Assembly: GCA_040218145.1 (NCBI GenBank)
Contig: JAVJQK010000021.1
Span: 62,001 to 126,000 of the forward strand
DNA: 64,000 nucleotides
Reading direction: 5' to 3'
DNA from: Sandaracinaceae bacterium
GTDB taxonomy: Bacteria; Myxococcota_A; Polyangia; Polyangiales; Sandaracinaceae
Positions 1 through 64,000 of the stretch are shown piece by piece. The notes below the pieces were generated by a model. It searched no databases. It was not told the origin of the DNA and worked only from the letters and a program-made list of their open reading frames with translations. A program made the position numbers and the translations under genes. The first letter of the stretch is position 1. Each line of letters starts with the position of its first letter.

Positions 1-789
1 GTCGACGTCCCCGAGGCGGTGGTGGGGTTCATCTACCGAGGCCTCGCGAAGGACGCGGACCAGCGCTACCAGAGCTGCGACGAGATGGGCGGCTGCCTCT
101 CCGAGGCGATGGCGGGTCGCTTCGAGGGCTCGACCACCTACGTCGGATACGGCTCGCCCGTGCCCGGTGCGCGCGGCGGCGCGGCGCGCGTGATGACGCC
201 CGAGACGACCCACGGCGGCATCCCGGCCGTGAAGTCCGGCCCTCCGATGGGGCTCATCGTCGGCGTCGCCACGCTGCTCGTCGCCGTCGCGGTCGGAGGG
301 GGCGTGGTCTGGTACCTCGGGCAGAACGGCGAGACGGACCCGACCGGCGGCGAGCCGATCGCGAACGCGCCCGTCGACTCCGGCGTGGTCGCTGCGTTGC
401 CGGCGACGCCCGACGCGGGCGTGGCGGCGGCCCCCGAGGTGGACGCAGGGCCCGCGATGGTCACCGTCAGCGTCAACAACGAGCCGAGCGTGCGCGTGTA
501 CGTCGAGGACCGCGGCGAGGTGTGCGCGGAGACGCCGTGCAGCTTCGAGACCCTGGCCGGGGAGAACATCACGGTCCGAGCCCGCCGCGGTCGCCATCAG
601 GGCGAGATGGAGATCGCGCCCACGGAGAACACGGCCATTCAACTCGCGATGCAGCGCATCCGGCCGTCGGTGGGGCGAGGCGGCGGCGGAAGCAAGCAGG
701 GCGGCGGCGACACCAGCGGCGGCGGGAGCCGAGGCGGAGGGGGCTCGGGAGACCTCAAGATCCCGGACATCTTCCGCAGCCCGCGCTGA
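1..789 (+). CDS. Serine/threonine protein kinase, C-terminal part (5' end outside window)
   Basis: The reading frame is open from base 1, so the gene starts upstream. The first ~35 residues look like the end of a Hanks kinase lobe (an AxDxxxRYQSCDEM-like stretch, as in subdomain XI). Next come a Gly/Pro-rich linker, one membrane segment (about bases 247-321, Leu/Val/Ala-rich, ending VVWYLG), an Ala/Asp linker and a PEGA-like extracytoplasmic beta domain (about bases 460-650). The tail is Gly/Ser-rich. The catalytic lobe is not in the window, so activity cannot be judged. By family this would be a membrane-anchored signalling kinase. The stop codon is followed directly by a tandem-repeat array rather than a clear terminator. 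Confidence 0.8.
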   Translation, partial: VDVPEAVVGFIYRGLAKDADQRYQSCDEMGGCLSEAMAGRFEGSTTYVGYGSPVPGARGGAARVMTPETTHGGIPAVKSGPPMGLIVGVATLLVAVAVGGGVVWYLGQNGETDPTGGEPIANAPVDSGVVAALPATPDAGVAAAPEVDAGPAMVTVSVNNEPSVRVYVEDRGEVCAETPCSFETLAGENITVRARRGRHQGEMEIAPTENTAIQLAMQRIRPSVGRGGGGSKQGGGDTSGGGSRGGGGSGDLKIPDIFRSPR

Positions 790-1345
790 CGTCGCTGGGT
801 GATCGTCGGCGGCTGCGTCGGGCTTCCGGGGCGCGCGGCAGCCGCGGCCGGTACTTCTCTCCGCTCCGCAGCAGCCTCCGAGTCGGCTTCCGCGACGGCC
901 TCCGCGACCGAGTCCGGATCCGCTTCCGAGTCCGCGCCCGCTTCCGAGTCCGCGCCCGCTTCCGAGTCCGCGCCCGCTTCCGAGTCCGCGCCCGCTTCCG
1001 AGTCCGCGCCCGCTTCCGAGTCCGCGCCCGCTTCCGAGTCCGCGCCCGCTTCCGAGTCCGCGTCCGCTTCCGCATCCGCGCCCGCCACCGAGTCCGCATC
1101 CGCGCCCGCTTCCGAGTCCGCTTCCGCGACCGAGTCCGCGCCCGCATCCGCGCCCGCATCCGCGCCCGCTTCCGAGTCCGCGCCCGCTTCCGAGTCCGCG
1201 CCCGCTTCGAGTCCGCGCCCGCTTCCGAGTCCGCGCCCGCTTCCGAGTCTGCGCCCGCTTCCGAGTCTGCGCCCGAGCTCGGGTTCGGGGACGATCCTAC
1301 CCATCTACCCGGACTGCGCGAGTGGCTCTCGGGGCGCGCGGGCGA
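790..1345. repeat. Hexamer-phased tandem array, dominant 18-bp unit
   Basis: This non-genic stretch lies between two convergent genes. From about 870 to 1280 it is a tandem array whose main unit is CCGAGTCCGCGCCCGCTT. On the + strand almost every unit breaks into hexamers of the form NCCGNN. No stop codons arise, so several frames on both strands look open (Ser-Glu-Ser-Ala-Pro or Glu-Ala-Gly-Ala-Asp repeats). One unit near 1201-1217 has lost a base, which shifts all frames and argues against coding. The - strand is G-rich with many GG tracts. A related array lies at 45045-45650. Confidence 0.85.
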
Positions 1346-2629
1346 TCAGCCGGGGGGCCACGCGAAGGAGAGGTAGATCACCATCGCGATGTAGATCGGG
1401 ACCAGCACCAAGAGGGCGCGCAGGGCGAAGCCGAAGAAGGAAGGCATCTTGTAGCCGACCTCCTCCGCGATGGCCTTCACCATGAAGTTCGGGCCGTTGC
1501 CGATGTAGGTGTTGGCGCCCATGAAGACGGCCGCCGTGCTGATGGCGACGAGGAAGGTCTCGGGGACGGTGCCCTCGGTGAGCTGGAGCATCACCGCGCC
1601 GTCCTGCTGGATGTGCAGGCCGATCGCCGTGGCCAGGAAGGTCAGGTAGGTCGGGGCGTTGTCGAGCATGGAGCTCAGGCCGCCCGTGACGAGGAAGAAT
1701 TGCCAGGGCGCGTCCAGGCCGAGCTCGCCGCCGCGCGCTTCGAGGAGGGCGAGGGCAGGCACCATGGTCACGAAGATGCCGGCGAAGAGGATCGCTACCT
1801 CGAGGATGGGGCCGTAGGTGAAGCCGTTGGCCTTGCGCGCCGGGCGGGGGCCCGCGAAGACGCTGACGAGGGTGAGCGCCACCATCGCGCCCTCGCGCCA
1901 CGGGGTCGGCAGGAAGATGGCGACGATCACGCCCAGGAGGAGCGGGACGTTCAGCCAGCCCTGGAGGCTCAGGGGAACGCGCTCGACCTCGTCGCGCGCG
2001 ATGTTCTTCGCCTGCTCCTTGGCGTAGGCGCGTCGATCGAAGGCGTAGAAGACGACGAGCAGGTACCCGACCGCCATCAGCCAGAAGGGCCAGAGCTTGA
2101 GCGTCCACTCGAACGGGACGCCGCGCAGGTAGCCGAGGAAGAGCGGCGGGTCGCCCATCGGGGTGAGCAGGCCGCCACAGTTCGACACCACGAGGATGAA
2201 GAAGAACGGCAGGTGCGCGACGTGCTCACGCTGGCCGTTCGTCCGGAGCATCGTCCGGATCAGCAACATGCTGGCGCCGGTCGTGCCGATCAGGTTGGCC
2301 AGCACGGCGCCGATCGCGAGGATGGCGGTGTTGGTGCCGGGGCTCGCCCGGAGATCGCCCGAGACGTGGATGCCGCCCGCGATGACGTAGAGCGAGCCGA
2401 GCAGGGCGATGAACGAGACGTACTCGTGCCCGCTGTGCTGAAGCCCCTCCGGGTACTTCCACAGCAGGTAGCCCACCATCGGCGTCGCCACGACGGCCGT
2501 GAAGATGCCGCGGTTCTTGTTGCTCTCCCACCAATGGTGGGCGACCAGCGGGAGCACCGCGATCCCGAGCAGCATCACCGCGAAGGGGATCACCGCCCAG
2601 AGCGGGACCGAGCTACCGAAGTGCTCCAT
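1346..2629 (-). CDS. Ion transporter-superfamily membrane protein, putative sodium:proton antiporter (NhaD/CitMHS-like)
   Basis: This 427-residue protein has about ten to twelve hydrophobic segments. It resembles the ArsB/NhaD ion-transporter superfamily, in particular the putative citrate/sodium:proton antiporter branch. Visible features include a Gly/Thr-rich segment GTTGASMLLIR (about residue 114) and the conserved loop GGLLTPMGDPPLFLGYL (about residue 151), where NhaD-type proteins have a helical break and substrate-coordinating residues. A second inverted half carries DNAPTYLTF and GANTYIGNGPN motifs, typical of this fold. It would act in the inner membrane, exchanging Na+ (or another small ion) for H+. 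The substrate cannot be decided from sequence alone. The ATG start gives a full-length N-terminal helix. Confidence 0.8.
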   Translation of the reverse strand: MEHFGSSVPLWAVIPFAVMLLGIAVLPLVAHHWWESNKNRGIFTAVVATPMVGYLLWKYPEGLQHSGHEYVSFIALLGSLYVIAGGIHVSGDLRASPGTNTAILAIGAVLANLIGTTGASMLLIRTMLRTNGQREHVAHLPFFFILVVSNCGGLLTPMGDPPLFLGYLRGVPFEWTLKLWPFWLMAVGYLLVVFYAFDRRAYAKEQAKNIARDEVERVPLSLQGWLNVPLLLGVIVAIFLPTPWREGAMVALTLVSVFAGPRPARKANGFTYGPILEVAILFAGIFVTMVPALALLEARGGELGLDAPWQFFLVTGGLSSMLDNAPTYLTFLATAIGLHIQQDGAVMLQLTEGTVPETFLVAISTAAVFMGANTYIGNGPNFMVKAIAEEVGYKMPSFFGFALRALLVLVPIYIAMVIYLSFAWPPG

Positions 2630-2672
2630 GACGTGGGGGCCCTGCTACTACGTGCGCCGATTCTTCGCAAGC

Positions 2673-5600
2673 TCAGCCGCCGTCCGAGACGCCGCCATCG
2701 GCGACCCCGGAGTCCGGCGAGCCGGTCATGACACACGCGCCGGCGACGCAGACCCGCATGCCCATGCAGCTGTTGCCGCACATGTTGCAGTGGTCGGCGT
2801 CGGTCAGCGTGTCGGTGCAGCCGTCCGCGCAGCACGTGGGCGTCAGCCCGCCGCACGCCGCGCCGCCGCCCACGCTGCCCATGTCTCCGTTGCACACGCA
2901 CCGCCCGCCCATGCACATCTCGCCTGCGCCGCAGCTCACGCCGCAGCCGCCGCAGTTGTTCTCGTCGGTGGCCGTGTCCACGCAGCCGTCCCCGGCGCAG
3001 CACGTGTCCCCCGCGCCGCAGGCCGCGCCGCCCTCACAGCGGCAGGCGGAGCCCATGCAGGTCTCGCCGCTGTCGCAGGTGACGCCGCAGCCGCCGCAGT
3101 TGCTCGCGTCGGTCGCCGTGTTGACGCAGCCGCCCGGACAGCAGCTGTCCATGCCGGAGCAGGCGGGCCCCCCGGCGCAGCGACACGAGGTGCCGTTGCA
3201 GGTCTCGCCCGTGTCGCAGGTGACGCCGCAGCCGCCGCAGTTGGTCACCGTGTTCAAGGCCACGCAGCTGGCGCCGCAGCAGCGCTGGCCGCTGACGCAC
3301 GCCGGGCCCGTGGGCCGCGTGGTGCCGCCGCAGGCGCAGTCGCCGGCCGCGTTGCACGACTCGTTCATGCCGCAGGTCGTGCCGCACGCGCCGCAGTTCG
3401 AGGTCGAGAACGCCACCTCGCAGTAGGGCGCGCCCGCGGCGCAGTCGAGCCTCCCCGCCGCGCAGACGCAGCTCCGCGACACGCAGCTCGCGTTGCCGCC
3501 GCAGTTGTTGCCGCAGGCGCCACAGTTCGCGTTGGTGTCGATGTTGGTCTCGCACCCGTTGGCGTGGTTGCCGTCGCAGTTCGCCCAGCCGTCGTTGCAG
3601 CTCGCGATCCGACAGGTGCCCCCCGAGCACATCGGGGTCGCGTTCGCGAGGCTGCAGGCGTCGCCGCAGCTCGCGCAGTCGCTGACCGTGCCGAGGCGCC
3701 GCTCGCAGCCGTTGGCGTCGTTCATGTCGCAGTCCGCCCAGCCGCTCGAGCAGCTGACGATCTCGCAGCGGCGAGAGGCGCAGGTCTGGGTCGCGTTGGC
3801 CAGGCTGCAGCCCACGCCGCACGCGTTGCAGTTCGCGAGGGTGCGCAGGTCCACCTCGCAGCCGTCTCCCGGCAGCCCGTTGCAGTCGGCGAAATTGGGC
3901 TCGCAGGTCGTGATCTCGCACCGCCCCGCGTTGCAGCGCTCCCCCGCGTTCGGCAGGGCGCAGCTGCGCCCGCAGCCCCCGCAGTGGGAGAGGCTGGTGA
4001 GCGTGTCCGTCTCGCAGCCGTCGCGGTCGGGCAGGCCGCCGTTGCAGCTGGCGAGGTTGGGCGCGTCGCACTCGCAGATGCGGTCCGTGCAGACGGTGCT
4101 CGCGCCGCAGACCACGCCACATCCGTTGCAGTTGTTCGGGTCGTCCGTCACGACGATACACGCGCTGCCGCAGCAGAGGTTCGCCTCGGGGCCGGCCGCC
4201 GCTTCGGGGCAGGCCTGGACCTCGGTGGCCGTGCCCATCGCCGCGCCGCAGGTGCAGACGCCGCTCACGCAGCTCTCGCCTTCCCCACAGCCGCGCCCGC
4301 AGGCCCCGCAGTTTGCCGGATCCGAGTCGAGGTCCACGCAGCCGATGCCGCCGCCACAGCAGTCCGGGGTGGCGCCCTCGCAGGCCGCGTCGCCCGGCTC
4401 CGCCGTGCAGTCGCAGACCCCTCCGCTGCAGCGGTCGGCGCTCGTGATGTCACAAGCGAGCCGGCAGCCGCCGCAGTTCGTGAAGGAGTCGGCGTAGCTC
4501 ACCAGCCCCGCGCTCACGCAGCCGACGCTGTTGGTCGGGTCGAGGACCTCGTCCACCACGCCGTCGCAGTTGTTGTCGACTCCGTCGCAGCAGCCGTCGG
4601 TGCCCATCACCCCGCCCGCGCAGTGGTCGGGCTGATCGGGGTTGATCGAGGCGCCGGGCACCGCGCCCATGGCCATCTCGCACATCGGCGGCTCGACGTA
4701 GCCGTCCCCGTCGATGTCGTCGTCGCAGCTGCGGTCGTCGTCGAGCAGACAGCTCTGCGCCACGCCGTCCTCGCAGCGATCGATCAACACCTCGTTCATG
4801 GCGCGTCGATAGGTCAGCGGGTCGGTGTCGTCGCAGTCGACGGGCGGCTCCTGCCCGTCCTGGTCCATGTCGCCCGGCGGGCAGCTCTCGTCGAGCATGC
4901 CGTCGAGGTCCTCGTCGATCGTGTTGCCGCAGCGCTCGCGTGCGTCGGGGTGGACCGCCGGGTCGCAGTCGTTGGCGCGTGGCTCGCACGGCTCGCCCGG
5001 ATCCTCGAGCCCGCAGGCGGGGTAGCCGTCGCCGTCGTCGTCCGCCTCTCGGCACTCGTCGAGCTCGTCCGTCAACCCGTTGCAGTTGTTGTCGACGCCG
5101 TCGCACACCTCGGCCGCGCCTGGGTTGATCGCCGCGGGGTCGCAGCCGTCGCACTGCGACGCGCGGTCGACGCAGTCGGGGAAGCGATCCTCGAGGCTGC
5201 ACTGCTCGATCCCGTCGCCGTCCTCGTCGCAGCAGGCGTCCTCGCCGCTGCAGTCCTGGTCGATCCCGTCGAGGCAGGTGTCGATGGCGCGCGGGTTGAC
5301 CTCGGGGTTGTTGTCGTTGCAGTCACAGCCGACGGTCGCGCCCGGCGCGCACGCCACGACGCCGTCCATGTCGTTGTCGCCGCAGGCCTCTTCGACGTCG
5401 CCGTCGCAGTCCTCGTCCACGCCGTTCTGGCACTGGAAGCCGGCCCCCGGGAAGATCATGTCGTTCGAGTCGTCGCAGTCGCTCGCGCGCATCTCCGGGC
5501 ACAGGTAGTCGGTGTCCTCGCAGGCGCGCTCGCCGCCCCCTTCGCTGCGCTCGCGGCACGACGTGGCGGCGCTCGAGAGCCAGGTGTCTCCGTCCAGATC

Positions 5601-5981
5601 GAGCGCGCCGACGGGCCCCACCAGCACCACCGAGTCCGTGACGACCCCGGTGACGCCGTAGCAGCGCGTCGCGACGAGGACACCGTCGTCGGGCGTCTTC
5701 GCGACCATGTGCACGAGGATGGTGCTCGGGCGGTCGAGCTCGATCCCGACCCGCAGAGGGTTGTCCTCGAGGTCTCGCTGGGACCGGGCGGGCGTGAACA
5801 CGCGCGGCGCGGGCATCGCGGGCGGCAGGCTCGGGGAGTCGAGGGAGACCACCGTCACCGACAGCTCGGACACGTCGGCCTGGGCGTAGAGCTCGATCTG
5901 CACGCCGCTGGAGCCCGGATCGCACGCGGCGAGCAACGAGCAGCCCAGGAGAGTGAAGAGGAGACGCGAAGGGGAAGCCAC
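2673..5981 (-). CDS. Large Cys-rich lipoprotein with MopE-type calcium-like repeats
   Basis: A GTG start at 5981 gives an N-terminal lipoprotein signal with lipobox LLAAC; the frame stays open 77 codons further upstream but with no signal peptide. The mature protein (1102 residues in total) begins with a beta-rich domain of ~200 residues. Next come many MopE-like repeats (patterns such as DxDGDG, CDDxDP, GxxQDC, NPGAxEVCDGxDNNC), then about fifteen Cys-rich units of the form NCGGCGxxC with CSxxC and CExxxC pairs. Such proteins are usually secreted or on the cell surface, and Asp-rich MopE repeats are thought to bind metal ions. No catalytic domain is visible. The C-terminus ends in Asp/Gly-rich sequence with no MYXO-CTERM helix. 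A TATGCT hexamer sits 8 nt before the GTG. Confidence 0.85.
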   Translation of the reverse strand: MASPSRLLFTLLGCSLLAACDPGSSGVQIELYAQADVSELSVTVVSLDSPSLPPAMPAPRVFTPARSQRDLEDNPLRVGIELDRPSTILVHMVAKTPDDGVLVATRCYGVTGVVTDSVVLVGPVGALDLDGDTWLSSAATSCRERSEGGGERACEDTDYLCPEMRASDCDDSNDMIFPGAGFQCQNGVDEDCDGDVEEACGDNDMDGVVACAPGATVGCDCNDNNPEVNPRAIDTCLDGIDQDCSGEDACCDEDGDGIEQCSLEDRFPDCVDRASQCDGCDPAAINPGAAEVCDGVDNNCNGLTDELDECREADDDGDGYPACGLEDPGEPCEPRANDCDPAVHPDARERCGNTIDEDLDGMLDESCPPGDMDQDGQEPPVDCDDTDPLTYRRAMNEVLIDRCEDGVAQSCLLDDDRSCDDDIDGDGYVEPPMCEMAMGAVPGASINPDQPDHCAGGVMGTDGCCDGVDNNCDGVVDEVLDPTNSVGCVSAGLVSYADSFTNCGGCRLACDITSADRCSGGVCDCTAEPGDAACEGATPDCCGGGIGCVDLDSDPANCGACGRGCGEGESCVSGVCTCGAAMGTATEVQACPEAAAGPEANLCCGSACIVVTDDPNNCNGCGVVCGASTVCTDRICECDAPNLASCNGGLPDRDGCETDTLTSLSHCGGCGRSCALPNAGERCNAGRCEITTCEPNFADCNGLPGDGCEVDLRTLANCNACGVGCSLANATQTCASRRCEIVSCSSGWADCDMNDANGCERRLGTVSDCASCGDACSLANATPMCSGGTCRIASCNDGWANCDGNHANGCETNIDTNANCGACGNNCGGNASCVSRSCVCAAGRLDCAAGAPYCEVAFSTSNCGACGTTCGMNESCNAAGDCACGGTTRPTGPACVSGQRCCGASCVALNTVTNCGGCGVTCDTGETCNGTSCRCAGGPACSGMDSCCPGGCVNTATDASNCGGCGVTCDSGETCMGSACRCEGGAACGAGDTCCAGDGCVDTATDENNCGGCGVSCGAGEMCMGGRCVCNGDMGSVGGGAACGGLTPTCCADGCTDTLTDADHCNMCGNSCMGMRVCVAGACVMTGSPDSGVADGGVSDGG

Positions 5982-5989
5982 TGCGGGCC

Positions 5990-5995
5990 AGCATA
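5990..5995 (-). promoter_or_regulatory. Extended -10-like element for the MopE-type lipoprotein gene
   Basis: On the - strand the sequence reads TGATATGCT, an extended -10 (TG-N-TATNNT). It ends 8 nt before the GTG at 5981, so transcription would start at or just before the start codon. No clear Shine-Dalgarno lies between them. Confidence 0.5.
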
Positions 5996-6080
5996 TCACC
6001 GGCGGCAGCCCATTGAAGTACCGAGCCCGCAGGATCTTGGAGACCGGCGCCGAGGGCCTCCGCGTGACAGAGTCCCGCCC

Positions 6081-6257
6081 ATGGGCGGCGGTTGGATCGG
6101 TTACATCTACGCGATCGGGGGCTGCATGCTGTTGGTGCTGCTCATCGGTGGCTCCACCATGGTGCTCTACGCGGTCGCCCGCGCGCGGGGGGACGGCAAG
6201 ACCAAGGGCCACGTGAGCTCGGTCTCGCGAGGTGAGGGACCCGACGAGACCGCTTGA
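6081..6257 (+). CDS. Small single-pass membrane protein, unknown function
   Basis: This 58-residue ORF starts at an ATG (MGGGWIGYIYAIGG). It has one strong hydrophobic segment (residues ~5-32, Leu/Ile/Val-rich), followed by a basic, polar tail (ARARGDGKTKGH). It ends 48 nt before mutS2 and reads in the same direction, so the two may be co-transcribed. I do not recognise a family. Support comes from the sharp membrane-segment/positive-inside pattern and the position just ahead of a housekeeping gene. No good ribosome-binding site is seen, so the call is moderate. Confidence 0.5.
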   Translation: MGGGWIGYIYAIGGCMLLVLLIGGSTMVLYAVARARGDGKTKGHVSSVSRGEGPDETA

Positions 6258-6304
6258 TCCCCTCGGGTAGCCCGCTATGGTCCGCGGCTCGCCTCGCCAG
6301 AAGC

Positions 6305-8710
6305 ATGCGCGACGAAGAGCTGGACGGGCTCACCAAGGCCCAGCACGACCTCGAGTGGTCCCGCCTCGTGGAGGCGGTGGCGGCGCGATGCACCGGTCCG
6401 CTCCGCGAGACCCTCGAAGCGCTCGAGGTCCACGAGACCTACGAGGCGGCGCGGGTCGCCCTCGTGGAGGCGGCCGAGGCGGCGGAGCTGCTGCGCCTCG
6501 ACGAGCCGCTGCCTTTGGACGGGATTCGCGACGTCCGGCGCCCGCTCGCCCGCCTCGAGAAGCAGGGCGCGCTCGACGGGACGGAGCTCCGCGCGATCGC
6601 CACGACCCTCGGCGCCGCCCGCGCGCTCCGGAAATTCCTGGCCCGTCACCGCGACCGGGCCCCCGCGCTCCATCAGGCCTGCAGCACGGATCCAACCCTC
6701 GATCGGCTGGTCGACGAGCTCGAGCGCGCGGTGGAGCCGGACGGCACGCTCGCCGATACGGCCAGCCCCGAGCTCGGCCGCCTGCGCACCGAGGTGGCGA
6801 ACCTGCGGGCGCGCATCGTGGGGCGGCTCGAGGCCATGCTCCTCAAGCACGCCGACATCGTCCAGGATCGCTTCCACACGCTCCGGGAGGGGCGCTACGT
6901 CATCCCCGTGCGCACCGACGCGCACGAGAAGCTCCCCGGCATCGTGCACGGGACGAGCGGGAGCGGCGCCACGGTCTTCGTCGAGCCCAAGGCGATCGTC
7001 AACCAGGGCAACCGCCTGAAGATGGCGCAAGGGGAGCTCGAGCGAGAAGAGGCGCGCATCCTCGGGATCCTCAGCGGGCGGGTGCGCGACCGCGGGGCCG
7101 AGGTGAGCGCGGCGGTGGACGCGCTCGACCGCGCCGATCTCCGGCACGCCGCGGCGCGCCTGTCCAAGGATCTCGGCGCGACCATCCCGAAGCTGTCCCG
7201 CGCGCCCCGGATGCGGCTGATCGACGCGCGACACCCGCTGCTCGCGCTCGAGGGCGTCGAGGTCGTCGCCAACGATCTCGAGCTCGAGGCGGGCGGCGCG
7301 CTGGTGATGAGCGGCCCGAACGCGGGCGGCAAGACGGTCTCGCTCAAGGTGCTCGGGCTCGCCGCCCTGATGGCGCGGGCGGGGCTGCCCGTGCCCGCCA
7401 ACGAGGGGAGCGAGGCGGGCTTCTTCTCGCCGGTCCTGACCGACGTGGGCGACGAGCAGTCGCTCCAGAAGAACCTCTCCACCTTCAGCGCGCACGTGAC
7501 CAACCTCGTGAGCGTGCTGCACGCGTCGGGGCCGAGCGCCATGGTCCTGCTCGACGAGATCGCGACGGGCACCGATCCCCACGAGGGGGCCGCGCTCGCC
7601 TGCGCGCTGGTCGACGCGCTCTGCCAGAAGGGCGCGGCGCTCGCGGTCACCACCCACTACGAGCGCCTCAAGGCGATGGCGGTCGAGGACCCGCGCCTCC
7701 GCAACGCGTCCGTCGGCTTCGACGTGGCGCGCATGGCCCCCACCTTCGTGGTGCGGCGGGACGTGCCGGGCAGCTCCAGCGCGCTCGCCGTGGCCCAGCG
7801 CTTCGGGATGCCGCAGGGCGTCTTGACGCGCGCGAAGGAGCTGCTGCCGGATGAGAGCCGCACCTTCGACGCCCTGGTCCAGAAGCTCGAGTCGCGCTTC
7901 GAGGAGCTCGAGAGCGAGCGGGCCCAGGCCGAGGCCGCGCGGCGCGAGGCCGAGCGGCTGCGCGACGAGGCGGCCCTCGAGCTCGAGCGTCGACGGCAGC
8001 GCGATCACAAGAAGCTGAGCGAGGAGGGCGCGCGGCTCATGGAGCAGCTGCGCCAGGCGCGCGCCCAGCTCAAGGACGCCCGCAAGGCGCTCCGCAAGAG
8101 CGAGCGCCACGACGAGGCCGCGCTCCGCAAGATCCGGGAGCAGCTGGACGGCGTCGGCGCGCAGGTCGAGGGCGAGCTGAAGGACGTCGTCGTCGCGCCT
8201 CCGGCCGCGCCCCCGAAGGACGTCGGCACGCCGGTGGAGGCGTCCGAGGTCGAGGTGGGCCAGCGCGTCTACGTGCCGCGGCTCCGGACCGAGGTCGACG
8301 TGGTCGAGGCGCCCAGCAAGGGCCGCGTTCGCGTCGCGGCCGGCCCGGTGAAGCTCTGGGTGAAGGTCGACGAGATCCGCAAGAAGGACGCGCCGCGCGA
8401 GGCCGCCAAGCCGACCGCGTCGGCGCCCTCGGCCGCCGTCTCGAGGTCGCGCGCGCCGGCGTCGGACAACACGCTCGACGTCCGCGGGATGCGGGTCGAC
8501 GACGCCATCTCGATGACGGAGAGCTTCCTCGACCGCATGTTCGGCGCCTCGGAGGCGCTCGCCTACATCCTCCACGGCGTCGGCAGCGGCGCGCTCCGCG
8601 ACGCGATCCGCGAGCACCTCGGCCAGCACGCCGGGCAGTACGTCCGAAGCGTGCGGCCCGGCACCCTCGAAGAGGGCGGCGAACGCATGACGGTCGTGCA
8701 GCTTCGCTGA
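6305..8710 (+). CDS. mutS2: MutS2 family DNA/ribosome-associated ATPase with Smr endonuclease domain
   Basis: The 801-residue protein starts at the ATG giving MRDEELDG, just before the family's usual DLEW start motif. Domains in order are an N-terminal MutS-like core and clamp (residues ~10-300), an ABC-type ATPase with Walker A GPNAGGKT (337-344), a Walker B/D-loop segment LLDEIATGTDPHEG (~415) and the switch histidine in VTTHYERLK. A long charged coiled coil (~515-620), a small KOW-like beta segment and a C-terminal Smr domain starting LDVRG (724) follow, with an HGxGxGxLR motif. MutS2 is implicated in limiting recombination and in splitting collided ribosomes. All motifs are intact and the length is normal. 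An upstream TTG at 6254 is in frame but would add a non-conserved leader. Confidence 0.95.
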   Translation: MRDEELDGLTKAQHDLEWSRLVEAVAARCTGPLRETLEALEVHETYEAARVALVEAAEAAELLRLDEPLPLDGIRDVRRPLARLEKQGALDGTELRAIATTLGAARALRKFLARHRDRAPALHQACSTDPTLDRLVDELERAVEPDGTLADTASPELGRLRTEVANLRARIVGRLEAMLLKHADIVQDRFHTLREGRYVIPVRTDAHEKLPGIVHGTSGSGATVFVEPKAIVNQGNRLKMAQGELEREEARILGILSGRVRDRGAEVSAAVDALDRADLRHAAARLSKDLGATIPKLSRAPRMRLIDARHPLLALEGVEVVANDLELEAGGALVMSGPNAGGKTVSLKVLGLAALMARAGLPVPANEGSEAGFFSPVLTDVGDEQSLQKNLSTFSAHVTNLVSVLHASGPSAMVLLDEIATGTDPHEGAALACALVDALCQKGAALAVTTHYERLKAMAVEDPRLRNASVGFDVARMAPTFVVRRDVPGSSSALAVAQRFGMPQGVLTRAKELLPDESRTFDALVQKLESRFEELESERAQAEAARREAERLRDEAALELERRRQRDHKKLSEEGARLMEQLRQARAQLKDARKALRKSERHDEAALRKIREQLDGVGAQVEGELKDVVVAPPAAPPKDVGTPVEASEVEVGQRVYVPRLRTEVDVVEAPSKGRVRVAAGPVKLWVKVDEIRKKDAPREAAKPTASAPSAAVSRSRAPASDNTLDVRGMRVDDAISMTESFLDRMFGASEALAYILHGVGSGALRDAIREHLGQHAGQYVRSVRPGTLEEGGERMTVVQLR

Positions 8711-8734
8711 GCCGTGTCGCCCGTCGGCGGCGCC

Positions 8735-10285
8735 TCAGAACTCGAAGCGCTCGTAGGGGTCGCCGGAGCTCGGCGGGGTCTCACCCGCGGGCTCGGGGGG
8801 ACTCTCCGACTCGGTCGTGGAGGGGCGGCCGCGCCGCGGGCGTGGCTCCTCGGAGGGTTGCGCGATCGGCTCGACCCGCGCCTGGGTCGTCCGCTCGTCC
8901 GGTCGGGCCGTCAGCGCCACCCGCTGCTCGGTCGTCTCGCCCGTCAGCGCCACGTCCATCGGCTCGTACCCGTCGAGCTCGAGGGTCACCGCGAGCGGCT
9001 CGTCCATCACGTCGAGCGAGAGCGGCGTGGTGCCGATCGGCTGGTCGCCCTGGAGCACGCGCGCGCCTTCGGGCTCGCTGACGAGGCGGACCGACCGGAC
9101 GGCGGGAGGCGGCGTCGGCGGCGGCGCGGAGACCTCGGTCGGAGGCGGCGACACCCGGTCGGCCGCCTCGGCGATCTCGTCGGGCGCGCTCGAGATCACG
9201 ATCGTGACCGCGAACGCCGTCGCGAGCAGGATGAGCGCGCCGCCGATGGCCAGCGGGAGCTTCGGCAGCCCGCCGAGCAGGCCGCCGCCCCGGCCCGCCG
9301 CCTCCCGCTCCACGTCGGGCAGGCAGGCCATCAGCCGGGCCTCCATCTGCTCGGCGTTCTCGAAGCGGTCGTCCGGCTCCTTGCCGAGCGCGCGCATCGC
9401 GAGCTTGTCGAGGCTGCGCGGGATGGGGCGCTCCGGGACCGCCATGCGCGGAGACGGCGGCGTCTCCCGGATGTGCTTGGCCATGACGACCACCGCGTCG
9501 TCGTCGACGAAGGGCGGCTGTCCGGTGAGCAGCTGATAGAGGAGCGTGCCGACGGTGTAGAGGTCGCTCCGATGGTCGAGCGTCTTGCCCTGCGCCTGCT
9601 CGGGCGACATGTAGCGCGGCGTCCCGAAGACGGTGCCCGCCTGGGTCTCGAGCTGGTCGATCTGGTGGTCCTCGCGGAAGACCTTCGCGATCCCGAAGTC
9701 GAGCACCTTCACCACGGGGCGCGAGTGGCCCTCCACGCGAGCGAGGAAGATGTTATCGGGCTTCAGGTCGCGGTGGATGATCCCCTTCGAGTGCGCCTCC
9801 GCGAGGGAGCGGAGGATCTCCTGGATCGTGCGCATCGCCTGCTCGATCGGCGGGGTGCCCTCCCGCTCTATCCAGGCCGTCAGGAGCTCGCCCTCGAGCA
9901 GCTCCATCGCCAGGAAGAGGTGCCCCTCCTCGTCCTCGCCGAAGTCGAAGACGCGCACCGTGTTCGGGTGCATGAGCATGCTCATCGCCTTCGCCTCGCG
10001 GTGGAAGCGCGCCACCGTCTCGCGATCGCTGACCAGCTCGCTCTTGAGCACCTTCAGCGCGACCGGACGGTCCAGCCCCGACTGCTCGGCGCGGTAGACG
10101 GTGCCCATGCCGCCGGTGCCGATGCGCTCGATGACCTGGAAGCGTCCCGCGACGAGCCGCCCGAGGAGCGGGTCGTTCTTCGACGCGGCGAACTCCTCGG
10201 CGCCGACCAGGCGTGTCCCGTCGTTGGCGCACGTCGCTCTCCCCCGCGCCGGGTACGCGGTGCGACATGTCGGGCAGATGCGCAT
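8735..10285 (-). CDS. Membrane serine/threonine kinase with zinc-ribbon and PEGA domain
   Basis: This 516-residue protein opens with a zinc-ribbon-like CPTC...C segment (residues 4-19). A complete Hanks kinase domain follows: glycine loop GTGGMG (56-61), catalytic lysine in VALK (K78), HRDLKPDN (171-178), DFG (196-198) and GTPRYMSPEQ. One membrane helix lies at ~344-364. It is followed by a Pro-rich linker and a PEGA domain (~397-450, SEPEGARV and IGTTPL). The tail is Pro/Glu/Arg-rich. All catalytic residues are present, so it is predicted to be active. The kinase domain faces the cytoplasm with PEGA outside. It converges with mutS2. A TATCCT hexamer lies 15 nt before the ATG. Confidence 0.93.
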   Translation of the reverse strand: MRICPTCRTAYPARGRATCANDGTRLVGAEEFAASKNDPLLGRLVAGRFQVIERIGTGGMGTVYRAEQSGLDRPVALKVLKSELVSDRETVARFHREAKAMSMLMHPNTVRVFDFGEDEEGHLFLAMELLEGELLTAWIEREGTPPIEQAMRTIQEILRSLAEAHSKGIIHRDLKPDNIFLARVEGHSRPVVKVLDFGIAKVFREDHQIDQLETQAGTVFGTPRYMSPEQAQGKTLDHRSDLYTVGTLLYQLLTGQPPFVDDDAVVVMAKHIRETPPSPRMAVPERPIPRSLDKLAMRALGKEPDDRFENAEQMEARLMACLPDVEREAAGRGGGLLGGLPKLPLAIGGALILLATAFAVTIVISSAPDEIAEAADRVSPPPTEVSAPPPTPPPAVRSVRLVSEPEGARVLQGDQPIGTTPLSLDVMDEPLAVTLELDGYEPMDVALTGETTEQRVALTARPDERTTQARVEPIAQPSEEPRPRRGRPSTTESESPPEPAGETPPSSGDPYERFEF

Positions 10286-10354
10286 GGCTCAGACGGGCTC
10301 AGGATAACACGACGCGGGCGGGGCGAGGACTCCGTTGCCGCGCCCGTCGGTCGC

Positions 10355-11845
10355 TCAGGGCGAGGCGACGCCGCCCGACGTGAACATGGGGCGCGGGAGG
10401 CAGTGCATCTCCCAGTTGCCGGTGAACACGGGCCGACACTGACCCATGTCTCCGCAGTCGCTGTCCCGGCAGCAGGTCGCCCGGCACTGCATCGGCTCGC
10501 TGCCCGGCCGGCCGTCGGGGCCCAGGCAGGTCAGGTCGCGGCACTCTTCGCCCGACGCGCAGGCCTCTCCGTTCTCCTTGCCGCCGCCCGTGTAGAAGCA
10601 GATCGGAAAGTAGTCCGTGCGGCCGGAGACGTCGAGCGCGGCGTAGACGCAGGCGGCGTTGCCGGAGTCGCCCGGGCACTCGGAGGCGTTCCGGCACGAG
10701 TCGCGGCAGCGGTCCCCAGCGCACATGCCGGTGGGGCAATCCCCGCCGCCGAAGCAGCGCTCGAAGCGGCAGTAGCCGCCCTCACAGAAGGTGCTCGTGT
10801 CGGTGAAGCTCACGCAATCCAGCGTCGAGCCGCAGGTCGCGGGGGTGCCGATGGGCCCGCGACACGAGAGGATGCCGCGATCGGAGATCGTGTAGGCGGC
10901 GTCGGAGCCGAGCGCGCACCACTCCGATCCGCACACCGAGCTGCCCTGGCAGGCGTTCGCGGGCGGCGCGCCGAAGCTCCCCATCGCGAGGATGGACGTC
11001 GGCACGCAGCCGCGCGCGCCGCTCCCGGGCGCCCAGCAGACCTCGCCCGCGTCGCAGTCGGCGTCGACGCAGCAGCTGCGGGTGCAGATCCCCGACCTCG
11101 CGTTCAGGTGCTCGGGCAAGAGGCGCAGCGCCTCGGCGTTCATGCACTGACTCGACGCGCACTCGGCGTCGTAAGTGCAGCCGCGCCCGTTCTCCGAGAC
11201 GTCGACGCACTGGCCGTTGGCCGGGTTGCAGCGCTGCGGCGCGGTGCACGCGAAGGCCGGCATGCGGCAGTCACGCACCAGCGGCTGGCAGCTCGGCGGG
11301 TCCGTCTCGAGGTCGCAGAACTGATCTGCGGCGCAGATGTCCGGGAGGTTCTGGCAGTTGACCTCCTGGCAGCGGTCGTTGGCCGTGCAGCTCGGGTCGG
11401 TGCAGCTCAGCGGGTTGCAGATCTCCTCGGCCCGGCAGTTCGTGCCGTCGGGCGTGCTGGAGTCGCAGTCGTTGTCCGCGCCGTCGCACGGATCGTCGAC
11501 TCGCCCGGGGTAGACCGTCGGGTCGGCGTCGTTGCAGTCGATCATCCCGCCGGTCGCGCCGCAGCTGCTGACCCCGTCGCCGTCCTCGTCGAAGCCGTTG
11601 TCGACGACGCCGTCGCAGTCGTCGTCCATCCCGTTGCAGAGCTCCTGCGAGCACTCCACGCACGTCCCCTCGGCGCCCGTCTGGTTGCTGCACCGGAAGT
11701 TGTCGGCGCCGTAGGCCCCGGGGCAGGGATCCGCGCCATCGACCGTGCACGGCAGGCCCTCGTCGGGCGCCGCGCCGCCGATGATGCTGCACCCGGCCGC
11801 GGCGAAGAGCGCGAGGAGGGTCCCGGCGATCCAGGCGCCGCGCAT
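10355..11845 (-). CDS. Cys-rich lipoprotein with a MopE-type repeat
   Basis: The start is the ATG that overlaps the stop of the upstream TPR gene (ATGA), which implies translational coupling. The first 20 residues form a lipoprotein signal (lipobox AAGC). The 496-residue protein contains one MopE-like stretch (DDDCDGVVDNGFDEDGDG, then CNDADPTVYPG). It then has many Dickkopf-like units with spacing such as CxxxxxCxxxxC, and short W/F positions between cysteines. No enzyme motif is seen. The pattern suggests a secreted, disulfide-rich surface protein of the type common in large myxobacterial genomes. Its function is unknown. Confidence 0.8.
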   Translation of the reverse strand: MRGAWIAGTLLALFAAAGCSIIGGAAPDEGLPCTVDGADPCPGAYGADNFRCSNQTGAEGTCVECSQELCNGMDDDCDGVVDNGFDEDGDGVSSCGATGGMIDCNDADPTVYPGRVDDPCDGADNDCDSSTPDGTNCRAEEICNPLSCTDPSCTANDRCQEVNCQNLPDICAADQFCDLETDPPSCQPLVRDCRMPAFACTAPQRCNPANGQCVDVSENGRGCTYDAECASSQCMNAEALRLLPEHLNARSGICTRSCCVDADCDAGEVCWAPGSGARGCVPTSILAMGSFGAPPANACQGSSVCGSEWCALGSDAAYTISDRGILSCRGPIGTPATCGSTLDCVSFTDTSTFCEGGYCRFERCFGGGDCPTGMCAGDRCRDSCRNASECPGDSGNAACVYAALDVSGRTDYFPICFYTGGGKENGEACASGEECRDLTCLGPDGRPGSEPMQCRATCCRDSDCGDMGQCRPVFTGNWEMHCLPRPMFTSGGVASP

Positions 11846-12627
11846 CAGAAGCTCACCCTCAGCGAGAGCGGCGTCACGTCGACGTCGAGGGAGGCCTCCG
11901 CCTCCACCTCCTCGTCCGCGCTCCGGATCGGCGCGCGCTCCACCGTGTGTTCGCGCAGGAAGTAGAGGAGGAGCGAGGAGATCACCAGCGCCCCGCCGAG
12001 GCCGAGCGTGACGTCGGCGGCGATGCCGAGGCCCTGTGCGTCCGGGTAGCTGTTGGCGCTGCTCCGCGCCTCCAGGGTGAGCGCGCCGAGGACGCCGCCC
12101 GTGGCGAGCGACGCCGCGCCCACACCGAGGGTCAGCCAGAAGCCGAGGTCCGCCACGCCGTTCTCGCGCACGACCACGAGACCCGGGAGCTGCCGCAGCG
12201 CCTCGACCTGCTCGGGCTGCGGGGCCTCGCGCTCCGTCGAGGTGCGCGCGCCCTGGAGGCGCCGGATGGTGGCCTCCGCGCGCGCCTGCTCGCGGGCCTG
12301 CTGCTGCGGGAGCAGCTGCTGGTACTGCTCGTAGTAGCGCAGCGAGAGGTCGAGCTCGCCGAGCAGCTCGTACACGCGGGCCAGGTTGAACACGAGGGTG
12401 GGGGAGTTCGGGTCGAGCACGAGCGCCCGCTCGAGCGCCTGCGCGGCCTCGCGATACTGGCCGGCTTCGTAGCGCTCGCGCGCCTGACGGAAGAACTCGA
12501 CCGCCTCGGGCGGGGTCGCCTCCATGCCGTCTTCGGCCACGGCGTCCTCCTGGGCCCACCCCGAGCCGGGGCGGAGCACGCACAGAAAGCAGAGCAAGCC
12601 GAGGAGCGCGCGATGCGCTGGAACCAT
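11845..12627 (-). CDS. TPR-repeat envelope protein with C-terminal membrane segments
   Basis: This 260-residue protein has a Sec signal peptide (cleavage near GWAQ, residue 26). Two to three TPR-like helices follow (RERYEAGQYREAAQALERALVL and SPTLVFNLARVYELLG), then a Gln/Ala-rich coiled segment. Two hydrophobic segments (about 165-190 and 205-230) contain small residues. It overlaps the downstream lipoprotein gene by 4 nt, so the pair probably works together in the envelope. The TPR part may bind a partner. The hydrophobic segments could anchor the protein in the inner membrane with the tetratricopeptide in the periplasm. The ATG at 12627 is supported by the signal peptide. Confidence 0.75.
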   Translation of the reverse strand: MVPAHRALLGLLCFLCVLRPGSGWAQEDAVAEDGMEATPPEAVEFFRQARERYEAGQYREAAQALERALVLDPNSPTLVFNLARVYELLGELDLSLRYYEQYQQLLPQQQAREQARAEATIRRLQGARTSTEREAPQPEQVEALRQLPGLVVVRENGVADLGFWLTLGVGAASLATGGVLGALTLEARSSANSYPDAQGLGIAADVTLGLGGALVISSLLLYFLREHTVERAPIRSADEEVEAEASLDVDVTPLSLRVSF

Positions 12628-12633
12628 CCTGCG

Positions 12634-12639
12634 ACGTTA
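12634..12639 (-). promoter_or_regulatory. -10-like element for the TPR/lipoprotein pair
   Basis: TAACGT on the - strand ends 6 nt before the ATG at 12627. This spacing would place the transcription start at the start codon. Confidence 0.4.
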
Positions 12640-12706
12640 CCGACTCCCTGGATTTTCCGCTACCCCGACCCGCCTTACCCGGGCCTCTCCGACCCAGACC
12701 CCGGCG

Positions 12707-15178
12707 TCAGCGAGGGACGACGGCGTTGGGCATCAGCGCCATCGCCGAGCCGCTCCCCAGCAGGCGGAGGGTCGTGGCCGCCGAGACCGTCGCGCGCAGC
12801 TCGGGGGCCACCCGCGCGAGCACGGCGTCCTGGGTCTCGAGCGCGACGGGATCGATCGGGGAGGCGCCGATGCCGAGGAGGCTCAGCGCGTAGTCGAGCA
12901 GGGTGGCCGGCCGGTCCGGCTCGAGGCGAATGCCCACCTCGGGGCCCACGCCCGCCGCGCGGCGGGCCGCCGCGAGCGCCGAGCCGACCCCGCCCAGGTG
13001 GTCCACCAGCCCATTGTCGATGGCCTGATCCCCCATCCAGATCCGCCCGCGCCCGACCGCGTCGACCTCGGCGACGCGCATGCCGCGCCCGCGGGCCACC
13101 CGGCGCAGGAACATGCGGTACCACTCGCGCACGTTCCCCGAGAGCGCGTGCCGCTCCTCCGGGGTGAAGGCGCGGTAGAGCGAGGTCGCGCCGGCGTGCT
13201 GGCCTCGGCCCACCTGCTCGAGGCTTACGCCGATCTCCTCGCCGAGCGGCGCGAAGTCGACCTTGCCGAACCAGATCCCGATGGAGCCGGTGATCGTGGA
13301 CGGGTCGGCCCAGATCTCGTGGCAGGCCGAGGCGACGTAGTAGCCCCCGCTCGCGGCCACCGCGCCGAGCGAGGCGATGACCGGCTTGCGCCGCCGCGCT
13401 CGCGAGATCGCGCGGTAGATCTGATCGGCGGCCATGACGGAGCCGCCCCCCGAGTCCACCCGGATCACGATCGCCCGCACGGACGGATCGGCCGCGAGTC
13501 GATCGATGGCGCGCGAGACGGTGCGCCCACCGCTGAAGTGCAGTCCGAGCAGGGGGATGTCGACGTTCTCCCCGTCGACCATGGTGCCGTCGATCACGAC
13601 GACGCCGATCTGCGGCCGGTGCCCCCAGCGCTCGGGGACCTCCCACGGCGCGCCTCGCTCCCGGGGAAAGGAGCCCCCGAACGCCTCTCGGAGCTCGTCG
13701 TCGAGGTCGTTCTCGTCGGCCAGCGCGTGCACGACGCCGGCGTCGAGGGCCTGTTGCGGCAACAGCGGGCCGCGATCGATGAGCGCGCGGAGATCGGCGC
13801 GAGACATCTCCTGGTCGCCGGCCGCGTCGAAGACCAGCCGACGGTAGGCGAGGTCGAGGATCGACTCGGTCTGCGCGCGGGCCGGCGCGGTCTGCGCGTC
13901 GTTGAGGAACTGCTCCGTGGCGCTCTTCCAGGCGCCGATGCGCACGAAGTCGGCCCGCACCCCGAGATCTCGCAGCACCTCACCGAAGTGCATCAGCTCG
14001 CTCGACACGCCGGTCAGCCGGACGCCCCCCGCGGGATCGAGCAGGATGCGGTCCGCGCCCGCGCAGGCGTACCACTCGCTCCCCGCCGCGTCGTCGAGGT
14101 GGCAGACGACGGGCTTGCCCGCCTCGCGCAGCTGATCGACCAGCATCCGGATCTCCTGCGCGTAGGCGAGCCCGATGCCGCTCCCGCGCGGCCGCAGGTA
14201 CACGCCGCGCACGCGCTCGTCATGGAGGGCGCGCTCGAGCCGACGGACCACGTAGACGATGCCGCGCGCGCCGAGCCCGCCCAGCTCCACGTCCAGCACG
14301 TAGCTCCCTCGCGGAAGGCCCTCGCGCTGGGCGCCCTCGAGGCGCGCCGACGCGTACCAGCCGGGCGCCGCCTCGAGGCCGTCACCCACCGCGACGCCGC
14401 CGCCCACGCCGACCTGACCCCAGTCGACCGCGACGCCGCCCGTCACCCGCACGGCGGGGTCGGGGCCGTCCAGGCGCGACAGCTCCGCGGCCGCGATGAG
14501 CCGCCCCACGTAGGGCACCGTGGCCTCCGCGGCGGCGCGGGCGCCGACGCGCCCGTCTTCGTCCAGCGCGCCCGCGAAGTCCAGCGACAGGACGCGGCTG
14601 CCGAAGGGGCGCAGGGCCGCCCCGAGCAAGAACGAGCGCGGCACGCTCTCGAGCGTCCCGCCGAGCCGCGGCCCCACGACGTCGCGCGCGAGGAAGCTCA
14701 GCGCGAGCCAGTCGACCGGGCGCCAGCTCGCCGACAGATCGAGCGTGGTCACCCCGTCGAAGCGCACGTCGCCCGACGCGAGGAAGCGCAGCGCGGCGCC
14801 CACGCTCAGCGCGTCTTGCAGCCCCCACGCGAGCGCGAGCGACACCATCGTGCGCTCCGCGTTCTCGGGCACGCCCAGGGTGGGCCGGATCGAGTCGACC
14901 GCGAGCCCCGCCGCGAACCCGAAGAAGAGCGGCGACGCGGCGTAGAAGCCATCTCCGTTGCCGCGCCGCTGTCCGCCCTCGGCGGTGTCCGCGTGCACGT
15001 AGGCGAGCCCCCACGAGGGCAGGAACGCCAGCGCGCTCGGGTTCAGATTCACCGCCTCCGGCGTGTCCGGCGTGGTGACCGAGTAGCCCGGCAGGTCGAC
15101 CGGGGACGTCTCCCGGTCCCACTGCGCGAGCGCGGTGGAGGGGAGCGAGCAAGCGAGGAGGAAGGCGAGGAGACGCAC
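12707..15178 (-). CDS. sppA: SppA-type signal peptide peptidase fused to an N-terminal barrel-like domain
   Basis: The 823-residue protein starts at a GTG with a signal peptide (cleavage near ALAQ, residue 19). Residues ~20-285 are not SppA: they resemble outer-membrane beta-barrel proteins of the PorV/TraF type (an NLNPSALA motif near residue 44, then alternating polar and aromatic strands). The rest is a tandem S49 peptidase: domain one ~290-490 with the catalytic lysine in GAWKSATEQF (K418), and domain two ~520-735 with the nucleophile in AVAASGGYY (S610). The 192-residue Lys-Ser spacing is close to that of E. coli SppA. The usual N-terminal membrane helix is missing and is replaced by the barrel domain. 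It should degrade cleaved signal peptides or other envelope peptides. Confidence 0.9.
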   Translation of the reverse strand: MRLLAFLLACSLPSTALAQWDRETSPVDLPGYSVTTPDTPEAVNLNPSALAFLPSWGLAYVHADTAEGGQRRGNGDGFYAASPLFFGFAAGLAVDSIRPTLGVPENAERTMVSLALAWGLQDALSVGAALRFLASGDVRFDGVTTLDLSASWRPVDWLALSFLARDVVGPRLGGTLESVPRSFLLGAALRPFGSRVLSLDFAGALDEDGRVGARAAAEATVPYVGRLIAAAELSRLDGPDPAVRVTGGVAVDWGQVGVGGGVAVGDGLEAAPGWYASARLEGAQREGLPRGSYVLDVELGGLGARGIVYVVRRLERALHDERVRGVYLRPRGSGIGLAYAQEIRMLVDQLREAGKPVVCHLDDAAGSEWYACAGADRILLDPAGGVRLTGVSSELMHFGEVLRDLGVRADFVRIGAWKSATEQFLNDAQTAPARAQTESILDLAYRRLVFDAAGDQEMSRADLRALIDRGPLLPQQALDAGVVHALADENDLDDELREAFGGSFPRERGAPWEVPERWGHRPQIGVVVIDGTMVDGENVDIPLLGLHFSGGRTVSRAIDRLAADPSVRAIVIRVDSGGGSVMAADQIYRAISRARRRKPVIASLGAVAASGGYYVASACHEIWADPSTITGSIGIWFGKVDFAPLGEEIGVSLEQVGRGQHAGATSLYRAFTPEERHALSGNVREWYRMFLRRVARGRGMRVAEVDAVGRGRIWMGDQAIDNGLVDHLGGVGSALAAARRAAGVGPEVGIRLEPDRPATLLDYALSLLGIGASPIDPVALETQDAVLARVAPELRATVSAATTLRLLGSGSAMALMPNAVVPR

Positions 15179-15184
15179 GCGCGA

Positions 15185-15190
15185 ATCCTA
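15185..15190 (-). promoter_or_regulatory. -10-like element for the SppA fusion gene
   Basis: TAGGAT on the - strand ends 6 nt before the GTG start at 15178. This spacing implies a leaderless transcript. Confidence 0.45.
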
Positions 15191-15219
15191 GCAGCCGCCC
15201 CGTCGCGCCAGGGCGCGCG

Positions 15220-15975
15220 TCAGTCGTCGTCGGTCGAGATTTCGTTGGGCACGCAGTACGTCCAACACCCGCCCCCGGGCTGGCACGACTGACCGCAGGT
15301 CGACTCGGCGAAGGTGGAGCAGCCTCCCTGCCAGATGCAGCGCTCGAGCGGTACGCAGGCCTCGTAGGTGTCGTACCCCCGGCAGTACCACTCGAGGCCG
15401 CCGTCCGTTCGGTCGGCGCAGTCCGACGGGCAGCGCCAGCGAATGCACATCGTGTCCCCGCCACCGCGCGTGGCGCAGACGCCATCGCAGCTCTCCGGCG
15501 TGCAGGGCTCACCCTGCTCCACGCTGCACTGTCCGGCGTCGGTGCAGGTCCGACCCTCGCACTCTGCGTTCGCGGCGCAGGGTTCGCCGGCTCCCCGCTG
15601 CGGCTGGCAGGCCTCGCCGTCGCAGTATGTGCCGGCCCCGCACTTGCCGGGGCAGAGCGTGCAGGACAGTGACTCGTCCTGCCGGCAGTAGCTGCGGCGG
15701 CCGTCCACGCACGCGTACTGGCCCATCACATCCCCCGTGCAGGGGACGGTGCACAACCTCTCGGCGGAGTCGCACTGTGTCTGCTGCTCCAGGTCTTCGC
15801 AGTCGGCGTCGCTGTTGCAACCCCGCGAGCAGACGCCGCGCGGGGAGCACAGGGGTGTGTCGGGCGCACACTCGGCGGGCTCGAAGCAAGCGCTTTCGGG
15901 GGGCGTCGACGCGCAGCCGAACGCGAGGAAGGTGGCCGCCGCGAGGCCGCAGAGGGAGGCGTGGAGAGGTTGCAT
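15220..15975 (-). CDS. Cys-rich lipoprotein
   Basis: This 251-residue protein has a lipoprotein signal with lipobox LAFGC (Cys at residue 21). The mature part contains more than thirty cysteines, in Dickkopf-like spacing (SACFEPAECAPD, CSRGCNSDADCEDL and similar). It also has a few Trp/Tyr residues in the last third (RWRCPSDCADRTDGG). No known catalytic domain is visible. It belongs to the same broad class as the lipoproteins at 10355 and 50165, but the cysteine spacing differs, so it is a separate gene rather than a copy. It is most likely exported and held together by disulfide bonds. Confidence 0.8.
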   Translation of the reverse strand: MQPLHASLCGLAAATFLAFGCASTPPESACFEPAECAPDTPLCSPRGVCSRGCNSDADCEDLEQQTQCDSAERLCTVPCTGDVMGQYACVDGRRSYCRQDESLSCTLCPGKCGAGTYCDGEACQPQRGAGEPCAANAECEGRTCTDAGQCSVEQGEPCTPESCDGVCATRGGGDTMCIRWRCPSDCADRTDGGLEWYCRGYDTYEACVPLERCIWQGGCSTFAESTCGQSCQPGGGCWTYCVPNEISTDDD

Positions 15976-15981
15976 GCCGAG

Positions 15982-15987
15982 AGGCTA
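15982..15987 (-). promoter_or_regulatory. -10-like element for the Cys-rich lipoprotein gene
   Basis: TAGCCT on the - strand ends 6 nt before the ATG at 15975. No ribosome-binding site lies between. Confidence 0.4.
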
Positions 15988-16048
15988 GCTTGCATGGAGC
16001 AAGATTGGAACGACGTCGTGGCCTCGGCGACGAGCCGCGGCCGATGGC

Positions 16049-16768
16049 TCACCCATCCGTTCCTGGCTGACGCCTCTTCCGTTTCGTCTCAGGTCGCTTG
16101 CCCCGTCGCTTCGGGCGACTCGCCGCGGCCTCCTCGGCGATCCGCTTCTTCGTCGCCGCCCATCCACAGATGGGGCAGCCGGTCAGGTCGTGCCGGAGCG
16201 CCGGGCAGTGCTCGCGGCCGAAGTAGATGATCTGGAGGTGCAGATCGTTCCAGCGCGCCTCGGGGAAGACCCGCTTGAGGTCGCGCTCGGTGCGCGTGAC
16301 GCTCGAGCCGTCGCTCAGGCCCCAGCGGGCGGCGAGGCGATGGATGTGGGTGTCGACCGGGAACGCGGGCACGCCGAACGCTTGCGCCATGACCACGCTC
16401 GCCGTCTTGTGCCCGACGCCGGGCAGCGCCTCGAGCGCCTCGAACGTGCGGGGGACCTCGCCGCCGTGCTCCTCGACGAGCATCCGGCCGAGCCCCTCGA
16501 GCGCCTTCGCCTTCTGGGGCGCGAGCCCGAGCTGCCGGATGAGCGTGAGGATTCGCTCGCGCCCCAGGCTGGCCATCGCGGCGGGGACGGGCGCCTCGGC
16601 GAAGAGCGCGGGGGTGATCTCGTTGACCTTCTTGTCCGTGGTCTGCGCGCTCAGCACCACGGCCACGAGCAGCTGGAAGTCGCTCTCGTGGTCCAGCGGG
16701 ATCGGGACCTCGGGGTAGAGCGCGTCCAGGATGGTCTGGATGCGCTCGGCCTTGTCGCTCCGCTTCAT
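16049..16768 (-). CDS. nth: Endonuclease III-type DNA glycosylase/AP lyase
   Basis: This 239-residue protein has the full helix-hairpin-helix/GPD core. LPGVGHKTASVVM (near residue 114) carries the catalytic lysine. A VDTHIHRLAARWGL segment holds the catalytic aspartate. SAQTTDKKVN lies near the N-terminus. The enzyme removes oxidised pyrimidines in base-excision repair. The iron-sulfur loop is unusual: the cysteines run C-x9-C-x2-C (HCPALRHDLTGCPIC) with no fourth cysteine afterwards, where E. coli Nth has C-x6-C-x2-C-x5-C. The C-terminus is a basic tail rich in Lys and Arg. The gene is divergent from the SGNH hydrolase gene. Confidence 0.93.
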   Translation of the reverse strand: MKRSDKAERIQTILDALYPEVPIPLDHESDFQLLVAVVLSAQTTDKKVNEITPALFAEAPVPAAMASLGRERILTLIRQLGLAPQKAKALEGLGRMLVEEHGGEVPRTFEALEALPGVGHKTASVVMAQAFGVPAFPVDTHIHRLAARWGLSDGSSVTRTERDLKRVFPEARWNDLHLQIIYFGREHCPALRHDLTGCPICGWAATKKRIAEEAAASRPKRRGKRPETKRKRRQPGTDG

Positions 16769-16776
16769 GGGCGCGG

Positions 16777-16782
16777 AGCTTA
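16777..16782 (-). promoter_or_regulatory. -10-like element for nth
   Basis: TAAGCT on the - strand ends 8 nt before the ATG at 16768. Confidence 0.35.
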
Positions 16783-16814
16783 GCGCCCGGGGTGAGTCCC
16801 GCGCATGGATCTGC

Positions 16815-16820
16815 TACGCC
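16815..16820 (+). promoter_or_regulatory. -10-like element that favours the GTG start at 16829
   Basis: TACGCC lies 8 nt before the GTG at 16829. The match is weak (T, A and a pyrimidine at the end), but the spacing is the same as for neighbouring genes. It lies downstream of the alternative ATG at 16805. Confidence 0.3.
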
Positions 16821-16828
16821 ATGCGGTC

Positions 16829-18193
16829 GTGAGGCCCGCTCGCTCGCACTCCGCCGTTCTCGTCTCGACCGCCCTCGTCGTCGGCCTCCTCTGCTGCAGC
16901 AGCCCCGCGCAGCCCCAGGAGCGCCCCGCCGCGGACCGGCGCGCGGCCGCTCGACCCACGCAGACACCCGCCGCGCCCAGCCCGCCCGCGGTGGCCGTGC
17001 ACCCTCAGCCGGAGCTGTCCCCGTTCACTCCGCGGGTGGTCGCGAACCTTCGCGCGATCCGTGGGCGCAGCGACCGACGGCAAGACGACGTCTTCATGAA
17101 GGTCGGCGACTCCAGCACCGTCAGCCGCGGGTTCCTGCGCTGCTTCGCCGATCCCGACGAGGTCCAGCTCGGGGCACACGACGCGCTCGGGCCGACCGTC
17201 GCGTACTTTCGCAATCGGCACGCCGGGGGGCGCGACTCCTTCCGGCGCCAGAGCCGCGCGGCCCACGAGGGCTGGAGCGCGCGGCACGTGCTCAGCGGGA
17301 ACCCGCCGCCCGTGCTCGCCGAGGTGCGCGCCATCCGGCCGCGCTTCGCCTTCGTGATGAACGGCGGCAACGACGTCGAGGGGCAGGACGACTACGTCTA
17401 CGCCACGCGCATGATGCGCATCGCGGAGATGCTCGGAGAGAACGGGGTCATCCCGATCCTGAACTCGATCCCCCCGCGCGACGACGACGCGGACGCCGAC
17501 CGATGGGTGGCTCGCTACAACCAGGTCAGCTGGGCGATCGCCGAGGCGATGGCGCTTCCCTACCTCGACTACCACCAGGTGATGGAGGGGCTGCCGCGCC
17601 GCGGGCTCGCGGGGGACGGCGTGCACCCGAACATCTTCATCGAGGGCAGCCGCGGCCTCGCCTGTCGCTTCGACGCGCAGGGACTCCAGCACGGTCACAA
17701 CGCGCGCAACCTGCTCGCGCTGCGGGGGCTCGACCTCCTGCGCCGCACCGTGCTCGAGGCCGAGGCGGCCCCGTCGCCGGACCCGGAGGCGCCGCCGGGG
17801 AGAGGCACGGCCGACGCGCCCTGGGACATCCGCCGGCTGCCCTTCGCGGAGCTGCGGGACACCGCGTCCGAGGGCTCGAGCGCCATCGACGCGTATCCGG
17901 GCTGCGACGCTCCGCAGGACGAGTCCGGCCGGGAGCTGGTCTACCGGCTCCACGTGGACGCGCCGCTCGACGTGCGCGTCCTGGCCGTCGGGCGCGGCGA
18001 CACCGACGTCGACGTGCATTTACTGCGGGAGCGTGCCGAGGGGGCGGCCTGCGTGGAGCGCGCGGACCGCGAGATCGAGCGTCGGCTCACTCCCGGGACC
18101 TGGCTGATCACGGTCGACACCTTCGTGGACGCGGGCGCGCCTCGTGCGGGCGAAGTCCTGGTCCTGATCGCCCCTGCGCCTGCGGCCCGTTGA
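16829..18193 (+). CDS. Secreted SGNH/GDSL-family hydrolase with C-terminal beta domain
   Basis: From the GTG the protein has 454 residues and an N-terminal signal or anchor (SAVLVSTALVVGLLCC). An ATG 24 nt upstream would add eight residues. The SGNH blocks are visible: KVGDSSTVS with the nucleophile (S95), NGGND (179-182) and DGVHP with the Asp/His pair (263-266). The last ~110 residues form a beta-rich domain resembling pre-peptidase C-terminal domains (VDVHLLRER, TPGTWLITVDT). Family members are esterases or polysaccharide deacetylases. The substrate here is unknown. The linker after the signal is rich in Pro and Ala, as in surface-exposed proteins. Confidence 0.8.
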   Translation: MRPARSHSAVLVSTALVVGLLCCSSPAQPQERPAADRRAAARPTQTPAAPSPPAVAVHPQPELSPFTPRVVANLRAIRGRSDRRQDDVFMKVGDSSTVSRGFLRCFADPDEVQLGAHDALGPTVAYFRNRHAGGRDSFRRQSRAAHEGWSARHVLSGNPPPVLAEVRAIRPRFAFVMNGGNDVEGQDDYVYATRMMRIAEMLGENGVIPILNSIPPRDDDADADRWVARYNQVSWAIAEAMALPYLDYHQVMEGLPRRGLAGDGVHPNIFIEGSRGLACRFDAQGLQHGHNARNLLALRGLDLLRRTVLEAEAAPSPDPEAPPGRGTADAPWDIRRLPFAELRDTASEGSSAIDAYPGCDAPQDESGRELVYRLHVDAPLDVRVLAVGRGDTDVDVHLLRERAEGAACVERADREIERRLTPGTWLITVDTFVDAGAPRAGEVLVLIAPAPAAR

Positions 18194-18218
18194 TACGGAG
18201 CGGGCCTTCCACTAGCTT
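18190..18218 (+). promoter_or_regulatory. Sigma-70-like promoter for the RCC1 lipoprotein gene
   Basis: TTGATA (18190-18195) and TAGCTT (18213-18218) are separated by 17 nt. The -35 overlaps the stop codon of the SGNH gene. The predicted leader before the ATG at 18263 is about 38 nt. Confidence 0.5.
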
Positions 18219-18262
18219 CCGCACGCCGAGCGGTGAACCCTCGGCCAAGCCCTGAGGACGAC

Positions 18263-19720
18263 ATGAACCGGAACGCTTACTTGGTCTGGACCGCTCTGGC
18301 GGCCCTCCTGCTCACCGCGTGCGGCGACGGCGCCGACGCAGACGCCGGCACGGACGCCGACGTCACCGCCGACACCGGCGTCCGCGACAGCGGCGTCGAT
18401 CCCGAGGACTCGGGCGTCGTCACCGACTCCGGCGTCGAGGAGTGCGTCGACTGCGAGTACGTCGAGGTCGCCCTCGGCATCCTTCACGCGTGCGGCCGTC
18501 GAGCCAACGGCCAGGTGTTCTGCTGGGGCCGCAACCAGGAGTCGCAGATCGGAGATGGGCGCACGCGCCACGAGAACTGCGCCGCCGTCGGCTCGGACCC
18601 CGAGGACTGCACCGGATCGCCGGAGCAGGCTCGCTACGACGACGGCAGCGGCCGGCCCGCGCTCGACGACGCGGAGCAGCTGAGCATCCGAGGGTTCGGC
18701 GGCAGCTGCGCGCTGCGCCCCGGCGGAGAGCTCTGGTGCTGGGGCCGAGAGACGATCCCCGACGTGGTCGGTGGGATCTCGGACATCCGCGAGGTCGGGG
18801 AGCGCGACTTCCCGTCGGTCGACGGGATGAGCAGCGTCTCCGTCGGTGACGGGCATCTGTGCTTCGCCTCCGGCGCGGAGTCCGCCGCGTTCTGTGCGGG
18901 CAACGGCGCGCGCGGACAGCTCGGCCACGGCATGCGCCCCGAGATCGTGATCGACCCGGTCCAGGTGATCGCGGACACCACGACCGGCGCCCAGCTCACC
19001 GGCGTGGAGGAGATCGTGGTGAGCGGCTTCAGCTTCACCTGCGCGCGCACCGCCGATGACGTGTACTGCTGGGGTCGCAACCAGCGGGGGCAGCTCGGCG
19101 ACCCGGACGACATGGGGCGCGCCAGCGTTCACGAGTCGTGCGTGGTCGACAGCACCGAGATGTGGGACTGCGCCAGCACGCCCGTCGTCGTCGGTGGGGA
19201 CACCCCTCTCGGCACGGTGAGCGACATCGACCTCGGCAGTCAGCACGTCTGCGCGGTGCAGGGCAGCGGTCCTGGCCAGGTCGTCTGCTGGGGCGAGAAC
19301 CGTGGCCGGCAGGCGGGCCAGGCGGACGCCGACAGCGTGCCCGCACCGAGCGCGGTCGCGGGGCTCGACGACGCCGTGATGGTGGCGACGGGCTCGAACC
19401 ACTCCTGCGCGCTCCGCAGCGACGGCACGGTGGCCTGCTGGGGCCTCAACCGCGACGGACAGCTCGGCGACGGCATGGCCTCGCACGGCACCAGCTGCAT
19501 GCTCGACAGCGAGAACGTCGACTGCTCGGCGACGCCCGTGGAGGTCGCCACCATCGACGACGCCACCTTCATCGCGGCGCGCGCCTCGTTCACCTGCGTG
19601 ACCCGCGGCGGCGACGGCAGCGTCTGGTGCTGGGGCAACAACAACAACAAGCAGCTCGGCGACGGCACGCGCGACAACCGCTTCGAGCCGGTCATGGTGA
19701 TGGGCACCGCCGCGCCCTGA
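18263..19720 (+). CDS. RCC1-repeat lipoprotein
   Basis: The start is the ATG giving MNRNAYLVWTALAALLLTAC, a clear lipoprotein signal with lipobox LLTAC. The frame extends ten codons upstream without adding a signal. An Asp/Gly/Val-rich linker of ~40 residues follows, then six or seven RCC1-type propeller blades. Each has CWGRNxxGQLGDG or a close variant (CWGRNQESQIGDGR, CWGENRGRQAGQ, CWGLNRDGQLGDG, CWGNNNNKQLGDG) and a CALR-type strand. Extra cysteines pair between blades, as expected outside the cell. RCC1-like propellers in bacteria bind proteins or carbohydrates; the ligand is unknown. The total is 485 residues. A hairpin terminator follows the stop. Confidence 0.88.
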   Translation: MNRNAYLVWTALAALLLTACGDGADADAGTDADVTADTGVRDSGVDPEDSGVVTDSGVEECVDCEYVEVALGILHACGRRANGQVFCWGRNQESQIGDGRTRHENCAAVGSDPEDCTGSPEQARYDDGSGRPALDDAEQLSIRGFGGSCALRPGGELWCWGRETIPDVVGGISDIREVGERDFPSVDGMSSVSVGDGHLCFASGAESAAFCAGNGARGQLGHGMRPEIVIDPVQVIADTTTGAQLTGVEEIVVSGFSFTCARTADDVYCWGRNQRGQLGDPDDMGRASVHESCVVDSTEMWDCASTPVVVGGDTPLGTVSDIDLGSQHVCAVQGSGPGQVVCWGENRGRQAGQADADSVPAPSAVAGLDDAVMVATGSNHSCALRSDGTVACWGLNRDGQLGDGMASHGTSCMLDSENVDCSATPVEVATIDDATFIAARASFTCVTRGGDGSVWCWGNNNNKQLGDGTRDNRFEPVMVMGTAAP

Positions 19721-19743
19721 CGGCGAAGCCGGGAACCGGAGGG

Positions 19744-19781
19744 AGCCGCCGCGGTCTGACCGCGCGCGGCTTCTTTCGTTT
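19744..19781 (+). terminator. Intrinsic terminator after the RCC1 gene
   Basis: The arms AGCCGCCGCGG and CCGCGCGCGGCT pair with one bulged base around a TCTGA loop. They are followed by TTCTTTCGTTT. Confidence 0.7.
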
Positions 19782-19809
19782 GTGGGCCCCCCGCGCTACA
19801 CCCGTGCCG

Positions 19810-20286
19810 ATGTCTCGTCTCCGCTTCCTCGTGCTCTTCGGCCTGCTGCTCGGCGGGTGCGACGCGATCGTGGGGGAGGCGCCGCCGGACGACGACGTGC
19901 CGCAGGAGCCGGAGACCCCGCCCGCGGACGAGCTGGAGGCGCGGCTGCGCGCCCGGGGGCAGGAGGTCGCGCCGTGGATGATCCGGGACGGCGAGGCGCT
20001 CCGCGGAGAGGCCGACGAGGGCGGGGCGCGCGACTACAGCCACGCCATGCACCCGGGCTGGTGTTACAAGGTGGTCGGGCTCGGGGGCGAGGGCGTCGAG
20101 GATCTGGACTTGCGGGTCTATGACCCGAACCAGGTGCTCATCCAGCGCGACACCACGCGCGACGCGCAGCCCTATCTGGGGCAGATGCGGCCGATCTGCC
20201 CGGGGAGCTCGGGCACCTTCCGCATCGAGGTCCGGGTCGTGACGGGCGCGGGCCCGTTCGCCGTCCAGGTCTATCGATCGATCTAA
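19810..20286 (+). CDS. Small lipoprotein with a pre-peptidase-like beta domain
   Basis: The ATG at 19810 gives MSRLRFLVLFGLLLGGC, a lipoprotein signal, and a 158-residue protein. After an acidic, Pro-rich linker there is a domain with HPGWCYKVVGLGG, LDLRVYDPNQVLIQRDTT and GTFRIEVRVVTGAGPFAVQVYRS. These motifs resemble the C-terminal pre-peptidase or CUB-like beta sandwiches found in secreted proteins. No enzyme motif is present. A weak -10-like TACACC ends 7 nt before the ATG, and a terminator separates this gene from the RCC1 gene. Role unknown. Confidence 0.7.
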   Translation: MSRLRFLVLFGLLLGGCDAIVGEAPPDDDVPQEPETPPADELEARLRARGQEVAPWMIRDGEALRGEADEGGARDYSHAMHPGWCYKVVGLGGEGVEDLDLRVYDPNQVLIQRDTTRDAQPYLGQMRPICPGSSGTFRIEVRVVTGAGPFAVQVYRSI

Positions 20287-20345
20287 CTAGCCAGCTGGCT
20301 GCTCGAGAGTTTGCCCGCCGGATCGGCGGCTGATATGGCCGGAGC

Positions 20346-21683
20346 ATGACGCGATGGCTGTGCATCCTGGCCCTCCTCGGACTCCCCCTGACCGGGTGCG
20401 GTGACGACGAGGACGAACGCTCCACCGAGACGCCGACCCCCGAGACGGAGGCCCCGGCGGAGACCCCGAGCGAGGCGGAGACCGAGGCGCCGCGGCCGGC
20501 GCAGACCGCGGCGCTGCCCGACTCGCTCCCGAACGGGCTGCTGCTGGTGTTCTCGCAGTTCGTGACCGGCCCCAACGGCATGCAGCCCGGCGCGGCGCGC
20601 ATGGAGATCCTCACGCGCAGCGGGGGGCAGTGGCACACGGAGGTGGTCGAGGACGACTCGAGCAACGTCTTCCACAAGGCGTTCGTGTACACGCCGCCGG
20701 GCGCCGCGCCCGGCATCGCCACCATCGGCGCGACCGGCGCCACGGTGAAGCTCTGGCGCAGGTCGGGCGGGCAGTGGTCGAGCGAGACCCTCTGGGAGGC
20801 GGAGTTCGGCGGGACCCGCGATCGCATGCGTGACGCCGAGGTCGCCGACCTCTACGGCGACGGCCGCCCCGCGATCGCGGTCGGCACGCACGACATGGGC
20901 GTGCTCGGCATCATCCGGCCCCAGGAGAGCGGTGGCTTCGCGGTCACCGAGCTGAGCCGGACGCCCAACACGTGGATCCACGAGGTCGAGATCGGGGACC
21001 TGAACGGCGACGGCACCCTCGAGGTCTACGCGACGCCGAGCGATCCGAACGACCTCGACGGCGGCGAGCAGCGCGGGAGCGTCGTGCGCTACGTGCCGAA
21101 CGGCGGCGGCGAGCCGACGGTGGTGGCCGATCTCGGAGACCGCCACGCCAAGGAGATCTGGGTCGGGGACGTGGACGGAGACGGACGCGACGAGCTGTAC
21201 GTGGCCGTCGAGGCGCACACGACCGGGCAGGACCCGAACGTGCAGATCGTCGATCCGGTCGAGATCCGTCGCTACGACCACGACACCGCGCCGACCGAGG
21301 GCGTGGTCATCGCGCGCATCCAGGACCGGCTCACGCGCTTCCTCACCGTCGGGGACCTCGACGGAGACGGCAAGGACGAGATGATCGCGGCCGCGTTCTC
21401 GAGCGGCCTCTGGCTGCTGCGCCCGGGCCGAGACCCGCGCGCGGAGTGGGCGATGGAGAACATCGACCGCGACTCGGGTGGCTTCGAGCACGCGGCGCTC
21501 GTCGCGGATCTCGACGCCAACGGACAGGACGAGCTCTACGTCGCGGCCGACAACCAGGGGGAGCTCCGACGCTACGTCTGGGTCAACGGCCGACCGCGCC
21601 GCGAGGTCATCCGGTCCCGCGAGAACCCGCGCAGCATGATGACCTGGAACATCATGCCGGTGCCGCGCTCCCTCGTGGAGTGA
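20346..21683 (+). CDS. FG-GAP/VCBS-repeat propeller lipoprotein
   Basis: This 445-residue protein starts with a lipoprotein signal (LLGLPLTGC). An acidic Glu/Thr/Pro linker of ~45 residues leads into a seven-bladed FG-GAP propeller. Calcium-binding blade motifs are clear: IGDLNGDGTLEVYA, VGDVDGDGRDELYVA, VGDLDGDGKDEMIAA and VADLDANGQDELYVA. Such propellers are exported and often bind proteins or sugars in a Ca2+-dependent way. The gene lies 59 nt after the previous lipoprotein gene with no obvious terminator between, so they may be co-transcribed. It converges with the barrel-protease gene; the stops are 8 nt apart. Confidence 0.88.
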   Translation: MTRWLCILALLGLPLTGCGDDEDERSTETPTPETEAPAETPSEAETEAPRPAQTAALPDSLPNGLLLVFSQFVTGPNGMQPGAARMEILTRSGGQWHTEVVEDDSSNVFHKAFVYTPPGAAPGIATIGATGATVKLWRRSGGQWSSETLWEAEFGGTRDRMRDAEVADLYGDGRPAIAVGTHDMGVLGIIRPQESGGFAVTELSRTPNTWIHEVEIGDLNGDGTLEVYATPSDPNDLDGGEQRGSVVRYVPNGGGEPTVVADLGDRHAKEIWVGDVDGDGRDELYVAVEAHTTGQDPNVQIVDPVEIRRYDHDTAPTEGVVIARIQDRLTRFLTVGDLDGDGKDEMIAAAFSSGLWLLRPGRDPRAEWAMENIDRDSGGFEHAALVADLDANGQDELYVAADNQGELRRYVWVNGRPRREVIRSRENPRSMMTWNIMPVPRSLVE

Positions 21684-21690
21684 GGGCGCG

Positions 21691-23061
21691 TCAGAACAGG
21701 AAGCCGGCCCGGAGGACGTGGTACGTCTGGACCGGGTCGGTGTCGAAGCCGATCTCGATCGTGTAGCCGATCTCGAAGTTGCCGCCGAGCAGGATGCTGA
21801 GCGAGGCGGCGGGCCGCACGACCCACGCATCCGAGACCGTCTCCTGGAAGCTGATGCAGCTCTCGGTGTCGGACGGCGTGCACATCGGGGTGACGGCCGC
21901 GCGGCGCTCACTGAAGCGCTCGTTCATCACGCTCACGCCTCCGCTCGGGACGACGTAGAAGGTGAAGAAGCCACCGACGTCCACGAAGAAGCGGTAGCCG
22001 AGCATGCTCTCGACGCGCACGAGGTCGCGCGAGTGGGTCAGCACGTCGCCCACCGGATCGTCGATGCCGCCCGTGAAGAGGCCCACCCGGTTCATCCAGC
22101 TGATGCGGTCGAAGAGGGTGGCGCCCAGCGTCAGGTAGCCGCCGCCGGCCACGCGGCCCTGCTCGTCGATGATGAGCGCGGCGCCGATGCCCAGGCGGAG
22201 CTGGAGGTCACCGAGGAAGTCGCTCGCTTCGCCGCTCTGGGCGATGAGCACGTCCGCCTGACCGATGCGGGCCACCAGGCCGAGGTCCGCGCTGACGAGG
22301 CCCGCGCCCGTGATCATGCCCAGCACCCGGCCCTCGCAGTCGAGGAGCGGCGCGCCCGCGTGCCCCACCGCGAGCGCGACGTCGGCCTGGAGGCCGACCT
22401 CGTTGGCCGCGCCGACGGTGCCGGTGGAGGTGGACCATCGCAAGAGACCCTCGCCTCGCTCGCCCAGCAGGCGGTTCACCTCCGCGAACGGGTGGCCGAG
22501 CGCGACGACGGGCGCGCCGCGTCGGGCGCTCGTCTCCGGGGCGGGAGCCAGCGGCTCGACGCCGTCGATCGGCGCCGCCAGCTCGAGCACCGCGAGGTCG
22601 TAGTCCTCGTCCCGCGCGAGCAGCCGGGTGCCGATCTCGGTGCCGTCCTGGGTCACGACGGTCGCGCCGCGCCCGAGGCCGAGGAGGCTGAAGGCGGTCA
22701 CGACGTGCCGGGGTGAGTGATAGACGAAGCCCGCGCCCCACTGTGTGCCGGCGCGCACCCGAACGACGGCGGCGGCGGCGCGCGCGTAGGCGGCCTCGGC
22801 GCAGGTCGGGGCGCTCGATGGAGCCGCGTCCTGCGCGGGGTCTGCGGTGACCGGCTCCGGCAATGACTCCGAGACTGGCTCTGGCGCCGGCTCCGAGATT
22901 GGCTCCGCCTCGGGCGCGGGCTCCGGATCCGCTGCCGCCTCGGCCACGGGCTCGCCCGTCGCGTCCTCATCCACCCCCGCGGGGGGCGGGTCCACCTCGG
23001 GCTGTGCCCACACGGGGACCGCCCAGAGCAAGCTGCCGAACACCAATAGCCAGCGCGTCAT
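21691..23061 (-). CDS. Catalytically dead trypsin-like domain fused to an outer-membrane barrel-like domain
   Basis: The ATG at 23061 has a GGAGAG ribosome-binding sequence just upstream and gives a Sec signal (cleavage near WAQ, residue 20). Residues ~22-80 are a Pro/Glu-rich linker with EP repeats. Residues ~90-270 match the S1/HtrA protease fold. The catalytic histidine (VVTAAH in active enzymes) reads VVTAFS (S125). The aspartate is kept in DYDLAVLEL (D155). The nucleophile motif GNSGGP reads GHAGAP (A235). Two of three catalytic residues are therefore missing. Residues ~275-456 alternate polar and hydrophobic positions and end in Phe (RAGFLF), as in outer-membrane barrels. A binding or sensing role is inferred. 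Confidence 0.75.
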   Translation of the reverse strand: MTRWLLVFGSLLWAVPVWAQPEVDPPPAGVDEDATGEPVAEAAADPEPAPEAEPISEPAPEPVSESLPEPVTADPAQDAAPSSAPTCAEAAYARAAAAVVRVRAGTQWGAGFVYHSPRHVVTAFSLLGLGRGATVVTQDGTEIGTRLLARDEDYDLAVLELAAPIDGVEPLAPAPETSARRGAPVVALGHPFAEVNRLLGERGEGLLRWSTSTGTVGAANEVGLQADVALAVGHAGAPLLDCEGRVLGMITGAGLVSADLGLVARIGQADVLIAQSGEASDFLGDLQLRLGIGAALIIDEQGRVAGGGYLTLGATLFDRISWMNRVGLFTGGIDDPVGDVLTHSRDLVRVESMLGYRFFVDVGGFFTFYVVPSGGVSVMNERFSERRAAVTPMCTPSDTESCISFQETVSDAWVVRPAASLSILLGGNFEIGYTIEIGFDTDPVQTYHVLRAGFLF

Positions 23062-23133
23062 GTCTCTCTCCAAGAGTCGACTCCGTGCGCCGACGTTACG
23101 AGCACGCTGGGTCTCTCGGCCCGAACGCGCCAG

Positions 23134-24984
23134 CTACAAGATCTCGTCGAGGTAGCTCGGGTGGTCGTAGCAGAAGTGCGTGCGGCTGAAGCCGGGCAGA
23201 TCCATGCGCTCGCCGAGGGGGCGGTCGCCGCCCGAGTCCATCAGGCAGCCGTCGCCGTCGAAGTCGTTGTGGTAGACGGTCGGCGGTCCGAAGGGCTGGG
23301 CCATCCCGAGGCTGTGGCCGAGCTCGTGCGACGAGGTCTCGCCCACGATCGAGCCCAGCGCGTCGATCGCGCGGCGCACCGCGGCGACCCGATCGGGATC
23401 TCCGTCGCCGACGCCCTCCGAGCGGGTCGCCGGCCGCGCGCGGACCTCCGCGAAGACCTCGTCGAAGAGCGGATCCGGGTCCGGCGAGCCGGGCGGTCGC
23501 TCCGCGCCGAGGCCAGGGTTCTCGGACCAGTACAGGAACGACTCCACGAAGACGCCGCCGTAGCCCGGATAGCCGTCCATCTGCGTCTCGGCGTTCGCGC
23601 CCCCGATCGCGTCGAAGAGGCGGAGGTTGCCCACATCTTTGCCAGGGGTGTTGTCGTACCCGAAGAGGCCGACGCCGTTGGGATCGGGGCCGCCGACCTC
23701 GAGGATCGAGTAGGCGACCCGGGACTGGTCTTCCGGCTCCTCGAAGCGGATCTCGACCGCCCAGTCGCCGTAGATCTCGGTCATGCGGTCCTGCACCACC
23801 ATCTCGACCTCGTCGGCGACGCGGTGGAGCCCGAAGCGGCGGAGGCTGTCGTAGAAGCCGGGGAGGAAGCGGACGAACACCACCTGGCGCGCGCCGACCA
23901 GCTCGAAGCGGAAGGGGATGGTGCTGCCCTCGAGCTCCTCGGTGCCGTCGATGGTGATCGGCGTGGCCGTGCCTTCGAACGCGCCGCGCGCGTGGCCGAA
24001 GAGCGAGGCCACCAGCGCGTCGCTCCGGACCTCGGGCTCGATGAAGAAGAGCACCTCGTCGCCGGAGACGAACTCCGGGACGATCTCGCCCGAGAAGGGC
24101 TCCGGGCTGCCGCCCTCGGGGACGAAGCGGCCGCTGAGCCGGATCAGCGTGGTCTCGTCGGGCCGGTCCGGCCCGCCCAGGAACCCGGCGCCGCGCACGC
24201 TGAGGAGCTGGCCGAGGTGACCGTTGGGCGGATCGAGGCTGAACAGCTCGGGCGGGTTGAAGTGCAGGCTCGTCGACTGCGGCGCCGACTCGCTCCGCTC
24301 CCCGGACACCAGCCGGGACTCGAGGGTGACGGTGCCGTCGAAGGTGCCGGGCGCCAGCGCCCCGATGTCGGTCGTCAGCACGATCACGCCGCGCTCGCGG
24401 TCGAAGCGCTCGAGGGGCGCCACCGGGAGCGAGACGGCCACGGGTCGATCGCCGCCCGCGTCGAAGGTGTAGGTGCCCTCGAAGCGCGCCGTGAGCTCGC
24501 CTTCGGTGGGCCCCACGATGCCCGCGCCGACCACGACGGCGACGTCGTTGCGGTGGGCCTCGCCGCGCGGGACCTCGAAGAGATCGACGGGCAGCGCGGT
24601 GCGCACGCTCATATCGGCGATGTAGGGATCGGAGCTGAGGCCGTTGCCCATCAGGCGCACCGTCACGGTGTGGTCGCCGCTGCCGAGCGCGCTCACGACC
24701 TCGCCCGTCAGCTCGAAGAGGAGCCGGCCGTCGACGTCGTCGGGCATGCCGAAGAGGACTCCTGCGCTCGACCCGCCGCTGTCCACGCTGAGGCGTGGGT
24801 CGCTCCCGAGATCGTCGAAGCCCAGGCCGCGCACCTCGACGAGCGATCCTTCGACGGCCGGGTCGGGCGCGCGCAGCTCCAGGATCTCCGGGCGCTCCGC
24901 CGTGCCCCCGTCGGAGCTCGGCAGGGTGTTGTCGCAGGCCAGCATCACCAGCGCGCAGGCGCACGCGCGAATCCAAGCAGTCAC
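23134..24984 (-). CDS. Lipoprotein with IPT-like domains and a C-terminal metzincin-like metalloprotease motif
   Basis: The GTG start gives a lipoprotein signal (ACALVMLAC). The 616-residue protein has two or three Ig-like or IPT/TIG-type beta domains: LELRAPDPAVEGSLVEVRGLGFDD at the start, then LDPPNGHLGQLLSVRGAGF. The C-terminal ~250 residues look like a secreted zinc protease. HELGHSLGM (bases 23302-23328) gives the two zinc histidines and the catalytic Glu, and CLMDSGG could be the Met-turn. The usual third ligand of HExxHxxGxxH is Gln here (HELGHSLGMAQ). If the zinc is held by another residue it may be active; otherwise it is degenerate. It is divergent from the lipoprotein gene at 25068. 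Confidence 0.75.
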   Translation of the reverse strand: MTAWIRACACALVMLACDNTLPSSDGGTAERPEILELRAPDPAVEGSLVEVRGLGFDDLGSDPRLSVDSGGSSAGVLFGMPDDVDGRLLFELTGEVVSALGSGDHTVTVRLMGNGLSSDPYIADMSVRTALPVDLFEVPRGEAHRNDVAVVVGAGIVGPTEGELTARFEGTYTFDAGGDRPVAVSLPVAPLERFDRERGVIVLTTDIGALAPGTFDGTVTLESRLVSGERSESAPQSTSLHFNPPELFSLDPPNGHLGQLLSVRGAGFLGGPDRPDETTLIRLSGRFVPEGGSPEPFSGEIVPEFVSGDEVLFFIEPEVRSDALVASLFGHARGAFEGTATPITIDGTEELEGSTIPFRFELVGARQVVFVRFLPGFYDSLRRFGLHRVADEVEMVVQDRMTEIYGDWAVEIRFEEPEDQSRVAYSILEVGGPDPNGVGLFGYDNTPGKDVGNLRLFDAIGGANAETQMDGYPGYGGVFVESFLYWSENPGLGAERPPGSPDPDPLFDEVFAEVRARPATRSEGVGDGDPDRVAAVRRAIDALGSIVGETSSHELGHSLGMAQPFGPPTVYHNDFDGDGCLMDSGGDRPLGERMDLPGFSRTHFCYDHPSYLDEIL

Positions 24985-24990
24985 GCCGGC

Positions 24991-24996
24991 ATTCTA
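24991..24996 (-). promoter_or_regulatory. -10-like element for the metzincin-like lipoprotein gene
   Basis: TAGAAT on the - strand matches the -10 consensus at five of six positions. It ends 6 nt before the GTG start at 24984. Confidence 0.5.
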
Positions 24997-25052
24997 CGGC
25001 GAAGCGGAAGCCGCCGCATGGGGGCCGCATGGAGCCCGAGCGCCGGCCGCGG

Positions 25053-25058
25053 TATCCT
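25053..25058 (+). promoter_or_regulatory. -10-like element for the lipoprotein gene at 25068
   Basis: TATCCT ends 9 nt before the ATG. It shares an 83-bp intergenic region with the divergent -10 element at 24991. Confidence 0.45.
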
Positions 25059-25067
25059 GGCCCCCGC

Positions 25068-27590
25068 ATGCCACGCCTTCAGCTCCCGAGCCTTGCTTCT
25101 TCGCGCTCCTCTCTCGCCGCCTGCCTCCTCGCGCCTTGCCTCCTCGCGGCCTGCGCCAGCGGCAGCGCGCCCACGTTGCAGCCGGTCAGCGACCAGACGG
25201 TGCGGGTGAACGAGGAGCTCCGGCTGACCCTCGGGATCGACAACCCGGAGGGGAGGGCGGTCGCGGTGCGCATCGAGGACCCGATGCTGCCGAGCTTCGA
25301 TCGCGTGCACTCGCTGAGCACCGAGCCGGGGGGGGCGCTCTTCCGCTGGGCGCCGCTCTCCAGCCAGGCCGGCCGCCACGAGCTGGTCTTCGTGCTCACG
25401 GACGGCGGCTCGGGGGAGTACGACCGCGAGACGGTCTCCATCGAGGTCCTGCCGTCGGAGGACGCGGCGCCCGTGTTCGTGCGACCGGGCGCGGGCGGCA
25501 CCTACGACCTCGAGCGCGAGCCCTGCGTGACGTTCGACGTCGAGGTGCGCGACGACGACTCCACCACCGTCGACATCGGCAACCGCGGGAGCCTGCCCGA
25601 GCGCGCCACGCTGGCGAACTCCGGCGCGAAGCGGGCCACGTTCGACTGGTGCCCCACGCCCGACCAGGTCGCGAGCTCCGAGCGCTGGACGGTGCAACTC
25701 TTCGCCGACGACGGCGACCACCCGCAGGTCGAGCACGACTACATCATCGTGCTCCGCTCGGGTCCGAAGGACGGCTGCCCGGGCGCCGCCCCCGTGGTCT
25801 CGGTGACCTCACCGCGCGCCATGGAGGCCATCACGAGCGGGACGACCTATCCGGTGGAGGTCACCGTCACCGACGACATGGGGCTGCGCGATCCGCCGCT
25901 GCTCTACTACAGCCTCACCGCGCCGGACGACCCGACCAAGCCCGACGTGACCGCCTTCGAGCAGGTCACGTTCGAGCCGACCGAGGGCGACGACTACGTC
26001 GCGCGCATCCCGACCCTCGGCCTCGCGGAGGGCGAGATGGAGGAGGTCTTCTTCCTCGTCAGCGCGACCGACAACGACGACCCGTCCGGCAGCATCTGTG
26101 ATCACCGCACCGACACCACGGTCACGTCCTTCTTCGCGGTGGGCGGCACGCCCCCCGACGGGAGCCTCGCGGAGTGCGCGTACTGCACGGGCTCGACGGA
26201 GTGTGACTCCGGTATCTGCGCGGCGACGGCGTCCGGCGGGCGCTGCGTCGACTCGTGCTCGGGCGGAGGCGCGTGCGACATGGGCACGTGCGGCGCCACG
26301 GTGACGACCGAAGGCGGCACCCGCGCCGGCTGCGGTCCCTCGCGAGAGATCTGCGGCGGCGGCGGCGGCACCTGCACCGACGACTCGCGCGAGCCCGACG
26401 ACTCGACCGGCACCGCGACCCCCTACAGCTCCCGGATCACCGACGGACAGATCTGTGCGGGCGACTCCGACTACTTCTCGTTCTCGGTGGGGCGCGGCGA
26501 GCGGGTGATCGTCAGCGCGGAGTTCGCGACGCTGGACGGCGACCTGGATCTCGAGCTGAGCGACGGCGCCGGGACCATCGTCGACACGAGCGCGGGCGTG
26601 ACCGACACCGAGCGGGTCGAGTACTGCAACGCCGACGCCTCGACCACGCTCTACGCGCGCGTCTTCGGCTACGGCGGCGACGAGAACAGCTACACGCTGG
26701 ACGCGGCCGTGATGCCGGACGGGGCTGGCTGCTGCATGGACGATCGCTTCGAGGACGACGACACGCGCATGACCGCGCGGAGCGTGACCTTCAGCGGCGG
26801 CACGCCCGACATGGCGAGCTTCGACGGCACGGTCTGCCGTGGTGACGACGACTGGATCGCCATCCCGATGACCGGCCCGGGTCGCATCGAGGCCGACCTC
26901 GTCTTCGTGCACGCGGACGGCGACATCGACATGGCGCTCTTCGATCCGTCGGGCGTGCGCCTCGCGAGCGGGGCCTCGGTCACCGACGACGAGGCGCTCG
27001 GGGTCGATGTCTCCAGCGCCGGGACCTACGCGCTCCGGGTCTACGTCTTCGGCAGCGGGAACACCTACCTCGGGGAGGTGCGCCGCTCGACCGGCACCGG
27101 CTGCAGCCGCACGGCGGACTGTCCCGTCGGCACCGTCTGCGACGGAACCTGTGAGAACGACCGTTGCACCTCCGGGGCCGATTGCCCGGCCATGCACGCT
27201 TGCTTGTCGGCGGGGCCCATCCCGGCCGCGAGCCACTGCGGGCAGAGCTGCACGAGCAACTCGGAGTGCCGTTCGGGCGAGGCGTGCAAGTGGACGCTCG
27301 ACGGACGCGGCTGCGCGGCCACGGGCGGCGGCTCCAACGGCGCCTCCTGCACCGATTTCACGGGGTGCGGGGGGCAGCGCACCTGCCTGCCCTGGGTCGG
27401 CGGCTACTGCGCGCGCGCCCGCTGCAGCAGCAACGCCGACTGCGAGACCGGCACGTACTGCGTGGCCGAGGGCGGCATCAACGTCTGCGCGCTGAGCTGC
27501 GTGTCCACGCCGTGCCGCGAGTCCGAGGGCTACAGCTGCGACTTCCGCCCGACGCTGGGCGGCACGAGCCGCTTCGTCTGCCTCCCCTGA
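25068..27590 (+). CDS. Large lipoprotein with Ig-like, pre-peptidase C and Cys-rich domains
   Basis: The ATG at 25068 gives a lipoprotein signal (CLLAPCLLAAC). The 840-residue protein has an Ig/cadherin-like beta region (~30-350: LQPVSDQTVRVNEELRLTLGID, FRWAPLSSQAG, VLTDGGSGEYDRETVSIEV). A short Cys-rich knot follows (CAYCTGSTECDSGIC). Two pre-peptidase C-type domains come next (GDSDYFSFSVGRGERVIVSAEF...DLDLEL and GDDDWIAIPMTGPGRIEADLVF...DIDMALF). A Dickkopf-like Cys-rich C-terminus ends the protein. The frame runs 91 codons further upstream with no signal, so the internal ATG is preferred. A secreted binding or scaffolding role is likely; no catalytic domain is seen. Confidence 0.83.
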   Translation: MPRLQLPSLASSRSSLAACLLAPCLLAACASGSAPTLQPVSDQTVRVNEELRLTLGIDNPEGRAVAVRIEDPMLPSFDRVHSLSTEPGGALFRWAPLSSQAGRHELVFVLTDGGSGEYDRETVSIEVLPSEDAAPVFVRPGAGGTYDLEREPCVTFDVEVRDDDSTTVDIGNRGSLPERATLANSGAKRATFDWCPTPDQVASSERWTVQLFADDGDHPQVEHDYIIVLRSGPKDGCPGAAPVVSVTSPRAMEAITSGTTYPVEVTVTDDMGLRDPPLLYYSLTAPDDPTKPDVTAFEQVTFEPTEGDDYVARIPTLGLAEGEMEEVFFLVSATDNDDPSGSICDHRTDTTVTSFFAVGGTPPDGSLAECAYCTGSTECDSGICAATASGGRCVDSCSGGGACDMGTCGATVTTEGGTRAGCGPSREICGGGGGTCTDDSREPDDSTGTATPYSSRITDGQICAGDSDYFSFSVGRGERVIVSAEFATLDGDLDLELSDGAGTIVDTSAGVTDTERVEYCNADASTTLYARVFGYGGDENSYTLDAAVMPDGAGCCMDDRFEDDDTRMTARSVTFSGGTPDMASFDGTVCRGDDDWIAIPMTGPGRIEADLVFVHADGDIDMALFDPSGVRLASGASVTDDEALGVDVSSAGTYALRVYVFGSGNTYLGEVRRSTGTGCSRTADCPVGTVCDGTCENDRCTSGADCPAMHACLSAGPIPAASHCGQSCTSNSECRSGEACKWTLDGRGCAATGGGSNGASCTDFTGCGGQRTCLPWVGGYCARARCSSNADCETGTYCVAEGGINVCALSCVSTPCRESEGYSCDFRPTLGGTSRFVCLP

Positions 27591-27872
27591 TCAGCGCTTC
27601 GCGCGCAGGTAGTTGAGCAGCCACTTGTGCAGCGCCGAGTGGGTCTCGATGGGGACGTCCCACGGCGGGCCCTTGGTCTCGAACTCGGCGAAGCTCTGGC
27701 GCACCTCGTCGTAGGGGCCGTCTTCGCCCGGCAGGTGGCTCCACGCGTACCAGCGCAGGCCCTCGTCGCTCGTCTCGACGGCGCGGTAGTGGTCGGGGTC
27801 GTCGGGCGCCTCGCGCCAGCGCCAGGTGCGGTGGGGAGAGGCGATGAAGCGTCGGAGCGCGTCGCGGTCCAT
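27591..27872 (-). CDS. Small conserved-looking cytoplasmic protein, unknown function
   Basis: The preferred ATG gives 93 residues beginning MDRDALRRFIAS; an upstream start would add twelve. The protein is charged and rich in Trp/Tyr (WRWREAPDDPDHYRAVETSDEG, then GLRWYAWSHLPGEDG). It has no signal peptide or membrane segment. The stop codon abuts the stop of the convergent lipoprotein gene with no gap. I do not recognise a family. Codon use matches its neighbours, and the aromatic-rich composition does not look like a shadow frame. A TACAAC hexamer lies 6 nt before the ATG. Confidence 0.6.
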   Translation of the reverse strand: MDRDALRRFIASPHRTWRWREAPDDPDHYRAVETSDEGLRWYAWSHLPGEDGPYDEVRQSFAEFETKGPPWDVPIETHSALHKWLLNYLRAKR

Positions 27873-27920
27873 GCCCGAGTTGTAGGTCGGACTCGCGCTC
27901 CGCACCACGGCCAGGCGGGC

Positions 27921-29240
27921 TCAGCGGACCATCGGGTTCGAGAACTCGATCGGCAGTCGGAGCGGGAGCATGTCGAGGTCGGGCGCGAGGTCGTCGGGCA
28001 GCGGGGAGAAGGGCGTGGCCGCGCGGATGGCGGCGAGCGCGGCGCGGTCGAGGTCGTCGTAGCCGCTCGTGCGCACGAGCCGCGGGGCGCGCGCCAGGGT
28101 TCCGTCGCGGCGCACGCGTACGTCGTAGATCGACACGCCCTGGTCCATGGCGAGCGCGCGCTCGCGAGGGAAGCGCAAGGCGTCGTGCACACGCCGGCGG
28201 TTCTGGGTGAACCAGTGTCGGTAGCGCGAGTCGCTGGTGTCGAGCGCGGCGTAGCGGCCGTCACCCGGTCCGTGCGTCGTCGCGCGCCCGCCCTCGCGCT
28301 GGCCGCCGCCCACGCCCGGGCTGCCGCCGCCGCCGGTGCCGCCGCGGCCGCTCCCCACGCGCGGCGCGGTGCGATCGGTCGACTCGACCCAGCTCTGCAT
28401 GAGATCGCCCGCGAGCAGCTCCGCGCTCTGGTCGTCGCGAACCCGGGGGCTGAGCCGGTCGGACTGGGTCGCGGCCGGGCCTTCGTCGATGGACGGGCGA
28501 GCGTGCGCGACGTCGGCGCGCACCGAGTGTCGGGTGCCGCTGCCGCCGAGGATGCCGGTCCCCGGGCTCGCCTGCGCTCCGCTCTCGGTGGCGCTGGCGG
28601 ACGCCTGGGCGGGGACGCGCGGTCGCTCGCCGCCCTCCGCCGCGCCGTGCTCCCGGGAGGCGGCGCCGGTCCGCGCCACCGAGGGGAGGGCGCCGTTCAC
28701 GCTCGCGACCGGCGCGCGCCGCGCCCCCTGCGTCGGGTCCACCGCGCTCACGGGGCGTCGCTCTCGGTGCGTTCCGTCGCCCGAGGCGAGGAAGACGGCG
28801 TCGTGCGGATTCGGGGTCGCGCGGCGCCGCTCGAGGGTGGCGCGATCGCGCGCGGTGCGGATGCGCTGGCTCTGCATCGCGACGAGGTTGTTGAGCGGGG
28901 AGTCGAACAGGACGATCCCCTCGTCGCGCTGCATCAGCAGGATGCCCTGCTCGGCGCCCGTCGCGTCTCCGCCCTGGCCCCGATCGCGCGCGTCGATGTT
29001 CTGCGCGCTCCGATGGCCGCCCGCCTCCGCCCGATCGTGATCGCGGGGAGACTGCCCCCGCTGGGCTGCGCCGGGCGTCCCCTCGGGGTGCCCCATCGGC
29101 TCGACCTCCACCAGGTAGGGGTCCGAGGTGGTGGCCGCCCGCGCGGTCACGCTCGGCAGGCGAAAGAGAAGCACGGCGAGCGCCACGTGCGCCCCCACCG
29201 AGAGGAGCGCGGTGGCGACGATCGGGCGCGCGCGCAACAT
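27921..29240 (-). CDS. TonB-family energy-transducer-like protein
   Basis: The ATG at 29240 gives MLRARPIVATALLSV followed by one N-terminal membrane helix, the usual TonB anchor. The 439-residue protein has a long, low-complexity periplasmic linker (Gly/Arg/Ala/Thr-rich, ~65-310). It ends in a TonB C-terminal domain (RHWFTQNRRRVHDALRFPRERA, IYDVRVRRDGTLARAPRLVRTSG, LDRAALAAIRAATPFSPLP). TonB proteins transmit energy from ExbB/ExbD to outer-membrane receptors, but no exbB, exbD or receptor gene lies nearby. The linker is rich in Arg/Gly rather than the common Pro/Lys/Glu. It may alternatively be a TonB-domain envelope scaffold. A TATCCT hexamer lies 7 nt before the start. Confidence 0.8.
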   Translation of the reverse strand: MLRARPIVATALLSVGAHVALAVLLFRLPSVTARAATTSDPYLVEVEPMGHPEGTPGAAQRGQSPRDHDRAEAGGHRSAQNIDARDRGQGGDATGAEQGILLMQRDEGIVLFDSPLNNLVAMQSQRIRTARDRATLERRRATPNPHDAVFLASGDGTHRERRPVSAVDPTQGARRAPVASVNGALPSVARTGAASREHGAAEGGERPRVPAQASASATESGAQASPGTGILGGSGTRHSVRADVAHARPSIDEGPAATQSDRLSPRVRDDQSAELLAGDLMQSWVESTDRTAPRVGSGRGGTGGGGSPGVGGGQREGGRATTHGPGDGRYAALDTSDSRYRHWFTQNRRRVHDALRFPRERALAMDQGVSIYDVRVRRDGTLARAPRLVRTSGYDDLDRAALAAIRAATPFSPLPDDLAPDLDMLPLRLPIEFSNPMVR

Positions 29241-29247
29241 GTCGAAC

Positions 29248-29253
29248 AGGATA
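29248..29253 (-). promoter_or_regulatory. -10-like element for the TonB-like gene
   Basis: TATCCT on the - strand ends 7 nt before the ATG at 29240. It lies in the gap after lgt. Confidence 0.45.
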
Positions 29254-29292
29254 CGGCGGCCCGGCGTGGGTTCCACCCCCCCGGGGCGGGAT

Positions 29293-30222
29293 TCAGGCCT
29301 CGCGCTTCCCCTCATCGCCAGGGCTGGACGCCCCGGGTGGGGAGACCGGCTCGCCCGGCGGCCACTGCGCCTCGGGGTGCACGCGCACCGGGGGACCCCG
29401 GAAGATGCGCGCCGCCACCCCCAGCCCCGCGACGAGCAGGAGCACCGCGCCGAAGTGGCCCGGCGTCAGCCCTGCGATGAGCCGCGGGTCCGCCACCTCC
29501 ACGTCGGTCGCGCGCAGGAAGTCGAGCCCGAAGCGCACCGGCGCATACAGGATGGGGATCAGCGCGAGGTAGAAGCCGTGACGCCGCTTCTTCCGGCCGA
29601 GCCAGAGCACGAGCGGGATCATCGCGAGGCACCAGAAGACCTCGTAGAGCCCGAGGTCGTGGCGAACCTGCCAGGGCGGGGTGCCGCCGTAGACCTGGTA
29701 GTTCTCGACCCCGAGGAAGAACTCGGTCACGCGACCGGGATGATCGTGCGCGGTGAAGCAGCCCATCCGGCCGAAGAGCCAGGCGAACGGGAAGGCGAAC
29801 GCGCCCATGTCGCCGAACGCCAGGATCGAGTAGCCCCGCCGGAGCTTCCACACGAGCGCGCCGACCACCGCGCCGATGAAGCCGCCGAAGCTCGACAGCC
29901 CGTTGGGCAGCTCCAGCAAGAACCACGGGTTCTGCTCGACGACGTCCCAGTGATAGAAGATCGCGTCGAGCACGTGGCCGAGCACGAAGCCGCCGATGAA
30001 CATGTGGCCGGCCATCTCGTTCATCACGCTCGGGTGCAGCCCGTCGCGCTTCGCCTTCTCCGCCGCGACCCACGCGCCGATGACCACGCCGAGCGCCACC
30101 AGCATGCCGAAGGTGTGCACGGGCACCACCTCGGGGAGCGGCAACACGTCCCGCAGGAAGCCCGGCATCGGGATCTCGAGCGGCTCGGGCTTCCACCAGG
30201 GGATGTAGAGAAAGGGTGGCAC
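29293..30222 (-). CDS. lgt: Divergent prolipoprotein diacylglyceryl transferase (Lgt family)
   Basis: This 309-residue protein has seven membrane segments. The family's catalytic arginine region reads GRMGCFTAHDHPGR, where E. coli has GRLGNFINGELWGR. The positions equivalent to R143 and G154 are kept, but N146 is replaced by Cys. The segment equivalent to E. coli GMSFHGG (essential H103) reads GLSSFGG, so that histidine is Phe. The late R-x-x-x-[DE]-x-x-R motif is present as RFGLDFLR. The start is GTG. Lgt adds diacylglycerol to the lipobox cysteine. It is either a divergent functional enzyme or a paralogue with a changed role; no second lgt is in the window. Confidence 0.85.
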   Translation of the reverse strand: MPPFLYIPWWKPEPLEIPMPGFLRDVLPLPEVVPVHTFGMLVALGVVIGAWVAAEKAKRDGLHPSVMNEMAGHMFIGGFVLGHVLDAIFYHWDVVEQNPWFLLELPNGLSSFGGFIGAVVGALVWKLRRGYSILAFGDMGAFAFPFAWLFGRMGCFTAHDHPGRVTEFFLGVENYQVYGGTPPWQVRHDLGLYEVFWCLAMIPLVLWLGRKKRRHGFYLALIPILYAPVRFGLDFLRATDVEVADPRLIAGLTPGHFGAVLLLVAGLGVAARIFRGPPVRVHPEAQWPPGEPVSPPGASSPGDEGKREA

Positions 30223-30267
30223 CGCGCCTACCTACGGCGTCCCGTCCCGGCGCGCCAGGGCCGAGCT

Positions 30268-30816
30268 TCAGCCGCAGCCGCCCGGGCCCCACTCGATGCG
30301 GATGGGGCGCTCGTCCGAGATCACCGTCTCGTTGCGGTCGGTGACCGTGGCGCGCAGCGTGAGGTCCTCGCCGATCGAGGTGTCGGGCTCGGGCACGACG
30401 AGGGTCAGGCCGAAGACGTCGACGTACTCCTGGCCCACGTCGTCGAAGCTGACCCGCACGCGGAAGACCTGGCTGACGCGCTCGCCGTCGGAGTCCCGGA
30501 TGAGCTCCACGTCGATGATCGGTCCGCGCCGGTCGATGCCCCACGCGCGCAGGGCGACCCACACGTGCTGCGCGCCCTGGCAGCCGCTGACGAGATCGAG
30601 GGTCTGCCCGTCCTCGAAGGTGTTGAAGCGACCCTCGCCCGTGCCGAGCGCGAGGCGCGGCTCGACCCTGACGTCGGCGTCGCCGCGCGGCTCGGCGTCC
30701 CCGGGGAGCTGCGCGTCCGCGTCTTCGTTCATCCCGGCGTCCTCCCCCGGTATGGGATCGCAGCCGATCGCGAGGAGCGCGACGAAGAGGAAGGCGAGCG
30801 AGCGATGGGGCTTCAT
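30268..30816 (-). CDS. Small lipoprotein with a beta domain, unknown function
   Basis: This 182-residue protein has a lipoprotein signal (LFVALLAIGC). A short acidic linker (PGEDAGMNEDADAQLPGDAEPRGDADVR) leads into a beta-rich domain of ~130 residues. It contains FNTFEDGQTLDLVSGCQGAQHVWVALRAWG and ends EWGPGGCG. I do not recognise the domain; the alternation of hydrophobic residues suggests an Ig-like sandwich. The gene lies between dsbD and lgt on the same strand. It ends 45 nt before lgt begins and starts 35 nt after the dsbD stop, so the three may form an operon. The ATG start is fixed by the signal peptide. Confidence 0.7.
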   Translation of the reverse strand: MKPHRSLAFLFVALLAIGCDPIPGEDAGMNEDADAQLPGDAEPRGDADVRVEPRLALGTGEGRFNTFEDGQTLDLVSGCQGAQHVWVALRAWGIDRRGPIIDVELIRDSDGERVSQVFRVRVSFDDVGQEYVDVFGLTLVVPEPDTSIGEDLTLRATVTDRNETVISDERPIRIEWGPGGCG

Positions 30817-30851
30817 GCGAGGAGGCTCTCCTGTGCCGGCGTGTGCCGACC

Positions 30852-32192
30852 TCAGCGTACCTCACGCATCAGTTGCAGCATCCGTTCCGCCTCGACGAAG
30901 CTCGTGACGCGCCCCGCCTCTTCTCCATCGGAGTGGTGCAGGACCACGAGCGGCAGGCCCCGCTGGTCGTACTGCGCGAGCACGTCGTAGCCGGGATCGC
31001 CGCGGCGGGAGAGATCGAGCCGCACCGCGACGAAGCGCTGGCCGGCGGACACCACGCGTGGGTCGCTGAAGGTGTGCGAGTCCAGCTCCTCACACGCGCC
31101 GCACCAGCTCGCGCCGAAGTCGACCAGCAGCGGCTTGTTCTGGGACTCCGCGCGCTCGCGGGCCGCCTCGTAGTCGTCGAGCCACGCGATGCGGGCGCCC
31201 GGAGGCGGCGCCCCGAGCCAGATCGCGAGCAGCACCAGGCCGAGCGTGCTCATCGCGATGCCCAGCGACTTCCGGGTGATCGTGAGCTTGTCGGCGCCGT
31301 GGTAGCTGAGGTGCACCGCGCCCGCGGCCAGGCCGACCACGAGGAGCCCCGCCGCGATCATCAGCCAGGTGGGCGTGCGCTGGATGTAGTCCGAGACGGT
31401 GCCGCTCCCGACCGGGATGAAGGCGCGCAGGAACCAGAGCGCGGCCGCGACCATGACGATCCCGAACACGCTCTTGACCCACTCGAGCCAGCGGCCGGAC
31501 TTGGGCAAGCTGATCGCGAAGGTGCCGACGAGCCAGGTCGGCAGTCCCAGGCCGACCGAGTAGGCGAACAGCGCTGCGCCGCCGAGCGCCGCGTTCTGGG
31601 TCGTCGTGATCCAGGCCAGCAGCCCGCCGAGGACCGGCCCCGTGCACGGCGCCGCGATGAGCCCGCCGACCAGGCCGAGGGTGAACGCGCCCTTGGGGCC
31701 GAGCCCCCCCATCTGCGCGAGCTTGTTCTGGAGCGACGGAGGCAGGCTCAGCTCGAACGCGCCGAACATGGACGTGGCCATGACGACGAAGAACACGGCC
31801 AGCGGGATCACGATCCACGGGTTGCCGAGGAAGTCGCCGAACACGCCGCCGGTCAGCCCCACGATGAGGCCGAGCGGGGTGAAGAGGGCGCACATGCCGA
31901 GCACGTACATCGTCGACAGCCCCGCGCCGTGCAGCTTCGACTTCGCCTGACTGGCGCCGAAGATGCTGACCGTGATCGCGATCATCGGGTAGACGCACGG
32001 CGTCAGCGAGGTCAGCAGCCCGGCCGCGAACATGATGCCCAGCACGGGACCCCAGCTCCCCTCGGCCAGCGCGGCCTCGAAGGGCGAGGTCAGGTCGGTC
32101 AGCCAGTCGGCGTGAGCCGTCCCGGCGACCATGAGTACGACGGCCGCGCTCGCGAGCGCGGGCAACCAGCTGCGAATCGAGCGTCGAGTCAT
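30852..32192 (-). CDS. dsbD: Thiol:disulfide interchange protein DsbD (short form lacking the N-terminal domain)
   Basis: The ATG at 32192 gives a signal-like N-terminus and a 446-residue protein. The membrane core has eight helices with both transport cysteines: LTSLTPCVYPM and IAAPCTGPVLGG. The C-terminal periplasmic domain is thioredoxin-like with WCGAC (bases near 31085-31110) and a cis-Pro region (QRGLPLVVLH). The N-terminal DsbD-alpha immunoglobulin domain of E. coli DsbD is absent. DsbD moves electrons from cytoplasmic thioredoxin to periplasmic partners, including those keeping apocytochrome CxxCH motifs reduced. It is divergent from, and shares a 286-bp control region with, the haem-motif lipoprotein gene at 32479. 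Confidence 0.93.
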   Translation of the reverse strand: MTRRSIRSWLPALASAAVVLMVAGTAHADWLTDLTSPFEAALAEGSWGPVLGIMFAAGLLTSLTPCVYPMIAITVSIFGASQAKSKLHGAGLSTMYVLGMCALFTPLGLIVGLTGGVFGDFLGNPWIVIPLAVFFVVMATSMFGAFELSLPPSLQNKLAQMGGLGPKGAFTLGLVGGLIAAPCTGPVLGGLLAWITTTQNAALGGAALFAYSVGLGLPTWLVGTFAISLPKSGRWLEWVKSVFGIVMVAAALWFLRAFIPVGSGTVSDYIQRTPTWLMIAAGLLVVGLAAGAVHLSYHGADKLTITRKSLGIAMSTLGLVLLAIWLGAPPPGARIAWLDDYEAARERAESQNKPLLVDFGASWCGACEELDSHTFSDPRVVSAGQRFVAVRLDLSRRGDPGYDVLAQYDQRGLPLVVLHHSDGEEAGRVTSFVEAERMLQLMREVR

Positions 32193-32478
32193 CCTACTGA
32201 CCGTTTTAGTGCTGCAACCGCGGGGCCGTTGCAAGCCCCTGGGCAGAACCCGGTCACGGGACGCGCGAAATGGAGCGCCCCGGGCTCCAGCCGGGGACAG
32301 GGCGCCTCGCCGGTTGCTTGGGGGTCGAGGCCCCCAAAGTCGAGCGGCCAGAGGGGGCGCGCCACCCCGAGAAACCGGCCAAACGCCTGCAATCTCGCCG
32401 CAAACGGGGCGCGAAGGCCATGGATCGATCTCTGCACAGTGTGGAGTGACCGTGGACCGTGCTGTGTTGGAGGCGCGA
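32193..32478. other. Divergent intergenic region between dsbD and the haem module
   Basis: No gene is visible in these 286 bases. Two hairpins stand out: TTGGGGG-TCGAGG-CCCCCAA (32318-32337), and a longer GC-rich one near 32274-32306 built from GCGCCC and GGGCGC arms. A GGAGG ribosome-binding site lies at 32469-32473 for the + strand gene. I see no convincing -35/-10 pair. Confidence 0.5.
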
Positions 32479-34734
32479 ATGATGCGATGGATTTCAAAGG
32501 GTGCGACGGCGACGCTGGCTGCCGTCATCGGCACCTTCGGGTTGGCAGCCACCGGATGCGGCACCTCGCCGACGGACAGCGTGGTGCCGAACGTGGAGGC
32601 GCTCGTGTTCGTCTCCCGGGCGTTCGAGCGAGACGATGGCTCGCACAACGTGCTGGGGGGCAACGGACAGACGATCGACTACCTGCGCTACCAGCCCGGA
32701 GGCGGGCTGATGGTGCTCTCGCCGCCCACCCCGGACGGTGAGCTCCGCGACCTGACGGCCGAAGGCGGCTTCGAGGGCGTCGACATCAACGGTGTCGACG
32801 TGAGCTTCGACGCCACCCAGGTCGTCTTCTCGATGCGGCACGCGGGCGACAACCGCTACCACGTCTACCTGGCGAACCTCGAGGGCGACGCGGCCATCCG
32901 CCAGATCACCTTCGGCGACTACCACGACGTCAAGCCGCTCTTCATGCCGGGCGACCGCGTCGCCTTCGTCACGAACGAGCCCTACACGGCGATGGGCACC
33001 CGGGCCGACGAGTACAACCACAGCCGGGTGGTCACGCAGATCGCGACCGTCAGCATCGCCGCGGGCGACGCCGACCGCCGCCTCTGCTCGCAGAACCTGT
33101 CGCACAGCGCGACCCCGTTCCTGCTCGCGGACGGCACCATCGGCTTCAGCCGCTGGGAGCACCTCGGGCCGGTCAACGACGTCAAGCTCTTCCGGATGAA
33201 CCCGGACTGCACGAACATGCAGGCGATCGCCGGCCAGTTCGGCAAGTCGTTCAACAGCATCGTGCAGTCGCAGGAGGTCCCCGGTCAGCCCGGCACCTTC
33301 GTGACGGTGGCCACCAGCCGCCGCGGCACGATCCAGGCGGGCGCGGTCATGCACGTCGACGCGCGCTCGCAGACGTCGACCAACCCCGACCTCTACATCG
33401 ACGTCCAGCAGGCGCGCTTCACGAACCTGACCCCGGACGTCCCGACCGGCATGGGCTCGCCGCCCAGCGGCGTCGGCCGCTACCGCACGCCGCGCCCCCT
33501 GGGTGACGGCCTGCTCCTCGTCTCCTGGGCCGACGGCGACGTCAACGAGCGCAACGAGCTCGCCGACACCGCGCCGAACTTCGGCATCTACCTCTTCGAC
33601 CCGGACACGCAGCGCCGCACCCTGGTCTACGACAACCCCGACATGTGGGACGTCTACGCCATCCCGGTCCGCGTGCGGGACGAGCCGCCGGTCATCACCC
33701 CGACCGTCGACGCCAACCCGGACCCGAGCGAGCCGGCCATCATCGGCTCGATCGACATCACGGCGACCTCGCTCCGCGAGAACGTCAGCGGCGCGCAGTT
33801 CGACGGCGTCCCGCTCGGCGAGGCGCTCGGTCAGGCGACCCGGATGCGCATCATCGAGGGCTTCTCCTCCGAGATCGGCTCGGTCGGCCAGTTCGGCCTG
33901 ACCATGCACGAGGGCGCCGCCATCCTCGGCGAGACCCCGATCTACGAGGACGGCTCCTGGCGCGCGGCGGTGCCGGCGTACCTGCCGTACCACCTGCAGC
34001 CCATCGACCGCTACGGCCTCGCCATCCGGAACCAGATGCTCTGGATCCAGGCGATGCCCGGCGAGACCCGCACCTGCGGCGGCTGCCACGAGTCGCGCTC
34101 CGAGACGGTCGAGCCCCGCATGGGCGCCACGACCATCGCGCAGCAGGTCGGCCCCGACATGAACACGCACATCGCCATCCCGGACCGCACCGAGCTGCCC
34201 TGGTACGGCGCGGCCAGCCGTCAGAACGTCCAGGACGTGCTCGACCGCAACTGCGCGAGCTGCCACGACGGCGGCGCGATGGACCCCTACGCGGGCCGCT
34301 TCTACACGGTCGAGGTCACCACGATGGAGGGCGAGATGCTCACCTTCGAGGTCCCCTACCTGGACCTGAGCAACCGCCTCATCGAGGCCTACTACGAGGA
34401 CGAGGTCGTCAACTACCCCGCCTCGTACGTCTCGCTCCTCTACCCCTCGGCGATGATGGGCGACTCGATGGCGCTCGGCGACGTCCCGCCGGAGTGGATC
34501 GTCCCGGGCGAGGCCCGCGCCAGCCGGGTGATCGAGGTCATGAACGTGATGGCCGACGGCGACGCGGGTGACCTCGCGTGGGCCGACCGCCCCCTCCACC
34601 CGGAGGACCAGGGCGTCACCGTCTCGCGCGAGGATCGCATGGTCCTCATCCAGGCTGCCGACCTCGGCGGTCAGTACTACTCGCGATGGAACGTCGAGGG
34701 CGGCTACGACTGGTCGTCTGTGGCGGACTACTGA
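32479..34734 (+). CDS. Haem-motif propeller lipoprotein related to the HzsA middle domain
   Basis: An ATGATG start follows GGAGG by 5-8 nt. The lipoprotein signal ends LAATGC. The 751-residue protein has a TolB/PD40-type propeller in its first half (AFERDDGSHNVLGG, VDVSFDATQVVFSMRHAG, YHVYLANLEG) and a C-terminal beta region. Two c-type haem motifs follow: CGGCH (34072-34086) and CASCH (34252-34266). The arrangement resembles the hydrazine-synthase-alpha-like proteins common in large environmental genomes, which are unlikely to make hydrazine in this setting. It should sit in the outer membrane or periplasm and carry electrons or sense redox. It is first in a module with a HEAT protein (30 nt on) and another haem lipoprotein. 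Confidence 0.82.
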   Translation: MMRWISKGATATLAAVIGTFGLAATGCGTSPTDSVVPNVEALVFVSRAFERDDGSHNVLGGNGQTIDYLRYQPGGGLMVLSPPTPDGELRDLTAEGGFEGVDINGVDVSFDATQVVFSMRHAGDNRYHVYLANLEGDAAIRQITFGDYHDVKPLFMPGDRVAFVTNEPYTAMGTRADEYNHSRVVTQIATVSIAAGDADRRLCSQNLSHSATPFLLADGTIGFSRWEHLGPVNDVKLFRMNPDCTNMQAIAGQFGKSFNSIVQSQEVPGQPGTFVTVATSRRGTIQAGAVMHVDARSQTSTNPDLYIDVQQARFTNLTPDVPTGMGSPPSGVGRYRTPRPLGDGLLLVSWADGDVNERNELADTAPNFGIYLFDPDTQRRTLVYDNPDMWDVYAIPVRVRDEPPVITPTVDANPDPSEPAIIGSIDITATSLRENVSGAQFDGVPLGEALGQATRMRIIEGFSSEIGSVGQFGLTMHEGAAILGETPIYEDGSWRAAVPAYLPYHLQPIDRYGLAIRNQMLWIQAMPGETRTCGGCHESRSETVEPRMGATTIAQQVGPDMNTHIAIPDRTELPWYGAASRQNVQDVLDRNCASCHDGGAMDPYAGRFYTVEVTTMEGEMLTFEVPYLDLSNRLIEAYYEDEVVNYPASYVSLLYPSAMMGDSMALGDVPPEWIVPGEARASRVIEVMNVMADGDAGDLAWADRPLHPEDQGVTVSREDRMVLIQAADLGGQYYSRWNVEGGYDWSSVADY

Positions 34735-34763
34735 TGGAACCGCGGACTGAAACGGAGAACGTC

Positions 34764-35654
34764 ATGATGTACTTCAACAAGGCCTTGTTCGCCGCGGCCA
34801 TCCTCGCGCTGGCCATGCCCCTCGGGGCGGCGGCTCAGGAGAACGACTCGGCAGGGGGCCACGACCGTTCGCGCGGTGAGCTCAGCCCCGGCACCGAGGC
34901 GCCCACCCGCGACGCGCTGATGCAGGCGATCGAGAGCGGCTCGCCCGAGCGCCTCGCCACCCTGCTCGAGTACGGGGAGCGCGTGGAGTGCCACGCCTGT
35001 GTCCCGATGCTCGAGCGTCAGCTGCTCGAGAGCGACGACGCGCTGGTGCGTGAGATGAGCGCGTGGTGGCTTCGCCGCCGTCCGTTCGGCTTCGCCGCCG
35101 TCATGCGCGAGATCCGCACCGTGCTCGCCACGGACGCCGACCCGGTCCGCCGGGCCCGCGCGGCCGAGGCCATCGGGGAGTTCATGGACCCGCACGGCGT
35201 GCCGCACCTCCGCGACGCGCTGGCCGACACGGACGCCCGCGTCCGCGAGGCAGCGGTCCGTGGCCTCGGGCGCATCAACTCGCCCGGCGGCAACGAGGGC
35301 ATCGTGCAGGCCTTCACCGACGCGGACGCGAACGTCCGTGAGGCGGCGGTCGGCCAGGTCCTCTACGTGAACTTCTTCCGCGACCACGACGCGCTCATCG
35401 GCCTCCTCGCCGACGACACGCTCGAGGTCCGGCGCCGCGCGGCGCTCGCCCTGGGCACCTTCCGGGTGGCCGAGGCGGTCCCCGCGCTCGACGCCATGCT
35501 GCGGAGCGACGACGAGATGGGGCGGCAGGCGGCAGCCTGGGCGCTCGGCCGCATCGGGTCTTCGGAGGCGCGCGCCGCGCTCCGCAGCATCACCGAGACG
35601 GACGAGACCAGCCCGCGCGTGTGGGACGCCATCGAGGTGGCCCGCAACATGTGA
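34764..35654 (+). CDS. Periplasmic HEAT-repeat protein of the haem module
   Basis: The ATG at 34764 follows a GGAGA ribosome-binding site and gives a signal peptide (KALFAAAILALAMPLGAAAQ). An ATG at 34734 that overlaps the previous stop would spoil the signal. The 296-residue protein is built of about seven HEAT-like helical pairs (MREIRTVLATDADPVRRARAAEAIGEF, LRDALADTDARVREAAVRGLGRI, LLADDTLEVRRRAALALGTF, ALRSITETDETSPRVWDAIEVARNM). One Cys pair (CHAC) is present near residue 88, but it lacks the His that would make a haem motif. HEAT arrays are protein-binding scaffolds. Its place between two haem lipoproteins suggests that it docks them. Confidence 0.8.
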   Translation: MMYFNKALFAAAILALAMPLGAAAQENDSAGGHDRSRGELSPGTEAPTRDALMQAIESGSPERLATLLEYGERVECHACVPMLERQLLESDDALVREMSAWWLRRRPFGFAAVMREIRTVLATDADPVRRARAAEAIGEFMDPHGVPHLRDALADTDARVREAAVRGLGRINSPGGNEGIVQAFTDADANVREAAVGQVLYVNFFRDHDALIGLLADDTLEVRRRAALALGTFRVAEAVPALDAMLRSDDEMGRQAAAWALGRIGSSEARAALRSITETDETSPRVWDAIEVARNM

Positions 35655-35711
35655 CCGTTTTCATCCCTGGGGAGGGATGGATGGGGAGCGCCTTCCACTG
35701 AGAGGGCAACC

Positions 35712-35753
35712 GAGCGCCCGGGGGACCAAGCCGTTCCTCGGGCGCTCACTTTT
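35712..35753 (+). terminator. Intrinsic terminator between the HEAT gene and the second haem lipoprotein
   Basis: The 9-bp arms GAGCGCCCG and CGGGCGCTC pair perfectly around an 18-nt loop. They are followed by ACTTTTG. Confidence 0.65.
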
Positions 35754-35874
35754 GCGCGGCCCGGCGCGAGGCGACCGAAGCGCTCATGTGTCGGGAAGAC
35801 CCGGGCGGAGCGCAGGCCGGAGCGTGGTAGAATCGTCGACCGCAGGTGGGAGCACCGATCGGGTTGGAGCCCAG

Positions 35875-38800
35875 ATGAACAAGCGGATCTTCTTCTTCCT
35901 CGGCGCGTCCGCGCTGGCCCTCGGTTGCCAGCAGAACGACGAGCCCGACTTCTCTTATTACGAGGAGCGCGTCGGCCCGGTCCTGACCAACGGCTGCTCG
36001 CGCGGACCCGCGGGGAGCGGCTGCCACATCGCGCGCGAGGACGGCACCTCGCTGGGCAACCTGGACGTCTCGAGCTTCGACGCCCTCATGCGGCGCGACG
36101 ACGTGCTCGATCCCTATGGCCCCTACTCGAGCGCCCTGCTCCTCCTGAAGGCCGGCGATCAGGTGGACGTGCGCGTCGAGACGTTCGACGAGACCGAGCG
36201 CTTCGTCACGGTCACCACCGACATCCGCCACAACAACGGCCAGACCATCGACATCGGCTCGAGCGCGTACTCGCAGCTCCGTCAGTGGATCGAGGCCGGC
36301 CACACGCGCTCGGGCGTGCAGGACGAGGCGCTGTCGGTGAACGTCGGCGACTGCCGGAACGAGCCGGGCTCGCACCCGCTCTACGATTCCACGCTCGCCG
36401 AGCGCTTCGGCGCCCACTACACGCGCTACGTCAACGAGGTCGAGCCGATCCTCCGCGAGACCTGCGCGGGCGGCAGCTGCCACGGCTCTCCCATCGCCGA
36501 CCTCTACCTCGCGTGCGGCGGCGACAGCGGGCCCCAGAGCCAGTGGAACTTCTGGGTCTCGGTGCAGCACCTCAGCACCCCGGCGTCGACGAGCGGGCTC
36601 CTGCGTCGACCGCTCAGCACCTTCCGTGGCGGCGTCTTCCACGAGGGCGGCAACGTCTTCGCCAGCGCGGAGGATCCCAACTACGTGACCATCCGCGACT
36701 GGGCCGACGCCCTCGTGGACGAGGCGCCCGAAGCCCTCGCGCCGCCGGACGGCGTGACGGAAGGCTTGCGATTCTTCGCCAACCGCGTGCAGCCCGTGCT
36801 CGTGCGCAAGGGCTGCATGTTCCTCAACTGCCACAGCCCCTCGATGTTCCACGACCTGCGCCTGCAGGGTGGCGCGCAGGGGCACTTCTCGCGCGTGGCG
36901 ACCTATCGCAACTGGGACGCCTCGCGCCTGCTGCTCGCCCTGGACGCGTCGACCCCGAACGAGAGCCGCATCATCGCGAAGAACCTCTACCCGCCCGAGC
37001 AGGTGGCGGGCATGCCCGGCATCTTCCACCGCGGCGGCTCGCTCTTCGAGGACTTCGGCATGGAGGGCGGCGGCATGCCCAACGGCGCCACGCCCGACGA
37101 CTGCGCGGGCTTCGACGCCGACGCGGGGGACCTGAACGAGGTGCCCGCCTACTGCGTCATGCTGCGCTGGTGGGAGATCGAGCGGGAGGAGGCGATCGCG
37201 GCCGGCGAGATCTTCCCCGACACCGAGATCGTGCGCTCCGTCGTCTGGATCTCGCGCCCGACCGGCGTGGGCGAGCCGCGCGACTTCGACACCTACCGTC
37301 CGGGCGCGGACCTCGTGCTCGCGCCGGCCATGGTCGACCCCACCACGGGCGACATGACGCTGGGCGCCGAGGCGAGCCTGCTCGGCGGCTGCGGGCTCGA
37401 CGCCTCGAGCGCGGATCTGCGCGGCACCGCGGTCAGCTGGGACGGGAGCCGCATCGCGTTCGCGGCGCGCTCGAGCGCGTCGGCGCCGCTGCGCCTCTAC
37501 TGGATGAACGACGACGGCTCCGGCTGCGAGCCCATCCCCGGCGTCGCGCCCGCGATGGATCAGCAGCACGGGATCCTCACGCACGACTTCGACCCGGCGT
37601 TCGCGCCGGACGGCCGCCTGGTCTTCGCGTCGGCGCGGGGCAACCTGGACCCGGCCATCCTCGGGCAGGACGGCCCGACCCGGACGCCGGCCGCGATGCA
37701 GCCGAACGCCAACCTCTACATCCTCGACCCGGCCGACTCGAGCGTCCGCCAGCTGACCTTCCTGTTGAACCAGGAGATCATGCCGTCGTTCATGACCGAC
37801 GGCCGCCTCATCTTCACGGCCGAGAAGCGCGAGCCGGACTTCCATCAGCTCGCCGGTCGGCGTCAGAACCTCGACGGCGGGGACTACCACCCGCTCTTCG
37901 CGCAGCGAGGCAGCGTGGGATACCGCGCCGCGACCGAGATCGTGGAGCTGCTCGACCGCAACCTGGCCCTCGTCGCGTCGCCGCTCGACGCGGCCGACGG
38001 CGCGGGCGCGATCGTCATCGTGAACCGCTCCATCGGCCCCGACCAGGATGACCGCGACCCCGGCGACCGCTTCTACATCGCGTCGCAGCGCTTCGTGACC
38101 GCGGGCGGCGCCTATCGATCGCCGGCCGCCCTCCCGACGGGGCGCGTCCTCGTGAGCTGCGACCGGGGCGCGGGCGACGTGACCTCTGGCGGGTACGACT
38201 ACGATCTCTGCGAGCTCGACCCGAGCACGGGCGCGCTGCGCGACCTGGGCGGGGCGTCCGGTCGCGCGGACATCGAGGCGGTGCCGATCTTCGCGCGCGC
38301 CGAGCGGGAGATCTTCACGTCCCGCATCGACGAGGCGAACGGCAACACCATGGTCATCGCGGGCGATCCCACGGCGGAGGTCGAGGTGCTCGACTTCCCG
38401 CTGCTCGAGACGCTGCTCTTCCAGAACACCCGGCAAGATCGCGAGATCGACTTCCGGGTCGGCGGCTTCGACGTGTTCGCCGAGTATCCGCCCCCCGCGG
38501 GCACGAGCGGCTTCGGCGACGCGAGCGGCGGCGACGTGATCAGCGACGACTTCGGCATGATGTACCTGCGGCGCGAGGCGCTCGGGCACATCGACCTCAA
38601 CGTCGACGGCTCGGCGCGCTTCAGCTTCCGCGGCGGCCTGCCGATCGTGCTCGGGGTGACCGACTCGGCCGGCGCGCTGTTGAGCTTCGACGAGGGCGAT
38701 CCCTTCACCGGCGAGCGCATCCAGCGCGAGCAGATGCAGTTCTACCCCGGGGAGCGATCGCACCAGTCGTTCCGGCGGGAGCTGTTCAACGGGATGTGCG

Positions 38801-38913
38801 CCGGCTGCCACGGCTCGATCAGCGGTCGCGAGCTCGACGTGGCCGTCGACGTGGACGTGCTGACCACCGCGTCGCGCGCGATGAGCACGGGTCAGGGGCC
38901 GGCCGGATTGTGA
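35875..38913 (+). CDS. Large lipoprotein with c-type haem-like motifs and a TolB-like propeller
   Basis: The ATG at 35875 follows GGAG by 5 nt. The lipoprotein signal is ASALALGC. The 1012-residue protein starts with FSYYEERVGPVLTNGC, a typical opening of multi-haem lipoproteins. It contains CAGGSCH (C-x4-CH, 36464-36483), CMFLNCH (C-x4-CH, near 36815) and a canonical CAGCH (near 38797). A propeller (RGTAVSWDGSRIAFAARS, LYWMNDDGSGCEPIPG, FAPDGRLVFASARGN) fills the middle. C-x4-CH can hold haem in some cytochromes, but this needs proof. It is split from the HEAT gene by a terminator-like hairpin, yet its layout mirrors the first haem lipoprotein. A surface electron-transfer or redox role is inferred. 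Confidence 0.78.
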   Translation: MNKRIFFFLGASALALGCQQNDEPDFSYYEERVGPVLTNGCSRGPAGSGCHIAREDGTSLGNLDVSSFDALMRRDDVLDPYGPYSSALLLLKAGDQVDVRVETFDETERFVTVTTDIRHNNGQTIDIGSSAYSQLRQWIEAGHTRSGVQDEALSVNVGDCRNEPGSHPLYDSTLAERFGAHYTRYVNEVEPILRETCAGGSCHGSPIADLYLACGGDSGPQSQWNFWVSVQHLSTPASTSGLLRRPLSTFRGGVFHEGGNVFASAEDPNYVTIRDWADALVDEAPEALAPPDGVTEGLRFFANRVQPVLVRKGCMFLNCHSPSMFHDLRLQGGAQGHFSRVATYRNWDASRLLLALDASTPNESRIIAKNLYPPEQVAGMPGIFHRGGSLFEDFGMEGGGMPNGATPDDCAGFDADAGDLNEVPAYCVMLRWWEIEREEAIAAGEIFPDTEIVRSVVWISRPTGVGEPRDFDTYRPGADLVLAPAMVDPTTGDMTLGAEASLLGGCGLDASSADLRGTAVSWDGSRIAFAARSSASAPLRLYWMNDDGSGCEPIPGVAPAMDQQHGILTHDFDPAFAPDGRLVFASARGNLDPAILGQDGPTRTPAAMQPNANLYILDPADSSVRQLTFLLNQEIMPSFMTDGRLIFTAEKREPDFHQLAGRRQNLDGGDYHPLFAQRGSVGYRAATEIVELLDRNLALVASPLDAADGAGAIVIVNRSIGPDQDDRDPGDRFYIASQRFVTAGGAYRSPAALPTGRVLVSCDRGAGDVTSGGYDYDLCELDPSTGALRDLGGASGRADIEAVPIFARAEREIFTSRIDEANGNTMVIAGDPTAEVEVLDFPLLETLLFQNTRQDREIDFRVGGFDVFAEYPPPAGTSGFGDASGGDVISDDFGMMYLRREALGHIDLNVDGSARFSFRGGLPIVLGVTDSAGALLSFDEGDPFTGERIQREQMQFYPGERSHQSFRRELFNGMCAGCHGSISGRELDVAVDVDVLTTASRAMSTGQGPAGL

Positions 38914-38930
38914 GCGCGCGTGGTTGCTCT

Positions 38931-38959
38931 TTGACCGCGACGACGCCGCGCGCTTAGAT
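38931..38959 (+). promoter_or_regulatory. Strong sigma-70 promoter giving a leaderless start
   Basis: TTGACC (38931-38936) and TTAGAT (38954-38959) are separated by 17 nt. The -10 ends 7 nt before the GTG at 38967, so the first transcribed base should be at or next to the start codon. Confidence 0.65.
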
Positions 38960-38966
38960 TCGCCCT

Positions 38967-39518
38967 GTGCCGCTCCCCGCGCTGGTTGCATTGGCGTTCG
39001 TCAGCGGGCTGTCTGCCTCCCTCGCCGGTCGGCAGGAGCTGCGGATGAGCCCGCGTCCCGTCGCGTTGACCCGGAGCTTCCTGGCCTATCTCTCCTACGC
39101 GGTCCTCGTGATCGTGCCGGCGAGCGTCTACTTCTATCTCTTCCACGGCGACTGGTTCCTCCTCTACGCCGTCGACGTGCAGCGGATCCCGTCCGCCGTG
39201 GCGCTCGTCGGCTTCATGGGGCAGGGCGCGCTCGGCGTCCTGGGCTTCGTGCTCGGCGCGGTGCTGGTCCGCAATCAGCGCGAGCTCATCGTCGGGATCC
39301 TGCTCGGCGTGGCGGTCGTGGCCGCTGGCGTCCTGGTGGTGCTCTACGCCGATCGCCTCGGGCAGGTGGGCAGCTACGCCCAGTATCACGGGCAGTTCGG
39401 GCTCGAGTCCTACGCGAGCGGTCCGCTCCTGACGGGGGCCCTCGGCCTGGGGGGCATCGTGCTGGTCGGCCTGGCGGTGCTGCTCGCCCGGCTCTGGACC
39501 GCTGGTCGCGCGCGGTGA
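38967..39518 (+). CDS. Multi-pass membrane protein, unknown function
   Basis: From the GTG start, 183 residues carry four to five hydrophobic segments (LALVALAFVSGLSASLAG, FLAYLSYAVLVIVPASVYFYLF, VALVGFMGQGALGVLGFVLGAVLV, ILLGVAVVAAGVLVVLYA, LLTGALGLGGIVLVGLAVLLA). Loops are short and the ends are basic. There are no charged residues inside the helices and no transporter signature that I recognise. The start is supported by the promoter immediately upstream. It sits alone between the haem lipoprotein and the DUF4398 gene. Confidence 0.7.
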   Translation: MPLPALVALAFVSGLSASLAGRQELRMSPRPVALTRSFLAYLSYAVLVIVPASVYFYLFHGDWFLLYAVDVQRIPSAVALVGFMGQGALGVLGFVLGAVLVRNQRELIVGILLGVAVVAAGVLVVLYADRLGQVGSYAQYHGQFGLESYASGPLLTGALGLGGIVLVGLAVLLARLWTAGRAR

Positions 39519-39529
39519 GCGCGTCGTTG

Positions 39530-39558
39530 TTGACCCTTCTGTGACGGGCTGATAGCGT
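39530..39558 (+). promoter_or_regulatory. Sigma-70-like promoter for the DUF4398-OmpA cluster
   Basis: TTGACC (39530-39535) and TAGCGT (39553-39558) are separated by 17 nt. The predicted leader to the GTG at 39620 is about 55 nt and holds a CCCCC/GGGGG hairpin. Confidence 0.5.
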
Positions 39559-39619
39559 CGCGCAGCGCTTTTCTCCCCCATTTCCGGGGGGATGGCTCAG
39601 CTTGGAAGGAGCGAAGGCG

Positions 39620-39933
39620 GTGGGTGGGCGCACCAAACGCGTGATGGCGATCGTCGGCTTCGTCGCCGCGCTGGCGCTGCTCGGCGCCTGCGGGCCGACG
39701 CTGTACACGTTCAACAGCATCCCTGCCTCGCAGGTGGTGGAGCAGGCGCGTCAATCGAACGCCGCCGAGCACGCCCCGTACGAGTACTTCACCGCGCAGT
39801 CCTACCTGGACAAGGCGCGAGAGGAAGCGGCCGAGGCCAACTATCAGGACGCGATCCGGTTCGCCGAGCGCGCCAACGAGCTCGGGACCAAGGCGCGCGA
39901 TCTGGCGCGCCGGCGCATGCGCGAGGCGGGGCG

Positions 39934-39937
<4 letters not shown>
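39620..39937 (+). CDS. DUF4398-family lipoprotein
   Basis: The GTG at 39620 lies ~9 nt after GGAAGGAG and gives a lipoprotein signal (IVGFVAALALLGAC). The mature part of the 105-residue protein is helical: AEHAPYEYFTAQSYLDKAREEAAEANYQDAIRFAERANELGTKARDLARRRMREA. This is the pattern of DUF4398, a short alpha-helical domain often placed before OmpA or Pal-like proteins. The stop overlaps the TTG start of the next gene (TTGA). It probably forms a coiled partner for the OmpA-family lipoprotein that follows. Confidence 0.8.
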
Positions 39938-41064
<1,127 letters not shown>

Positions 41065-41101
41065 GGGGCGCGCCTCCCATCAGCCTGGGGTAGTCGACAC
41101 C

Positions 41102-42757
41102 ATGAACCGAATGGCCACTTGGAGCGCCGTCATCTGCGCGGCGAGCATCGTGATGGCGAGCGCGAACGGCGCCTCGGCGCAAGGCGCGATGCAGCAGGTG
41201 CTCGACCTGAACCGCCAGGCGATGGATCAGTACATGAACCTCGAGCTCGAGCAGGCGCAGAGCCTCCTCGAGCGCGCGCTCTCCGTGGCGCAGCGGGGGA
41301 ACGTCTCCGGCGCGCCGCTCGCCCGGACGTACCTGAACCTCGGCGTCGTCGCGATCGGCGGCTTCGCCGACAACGGACGCGGCCTGAACTACTTCGTGCA
41401 GGCGCTCGAGGCCGACGGCGGCATCCAGCTCGATCCGCTCACCAGCACGCCCGAGATCCAGACCGTCTTCCAGCTCGCGCGCTCGCGCGTGGGCAGCGGC
41501 GGCGGCACGACCGGGGGCGGCACGACGGGCGGCGGCACGACCGACAGCGGCACGGGTGGCGGCACGACCGGGGGCGGCGCGACGGGCGGGAGCAGCGGCA
41601 ACGTCCCGCACATGCCCGTCCCCGAGCAGCTCGCGCAGACCGCGGTCCCCGTCTACGTCGAGGTGCCCGGCAGCCCGGCGCACGTCTACCTCTTCTATCA
41701 GGCGCACGGGATGCGCGAGTTCCGCCGCGTCGAGATGGTCGCGGTGGCGGGCGGCTACGGCTACGAGATCCCCTGCAGCGACGTCTTCCAGCCGAGCATC
41801 GAGTACTACATCGTCGCGTTCGGCAACGACGGCAGCCCCGTCGGCTTCGCGGGCACGCAGACCGACCCGTACTCCGTGCCGATCGTCGGCTCGCGCTCGC
41901 ACCCGGCGCCCGCGCTGCCCGGCCGCGCGCCGCCCCAGACCTGCGGCGACGAGGAGTGTCCGCCCGGCATGGCCGGCTGCGCTTCCGGCGGCGGCGGCGG
42001 TGGCGGCATGGGCTCGACCTGCCGCATGGACGGCGAGTGCGCGTCGGGGCTCGTGTGCCGCGACGACCTCTGCGTGACCGACAGCAGCGGCGGCGGCGGT
42101 GGCGGTGGGGGCGGCGACGACGGGAACATGCCGCGCTTCTTCATCCACGCTGGCGGCACCCTCGGGCTCGGCGTCGCGTCTCCTGGGATGCGCGCCGACT
42201 CCTTCCCGTGCACGCAGGCAGACGTGGAGATGGGCTTCTGCAACGCCGTCAACGATCCCGAGGTCTTCATCGCCGCCACCGACGGCGGAGAGTGCGCCGC
42301 GACCCCGGGGGAGGAGGGGCAGGAGTACTGCGTGCGCCTCGCCCAGGGAGGCATCGTCGCGCACCCCGCGATCCGTGTGGCGGTCGGCTACTACGTGCTG
42401 CCCTTCTTCGGCATCGCCGCCTGGGCCCGCTTCGCGCCGCTCTCGGGCCAGGGCACGATGTCCTTCCTGACCATCGGCGCGCGCGGCGAGCTGCAGGTGA
42501 CCCCGCCCGCCGAGACCGGTTTCCACGCTTCGGTGTTCGCCGGAGGTGGCGCCGGGCAGGTACAGATCCAGCCGCCCGGCAACGGGCAGAACGCCCCGTT
42601 CATCATCAGCGGCCTCGGGAACATCACCGTCGGCGGCTACGCGGGCTACCGCATCATGCGCAACTTCGGCTTCGTCGGAGAGATCGACTTCCTCTTCCAG
42701 GTGCCGACCTTCCTCTTCGACATCGACATCACGCTGAACCTCGCGGTCACGTTCTGA
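41102..42757 (+). CDS. Secreted TPR/barrel-like protein with Gly-rich linkers
   Basis: This 551-residue protein starts at an ATG with a signal peptide (cleavage near ASAQ, residue 26). Residues ~30-140 are TPR-like (DLNRQAMDQYMNLELEQAQSLLERALSVAQ). A run of GGGTT repeats (~145-165) links to a small beta domain. A Cys-rich knot (TCGDEECPPGMAGC...TCRMDGECASGLVC) lies between two Gly runs. The last ~200 residues look like a beta-barrel: IRVAVGYYVLPFFGIAAWARF, MSFLTIGARGELQV, GYAGYRIMRNFGFVGEIDFLF, ending LAVTF. The TPR plus barrel layout fits an outer-membrane assembly or transport partner. It is the third gene of the envelope cluster. Function unknown. Confidence 0.75.
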   Translation: MNRMATWSAVICAASIVMASANGASAQGAMQQVLDLNRQAMDQYMNLELEQAQSLLERALSVAQRGNVSGAPLARTYLNLGVVAIGGFADNGRGLNYFVQALEADGGIQLDPLTSTPEIQTVFQLARSRVGSGGGTTGGGTTGGGTTDSGTGGGTTGGGATGGSSGNVPHMPVPEQLAQTAVPVYVEVPGSPAHVYLFYQAHGMREFRRVEMVAVAGGYGYEIPCSDVFQPSIEYYIVAFGNDGSPVGFAGTQTDPYSVPIVGSRSHPAPALPGRAPPQTCGDEECPPGMAGCASGGGGGGGMGSTCRMDGECASGLVCRDDLCVTDSSGGGGGGGGGDDGNMPRFFIHAGGTLGLGVASPGMRADSFPCTQADVEMGFCNAVNDPEVFIAATDGGECAATPGEEGQEYCVRLAQGGIVAHPAIRVAVGYYVLPFFGIAAWARFAPLSGQGTMSFLTIGARGELQVTPPAETGFHASVFAGGGAGQVQIQPPGNGQNAPFIISGLGNITVGGYAGYRIMRNFGFVGEIDFLFQVPTFLFDIDITLNLAVTF

Positions 42758-42784
42758 AGCGGCGCTGACGGCGCCCGACGAGAC

Positions 42785-44650
42785 GTGCCCGAGACCGTCC
42801 TGAGCCTCTTCGCCGAGCAGGTGGCGCGCGCGCCGCGCCGGACCGCTCTGCGTTATCGATCCGGTGGCATCTGGCGCGGGCACACGTGGGCCGACTGGCA
42901 GAGCACGAGCGCGGCGGTGGCGGCCGCGCTCGCGGACTGCGGCGTCCAGCCCGGCGATCGCGTGGCCATCCTCGCGCGCACCTCCGTGCGCTGGGTGATG
43001 GCGGACCTCGGCGTCCTGATGTGCGGCGCTGTGACGGTGCCCATCTATCCGACGCTCCGCGCCGACGCGATCGGCGAGATCCTGCGAGACAGCGGGGCCA
43101 CGGTGATCTTCGCCGAGGATCCCGTGCAGCTGGCCAAGGCGGTCGACGAAGAGGCCGGGGAGCTGCCCGGGCTCCAGCGCGCCGTCGTCTTCGAGCGTGT
43201 GGCCCGGCTCGATCGCCCCGACGAGGAGGGGCGGCTCGACGTCACCATCGAAGACGCCGACAGCCGCGGCCGCCCCGTGCTCTCCTGGGAGATGCTCCTC
43301 GAGCGAGGCGTCTTGACGCGTGAGGCGGCCCCGGAGCTCCTCGCACAGCGCTCCGCCACCGTCACCCCCGAGTCGCTCGCGGCCATCTACTACACGTCGG
43401 GCACGAGCGGTGAGCCCAAGGGCGTTCAGATCACGCACGACGCGTTCGTCTTCGAGACCGCGCAGATCTGCCGCGTCATGCCGGTCAGCGCGAGCGACGA
43501 GCAGCTCCTCTTCCTCCCGCTGGCGCACATCGTCGCCAAGCTCACCGTCATGCTGCAGCTGCGCGTCGGCTTCGTGACCAGCTTCGCCAGCTCCATCGAG
43601 GACGCGGCCGAGGAGTGCGGCGAGGTGCGCCCGACCTTCATCGCGGGGGTGCCGCGCGTCTTCGAGAAGATCCAGGAGGCCATCGAGGCGAGCCCGAAGA
43701 TCCAGGGCGACATCCAGCAGCGCGTCTTCGACTGGGCGCTCGGCGTCGGCCGTCGCGTCAGCGCGCTTCGCCAGGAGGGGCGCGAGCCGGGCAGCCTGCT
43801 CGCCGTGCAGCACCGCTCCGCCCACCGCCTGGTCTTCAATCGCGTGAAGCAGCGGCTCGGCGGGCGTCTGCGCTTCATGCTGAGCGGCGCCGCGCCCCTC
43901 GCGAAGTCCACGGCGGAGCTGTTCCACGCCTTCGATCTCCTCATCCTCGAGGGCTACGGGCTGACCGAGACGACCGGGGCGTCGACCCTCAACACCGTCG
44001 ACGCGTACCGCTTCGGCACGGTCGGTCGCCCGCTCCCTGGCGTCGAGGTGAAGCTGGCCGAGGACGGCGAGATCCTGATCCGGGGCCGGAGCGTCACCGC
44101 CGGCTACTGGTGCAGCGCCGACCCTGCGGCGTTCACCGACGACGGCTACTTCCGCACGGGCGACGTCGGCGTTTTCGACACGGACGGTTACCTGACGGTC
44201 ACGGACCGCAAGAAGGACATCATCGTCACCGCGGGCGGCAAGAACGTCGCCCCCGCGCGCGTCGAGCTTCGCCTGACGCGGAGCCCTTACATCGACCGCG
44301 CCGTCGTCGTCGGCGACCGCCGCAAGTACCTCGTCGCGTTGCTCGAGGTCGACCGAGAGGCGATCTTTCGCTGGGCCGATCAACACGGCCTCGGAGGCGA
44401 TCGCTCCGTCCTTCTCCGCCACCCGCGCGTCTGGGCGCTCCTCTCGACCGAGGTCGAGCGCGCGAACGAGAAGCTCGCGAGCTTCGAGCAGATCAAGCGC
44501 TTCGAGCTGCTCCCGGGTGAGCTGACGCAAGCGAGCGGCGCGCTGACGCCGACCGGCAAGGTCAAGAGACGTTTCGTCGAGGAGAAGTACGCGGACCTGG
44601 TCGACGTGCTCTACGAGGGCAACACGGCTGAGCTCGAAGATCTTTCCTAG
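42785..44650 (+). CDS. AMP-dependent long-chain acyl-CoA synthetase
   Basis: The GTG start (MPETVLSLFAEQVAR) gives a 621-residue protein. The ATP/AMP-binding motif is YYTSGTSGEPKGVQ. The core motifs GYGLTETTGAST and YFRTGDVGVFDTDGYLTVTDRKKDII are complete, with the C-terminal lysine region APARVELRL and a LTPTGKVKRR tail. The arrangement matches FadD15-type long-chain fatty acid-CoA ligases, which make acyl-CoA from fatty acid, ATP and CoA. The chain-length preference cannot be read from the sequence. It follows the envelope cluster by 27 nt and may be co-transcribed with it. Two hairpin-rich repeats follow the stop. Confidence 0.93.
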   Translation: MPETVLSLFAEQVARAPRRTALRYRSGGIWRGHTWADWQSTSAAVAAALADCGVQPGDRVAILARTSVRWVMADLGVLMCGAVTVPIYPTLRADAIGEILRDSGATVIFAEDPVQLAKAVDEEAGELPGLQRAVVFERVARLDRPDEEGRLDVTIEDADSRGRPVLSWEMLLERGVLTREAAPELLAQRSATVTPESLAAIYYTSGTSGEPKGVQITHDAFVFETAQICRVMPVSASDEQLLFLPLAHIVAKLTVMLQLRVGFVTSFASSIEDAAEECGEVRPTFIAGVPRVFEKIQEAIEASPKIQGDIQQRVFDWALGVGRRVSALRQEGREPGSLLAVQHRSAHRLVFNRVKQRLGGRLRFMLSGAAPLAKSTAELFHAFDLLILEGYGLTETTGASTLNTVDAYRFGTVGRPLPGVEVKLAEDGEILIRGRSVTAGYWCSADPAAFTDDGYFRTGDVGVFDTDGYLTVTDRKKDIIVTAGGKNVAPARVELRLTRSPYIDRAVVVGDRRKYLVALLEVDREAIFRWADQHGLGGDRSVLLRHPRVWALLSTEVERANEKLASFEQIKRFELLPGELTQASGALTPTGKVKRRFVEEKYADLVDVLYEGNTAELEDLS

Positions 44651-44737
44651 TTGGAGGGCCTGAACGCAGGCCCTCCCCCCATGGGGCGAAGCGCCCATGG
44701 GGCCCCCCTCCCGACTACGGCGATTCGCGCGCTCCGC
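44651..44737. repeat. Hairpin repeat, first copy (partner at 44823-44909)
   Basis: The 87-bp unit begins one base after the synthetase stop. It holds GGAGGGCCTG-AACG-CAGGCCCTCC (44653-44676), a perfect 10-bp stem with a four-base loop. A second hairpin, 44677-44702, has a CCCCATGGG arm. The second copy differs at three positions, two of which form a compensatory base pair. Confidence 0.85.
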
Positions 44738-44822
44738 GCGCTCGGTCGCCGAGCCCCCCGCGGGGCGCTGGGGCCCCCGCGGCTCGCGCTTTCGCTTCGC
44801 GAAAGCTGGCCGCCTTGTCTGC

Positions 44823-44909
44823 TTGGAGGGCCTGAACGCAGGCCCTCCCCCCATTGGGCAAAGCGCCAATGGGGCCCCCCTCCCGACTACGGCGATTCGC
44901 GCGCTCCGC
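44823..44909. repeat. Hairpin repeat, second copy
   Basis: The sequence is 84 of 87 identical to the copy at 44651. The first hairpin (44825-44848) is unchanged. The second hairpin (44849-44874) has T-A where the first copy has G-C. A GCGAAAGCTGGCCGCC motif lies between the copies and again after this one. Confidence 0.85.
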
Positions 44910-45044
44910 GAAAGCTGGCCGCCTTTCCCGGTGTACGCGGCCGGTAATTGTGCGCGGCGGCGGATTCCTGGGCGAGCTCGACGGGAGCCTCCAACGGCAG
45001 ACGCAGCGCGGTGGCTGGTCCGATCGCCGATGCGCGTCGCGGAT

Positions 45045-45650
45045 CCGGCGACGGGCGCGGAGGCGGTCGCGGAGGCAGTCGCGGAGGCGGTCGCGGAGAC
45101 GGTCGCGGAGGCGGAGGCGGAGGCGGTCGCGGAGGAGGAGGCGGTCGCGGAGGAGGAGGCGGTCGCGGAGGAGGAGGCGGTCGCGGATCCGGCGACGGGC
45201 GCGGAGGCGGTCGCGGAGGCAGTCGCGGAGGCGGTCGCGGAGGCGGTCGCGGAGGCGGTCGCGGAGGCGGTCGCGGAGGCGGTCGCGGAGGCGGTCGCGG
45301 AGGCGGTCGCGGAGGCGGTCGCGGAGGCGGTCGGGAGGCGGTCGGGAGGCGGTCGGGAGGCGGTCGCGGATGCGATCGCGGAGGCGGTCGCGGAGGCGGT
45401 CGCGGAGGCGGTCGCGGATGCGGTCGCGGAAGCGGATGCGGTGGCGGATGCGGTGGCGGATGCGGTGGCGGATGCGGTGGCGGATGCGGTGGCGGATGCG
45501 GTGGCGGATGCGGTGGCGGATGCGGGGGCGGATGCGGTGGCGGATGCGGTCGCGGAGGCGGTGGCGGATGCGGTGGGCGGATGCGGGGGCGGATGCGGTG
45601 GCGGATGCGGTCGCGGAGGCGGTCGCGGATGCGGTCGCGGACACGGCGGC
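45045..45650. repeat. Hexamer-phased tandem array, dominant 12-bp units
   Basis: The left two thirds repeat GGCGGTCGCGGA and the right third GGCGGATGCGGT. Read on the - strand nearly every hexamer is NCCGNN, as in the array at 870-1280. The + strand is G-rich with many GG tracts. Three consecutive units near 45330-45360 have lost one base each, and an extra G lies near 45575. The frame therefore changes (Ala-Glu-Ala-Val becomes Gly-Gly-Cys-Gly), which argues against translation. Confidence 0.85.
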
Positions 45651-45689
45651 AGACCAAGCCCAGCGGCGACGGCACAACCTGCCGCCCAC

Positions 45690-45732
45690 CCTGGCACGTG
45701 CCTCCTTGTGCAATCATGCGCCGCGTGCCAGG
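45690..45732 (+). promoter_or_regulatory. Inverted repeat just before the sigma-54 activator gene
   Basis: CCTGGCACG (45690-45698) and CGTGCCAGG (45724-45732) form a perfect 9-bp stem. GGCACGTGCC inside the left arm is itself a palindrome. The right arm ends 8 nt before the GTG start. It could be an operator or a 5' hairpin. Confidence 0.4.
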
Positions 45733-45740
45733 CTGGGCGC

Positions 45741-48317
45741 GTGAGTACCCGGGAGGAGGGTCGGGAGCTCTGGCTCCGTGGGCGTCTCGACGAGGCGGCC
45801 GAGGTGTTGGACGCGTTGATCGCGGCGGCGGAGCCCGCTGAGGCGGCGCGGCTGACGCGAGATCTGGCGCGCGTCGAGATGGCGCGTGAGTCCCCACGTA
45901 AGGCGCTCGAGCTCTTCGAGCGTGCCCTGGCCCACGCGGGCGAGGCCGACGCGCCGCGGCAGGCCGCGACGATCCACGCGCGTCGCGCGGAGGCGCGTGC
46001 CTGGTTGGGCCAGTCGCCGGAGGCCTCGGACGAGGCGCGCAGCGTCCTCGAGGATCGCGCGGCGCCGGCCGAGGCGCGGTCGGTGGCGCGGCGCACGCTG
46101 GGCCGGGTCGCGGCGACCGGCGGCGATGTGGAGGAGGCGCTGCGGCGCTTCGACGAGGCGATCGGGGAGCTTCGCGAGAGCGAAGACGCGGCCGAGCCGC
46201 TCGCCCTCGCCTACCTCGACGCCGCGGAGGCGCTGCTCGACCGCGACGGTCCGGTCGACAGCTCGGCCGCGGCGGCGCGGCTCGCCGAAGCCCGCGATCA
46301 CATCGAGGGGGGTGGGCTCGATCGTCTGCGACCGCGTCTGGGCGTCCTGCTCGCGCGCGCCCGCGGCGCGAACGGCGACACGGACGGCGCGGTCCAGGAG
46401 CTGGAGCGGCTCGTCTCCGAGCTGCGCAGCGGACCCCGCGACGTCTCGTGGCAGGCCCTCGCCGCGCTCGCGCGGCTCCACGAGCAGCGCGGAGCCGAGT
46501 TCCTCGCCCGAAAGAGCTTCGAGCAGGCGGTCGAGGTCCTCGAGGCGCTGGCCACGGCCCTCGCCCGCGAGCATCGGGAGAGCTTCTGGAACGACGCTCG
46601 GCGTCAGTACGTCCGACGGCGCGCGGCCGGGGAAGGCGACCGACGACCACGCCCTCAGGTCGCGGGCCCGTTCGCGGACGGGCGGCTCGCGCGCCTGCTC
46701 GAGATCCTCAAGCGACTCGCGAGTGAGACGGACGTCGATCGCGTGCTCGAGCGCATCACGGACTGCGCCATCGAGCTCAGCGGAGCCGAGCGCGGCTTCG
46801 TGCTCCTCACGGACGAGGACGACGTGCTGCTGCCGCACACCGTGCGCGACGTGGCGAACCCGGACGACCCGCACGTGGCCTTCAGCCGGTCGATCGCGGA
46901 GGCGGTGCTCATCGACGGCGAGCCCATCCTGACCGTCGACGCGCGCAGCGACATGCGACTCAGCGAGTACCTCTCGGTGCACAAGCTGATGCTCAAGTCC
47001 GTCGCGTGCCTGCCCATCCGCGGCCGCTCCGGCACCGTCGGCGTGCTCTACCTGGAGCATCGCATGCGGCGTGGTCGCTTCGGCGAGGCCGATCTCGACC
47101 TGTTGCTGGCGTTCGCCGACCAGGCCGCGATCGCGCTCGAGAACGCGCGCCTCCTCGCGAGCCTGGACACGCGCCGGGAGGAGCTCGAGCGGGCCAACGA
47201 GGAGCTCGGCGCGGCGAAGGAGGAGATCGAGCGGCTCCTCGACGCCAGGACGGTCGAGCTCGAGGAGGCGAAGACCGAGCTCGTCCGGGCCCGCGAGGCC
47301 CTGCGCGCCGCGAACGACCGCCACGGGATCGTCGGGCGCAGCGAGCGGATGCGGCGCGTCTTCGCCGTCATCGACCGCGTGCGGGACGCCGAGGTCCCCG
47401 TCGTCATCCACGGCGAGAGCGGCACGGGCAAGGAGCTGATCGCCCGGGCCATCCACTTCAGCGGGCGGCGCTCGCGCGAGTCGTTCGTCGCGCTGAACTG
47501 CGCCGCCATCCCCGAGGCGCTGCTCGAGAGCGAGCTCTTCGGGCACGTCCGGGGCGCGTTCACCGGGGCCGACCGTGACCGCGAGGGCGTGATCGTGAAG
47601 TCGTCGGGCGGGACGCTCTTCCTCGACGAGGTGGGCGACATGCCGGCGAAGATGCAGGTCGATCTCCTCCGCGTCCTACAGGATCGCAAGGTTCGTCCGG
47701 TCGGGGGCGACCACGAGGTGGAGGTCGACATCCGCGTGATCGCCGCGAGCAACAAGTCGCTGGAGCGGCTCGTCGAGCACGGCGAGTTCCGGGAAGACCT
47801 CTTCTATCGACTCAACGTCGTGCAAGTGAAGCTGCCGCCTCTCCGGGAGCGCGTGGAGGACATTCCGCTGCTGTGCGAGCATTTCCTGGCCGCGTTCGCC
47901 GAGCGCGACGACGCGGCTCCGAAGCGCATCTCTCGCGAGGCCATCCGGCGCATCGCGAGTCACCCGCTGCCGGGCAACGTTCGCCAGCTCGAGCACCTGC
48001 TGCTGAACGCCTGGGTGATGTCGGAGGGTGACGTCATCGACCTCGACGACCTCGCGCTCGCCGACGACGGGACGAGCCTCCCCGTGCCGCCGCGTCTCGA
48101 GAAGGCGCTCTCCGCGAGCGCGCACTCGCGGCCGCCGACGTCGGGCCCCGCCGACGCGCCGCCCCCGTCGAGCGTCGAGGAGTTCAAGGACACGGAGAAG
48201 CGGCGCATCCTCGAGGCGCTCGAAGCCGAGAGCTGGAACCGCGTCCGCGCCGCGAAGGCCCTCGGCATGGCGCGCCGCACGTTCTACCGGCGGCTCAAGG
48301 AGTACGACATCCTGTAG
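45741..48317 (+). CDS. Sigma-54-dependent activator with TPR and GAF domains
   Basis: The GTG start gives an 858-residue protein. The frame is also open far upstream through the tandem array, but only as low-complexity sequence. TPR-like helices fill residues ~1-290. A GAF domain lies at ~335-475. A coiled coil joins it at ~475-525. The AAA+ domain has Walker A GESGTGKE (558-565), GAFTGA (605-610, contact with sigma-54) and LFLDEVGDMP. A Fis-type helix-turn-helix ends the protein (ALEAESWNRVRAAKALGMARRTFYRRL). There is no response-regulator receiver, so the input is probably a small molecule bound by GAF or a protein bound by the TPR. The target promoters are unknown. Confidence 0.92.
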   Translation: MSTREEGRELWLRGRLDEAAEVLDALIAAAEPAEAARLTRDLARVEMARESPRKALELFERALAHAGEADAPRQAATIHARRAEARAWLGQSPEASDEARSVLEDRAAPAEARSVARRTLGRVAATGGDVEEALRRFDEAIGELRESEDAAEPLALAYLDAAEALLDRDGPVDSSAAAARLAEARDHIEGGGLDRLRPRLGVLLARARGANGDTDGAVQELERLVSELRSGPRDVSWQALAALARLHEQRGAEFLARKSFEQAVEVLEALATALAREHRESFWNDARRQYVRRRAAGEGDRRPRPQVAGPFADGRLARLLEILKRLASETDVDRVLERITDCAIELSGAERGFVLLTDEDDVLLPHTVRDVANPDDPHVAFSRSIAEAVLIDGEPILTVDARSDMRLSEYLSVHKLMLKSVACLPIRGRSGTVGVLYLEHRMRRGRFGEADLDLLLAFADQAAIALENARLLASLDTRREELERANEELGAAKEEIERLLDARTVELEEAKTELVRAREALRAANDRHGIVGRSERMRRVFAVIDRVRDAEVPVVIHGESGTGKELIARAIHFSGRRSRESFVALNCAAIPEALLESELFGHVRGAFTGADRDREGVIVKSSGGTLFLDEVGDMPAKMQVDLLRVLQDRKVRPVGGDHEVEVDIRVIAASNKSLERLVEHGEFREDLFYRLNVVQVKLPPLRERVEDIPLLCEHFLAAFAERDDAAPKRISREAIRRIASHPLPGNVRQLEHLLLNAWVMSEGDVIDLDDLALADDGTSLPVPPRLEKALSASAHSRPPTSGPADAPPPSSVEEFKDTEKRRILEALEAESWNRVRAAKALGMARRTFYRRLKEYDIL

Positions 48318-48412
48318 CCAGAGACCCGGCCGACGCGCGGCGTCCTGGCCGGAGGAGGCGCGAGTTCTTCGACCGCGGCCAAGGATCGGGCGACGCACGC
48401 GGGGAATGGCGC

Positions 48413-48418
48413 TATCGT
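48413..48418 (+). promoter_or_regulatory. -10-like element for the small lipoprotein gene
   Basis: TATCGT ends 7 nt before the ATG at 48426. Confidence 0.4.
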
Positions 48419-48425
48419 GGGGTCG

Positions 48426-48662
48426 ATGCGGGTGCGTCTCGTCTTCATCGCCGCCGCAGCGCTGCTCGCGCTGACCGGATGTCCTCGCGAGCCGGACGCG
48501 CCTGAGCCCGGCATGGGCACGCCGTGCGAGCAGATCGACGACTGCAACGCCGGCGACACGTGCGGCCTCCTCACGCTCTGCGTGGACGGGTTCTGCGCGG
48601 AGGAGCCGACGCTCGTCTTGCCCTGCCCCGGCGACGGCGCTCCCGTCCGGCCGCCCGGCTGA
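48426..48662 (+). CDS. Small Cys-rich lipoprotein
   Basis: The ATG giving MRVRLVFIAAAALLALTGC is chosen for the lipoprotein signal; a GTG three codons upstream is possible. The protein has 78 residues. The mature part has seven cysteines in a Dickkopf-like order (TPCEQIDDCNAGDTCGLLTLCVDGFC, then LPCPG). It is too short for a second domain. It converges with the cytosolic kinase gene at 48672. Probably an exported, disulfide-bonded protein of unknown role. Confidence 0.7.
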   Translation: MRVRLVFIAAAALLALTGCPREPDAPEPGMGTPCEQIDDCNAGDTCGLLTLCVDGFCAEEPTLVLPCPGDGAPVRPPG

Positions 48663-48671
48663 CGCGCCGCT

Positions 48672-50069
48672 CTACTCGTCGCCTTCGGTCGCGAAGCGGC
48701 GCTCGAGCTCTTCGAAGTAGTCGACCCCGTCCTTGGACTTGGTGCGCGGGTGGCTGTCGTCGACGCGCTCGTCCCGGCGCTTGCCCTTGCCGCTCTTGCG
48801 CGCCGAGTCGTCGAGGAGCACCACCGGGCGGTTCTTGCCCGTCTCGTCCGCGCTGCTGAATCCGTCGAGCATCAGCGACTCGGAGTCCTCGAGGCTCAGC
48901 GAGGGCCCATCGACCAGCCCGTCGAGATCCATCGGCTCGCTGATCTCGCCGCCCATCGAGAGGGGCGCCGGCGTGTGGCCTCCCATCGGCTCGGCCGGGA
49001 TGCTCAGGAGCTGGAGATCGTCGAGCAGCGCGCCCTCGTCGATGTCGGGCAGGATCTCTTCCTCCACGTCCCACACGCGACGCGCCTCGGAGTCGGGCAC
49101 CACCTCGAGCCGGGGAGGGTCCGCCTCGACGATGCCGAGCGCCTCTTCGCGGATGCGCTCGGCGGGCGCGACCGACGCGAAGTAGCGGGCGATCGCGCGC
49201 GGCCCCACCAGGAAGCCGTTCCGCATCGACAGCTCCTCCAGGTACATCGCGAGGTGCGCCGCGCTCGGCATGCGGTGCCCGCGATCGCGCTGGAGCGCGG
49301 CGAGCACGATCTCCTCGAGGTCGGCCGGATAGCCGGGCACGATGGTCGACGGCGGCGGGGCGTCCTGCTCGACCACCTGCGTCATGATCTGCACGTCGTT
49401 GCCGCGGAAGAGGCGCGTGCCGGTGGTGAGCTCGTAGAGGACGACCCCGAGCGCGAACACGTCGGCGCGCTTGTCGAGCGGCTTCCCGCGCACCTGCTCG
49501 GGCGCCATGTACGCGAACGTGCCGCGCACCGCGCCGGCCTCGGTGTCCTTGCGCGCGCTGGTCGCGGCGACGCCGAAGTCCATCAGCTTCGCCACGCCGT
49601 CGCGCGTGAGCATGATGTTGTGCGGGGTCACGTCACGGTGGACGATCCGCAGCGGCCGGCCCGCGCGGTCCTTCCGCTCGTGCGCGTGGTGCAGCGCCTC
49701 GCACGCCTGCACGACGACCGCCGCCGCGACGTTCATCGGCATTACCGCGCCCGCCTTCGCGCCGAGCCGCCAGAGGTCGGCCACCGTGAGCCCCTCGACG
49801 TACTCCATGGCGATGTACCAGTAGCCGTCGGCCAGCCCGATGTCGTAGACCTGCGGGATGTTCGGGTGGGCGAGCTCCGAGAGCAGCCGCGCCTCGTCCT
49901 GGAACATGCGCAGCTGCCGCTTGTGCTCGGCGAGATGCGGGAACAGCCGCTTGATCACGACGTCGCGGAAGAAGCCGCCCTCCCCCCACTGGCGCGCGAG
50001 GAAGATCTCCGCCATCCCGCCGGCGGCGATCTTTCGGATCAGGTCGTAGCTCGCGAGTCTCGTGGTCAT
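48672..50069 (-). CDS. Cytosolic serine/threonine protein kinase
   Basis: This 465-residue protein has no membrane segment. The kinase domain spans ~8-280: glycine loop AAGGMA, lysine in VVIKRL (K40), HRDVTPHN (144-151), DFG (164-166), GTFAYMAPEQ and DVFALGVVLYEL. The catalytic loop residue after HRD is Val rather than the common Leu, but Asp and Asn are kept. The ~180-residue C-terminal tail is acidic, with Asp/Leu/Ser-rich stretches (LPDIDEGALLDDLQLL, EDSESLMLDGF) and a basic end. It may be a docking or phospho-site region. The kinase is divergent from the metzincin lipoprotein gene. Confidence 0.92.
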   Translation of the reverse strand: MTTRLASYDLIRKIAAGGMAEIFLARQWGEGGFFRDVVIKRLFPHLAEHKRQLRMFQDEARLLSELAHPNIPQVYDIGLADGYWYIAMEYVEGLTVADLWRLGAKAGAVMPMNVAAAVVVQACEALHHAHERKDRAGRPLRIVHRDVTPHNIMLTRDGVAKLMDFGVAATSARKDTEAGAVRGTFAYMAPEQVRGKPLDKRADVFALGVVLYELTTGTRLFRGNDVQIMTQVVEQDAPPPSTIVPGYPADLEEIVLAALQRDRGHRMPSAAHLAMYLEELSMRNGFLVGPRAIARYFASVAPAERIREEALGIVEADPPRLEVVPDSEARRVWDVEEEILPDIDEGALLDDLQLLSIPAEPMGGHTPAPLSMGGEISEPMDLDGLVDGPSLSLEDSESLMLDGFSSADETGKNRPVVLLDDSARKSGKGKRRDERVDDSHPRTKSKDGVDYFEELERRFATEGDE

Positions 50070-50150
50070 CTGCGTTCGGACGAGCGGGCGCTCACCGGGA
50101 GCGTACAGGGGAACCGACGGGTGGGCACGGAACCGTCGCCTCCGGGGGTG

Positions 50151-50156
50151 TATGCT
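50151..50156 (+). promoter_or_regulatory. -10-like element for the metzincin lipoprotein gene
   Basis: TATGCT ends 8 nt before the ATG at 50165. A GGAACC sequence lies 16 nt upstream of it (50129-50134), resembling an extracytoplasmic-function sigma -35 box. Confidence 0.4.
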
Positions 50157-50164
50157 CCCCCCGC

Positions 50165-52114
50165 ATGAGACGTCTCTCGTTGTGCATGATGGCGCTCTTC
50201 GCCGCCGCTGGCTGTGGCGAATCCCACGCCCCCGACGGCGGGGCCGGCGGGATCGGGGCCGCCTGCGACGAGGCGCCGTGCCCGTCCGGGCTCGCTTGCG
50301 TGCGCGCCGCCACCTTCCCGGGCGGCTACTGCTCGGTCACCTGCGAGTCCAGCGAGTGCCCCGCCGGCGCGGTCTGCGGCGAGACGTCACCGCCGATCTG
50401 CCTGGCCACCTGCGCCGACGCCAGCGAGTGCCGCGACGGCTACGACTGCTGGCGGGGCGCGTGTCGTCCCGCGTGCACCCGCGACGCCGACTGTGGTGGG
50501 GACGGAACGAGCTGCGTGGACGGCCGCTGCGAGGGCGCCGAGTGCTCCGACGCGGCGGACTGCGCGCCCGGCCAGATCTGCCGCGAGTTCGCGTGCGTCG
50601 CGCCCCCGCCCGACGGCGGCCTCTTGCTGCCGACCGGCGCGGCCTGCGCCGGCGACGTGGAGTGCGAGAGCGGCGTCTGTCTCCCGCCCGCGCTCGGCGG
50701 GACCTGCTCCATCGCGTGCACCGACGCCGAGGCGTGCTTCGTCTTCCCGACCGAGCACGGCTGCACCGTCTTGCCGGAGGCGCCGTCGCGGGCCGTCTGC
50801 GCGCCGCTGCCCGACGGCGCGCTCGCCCGGGGCCGCGCGTGCGTCGAGGACGCAGAGTGCCAGGCGCGCCTCTGCCAGGAGGGGCAGTGCACGGAGGTCT
50901 GCGACGACGACGGCGACTGCCTGACCGGCCAGACGTGCACCACCCTCCCCCGGGCTGGCACGAGCGCCACCTACTCCGGCTGCGGCTATCCGGCGCGCAC
51001 GGGCGCGGTGCAGATCGACGAGATCGACCTCGGCTCGGTCGTGCTGCGGGCGGCCACCGTCGACGCGCTCGAGTTCGCCACCCCGCCCGACACGGTCAGC
51101 GTGACGCTGCAGGCGCGCCGCGTGAGCGGGGACCCGCTCGCGGTCGGCTTCTCCCGGGTCGACGACCCCGCGAGCACCACGCTGTTCGACGTGTTCGAGA
51201 TCCTCATGCTGAACGACCAGCCCATCCGCTGGCTCCCGGTCGACACCGGCGAATCGGCGGCGATGCTCGTGCCGAACACCACCCCCGACCGGGTCCGCTA
51301 CCTCCCCGGCCGGCACGAAGTGGCGGTGAACACCTTCCCCCGCTCCATGGGCGACACGGGCGCGGCGGGCTTGACGGTGAGCGCACTGGTGAAGCGCGCG
51401 GCCGGCGGGACGGTGACGAGCGGGACCCTGGACCTGAACGTCTTCCTCGTCGGCGTGGGGGTGAGCGCGTCGGCCGCCCCCAGCAACGGGCGGCTGCAGA
51501 CGGCGCTGACCCGTCTGCGGGACCGCCTCGCGCCGACGGGCGTGAGCCTGGGCGCCATCCGCTACTTCGACGTGACGGGCGCCGACGCGACCCGCTACCA
51601 GGTGATCGACTCCACGGACGGCGAGTCGAGCGAGCTGGCCGGGCTCTTCCGGCTCAGCGGCGGCGTCTCCACCGGCCGGGTGCTGAACGTGTTCCTCGTC
51701 CGCTCGATCGAGTCGGGCAGCGGAGGCTTCGCCGCGCTCGGCGTCGCGGGGGGCATCCCGGGCCCGGTGGGTCAGCACGGGACTCAGCACAGCGGCGTGG
51801 TCTCCGCGTTCGATCCCGCCGTCGTGGGCTCGGGCAACACCGGGGCGCGCCTGGTCGGGCACATCCTCGCCCACGAGATCGGGCACTACGTGGGGCTCTT
51901 CCACAGCACCGAGCAGAGCCGGCCATGCGGCCCGGGGGAGGAGCCCGAGCGCGACGGCTGCGCCCCGTTCGGGGCGGGCGATCAGCTCGCGGACACCGCG
52001 CGCGGCGACGACTCCCTCGTGATGTACTGGCGGGTCGTGGGCGCGGGCTCGAACGACCGCTGGAGCGCCGGCCAGGGCTTCGTGTTCCGGGTCAGCGCGC
52101 TGGTGGGGCCATGA
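50165..52114 (+). CDS. Cys-rich lipoprotein with C-terminal metzincin-type protease domain
   Basis: This 649-residue protein has a lipoprotein-like signal (LCMMALFAAAGC). Residues ~30-270 are Dickkopf-like Cys-rich units (ACDEAPCPSGLAC, CESSECPAGAVC, CTRDADCGGDGTSC and more). A beta region follows. The C-terminal part has the complete zinc motif HEIGHYVGLFH (bases 51872-51904) with Met-turn-like SLVMYW about 40 residues on. This predicts an active extracellular metalloprotease, tethered to the cell, with a disulfide-rich pro-region or binding region. The stop overlaps the ATG of the SDR gene (ATGA), so the two are co-translated. Confidence 0.83.
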   Translation: MRRLSLCMMALFAAAGCGESHAPDGGAGGIGAACDEAPCPSGLACVRAATFPGGYCSVTCESSECPAGAVCGETSPPICLATCADASECRDGYDCWRGACRPACTRDADCGGDGTSCVDGRCEGAECSDAADCAPGQICREFACVAPPPDGGLLLPTGAACAGDVECESGVCLPPALGGTCSIACTDAEACFVFPTEHGCTVLPEAPSRAVCAPLPDGALARGRACVEDAECQARLCQEGQCTEVCDDDGDCLTGQTCTTLPRAGTSATYSGCGYPARTGAVQIDEIDLGSVVLRAATVDALEFATPPDTVSVTLQARRVSGDPLAVGFSRVDDPASTTLFDVFEILMLNDQPIRWLPVDTGESAAMLVPNTTPDRVRYLPGRHEVAVNTFPRSMGDTGAAGLTVSALVKRAAGGTVTSGTLDLNVFLVGVGVSASAAPSNGRLQTALTRLRDRLAPTGVSLGAIRYFDVTGADATRYQVIDSTDGESSELAGLFRLSGGVSTGRVLNVFLVRSIESGSGGFAALGVAGGIPGPVGQHGTQHSGVVSAFDPAVVGSGNTGARLVGHILAHEIGHYVGLFHSTEQSRPCGPGEEPERDGCAPFGAGDQLADTARGDDSLVMYWRVVGAGSNDRWSAGQGFVFRVSALVGP

Positions 52115-52953
52115 GCGCGCCTCTCGAGGGCCGGGTCGTCCTCGTCGTCGGCGGCGGCCGGGGGATCGGGCGCGCCCACGCGCTCGCCTGCGCGTCGGCG
52201 GGCGCGCGCGTCGTCGTCAACGACCTCGGCTGCGATCTGCTGGGCGCGGGGCACGACCCCGCGGTCGCGGAGGCGGTGGCGGCGGAGATCCACCGCGCGG
52301 GCGGCGAAGCGAGCGCGGACGCGACCGACGTGGCGAGCGGCGCGGCCGAGATCGTCGCGCGAGCGCTCGAGGCCCACGGACGGCTCGACGTCGTGATCGG
52401 GGCGGCCGGGCTCGCGCTGGATCGCACCGTCATGAAGATGGACGACGAGGTGCTCGACCGCATGATCGACGTGCACGTGAAGGGCAGCTTCGCGCTCGTC
52501 CGCCACGCCGCGCGCGCCATGATCGACCAGGGCGACGGGGGCGCGATCGTGCTCCACACCGGTCCGGCGGCCTTCTTCGGGGCCGCGCGCCAATCGGCGC
52601 TCGGGGCCACCTCGGCCGCGATCGTGGGGCTGGTGCGCAGCGCCGCGATCGAGCTTCGAAAGCACGCCATCCGGGTCAACGCCATCGCGCCGACCGCTCG
52701 CACGCGGTCGACCGAGCAGCTCCCGCTGTTCACGGGGATCGCGCCCGACTCGATGGGGCCGGAGTTCGTGGCGCCCGTCGGTGTCTTCCTCGCCTCCGAC
52801 CAGGCCCGCGAGGTCAGCGGCGAGGTGCTCGGCGTGGCCGGCACCCGCTACTACGCGCTGCACGGACGCGAGACGCCCGGCTGGTTCGGCGAAGGTCGCC
52901 CTCCCACGCCGGAGGAGCTGGCCGCCGCGTGGAGCGACGTCACACGAGGCTGA
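52111..52953 (+). CDS. Short-chain dehydrogenase/reductase-like protein lacking the YxxxK motif
   Basis: The ATG overlaps the stop of the metzincin gene. The 280-residue protein keeps the nucleotide fold: GGGRGIGRAHALA (~14-27) and VVVNDLG, an opening typical of peroxisomal MFE-2-like hydroxyacyl-CoA dehydrogenases. The catalytic region should read S...YxxxK. Here the aligned segment is FFGAARQSALGATSAA, with Ala in place of Tyr and Thr in place of Lys. NNAG is also changed, to GAAG. The protein probably cannot act as a normal oxidoreductase, though it may still bind NAD(P) or acyl-CoA. Confidence 0.8.
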   Translation: MSAPLEGRVVLVVGGGRGIGRAHALACASAGARVVVNDLGCDLLGAGHDPAVAEAVAAEIHRAGGEASADATDVASGAAEIVARALEAHGRLDVVIGAAGLALDRTVMKMDDEVLDRMIDVHVKGSFALVRHAARAMIDQGDGGAIVLHTGPAAFFGAARQSALGATSAAIVGLVRSAAIELRKHAIRVNAIAPTARTRSTEQLPLFTGIAPDSMGPEFVAPVGVFLASDQAREVSGEVLGVAGTRYYALHGRETPGWFGEGRPPTPEELAAAWSDVTRG

Positions 52954-52975
52954 GCGCTCGGTGGAAGGGTGGAGG

Positions 52976-53152
52976 TCAGGCGCCCAGGTCGATGATGACC
53001 ACACCGCGCTCCGGCTCGTCATCCGAGACGGCGGGGCCGTGGTCGCGAGGCAGTGGGAGGTGCAACGGCAGCTCACGCACCGGCGAGTCCTGTCGCTGCC
53101 GGTCGTCGTCTTCGCGCCGTCGAATCTGGTCGATGATGAAAGAAGGCAGCAT
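52976..53152 (-). CDS. Small charged protein of 58 residues, unknown function
   Basis: The ATG at 53152 gives MLPSFIIDQIRRREDDDRQ at the N-terminus. A Leu/Pro segment follows (ELPLHLPLPRDHGP), and the protein ends EPERGVVIIDLGA. A GGAGG sequence lies 15 nt upstream of the ATG, rather far for a ribosome-binding site. The two hydrophobic ends around a charged core look designed rather than random, and the other strand has no gene in this gap. I do not recognise a family. Tail to tail with the SDR gene (22 nt between stops). Confidence 0.6.
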   Translation of the reverse strand: MLPSFIIDQIRRREDDDRQRQDSPVRELPLHLPLPRDHGPAVSDDEPERGVVIIDLGA

Positions 53153-53427
53153 AGGGCTCAGCTCGCCTCCGCGTTTCTTCTAGTAAGATGGGTCCGACGC
53201 CCCCATTTGAAAACCCCTGTCGACACTCCGGGCCTCCCGGGGCTCTTCGTGAGGATATCCAATCGGGTCTGCTTCCCCAAGCTCATCGGCGTCTCGCGCG
53301 CCCTTCGAAGGGTGGCAACGTCGCAAAAGATGACCCGCGAAGGGTCCGTAGTCTTGGGCTGTGTACCACGACGCCGCCAGCCGCGAACAGAAAGAGCCGG
53401 ACGGGCTCAGCCTGCTATCCTCGCCCC
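53153..53427. other. Intergenic region before the DUF4350 operon
   Basis: No gene is seen in these 275 bases. A perfect 12-bp palindrome CCCTTCGAAGGG lies at 53302-53313, and GCGAAGGGT recurs near 53339. TATCCT at 53416-53421 ends 6 nt before the GTG at 53428 and is the likely -10 of the operon. Confidence 0.45.
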
Positions 53428-54671
53428 GTGCGCGGGATTCGGCCGACGATCTTCACGATCGTGATCGCCTGCGGGATCGCGGGCGCGATCTCTCGCGCGG
53501 ACGCGCAGCCCGACGCCGACTACGCGCTCGAGGGCGACGCCTGGAATTCCGTGTCACGGTTGATGCAGATCGCCCGCGATCGTGAGCTGCGCGTGGACGC
53601 CCCTGCGCGTCTGGACGTCGGCATCCTGCAGCCAGGCGACTCGCTTTTGATACTTCACCCCCGCGAGGCGCCGCCCGCGTCGGGCATCACCGCGTTCCTG
53701 CGCGCCGGAGGTCGGGTGGCCCTGGCGGACGACTTCGGGGCCGGGGACACGCTGCTCGACGTGTTCCAGATCGATCGCGGCGCCCCGCGCCCCGAGAACG
53801 CGTCCCGGATGCGGGGCAACCCGGAGCTGCTCCTGGCGCGTCCGCGAGGCCGTCACCGCCTCACCGAGGGCGTGGCCGCGCTCGCCAGCAACCACCCCGC
53901 GATGGTGCACCACCGCGAGCTGGCGCCGATCTTCGAGCTGTCGGAGGGCGAGGCGCTCGTGCTCGCGGGGGCGGTGGGGTCGGGGCGCCTGGTGGTGCTG
54001 TCCGACCCGAGCGTGCTCATCGACAACATGCTCGAGCTGCGTGACAACCGCCGCTTCGCGGAGAACCTGCTGACCTATCTCGACGACGGTCGGGGCGGCA
54101 CGCTCTACATGATCGGGCCCGACACCCCGGTCGTGGGTCGCTTCGGGGAGCCGGGGGCCGATCGTCCGCTGCACGATCTGCGGACGGCGCTGGAGCAGCT
54201 GGCGACCCTGGAGCTGCCGCCGCTCGCGCTTCGGATCGCCGCCCTCGCGCTCACCGCCATCGCGCTCGTGCTCGCGTTCGGGGCCCTGCCGCGGCGCTCG
54301 CCGTATCGGACCGAGCGCATGTTCGCGCGCGCCCCTTCCGTCGGCGGGTTCGCGGGCCGCGTCGCGTTCTTCGGGCGCAAGAAGGTCAGCTTGCTCGCGC
54401 CTCTGTTGGTCTACAAGTTCGAGCTGGAGGCCGAGATCCTCGAACACCTCGCCCTCAGCGAGCGGACCCTGCTGCGCGACGTGCTGGACGCGATGCGCGC
54501 GCGCGGGGCCGGCGACGAGGACGTGGCCCGCATGCGAAGCCTGCTGCTCGAGCTCGACAAGCTCCGGGCGGCCCAAGATCGACCGCCCGGCGCGCCCCAC
54601 ATCGGAGAGCGCCGATTCCGTCAGCTCGTGGCGGAGGGAGAGCGGCTACTCTCCAGCCTGGAATCGCCCGG

Positions 54672-54675
<4 letters not shown>
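53428..54675 (+). CDS. DUF4350-type membrane protein of the MoxR operon
   Basis: The GTG start gives a signal peptide (IFTIVIACGIAGAISRADAQ); upstream codons in this frame carry no signal. The 415-residue protein has a periplasmic alpha/beta domain (residues ~25-230) with LLILHPREAPPASGITAFLRAGGRVALADDFGAG, as in DUF4350 proteins. One membrane helix lies near 280 (LALRIAALALTAIALVLAFGAL), followed by a basic cytosolic tail. Such proteins are regularly found with MoxR and DUF58 genes. It overlaps moxR by 4 nt. A role in a membrane-bound MoxR complex is inferred from this context. Confidence 0.82.
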
Positions 54676-55636
<961 letters not shown>

Positions 55637-55640
<4 letters not shown>

Positions 55641-55832
55641 ATGGAGGGCCGCTAGATGTCCTCCGCGGCAGTCGTGAGCCCGTGTGTCGGCCCTCGCCGC
55701 GCGACTCAGCGTTGCTCCTCCTCGGAATACGTAGAGTATTCCTCGTCGTCGCGCCTTGATTCGCACGCCGATGTCTCGCCCCACAGGCTCACGACTTCCG
55801 CTACGGCCATCTAGATGGAGGACATCTAGATG
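55637..55832. mobile_element. MITE-like inverted-repeat element between moxR and the DUF58 gene
   Basis: A 22-bp module lies at both ends in direct orientation: CTAGATGGAGG, four variable bases, then CTAGATG (55637-55658 and 55811-55832, 18 of 22 identical). Inside are inverted repeats: CTAGATGTCCTCC (55652-55664) against 55817-55829, and GCGGCAGTCGTGAGCC (55665-55680) against 55786-55801, 15 of 16 paired. The centre is GGAATAC-GTAGA-GTATTCC (55724-55742). The stop of moxR and the start of the DUF58 gene fall in the terminal modules. One frame across it is open for ~50 codons, but I do not call a gene. Confidence 0.7.
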
Positions 55833-57452
55833 CTGCCCATCCCCACACGCACGGCGTGGGCCGCGAGCCTGGGCGTCGCGCTCCTCGTCGCGCTCGGCAC
55901 GCTGACGGTCAGCTGGCCGGTCGTCGTGCTCGGCGGCGCGGCGGCGACTGGGATCGCGCTCTGCCTCGCGATGACGATGCCCCTCGGCCGCCGCGTGCGC
56001 CGGCATCGGCTGGAGTTCGCGTGGTGGCTCGCGCACGCCGAGCCGGGCTCCGGCGGCGGCGCGGTCGTCCCCGGCAAGCCCTTCGACGTGCGCTGCTTCC
56101 TCCGGCACCGGGGCTCGATGCGCATGATGCTCGGCCGGCTCGAGCCGCTCGCCCCCGGCGGCGCGCGCCGCGTGGACGAGGACGGCGATGTGCTGGCCCT
56201 CGGCCCGAACGCGCGCACGGAGTTCACCTTCCGCGTGGTCGCGCCCGCGGCGGGGCGGGTGGTGCTGCACGGGCTCGCGGTGACGCTGCCCGGCCCGCTC
56301 GGGCTCTTCGAGGTGCCGCTCTATTTTCCGAACCCGCTCGTCATCAAGGTGCTGCCCCGCGCCGCGCTCCGGACGCGCAGCGCGCCGCGCACGATCACCG
56401 GGCTGCCCGTGGAGCGCAGCGGCGCGAGCCTGCTCAGCCCGGCCGGCAGCGGCACGGAGCTGCGGGAGCTGCGGGAGCTGCGGCCAGGCGACCCCTACAA
56501 GTCCATCGCGTGGAAGGCGAGCGCGCGGCGCGGCCGCCTGATGGTGCGCGAGGTCGAGCAGGAGGTGCAGGAGACACGCTACGTGATCGTCGACGTCAGC
56601 GGCACGATGCGGGGCGGAGAGCCGGGGCGGCGCAAGCTCGACTTCGCGGTGGAGGCCGCCGCGGCCGAGGCCCGTCGAACGCTGGACGCGGGCGATCGGA
56701 TCGGGCTCATCACGGTGGACGGGCGGATCCTGACCCACGTCGCGCCCAACGACGGTCGCCCGCAGCTGCTCCGGATCTTCGAGGCGCTCCTGGACGCGAC
56801 CGAGGCGGTGGACGAGGACCTGACCGACGTCGACGACGCGGAGGTCACCGCCATCGTCGGCCGGTACGTGCGGCAGCAGGACGGCGTCGACTTCTCCCGC
56901 GACGACGGGCGCGGCTGGAACATGGCGCTGCTCGTGCGGCACGTCGAAGGCGCGCTCCAGGATGCCGAGGACCACGCCAAGGTGCGCGCGGGGAGCAAGG
57001 CGGGCTCGCTCTTTCGACGCTTCTGCCGGGTGCGCGGCATCCCCCTCCCCTATCGGCCCGATCCGCGCGACGGCGCCAAGGGGCCGGGGCTCGCGGACGC
57101 GCTCCGCGCCGCGGGCGGGACCAGCCGCACCCCGATGAGCGTGGTGCTCCTCAGCGATCTCGACGCGGTCGGCAGCCTCGAGCCGCTGGTCAAGGCCTCG
57201 AAGCTGCTCCGCATGCACGGCCACGCGCTCTCGCTGATCGTCCCGGACGCCTCGACCTTCGTCGACGTACCGGAGTCCCCGCTCGAGCGCGACGTCTTCA
57301 GCGTCTACCGCCGCTCCGAGGCACGCCGATGGCGCGAGGCCAAGGCGGCGCTGGCCCCGCTCGGCTGCGCGGTCGTGCGCGCGACGGGAGAAGACCGCCC
57401 CGGGATCCTGATCGTGCAGGCGCAGCGCGCGACGCGGCGGCGCGCGGCGTGA
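55830..57452 (+). CDS. DUF58 domain protein (MoxR partner)
   Basis: The ATG sits inside the right end of the inverted-repeat element. The 540-residue protein has two N-terminal membrane helices (~10-50). A beta-rich part follows, then the DUF58 motif LRPGDPYKSIAWKASARRGRLMVREVEQE (~213-241) and a von Willebrand A-like region (YVIVDVSGTMRGGE, with the metal-site DxSxT-like pattern). It is the usual third gene after DUF4350 and moxR. The C-terminal ~180 residues are longer than in short DUF58 proteins. It probably works with MoxR in envelope or cell-wall maintenance. The overlap GTGA couples it to rsmA. Confidence 0.9.
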   Translation: MLPIPTRTAWAASLGVALLVALGTLTVSWPVVVLGGAAATGIALCLAMTMPLGRRVRRHRLEFAWWLAHAEPGSGGGAVVPGKPFDVRCFLRHRGSMRMMLGRLEPLAPGGARRVDEDGDVLALGPNARTEFTFRVVAPAAGRVVLHGLAVTLPGPLGLFEVPLYFPNPLVIKVLPRAALRTRSAPRTITGLPVERSGASLLSPAGSGTELRELRELRPGDPYKSIAWKASARRGRLMVREVEQEVQETRYVIVDVSGTMRGGEPGRRKLDFAVEAAAAEARRTLDAGDRIGLITVDGRILTHVAPNDGRPQLLRIFEALLDATEAVDEDLTDVDDAEVTAIVGRYVRQQDGVDFSRDDGRGWNMALLVRHVEGALQDAEDHAKVRAGSKAGSLFRRFCRVRGIPLPYRPDPRDGAKGPGLADALRAAGGTSRTPMSVVLLSDLDAVGSLEPLVKASKLLRMHGHALSLIVPDASTFVDVPESPLERDVFSVYRRSEARRWREAKAALAPLGCAVVRATGEDRPGILIVQAQRATRRRAA

Positions 57453-58279
57453 GCGTGCCGGACTGGGAGGACCCGCGCCGGGTCCTCGGACGCTACGGGC
57501 TCGCCCCGAAGAAGAAGTTCAGCCAGAGCTTCCTCGTGTCGCGGCACGCGGTGGACGCCATCGCGCGCGCGCTCGCGCCCCGCCCGGACGAGCAGACGGT
57601 GGAGCTCGGGCCGGGGCTCGGCACGCTGACCGGGGCGCTGCTCCGCGAGGGCGCGCGCGTGCTCGCGATCGACGCCGACCCGCAGATGCTGGAGGTCCTG
57701 CAGCAGGAGCTGGGCCACGTGGAGCAGCTGAGTCTGATGCACGGCGACGCGGCCAACGTCGACCTCGCCGGCCTCGCCGCCGCGCACGGCCCCGTCGCGC
57801 TGGCCGGCAACCTGCCTTACGCGATCACCGGCGCGATCCTCTCCAACCTCTGCGCGCATCGTCACGCGCTGAGCCGCGCCGTGATCATGGTCCAGAAGGA
57901 GGTCCGCGATCGGCTCCTCGCGGACCCGGGCAGCAAGACCTACGGCGCGCTGACCGTCTTCGTGCAGGCCGGCTTCCGCGTCGAGCCCGTCGTCAAGGTC
58001 CCCTCCGGCGCGTTCCACCCGCCCCCCAAGGTCGACAGCGCGGTCGTGAAGCTGACGCCGCTCGACCCGCCGCGGGCGGAGGAGACCGACGACTTCCGCG
58101 CCGTCGTGCGCGCCGCGTTCCAGCAGCGGCGCAAGACGCTCCGCAACTCGCTCAAGAAGCTCGGCATCGAGGCGGACATGTTCGCGCACGCGGGGATCGA
58201 TCCGACGCGCCGCCCCGAGACGCTGAGCGTGGAGGAGCTGGCCGCGCTGACCCTGGCGTGGAGCGCCGCGCGCGGCTGA
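57449..58279 (+). CDS. rsmA: 16S rRNA adenine dimethyltransferase
   Basis: The GTG start overlaps the DUF58 stop by 4 nt. The 276-residue protein has KKFSQSFLVS (variant of the GQNFL motif), ELGPGLGTLT (SAM-binding motif I), the LAIDADPQM acidic loop and the catalytic NLPYAITGAIL (NxPY). The C-terminal domain (RRKTLRNSLKKLG) is typical. RsmA/KsgA dimethylates two adenines near the 3' end of 16S rRNA and acts as a late checkpoint in small-subunit assembly. Its coupling to an envelope operon is unusual, but the motifs are complete. Confidence 0.95.
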   Translation: MSVPDWEDPRRVLGRYGLAPKKKFSQSFLVSRHAVDAIARALAPRPDEQTVELGPGLGTLTGALLREGARVLAIDADPQMLEVLQQELGHVEQLSLMHGDAANVDLAGLAAAHGPVALAGNLPYAITGAILSNLCAHRHALSRAVIMVQKEVRDRLLADPGSKTYGALTVFVQAGFRVEPVVKVPSGAFHPPPKVDSAVVKLTPLDPPRAEETDDFRAVVRAAFQQRRKTLRNSLKKLGIEADMFAHAGIDPTRRPETLSVEELAALTLAWSAARG

Positions 58280-58301
58280 GGCTCTCGGCTCATCTCTCGG
58301 C

Positions 58302-58775
58302 TCAGTCGCCGACGAGAGCGCGGAGACGACCCGCGGCGAGCGTCGCCGCGACCCGAAGATCCGCGCGCGCCGTCTCGTCCGCCGCGATCGCGCTCAGGCG
58401 CTCCGCCTCCGCGGCCAGCGCGGGGGCGTCGGCCTCCCGTCGCCCGAGCCCGTGCGCGTCGAGGTCCTCGGTGATCTCGAGGATGGACTGCATCGCGGCC
58501 GGCGCGAGCCAGGGATCGCGGCCCGCCGCGTGCGTCACGAGCGCGGGCAGCGCCAGCTCGGGCGCCGGGAGCTGGGGCGCCGCGCGGACCGCGGTCAGCG
58601 AGCCCTCGAGTCGCCCGAGCACCGAGTCGTCGCCCACCCGCCGGACCACGCGCGCGAGCTCCATCGGATCGGGGTCGACGCCGACGGCGAGCGCGTCGTC
58701 TGGCTGCGCGATCGCGACCGAGGAGAGCGCCAGCGTCACGGCCAGGACCCGCAGCGCGCGGGGAAGCGAGCGCAC
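58302..58775 (-). CDS. Secreted helical protein of the HEAT/propeller operon
   Basis: The GTG start overlaps the upstream stop by one base and gives a signal peptide (ALRVLAVTLALSSVAIAQ). The mature part of the 157-residue protein is alpha-helical, with Ala/Glu-rich helices (LARVVRRVGDDSVLGRLEGSLTAV, LALPALVTHAAGRDPWLAPAAMQSILEITEDLD). It resembles part of a HEAT or ARM array, but I cannot assign repeats with confidence. It is third in an operon after a HEAT protein and a PQQ-like propeller lipoprotein, and probably belongs to their complex. Confidence 0.65.
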   Translation of the reverse strand: MRSLPRALRVLAVTLALSSVAIAQPDDALAVGVDPDPMELARVVRRVGDDSVLGRLEGSLTAVRAAPQLPAPELALPALVTHAAGRDPWLAPAAMQSILEITEDLDAHGLGRREADAPALAAEAERLSAIAADETARADLRVAATLAAGRLRALVGD

Positions 58776-60601
58776 TACCCCTCCGATCCGCTCTCGGCCG
58801 CTGCGTCCTCCGCCCCTGCGTCCTCCGCCTCGGCGCCCTCCGCGGCCTCGGCCGCCTGGACGACCTGCGACAGAGGCGCCCGGACCGGGGGCGCCGTGAA
58901 GGGCGCGTCGAGGACCTCCTGCACGTCGTCGCGGCCCGCGGGCCCGGCGAGCTGCACGAGCGCGCGCGCCACCGCGACCAGCCCGGGCGTGAGCGCCTCG
59001 TCGGCCTCGGCGTGATAGAGCCACAGGAAGTCGCGCAGCGGCCCCGCCGCGCTCTGATCGCCGAAGGCGGCCAGCGCCTCCGCGAGCGCGGGCAGGTCGT
59101 CGGCGCGCGTGCCGGGGTCGGACAGGTGGCCCACGAGCAGCGGCACCGCCTCGCGCAGCTCGAGCCGCGCCGCGACGGTCGCGAGCGGTCCGACCGCGGG
59201 CGCGACCGTGTCCTCGAGGAACGACGCGTGACGGCGGAGCGCGGTGAGGACCGCGGCCCCTCCCGTCCTGCGACGGGCCAGCGCGGCGCAGCCCGCCTGC
59301 CAGATCGGCGCGGGCATCGAGCGGTCGTCACAGAGCACGATCAGGTGCCCCGTGACCGCCTCGTCTTCGAGCCCCGCCATCGCGCTGACCGCGAAGGCGC
59401 GCCCGGGCACGAGCCGCGCGTCGGTGCTCTGCGCCACGGAGAGGAGCTGCTCGGCGAGGAGCGGCGCCTGTCCCTCCGCGCTCCCCTGCGGGCGGAAGGC
59501 GCCGAGCCGGAGCGCGACCACGGAGGGCGCCTTGCCGCTGTCGGTGGTCCAGCGGGGCTGGCCATCGCTGCCGACGAGGGTGACGCCCCCGGTCGCGTCC
59601 GCGACGATGACGCCGCCGTCCACGGCCAGCGCGCCCACCACGTCGCTCGGGTGCTGGTACGCGAAGCGCGGGCTCAGGTCCGAGGGAGCGAGCCCGAAGA
59701 TCAGGCGATAGAAGCTGAGATAGACCGTGTCGTCGCTGAACGAGACCGGCCCAGCGTCGCCGCGGGGCGAGAAGGAGACGCGGATCCTGTGCTCCGCGCT
59801 CCGCGCCCCGGCGGGCGGATCGTACGCGCTCCGCCAGAGCGGCGGGCCGCCCGGCAGCGCGCTCGTCTCGGGCTGCGTCCAGCCCACCTCCTCGGCCGCG
59901 CCGCTCGCGCTCGTCGGCGTCAGGCGGCCGACGCCGGCCTGCCCGAAGTAGAGCTGTCCGTCCTGCACCGTCGCGTGGCTGACCACGCCGGCGAGGGAGC
60001 GCATGCGGGCGACCTCGGTCCCCGTGTCGCCGTCGAGGAACGAGACGTTCTGGCTGCCCCACGGGACGATGACCAGGTCTCCTCGTACCGCGGGGGCGCC
60101 GACCGCGACCTCCGCGTCGGCGTGCGCCGTGATGGAGCCGCCGCGCGCGACATAGACCCGCGAGGCCGCGCCGACGCCGCCCGTGGTCGAGAGCACGAAG
60201 GCCGCGAGGTCGCCCTCGCCCGCCGCGCCGATGAGAGAGAGGTGGGTGTCGTCCACCTCGAAGGTGCGCCGTCCGTCGCTCACCCGCCGGCCGACGATGC
60301 GCCCACCCTCGTGCAGGATCACCACGTCGCCCGCCACGTGCGGAGCGGACTGGGGCTCGCCGACGCGCTCCTCCCAGAGCAGCGTCCCGGCCTCGAGGTC
60401 GTACGCGTAGAGGCTCTCCTCGGTGAGCCCCACCGCGACGGGGCGGTCCTGCGCGGCCGGGGCCTGGGCGAGGCGCGCCGCGATCTCGCGCAGGGCGTCG
60501 CTCCGGTTGTCCGGGAAGGTCGGCCGGAAGGCGTCCGCGCCGCCGCCGCAGCCGACCGCGAGAGCGGCGATGGCCGCGCACATCACGATGCGAGCGCTCA
60601 T
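58775..60601 (-). CDS. PQQ-like propeller lipoprotein with helical C-terminus
   Basis: The ATG overlaps the stop of the HEAT gene (ATGA) and gives a lipoprotein signal (IAALAVGC). The 608-residue protein has six to seven PQQ-type propeller blades (~40-400): LYAYDLEAGTLLWEERVG, SFLDGDTGTEVARM, TLVGSDGQPRWTT. No catalytic residues for PQQ enzymes are evident. The C-terminal ~200 residues are HEAT-like (LREAVPLLVGHLSDPGTRADDLPALAEALAAFGD), and the end is acidic (EAEDAGAEDAAAE). It resembles BamB-type scaffold propellers in shape, though not closely. It shares an operon with two helical partner proteins. Confidence 0.8.
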   Translation of the reverse strand: MSARIVMCAAIAALAVGCGGGADAFRPTFPDNRSDALREIAARLAQAPAAQDRPVAVGLTEESLYAYDLEAGTLLWEERVGEPQSAPHVAGDVVILHEGGRIVGRRVSDGRRTFEVDDTHLSLIGAAGEGDLAAFVLSTTGGVGAASRVYVARGGSITAHADAEVAVGAPAVRGDLVIVPWGSQNVSFLDGDTGTEVARMRSLAGVVSHATVQDGQLYFGQAGVGRLTPTSASGAAEEVGWTQPETSALPGGPPLWRSAYDPPAGARSAEHRIRVSFSPRGDAGPVSFSDDTVYLSFYRLIFGLAPSDLSPRFAYQHPSDVVGALAVDGGVIVADATGGVTLVGSDGQPRWTTDSGKAPSVVALRLGAFRPQGSAEGQAPLLAEQLLSVAQSTDARLVPGRAFAVSAMAGLEDEAVTGHLIVLCDDRSMPAPIWQAGCAALARRRTGGAAVLTALRRHASFLEDTVAPAVGPLATVAARLELREAVPLLVGHLSDPGTRADDLPALAEALAAFGDQSAAGPLRDFLWLYHAEADEALTPGLVAVARALVQLAGPAGRDDVQEVLDAPFTAPPVRAPLSQVVQAAEAAEGAEAEDAGAEDAAAESGSEG

Positions 60602-61398
60602 TGTCCGATCCTCGGGATGGCGTCCTCGGCCGCGCGCCGCACCTGCGAGCGGTCGTCGATGTCGAGGCCGTTGACGAAGTCTTCCAGGAAGGTCCGGACC
60701 TCGGGCGTGGCGAGCTCCGTGAGGCGGTGCACGATGGCCAGCTTGGCCCGCTCCGCGAGGTCGTCGCGGTGCAGCATCTCGCTCAGCGCCGGGGTGACCT
60801 GGTCGAAGGGGAGCTGCCCGAGGTAGCCGAGGAACCGATCGACGTCGGCCGGCCGCGCGAGCTGGCCGATCGCCATCGCCGCGTTCGGGACCCGGCGGTC
60901 GAGCGCGTGGAAGAGATCGTCGATCCCCTCCCGCGCCCCGAGGGTGCCGAGCCCCTCCGCCGCCGCGGCCCGCACGGTCTCGTCGGTGTCCGAGAGGGCG
61001 CCGGTGAGCACCCGGGCGGCGCCCCGCGGGCGCGTCGCGACGATGCCCTGCACGGCCTTGAGCCGGATGCCGGGGCGACGGTGACGCACCAGCTCCACCA
61101 GGATCGGCCCCGCCTCGGCGCGGCCGAGGATGGTCAAGGTGTCGACCGCGATGTCGAGCAGGTCGGCGGGCAGCCCCCGGCGGATCCGCGCAGCGATCGG
61201 CGCGACCGCGCCCGGATCGCCCATGAGACCGAGCGCCTCGAGGCCCGAGCGCACCTGATCGCGATCCTCCGCGCCCAGCAGCTCCACCGCGGCGTCCAGC
61301 TCGGGGTTGCCGCGACGTCCTCGCTGCGCCTCCGCTCGGCTCGCGCAAAAGAGCAGCATGAACGCGGCCAACGTCGCGGCCGCCATCTTCCAGTGCAT
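60598..61398 (-). CDS. Secreted HEAT-repeat protein
   Basis: The ATG at 61398 follows GGAGGG by 8 nt and gives a signal peptide (AAATLAAFMLLFCASRAEAQ). Upstream codons add no signal. The 266-residue protein is a HEAT array: VRSGLEALGLMGDPGAVAPIAARI, LVRHRRPGIRLKAVQGIVA, LTGALSDTDETVRAAAAEGLGTLG, LSEMLHRDDLAERAKLAIVHRL. HEAT arrays bind partner proteins. It is the first gene of an operon with the PQQ-like propeller lipoprotein, which carries a HEAT-like tail of its own, so the two probably interact. Confidence 0.82.
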   Translation of the reverse strand: MHWKMAAATLAAFMLLFCASRAEAQRGRRGNPELDAAVELLGAEDRDQVRSGLEALGLMGDPGAVAPIAARIRRGLPADLLDIAVDTLTILGRAEAGPILVELVRHRRPGIRLKAVQGIVATRPRGAARVLTGALSDTDETVRAAAAEGLGTLGAREGIDDLFHALDRRVPNAAMAIGQLARPADVDRFLGYLGQLPFDQVTPALSEMLHRDDLAERAKLAIVHRLTELATPEVRTFLEDFVNGLDIDDRSQVRRAAEDAIPRIGQ

Positions 61399-61447
61399 TG
61401 CGTTCGTCCCTCCGGGGCGCAGGCATATCTGCCCGGTGGGCACGGGA

Positions 61448-62692
61448 TCAAGGGGAGGCGGGCGCGAGGGTGAACCGCTCCTCTTCGCAGCCGTAGGTGA
61501 TCGGGGTCAGACGGATCACCGTGTGGAGCGGCACGGGCAGGTACGGCACCTCCTTCGGCGGCCGATCCATGAGGTAGGCGTAGAGCCCGCGGAGCACGGC
61601 CTGGTGGGCCACGACCAGCACGGGCCGGCGCTCTCGCTCCAGCTCGAGGATCACCGGCTCGAGGCGGCGGATGACGTCCACGTACGACTCACCGCGGGGG
61701 TATCGGTAGGTCAGCTTGTTCTCGCGGCGCGCGGCGTGCTCCTTCGGCAGCTGATCGCGGATCTCGTCGTAGGTCATCCCGTCGCAGGCCCCCGCGTCGA
61801 TCTCGTCCAGCGATCGCCACTCCTCGGTGGGCAGGCCGATCGCCGACGCGGTCTCCCGTGTGCGCCGCAGCGTGGAGGTCCAGACGCGCATGTCCTTGCG
61901 GGAGGCCTCGAGCCCGCCCACGTGCGCCGCCAGCGCCTCCCGGAAGCGCTCGCCCGCCGGGCTCAGCCCCGGATCGCCGCCGACGCGGTTCTCGACGTTG
62001 AAGGTGCTCTCCCCATGCCGCGTCAACCAGATGGAGCGGGGGGCCACGTGGAGGTTCATCAGGAAGTGCACGAGCCGGGACGGCAGGTAACCCTGCACAC
62101 GGTGCGCGACCACCTTCCGTCCCACGTCGACGACCCGGACGTAGCTCCCCTCGGACTCGTCGACCGGCTCGTAGACTCGCTCGTAGTGCGCGATGCGGGC
62201 GCGGAAGTCGGCGACCGCCTCGTCCTCGCTGACGCCCGCGTAGTCCGGCATGCGGAGCTTGGTCTGCCGGATGTTCGAGGCGATGACCGCCTCGTCCTCA
62301 CAGACCGACTCCACGAAGACGACGTCCAGCCCGTGCGCCCGCAGCCGCTCCGCGACCAGGCGCCGCCGGCCCGCGGTCGTGTTGGTCGCGTCGTAGAGCC
62401 CGACCTCCCCACCCGAGGCGAACCAGGCGAGCATGTCCTCGAGCGCCGCCATCGCCATCTCGCGCCGGGCCTCGCGCCCCTCCGGGTTGTCCGGGTCGAA
62501 GAAGTCGTGGCTCTGGTGGCTGCCGAGCCGCTCGCGGCGGTAGTTCCCGACGTTGAACACGCGGGTGCTCACGCCGAGCCAGCGCAGGTAGCGGGCGAGG
62601 CGGCGCGCCATGTGGGTCTTGCCACGGGCGGGCAGGCCGACCATGACGAGGGCGAGGCGCGCCGGGTCGCGGCGTCCGTCGAGGAGGCTCAC
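61448..62692 (-). CDS. Bifunctional 6-phosphofructo-2-kinase/fructose-2,6-bisphosphatase-like enzyme
   Basis: From the GTG at 62692 (414 residues) the kinase half starts with VMVGLPARGKT (Walker A, 19-26), FNVGNYRRE (46-54) and LYDATNTTAGRR (99-110), a near-match to eukaryotic PFK-2. The phosphatase half is a histidine-phosphatase with TRHGEST (H226), DEIDAGACDGMTYDEI (E297 region) and VAHQAVLR (H363). All residues are kept in both halves. The enzyme would make and break fructose 2,6-bisphosphate, a glycolysis regulator in eukaryotes. Bacteria with this fusion are known but not common. A TTG at 62764 is an alternative start. It is divergent from the gene at 62767. Confidence 0.85.
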   Translation of the reverse strand: MSLLDGRRDPARLALVMVGLPARGKTHMARRLARYLRWLGVSTRVFNVGNYRRERLGSHQSHDFFDPDNPEGREARREMAMAALEDMLAWFASGGEVGLYDATNTTAGRRRLVAERLRAHGLDVVFVESVCEDEAVIASNIRQTKLRMPDYAGVSEDEAVADFRARIAHYERVYEPVDESEGSYVRVVDVGRKVVAHRVQGYLPSRLVHFLMNLHVAPRSIWLTRHGESTFNVENRVGGDPGLSPAGERFREALAAHVGGLEASRKDMRVWTSTLRRTRETASAIGLPTEEWRSLDEIDAGACDGMTYDEIRDQLPKEHAARRENKLTYRYPRGESYVDVIRRLEPVILELERERRPVLVVAHQAVLRGLYAYLMDRPPKEVPYLPVPLHTVIRLTPITYGCEEERFTLAPASP

Positions 62693-62766
62693 CCGAGGAG
62701 CCTGTCGCGCGCGCGGGCTCGTGTCACGATCTTGCCCGCGCTGGCCGCGGATGGGAAAGACCAAGC

Positions 62767-64000
62767 ATGAGCACCCGTCCGTCGAACGCTCCCGTCCGTC
62801 GAACGCTGCGCCGCGCCGGGATCTTCGTGGCCGTCGTCGCTTTGGTCACCCTGACCGGGTGCCCGCGCGGGAGCGGTCAGGACGACTTCGGCACCCTGCC
62901 CTCCATCACCACGACCGACCCGGAGGCGGAGGCCGATCTTCGAGAGGCGCGCGAGGCGGCGGAGGCCGGTCGCGTGGCCGAGGCGGAGCGCGGGTACCGC
63001 GCCTTCCTGGAGGCGCACCCGAGCGACCCGCTCGTGCCCGTGGCGCGCCTCGGCCTCGGCCGCGTGCTCCTCGCGAACGGCGACATCGAGCGCGCGATCG
63101 CGCTGTTCGCGCAGGTCGCGACGTCCGAGGACGAGCGCGTGGCGGAGGCGGGGCGCTTCCACCAGGGCGTGTCCCTCCACCTCGCGCAGCGGCACGCCGA
63201 GGCGCTCGCGCTGCTCGAGCCGCTCGTGGGGCGCACCACCGACCCCGACGAGTCGGTGCTGCTCCTCCGGACGCTGGCCGCGGCCGCGCAGCGCGAGGGG
63301 CGCACCGTGCTCGCCCTCGAGGCGCTCGACCGCCTGGGCGAGGCGCAGGAGATCGACGCGGCCGACCGCGAGTCCGCGGTCGAGGATCTTCGCCGGGTGG
63401 TGAGCGAGAGCGACGCGGACGCGATCGCGGAGGCGTACGACGCCCTGCCGCGCGACGGCTCCGCCTGGCCGGAGGTGGCCATGCGCGCCATCCGGCTCGC
63501 CTTCGACGCGGGCGACATGGCGCGGGTCTCGGCCATCGTGGCGGAGCTGCGGCAGCGCCAGATCCCGATGAGCGAGGAGCTGGCGGAGCTGGCGGTGCGC
63601 GCCGAGCGGACCGAGCGCGCGGACCCGAGGGTGATCGGCGCCATCGTGCCGCTCACCGGCCGAGGGCGCGAGGTGGGGCAGCGCACCGTGCGTGGCCTCA
63701 TGCTCGCCTCCGGCTCTCCGACGCAGGGGCCGCCCGCTCCCGACGCGCCGCAGCTCGTGTTGCGCGACGACGGCGGTGATCCGGAGCGGGCCGCGCGCGC
63801 CGTCGAGGACCTCGTGTCGGAGCACCGCGCGATCGCGATCATCGGCCCGCTCGAGGGCGCCGCGGCGCGGGCGGCCGCGCAGCGAGCCCAGGAGCTCGGC
63901 GTGCCGATCCTCACCCTGGTCCCGGACCCGCGCGTGACCGAGCCCGGCGCGATGGCGTTCCGCATGTTCACCTCCCCGCAGGGCGAGGTGACGGCGCTCG
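62767..64000 (+). CDS. LpoA-like periplasmic binding lipoprotein with TPR region (3' end outside window)
   Basis: The ATG at 62767 opens a frame that runs past the window end (411 codons visible). The N-terminus has a hydrophobic segment and lipobox LTGC (bases near 62860). TPR-like helices follow (EAREAAEAGRVAEAERGYRAFL, GRVLLANGDIERAIALFAQV). A type 1 periplasmic-binding fold begins with GAIVPLTGRGREVGQRTVRGLMLAS and continues through IIGPLEGAAARAAAQRAQELGVPILTLVPD. The order matches LpoA, an outer-membrane activator of penicillin-binding protein 1A, although E. coli LpoA has a different N-domain layout. A 17-bp tandem duplication lies in the first codons. A downstream GTG at 62827 is another possible start. 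Confidence 0.8.
   Translation, partial: MSTRPSNAPVRRTLRRAGIFVAVVALVTLTGCPRGSGQDDFGTLPSITTTDPEAEADLREAREAAEAGRVAEAERGYRAFLEAHPSDPLVPVARLGLGRVLLANGDIERAIALFAQVATSEDERVAEAGRFHQGVSLHLAQRHAEALALLEPLVGRTTDPDESVLLLRTLAAAAQREGRTVLALEALDRLGEAQEIDAADRESAVEDLRRVVSESDADAIAEAYDALPRDGSAWPEVAMRAIRLAFDAGDMARVSAIVAELRQRQIPMSEELAELAVRAERTERADPRVIGAIVPLTGRGREVGQRTVRGLMLASGSPTQGPPAPDAPQLVLRDDGGDPERAARAVEDLVSEHRAIAIIGPLEGAAARAAAQRAQELGVPILTLVPDPRVTEPGAMAFRMFTSPQGEVTAL
62774..62807 (+). repeat. Perfect 17-bp tandem duplication in the start of the LpoA-like gene
   Basis: CCCGTCCGTCGAACGCT occurs twice without a gap. Because 17 is not a multiple of three, the two copies are read in different frames. Confidence 0.9.

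Follow-up and report, generated by a model that had tools for sequence, protein, structure and literature searches.

Small, apparently mobile hairpin elements directly behind genes across a class of Myxococcota

Paired Changes in Two Repeats behind an Acyl-CoA Synthetase Gene

Why should two neighboring copies of a short repeat differ by changes that pair with each other? In the window (the whole stretch of 64,000 nucleotides of Sandaracinaceae DNA that we analyzed), 87-bp copies at 44651–44737 and 44823–44909, 172 bp from start to start, show exactly three mismatches. One of these (44688 G/44860 A) lies in the loop of a second hairpin, H2. The others (44683 G/44855 T and 44696 C/44868 A) face each other in the H2 stem, where the G-C pair 44683–44696 of one copy corresponds to a T-A pair, 44855–44868, in the other, a compensatory change. 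The first hairpin, H1 (44653–44676), which has a 10-bp stem and an AACG loop, does not differ between the copies. The original prediction had described these three differences, the shared first stem and the neighboring genes, and direct comparison bears out all of them. The repeats lie directly 3′ of the TAG stop codon (44648–44650) of an acyl-CoA synthetase gene (AMP-binding; ORF 42785–44650, Pfam PF00501, E 1e-76), and a 12-mer array and a GAF/sigma-54 activator gene (45741–48317) follow downstream.

The 87-bp segment is only the beginning of a 162-bp unit with five hairpins (44653–44814), as delimited by the family alignment and the fold of a family member (L023). A leader of two nucleotides, TT (44651–44652), separates the stop codon from H1; in other copies the leader is longer and T-rich (TTTCTTGTT, GYTTGC). 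H1 is followed by H2 (44677–44702; a CCCCAT..ATGGGG stem with a GC-GAA-GC tip), by a C-rich spacer (44703–44717) that is unpaired in both RNA and DNA folds and whose CCCCCC is conserved class-wide, by the two-part stem of H3 (44718–44751), by H4 (44753–44773), whose left arm is partly degenerate in the window copy, and by H5 (44779–44813). A T-rich linker, TTGTCTGCTT (44815–44824), leads to a second unit of the same type (44825–44923, 99 nt), which lacks an internal segment and retains H1, H2, the spacer, part of H3 and the end of H5. The synthetase gene, its stop codon, the leader, both units and the linker are all on the + strand.

The 12-mer tandem array (45053–45640) is long and GC-rich (GCGGTCGCGGAG/GCGGATGCGGTG), with the repeats on one side and the sigma-54 activator gene on the other. 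Comparable 12-mer tracts stand behind element copies at L026 and L061 and also occur in L126, as though a second repeat type trails the element.

Maintenance of the Hairpins

The repeat region has 80 BLAST matches in the 11-Mb genome from which the window comes (G000), and a full unit of this family measures about 162 nt and comprises H1–H5. A typical unit folds far better than its dinucleotide shuffles, with z −5.4 for RNA and z −6.2 for DNA. Among 50 distinct full units, 95.3% of pair cells are paired, these cells not being independent events since the copies are homogenized. Twelve pairs vary on both sides, a number reached in 0/500 shuffles and set against 1–4 in slid controls. By hairpin, pairing amounts to 100% of cells in H1 (three two-sided varying pairs), 99.6% in H2, 85.8% in H3 (five two-sided varying pairs), 97.5% in H4 for the family (the alignment shows the window copy deviating) and 96.2% in H5, where UA changes to GC or CG. 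Every variable H1 pair is altered on both sides, one-sided G-U changes occur in neither H1 nor H2, and the H2 pair that distinguishes the window copies (44683–44696) is UA in 32 units and GC in 18. Covariation among genomic copies, which the original prediction had offered as its check, is therefore found, and the pattern it had named as contrary, stems broken as often as kept, is not.

An inert local tandem duplication with two coincidentally paired differences might suit the window copies, which differ at only three positions, but that reading is refuted. The paired change is not a chance event, because the 50 units hold 12 two-sided pairs and near-complete pairing of H1 and H2; nor is the repeat pattern as a whole, given the 80 genomic matches, a fold that beats shuffles and covariation across copies with consistent two-sided changes.

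The hairpins are maintained. The original prediction ascribed this to selection for the folded form in RNA or single-stranded DNA; the maintenance stands, and selection is just one of two readings of it, because copies exchange modules and arm-to-arm correction of a palindrome mimics the same pattern. At orthologous sites in a metagenome-assembled genome of the same species (G183), the site is retained and H1, H2 or H3 modules are swapped, so that few mutational events stand behind many cells.

The kinds of mispairing in H1 bear on the level at which it is maintained. Distinct sequences from seven genomes give 964 H1 pair cells, of which 944 are Watson-Crick, 6 G-U, 4 A-C and 10 other. RNA selection should tolerate G-U above A-C, and since this excess is absent, the comparison, which involves few events, weakly favors maintenance at the DNA level (with the hairpin as a substrate, or through arm-to-arm correction) over RNA selection.

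Across copies the H2 tips (window 44687–44693) read GC-GAA-GC, GC-AAA-GC, GC-GGA-GC or GC-AGA-GC. They resemble d(GCGNAGC), a very stable DNA mini-hairpin. Another stem type, GAGGGGCTGTCCCAGCCCC, is found in the same species at one copy (L159, G183:C1:29430); its H2 has a GTGAA loop, and it is like the stems of G002 and G007.

A Shared Scaffold with Unrelated Stems

Relatives carry a scaffold, GGAGGG-[H1]-CCCTCC-CCCC-[H2]-GGGG-CCCCCC, with unrelated stems. We searched for it with the pattern GAGGGN{6,24}CCCTCCCCCCN{8,38}GGGGCCCCCC and used the reversed pattern as a control. The pattern is present in 14/184 genomes of the order and 18/318 genomes of the class, counts that include some singletons (e.g., in G096) that look like chance, and the reversed pattern had zero matches in the same searches of order and class genomes. 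The G/C tracts are conserved while the intervening stems change completely, other genera and families included. The two-hairpin core spans about 55 nt and the unit 95–165 nt, and a third hairpin, roughly GCGCGGGGCCCCAGCCCCGCTTGC, is common to G001, G006, G007 and G107. Pattern matches are most numerous in G034 (73). Covariance-model matches number 31 in G001, a single contig of 10,327,335 bp, and 67 in its sister genome G006, which comprises two contigs; both genomes are closed or nearly so. The family is one of small non-coding hairpin elements across a class of Myxococcota, and it is apparently mobile.

Rfam gave no relevant match for the window stretch at E up to 5 and no match over the element at gathering scores for other loci, and virus, plasmid and phage collections held no match to the element. 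In the literature on myxobacteria, subscription papers excepted, we found no description of the family. Four loci in G007 (L101, L102, L104 and L124) carry near-identical 150-nt copies with another leader (GGTTGCCAT); at least one of them, the copy at L124, lies ahead of a gene rather than behind one.

Placement behind Stop Codons and RNA 3′ Ends

The original prediction missed a dispersed mobile family that is linked to stop codons. Gene calls came from a simple codon model that we trained on the window, and contexts in the lower-GC genome G034 were read by eye. In G001, G006 and G004, the core of most copies starts 7–8 nt or 12–13 nt past the stop codon of a co-directional upstream gene, and 61/65 copies are sense-oriented behind a gene 3′ end, with 4 placed otherwise (P = 2e-14). 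Within G001 and G006, 42/47 copies lie at most 13 nt from the stop codon, against 11 expected if copies were spread evenly over the rest of the intergenic space (P = 2e-28). All three kinds of stop codon occur upstream of copies, and the gene downstream may be co-directional or convergent. A stop codon shortly upstream is frequent for elements in further families of the class, too.

Placement is looser in G000, where stop codons are mostly within 17 nt. Copies there also stand directly behind intrinsic terminators (L024, L029, L035, L041 and L042), tRNAs (L025 and L032) and the SRP RNA (L036), and others are found with no identified 3′ end upstream (e.g., L010, L014, L018, L021 and L040). At L020, 12 or more tRNA genes are densely clustered, with element copies on both strands.

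Empty Sites in a Sister Genome

We located the flanks of 14 G001 elements in G006 and aligned them. For 10 of these copies, coding homology in G006 passes through the native stop codon and no recognizable element follows (L180, both copies of L161, L191, L197, L201, L186, L184, L203 and L205, the downstream side aligning poorly in the last two). L199 and L195 are less clear, and at L170 and L182 the element is also in G006, with internal deletions. At the empty site of L201, convergent stop codons are just four bases apart. The post-stop sequence of the empty G006 alleles differs from site to site, from which it follows that the T-rich leader belongs to the element and not to its target. A T-tract as target site is rejected for G001, since the empty alleles have no leader. 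That so many sites are not shared between G001 and G006 argues for gains in G001, although some of the empty sites may instead be losses in G006.

These alleles bear on a reading that we hold to be doubtful: a functional 3′-UTR RNA element, selected for mRNA 3′-end stability, transcription end or termination tuning and spread by gene conversion only. It would account for the strict sense orientation and stop-codon distance and for the conserved folding, and in E. coli, REPs that lie no more than 15 nt from a stop codon have been reported to stall ribosomes (PMC12306157). Yet the element is missing at most orthologous genes of the sister genome and is carried by some tens of genes only, G-U pairs are not in excess, no U-tract follows the hairpins, and G000 copies are also found behind genes with their own terminators, tRNAs and the SRP RNA.

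Tandem Arrays

Copies occur singly or in same-orientation (head-to-tail) tandem arrays, with mixed orientation only in L012, L019 and L020. Short forms (H1 only, or H1–H2 plus linker) lie closest to the gene and H4–H5 fragments are distal. At three joints (L193, L213 and L021), a stretch of 10–12 nt from the local upstream flank recurs between units. Entry of a new copy at the edge facing the gene would have this effect, and so would duplication of the element together with its flank. Examples of the joint repeats at L192/L193, L213 and L021 are GCTCCGTTGGCG, TGAGTTTTCG and CTGAATCTTCTA. Bacterial MITEs resemble the element as small, non-autonomous, dispersed inserts, but we saw no terminal inverted repeats that bracket the element, and single copies are not clearly flanked by a target-site duplication, flank repeats being confined to tandem joints.

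Search for a Mobilizing Enzyme

REPs are linked to RAYTs (PMC2817692). A classical GTAG-type REP moved by a RAYT (a Y1 HUH transposase) would explain short palindromes in many copies, a 3′-end location and alternative complementary stem residues, as in REP families, which lie downstream of ORFs and show complementary stem variants (PMC3733652). Against it, the element has no GTAG or CGTC tag, consists of two hairpins and forms same-orientation tandems; moreover, the Y1 transposase (PF01797) is absent from three element-bearing genomes (G001, G002 and G006), and the Y1 transposase gene of G000 is not flanked by the element. We take this reading to be already largely refuted and very improbable. 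A RAYT link was rejected across eight genomes, where Y1_Tnp is neither consistently present nor adjacent to the element. One G004 Y1_Tnp gene has an element copy about 700 bp off, as chance allows.

An alternative that we think improbable is a retro-type element. Reverse transcription with template jumping (or terminator priming) would fuse the element RNA, by its 5′ end, with mRNAs, tRNAs and SRP RNA at their 3′ ends; recombination would then bring the cDNA into the genome. Group IIC introns prime at terminators and insert in sense orientation after terminator T-tracts; the element shares the sense insertion but has no ribozyme, reverse transcriptase or Rfam match. Most of what the element targets in G000 are RNA 3′ ends, its 5′ ends are precise, and the short forms nearest the gene retain only H1 or H1–H2, all of which agrees with such a route. 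However, RVT_1, searched in ten genomes, was absent from both G034 (73 pattern matches) and G004, many-copy genomes that are drafts of 96% completeness and could hide a gene, and the short forms, which retain the linker, can be internal deletions.

A 1788-nt gene flanked by the element at L211 was rejected as an autonomous copy; by sequence it is an ordinary secreted-protein-like ORF with no transposase features. Mobility by a RAYT or by a retro-type route lacks support across the family. A draft genome could conceal a gene, which is less of a concern for G001, with its single contig, and for G006, with two.

A REP-Like Element with Stricter Placement

The hairpin family is probably mobile, REP-like and non-autonomous. 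An enzyme provided in trans would recognize folded single-stranded DNA and put new copies at the 3′ ends of genes, where harm is small. Stems would remain complementary through the hairpin serving as substrate and through conversion that homogenizes copies and arms. By analogy with reports on E. coli REPs, a side effect in mRNA is conceivable, in which H1, 7–8 nt past the stop codon, might delay ribosomes at termination or shield the 3′ end. Against this account, the searches showed no Y1 transposase in G001, G002 and G006 and none beside the element in G000, single copies have no clear target-site duplication, and the stop-codon precision exceeds what tolerance of harmless sites would give. 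We regard as unlikely, though worth weighing, that the class-wide mobile hairpin family is inserted by machinery that is neither an HUH transposase nor a reverse transcriptase and that is aimed at stop codons or RNA 3′ ends. Movement would then be tied to the termination of translation or to the ends of transcripts.

The element resembles REPs and BIMEs (GTAG and CGTC families; E. coli and Pseudomonas) in that the repeats are short, palindromic and extragenic, number tens to hundreds, have lineage-specific sequence with alternative complementary stem residues, and lie mostly downstream of genes, in some cases at most 15 nt from the stop codon (PMC3733652, PMC12306157, PMC2817692). Like REPs, which are extragenic and mostly downstream of coding regions, the element lies behind gene 3′ ends (61/65 copies), but its stop-codon adjacency is far stricter. 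REPs have GTAG or CGTC at the palindrome end, whereas the element starts with GGAGGG inside the stem, after TTTCTTGTT or GYTTGC. A REP is a single 20–40 bp palindrome with an associated RAYT gene, in contrast to a double-hairpin core on a G/C-tract scaffold within a unit of 95–165 nt and no RAYT gene in G001, G002 and G006. G-T pairing is described as frequent in REP families (PMC3733652), whereas the element has little G-U pairing. BIMEs are regularly spaced units in alternating orientation, unlike the head-to-tail arrays seen here. Intrinsic terminators consist of a GC hairpin and then a T-tract; in the element a T-rich tract precedes H1 and a C-tract follows H2. The double-hairpin elements (GC clusters) of fungal mitochondria are GC-rich paired hairpins, mobile and with compensatory stem variation. 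By description they are like the element in those traits and differ in being mitochondrial.

These results exceed the original prediction in that they describe a mobile, stop-codon-abutting hairpin family that is class-wide in Myxococcota, for which targeting and an mRNA function are proposals. If the stop-codon adjacency stems from insertion, it would amount to a kind of integration specificity not described before, for which closed genomes supply natural empty and filled sites. If it stems from survival, dozens of natural with/without pairs would be at hand for the effect on expression of a strong hairpin 7–8 nt past a stop codon.

Element Copies at Assembly Breaks

Contigs of G000 and G183 often start or stop within the element (e.g., L012, L029, L030, L031, L044 and L048). 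In the presence/absence comparison of these two genomes, contigs end at the element and a single junction, at L053, is discordant; it joins two distant G000 contigs and may be a misassembly, or else a rearrangement. Since contig ends of both assemblies often lie inside the element, it breaks assemblies, and it accounts for many assembly breaks in these genomes.
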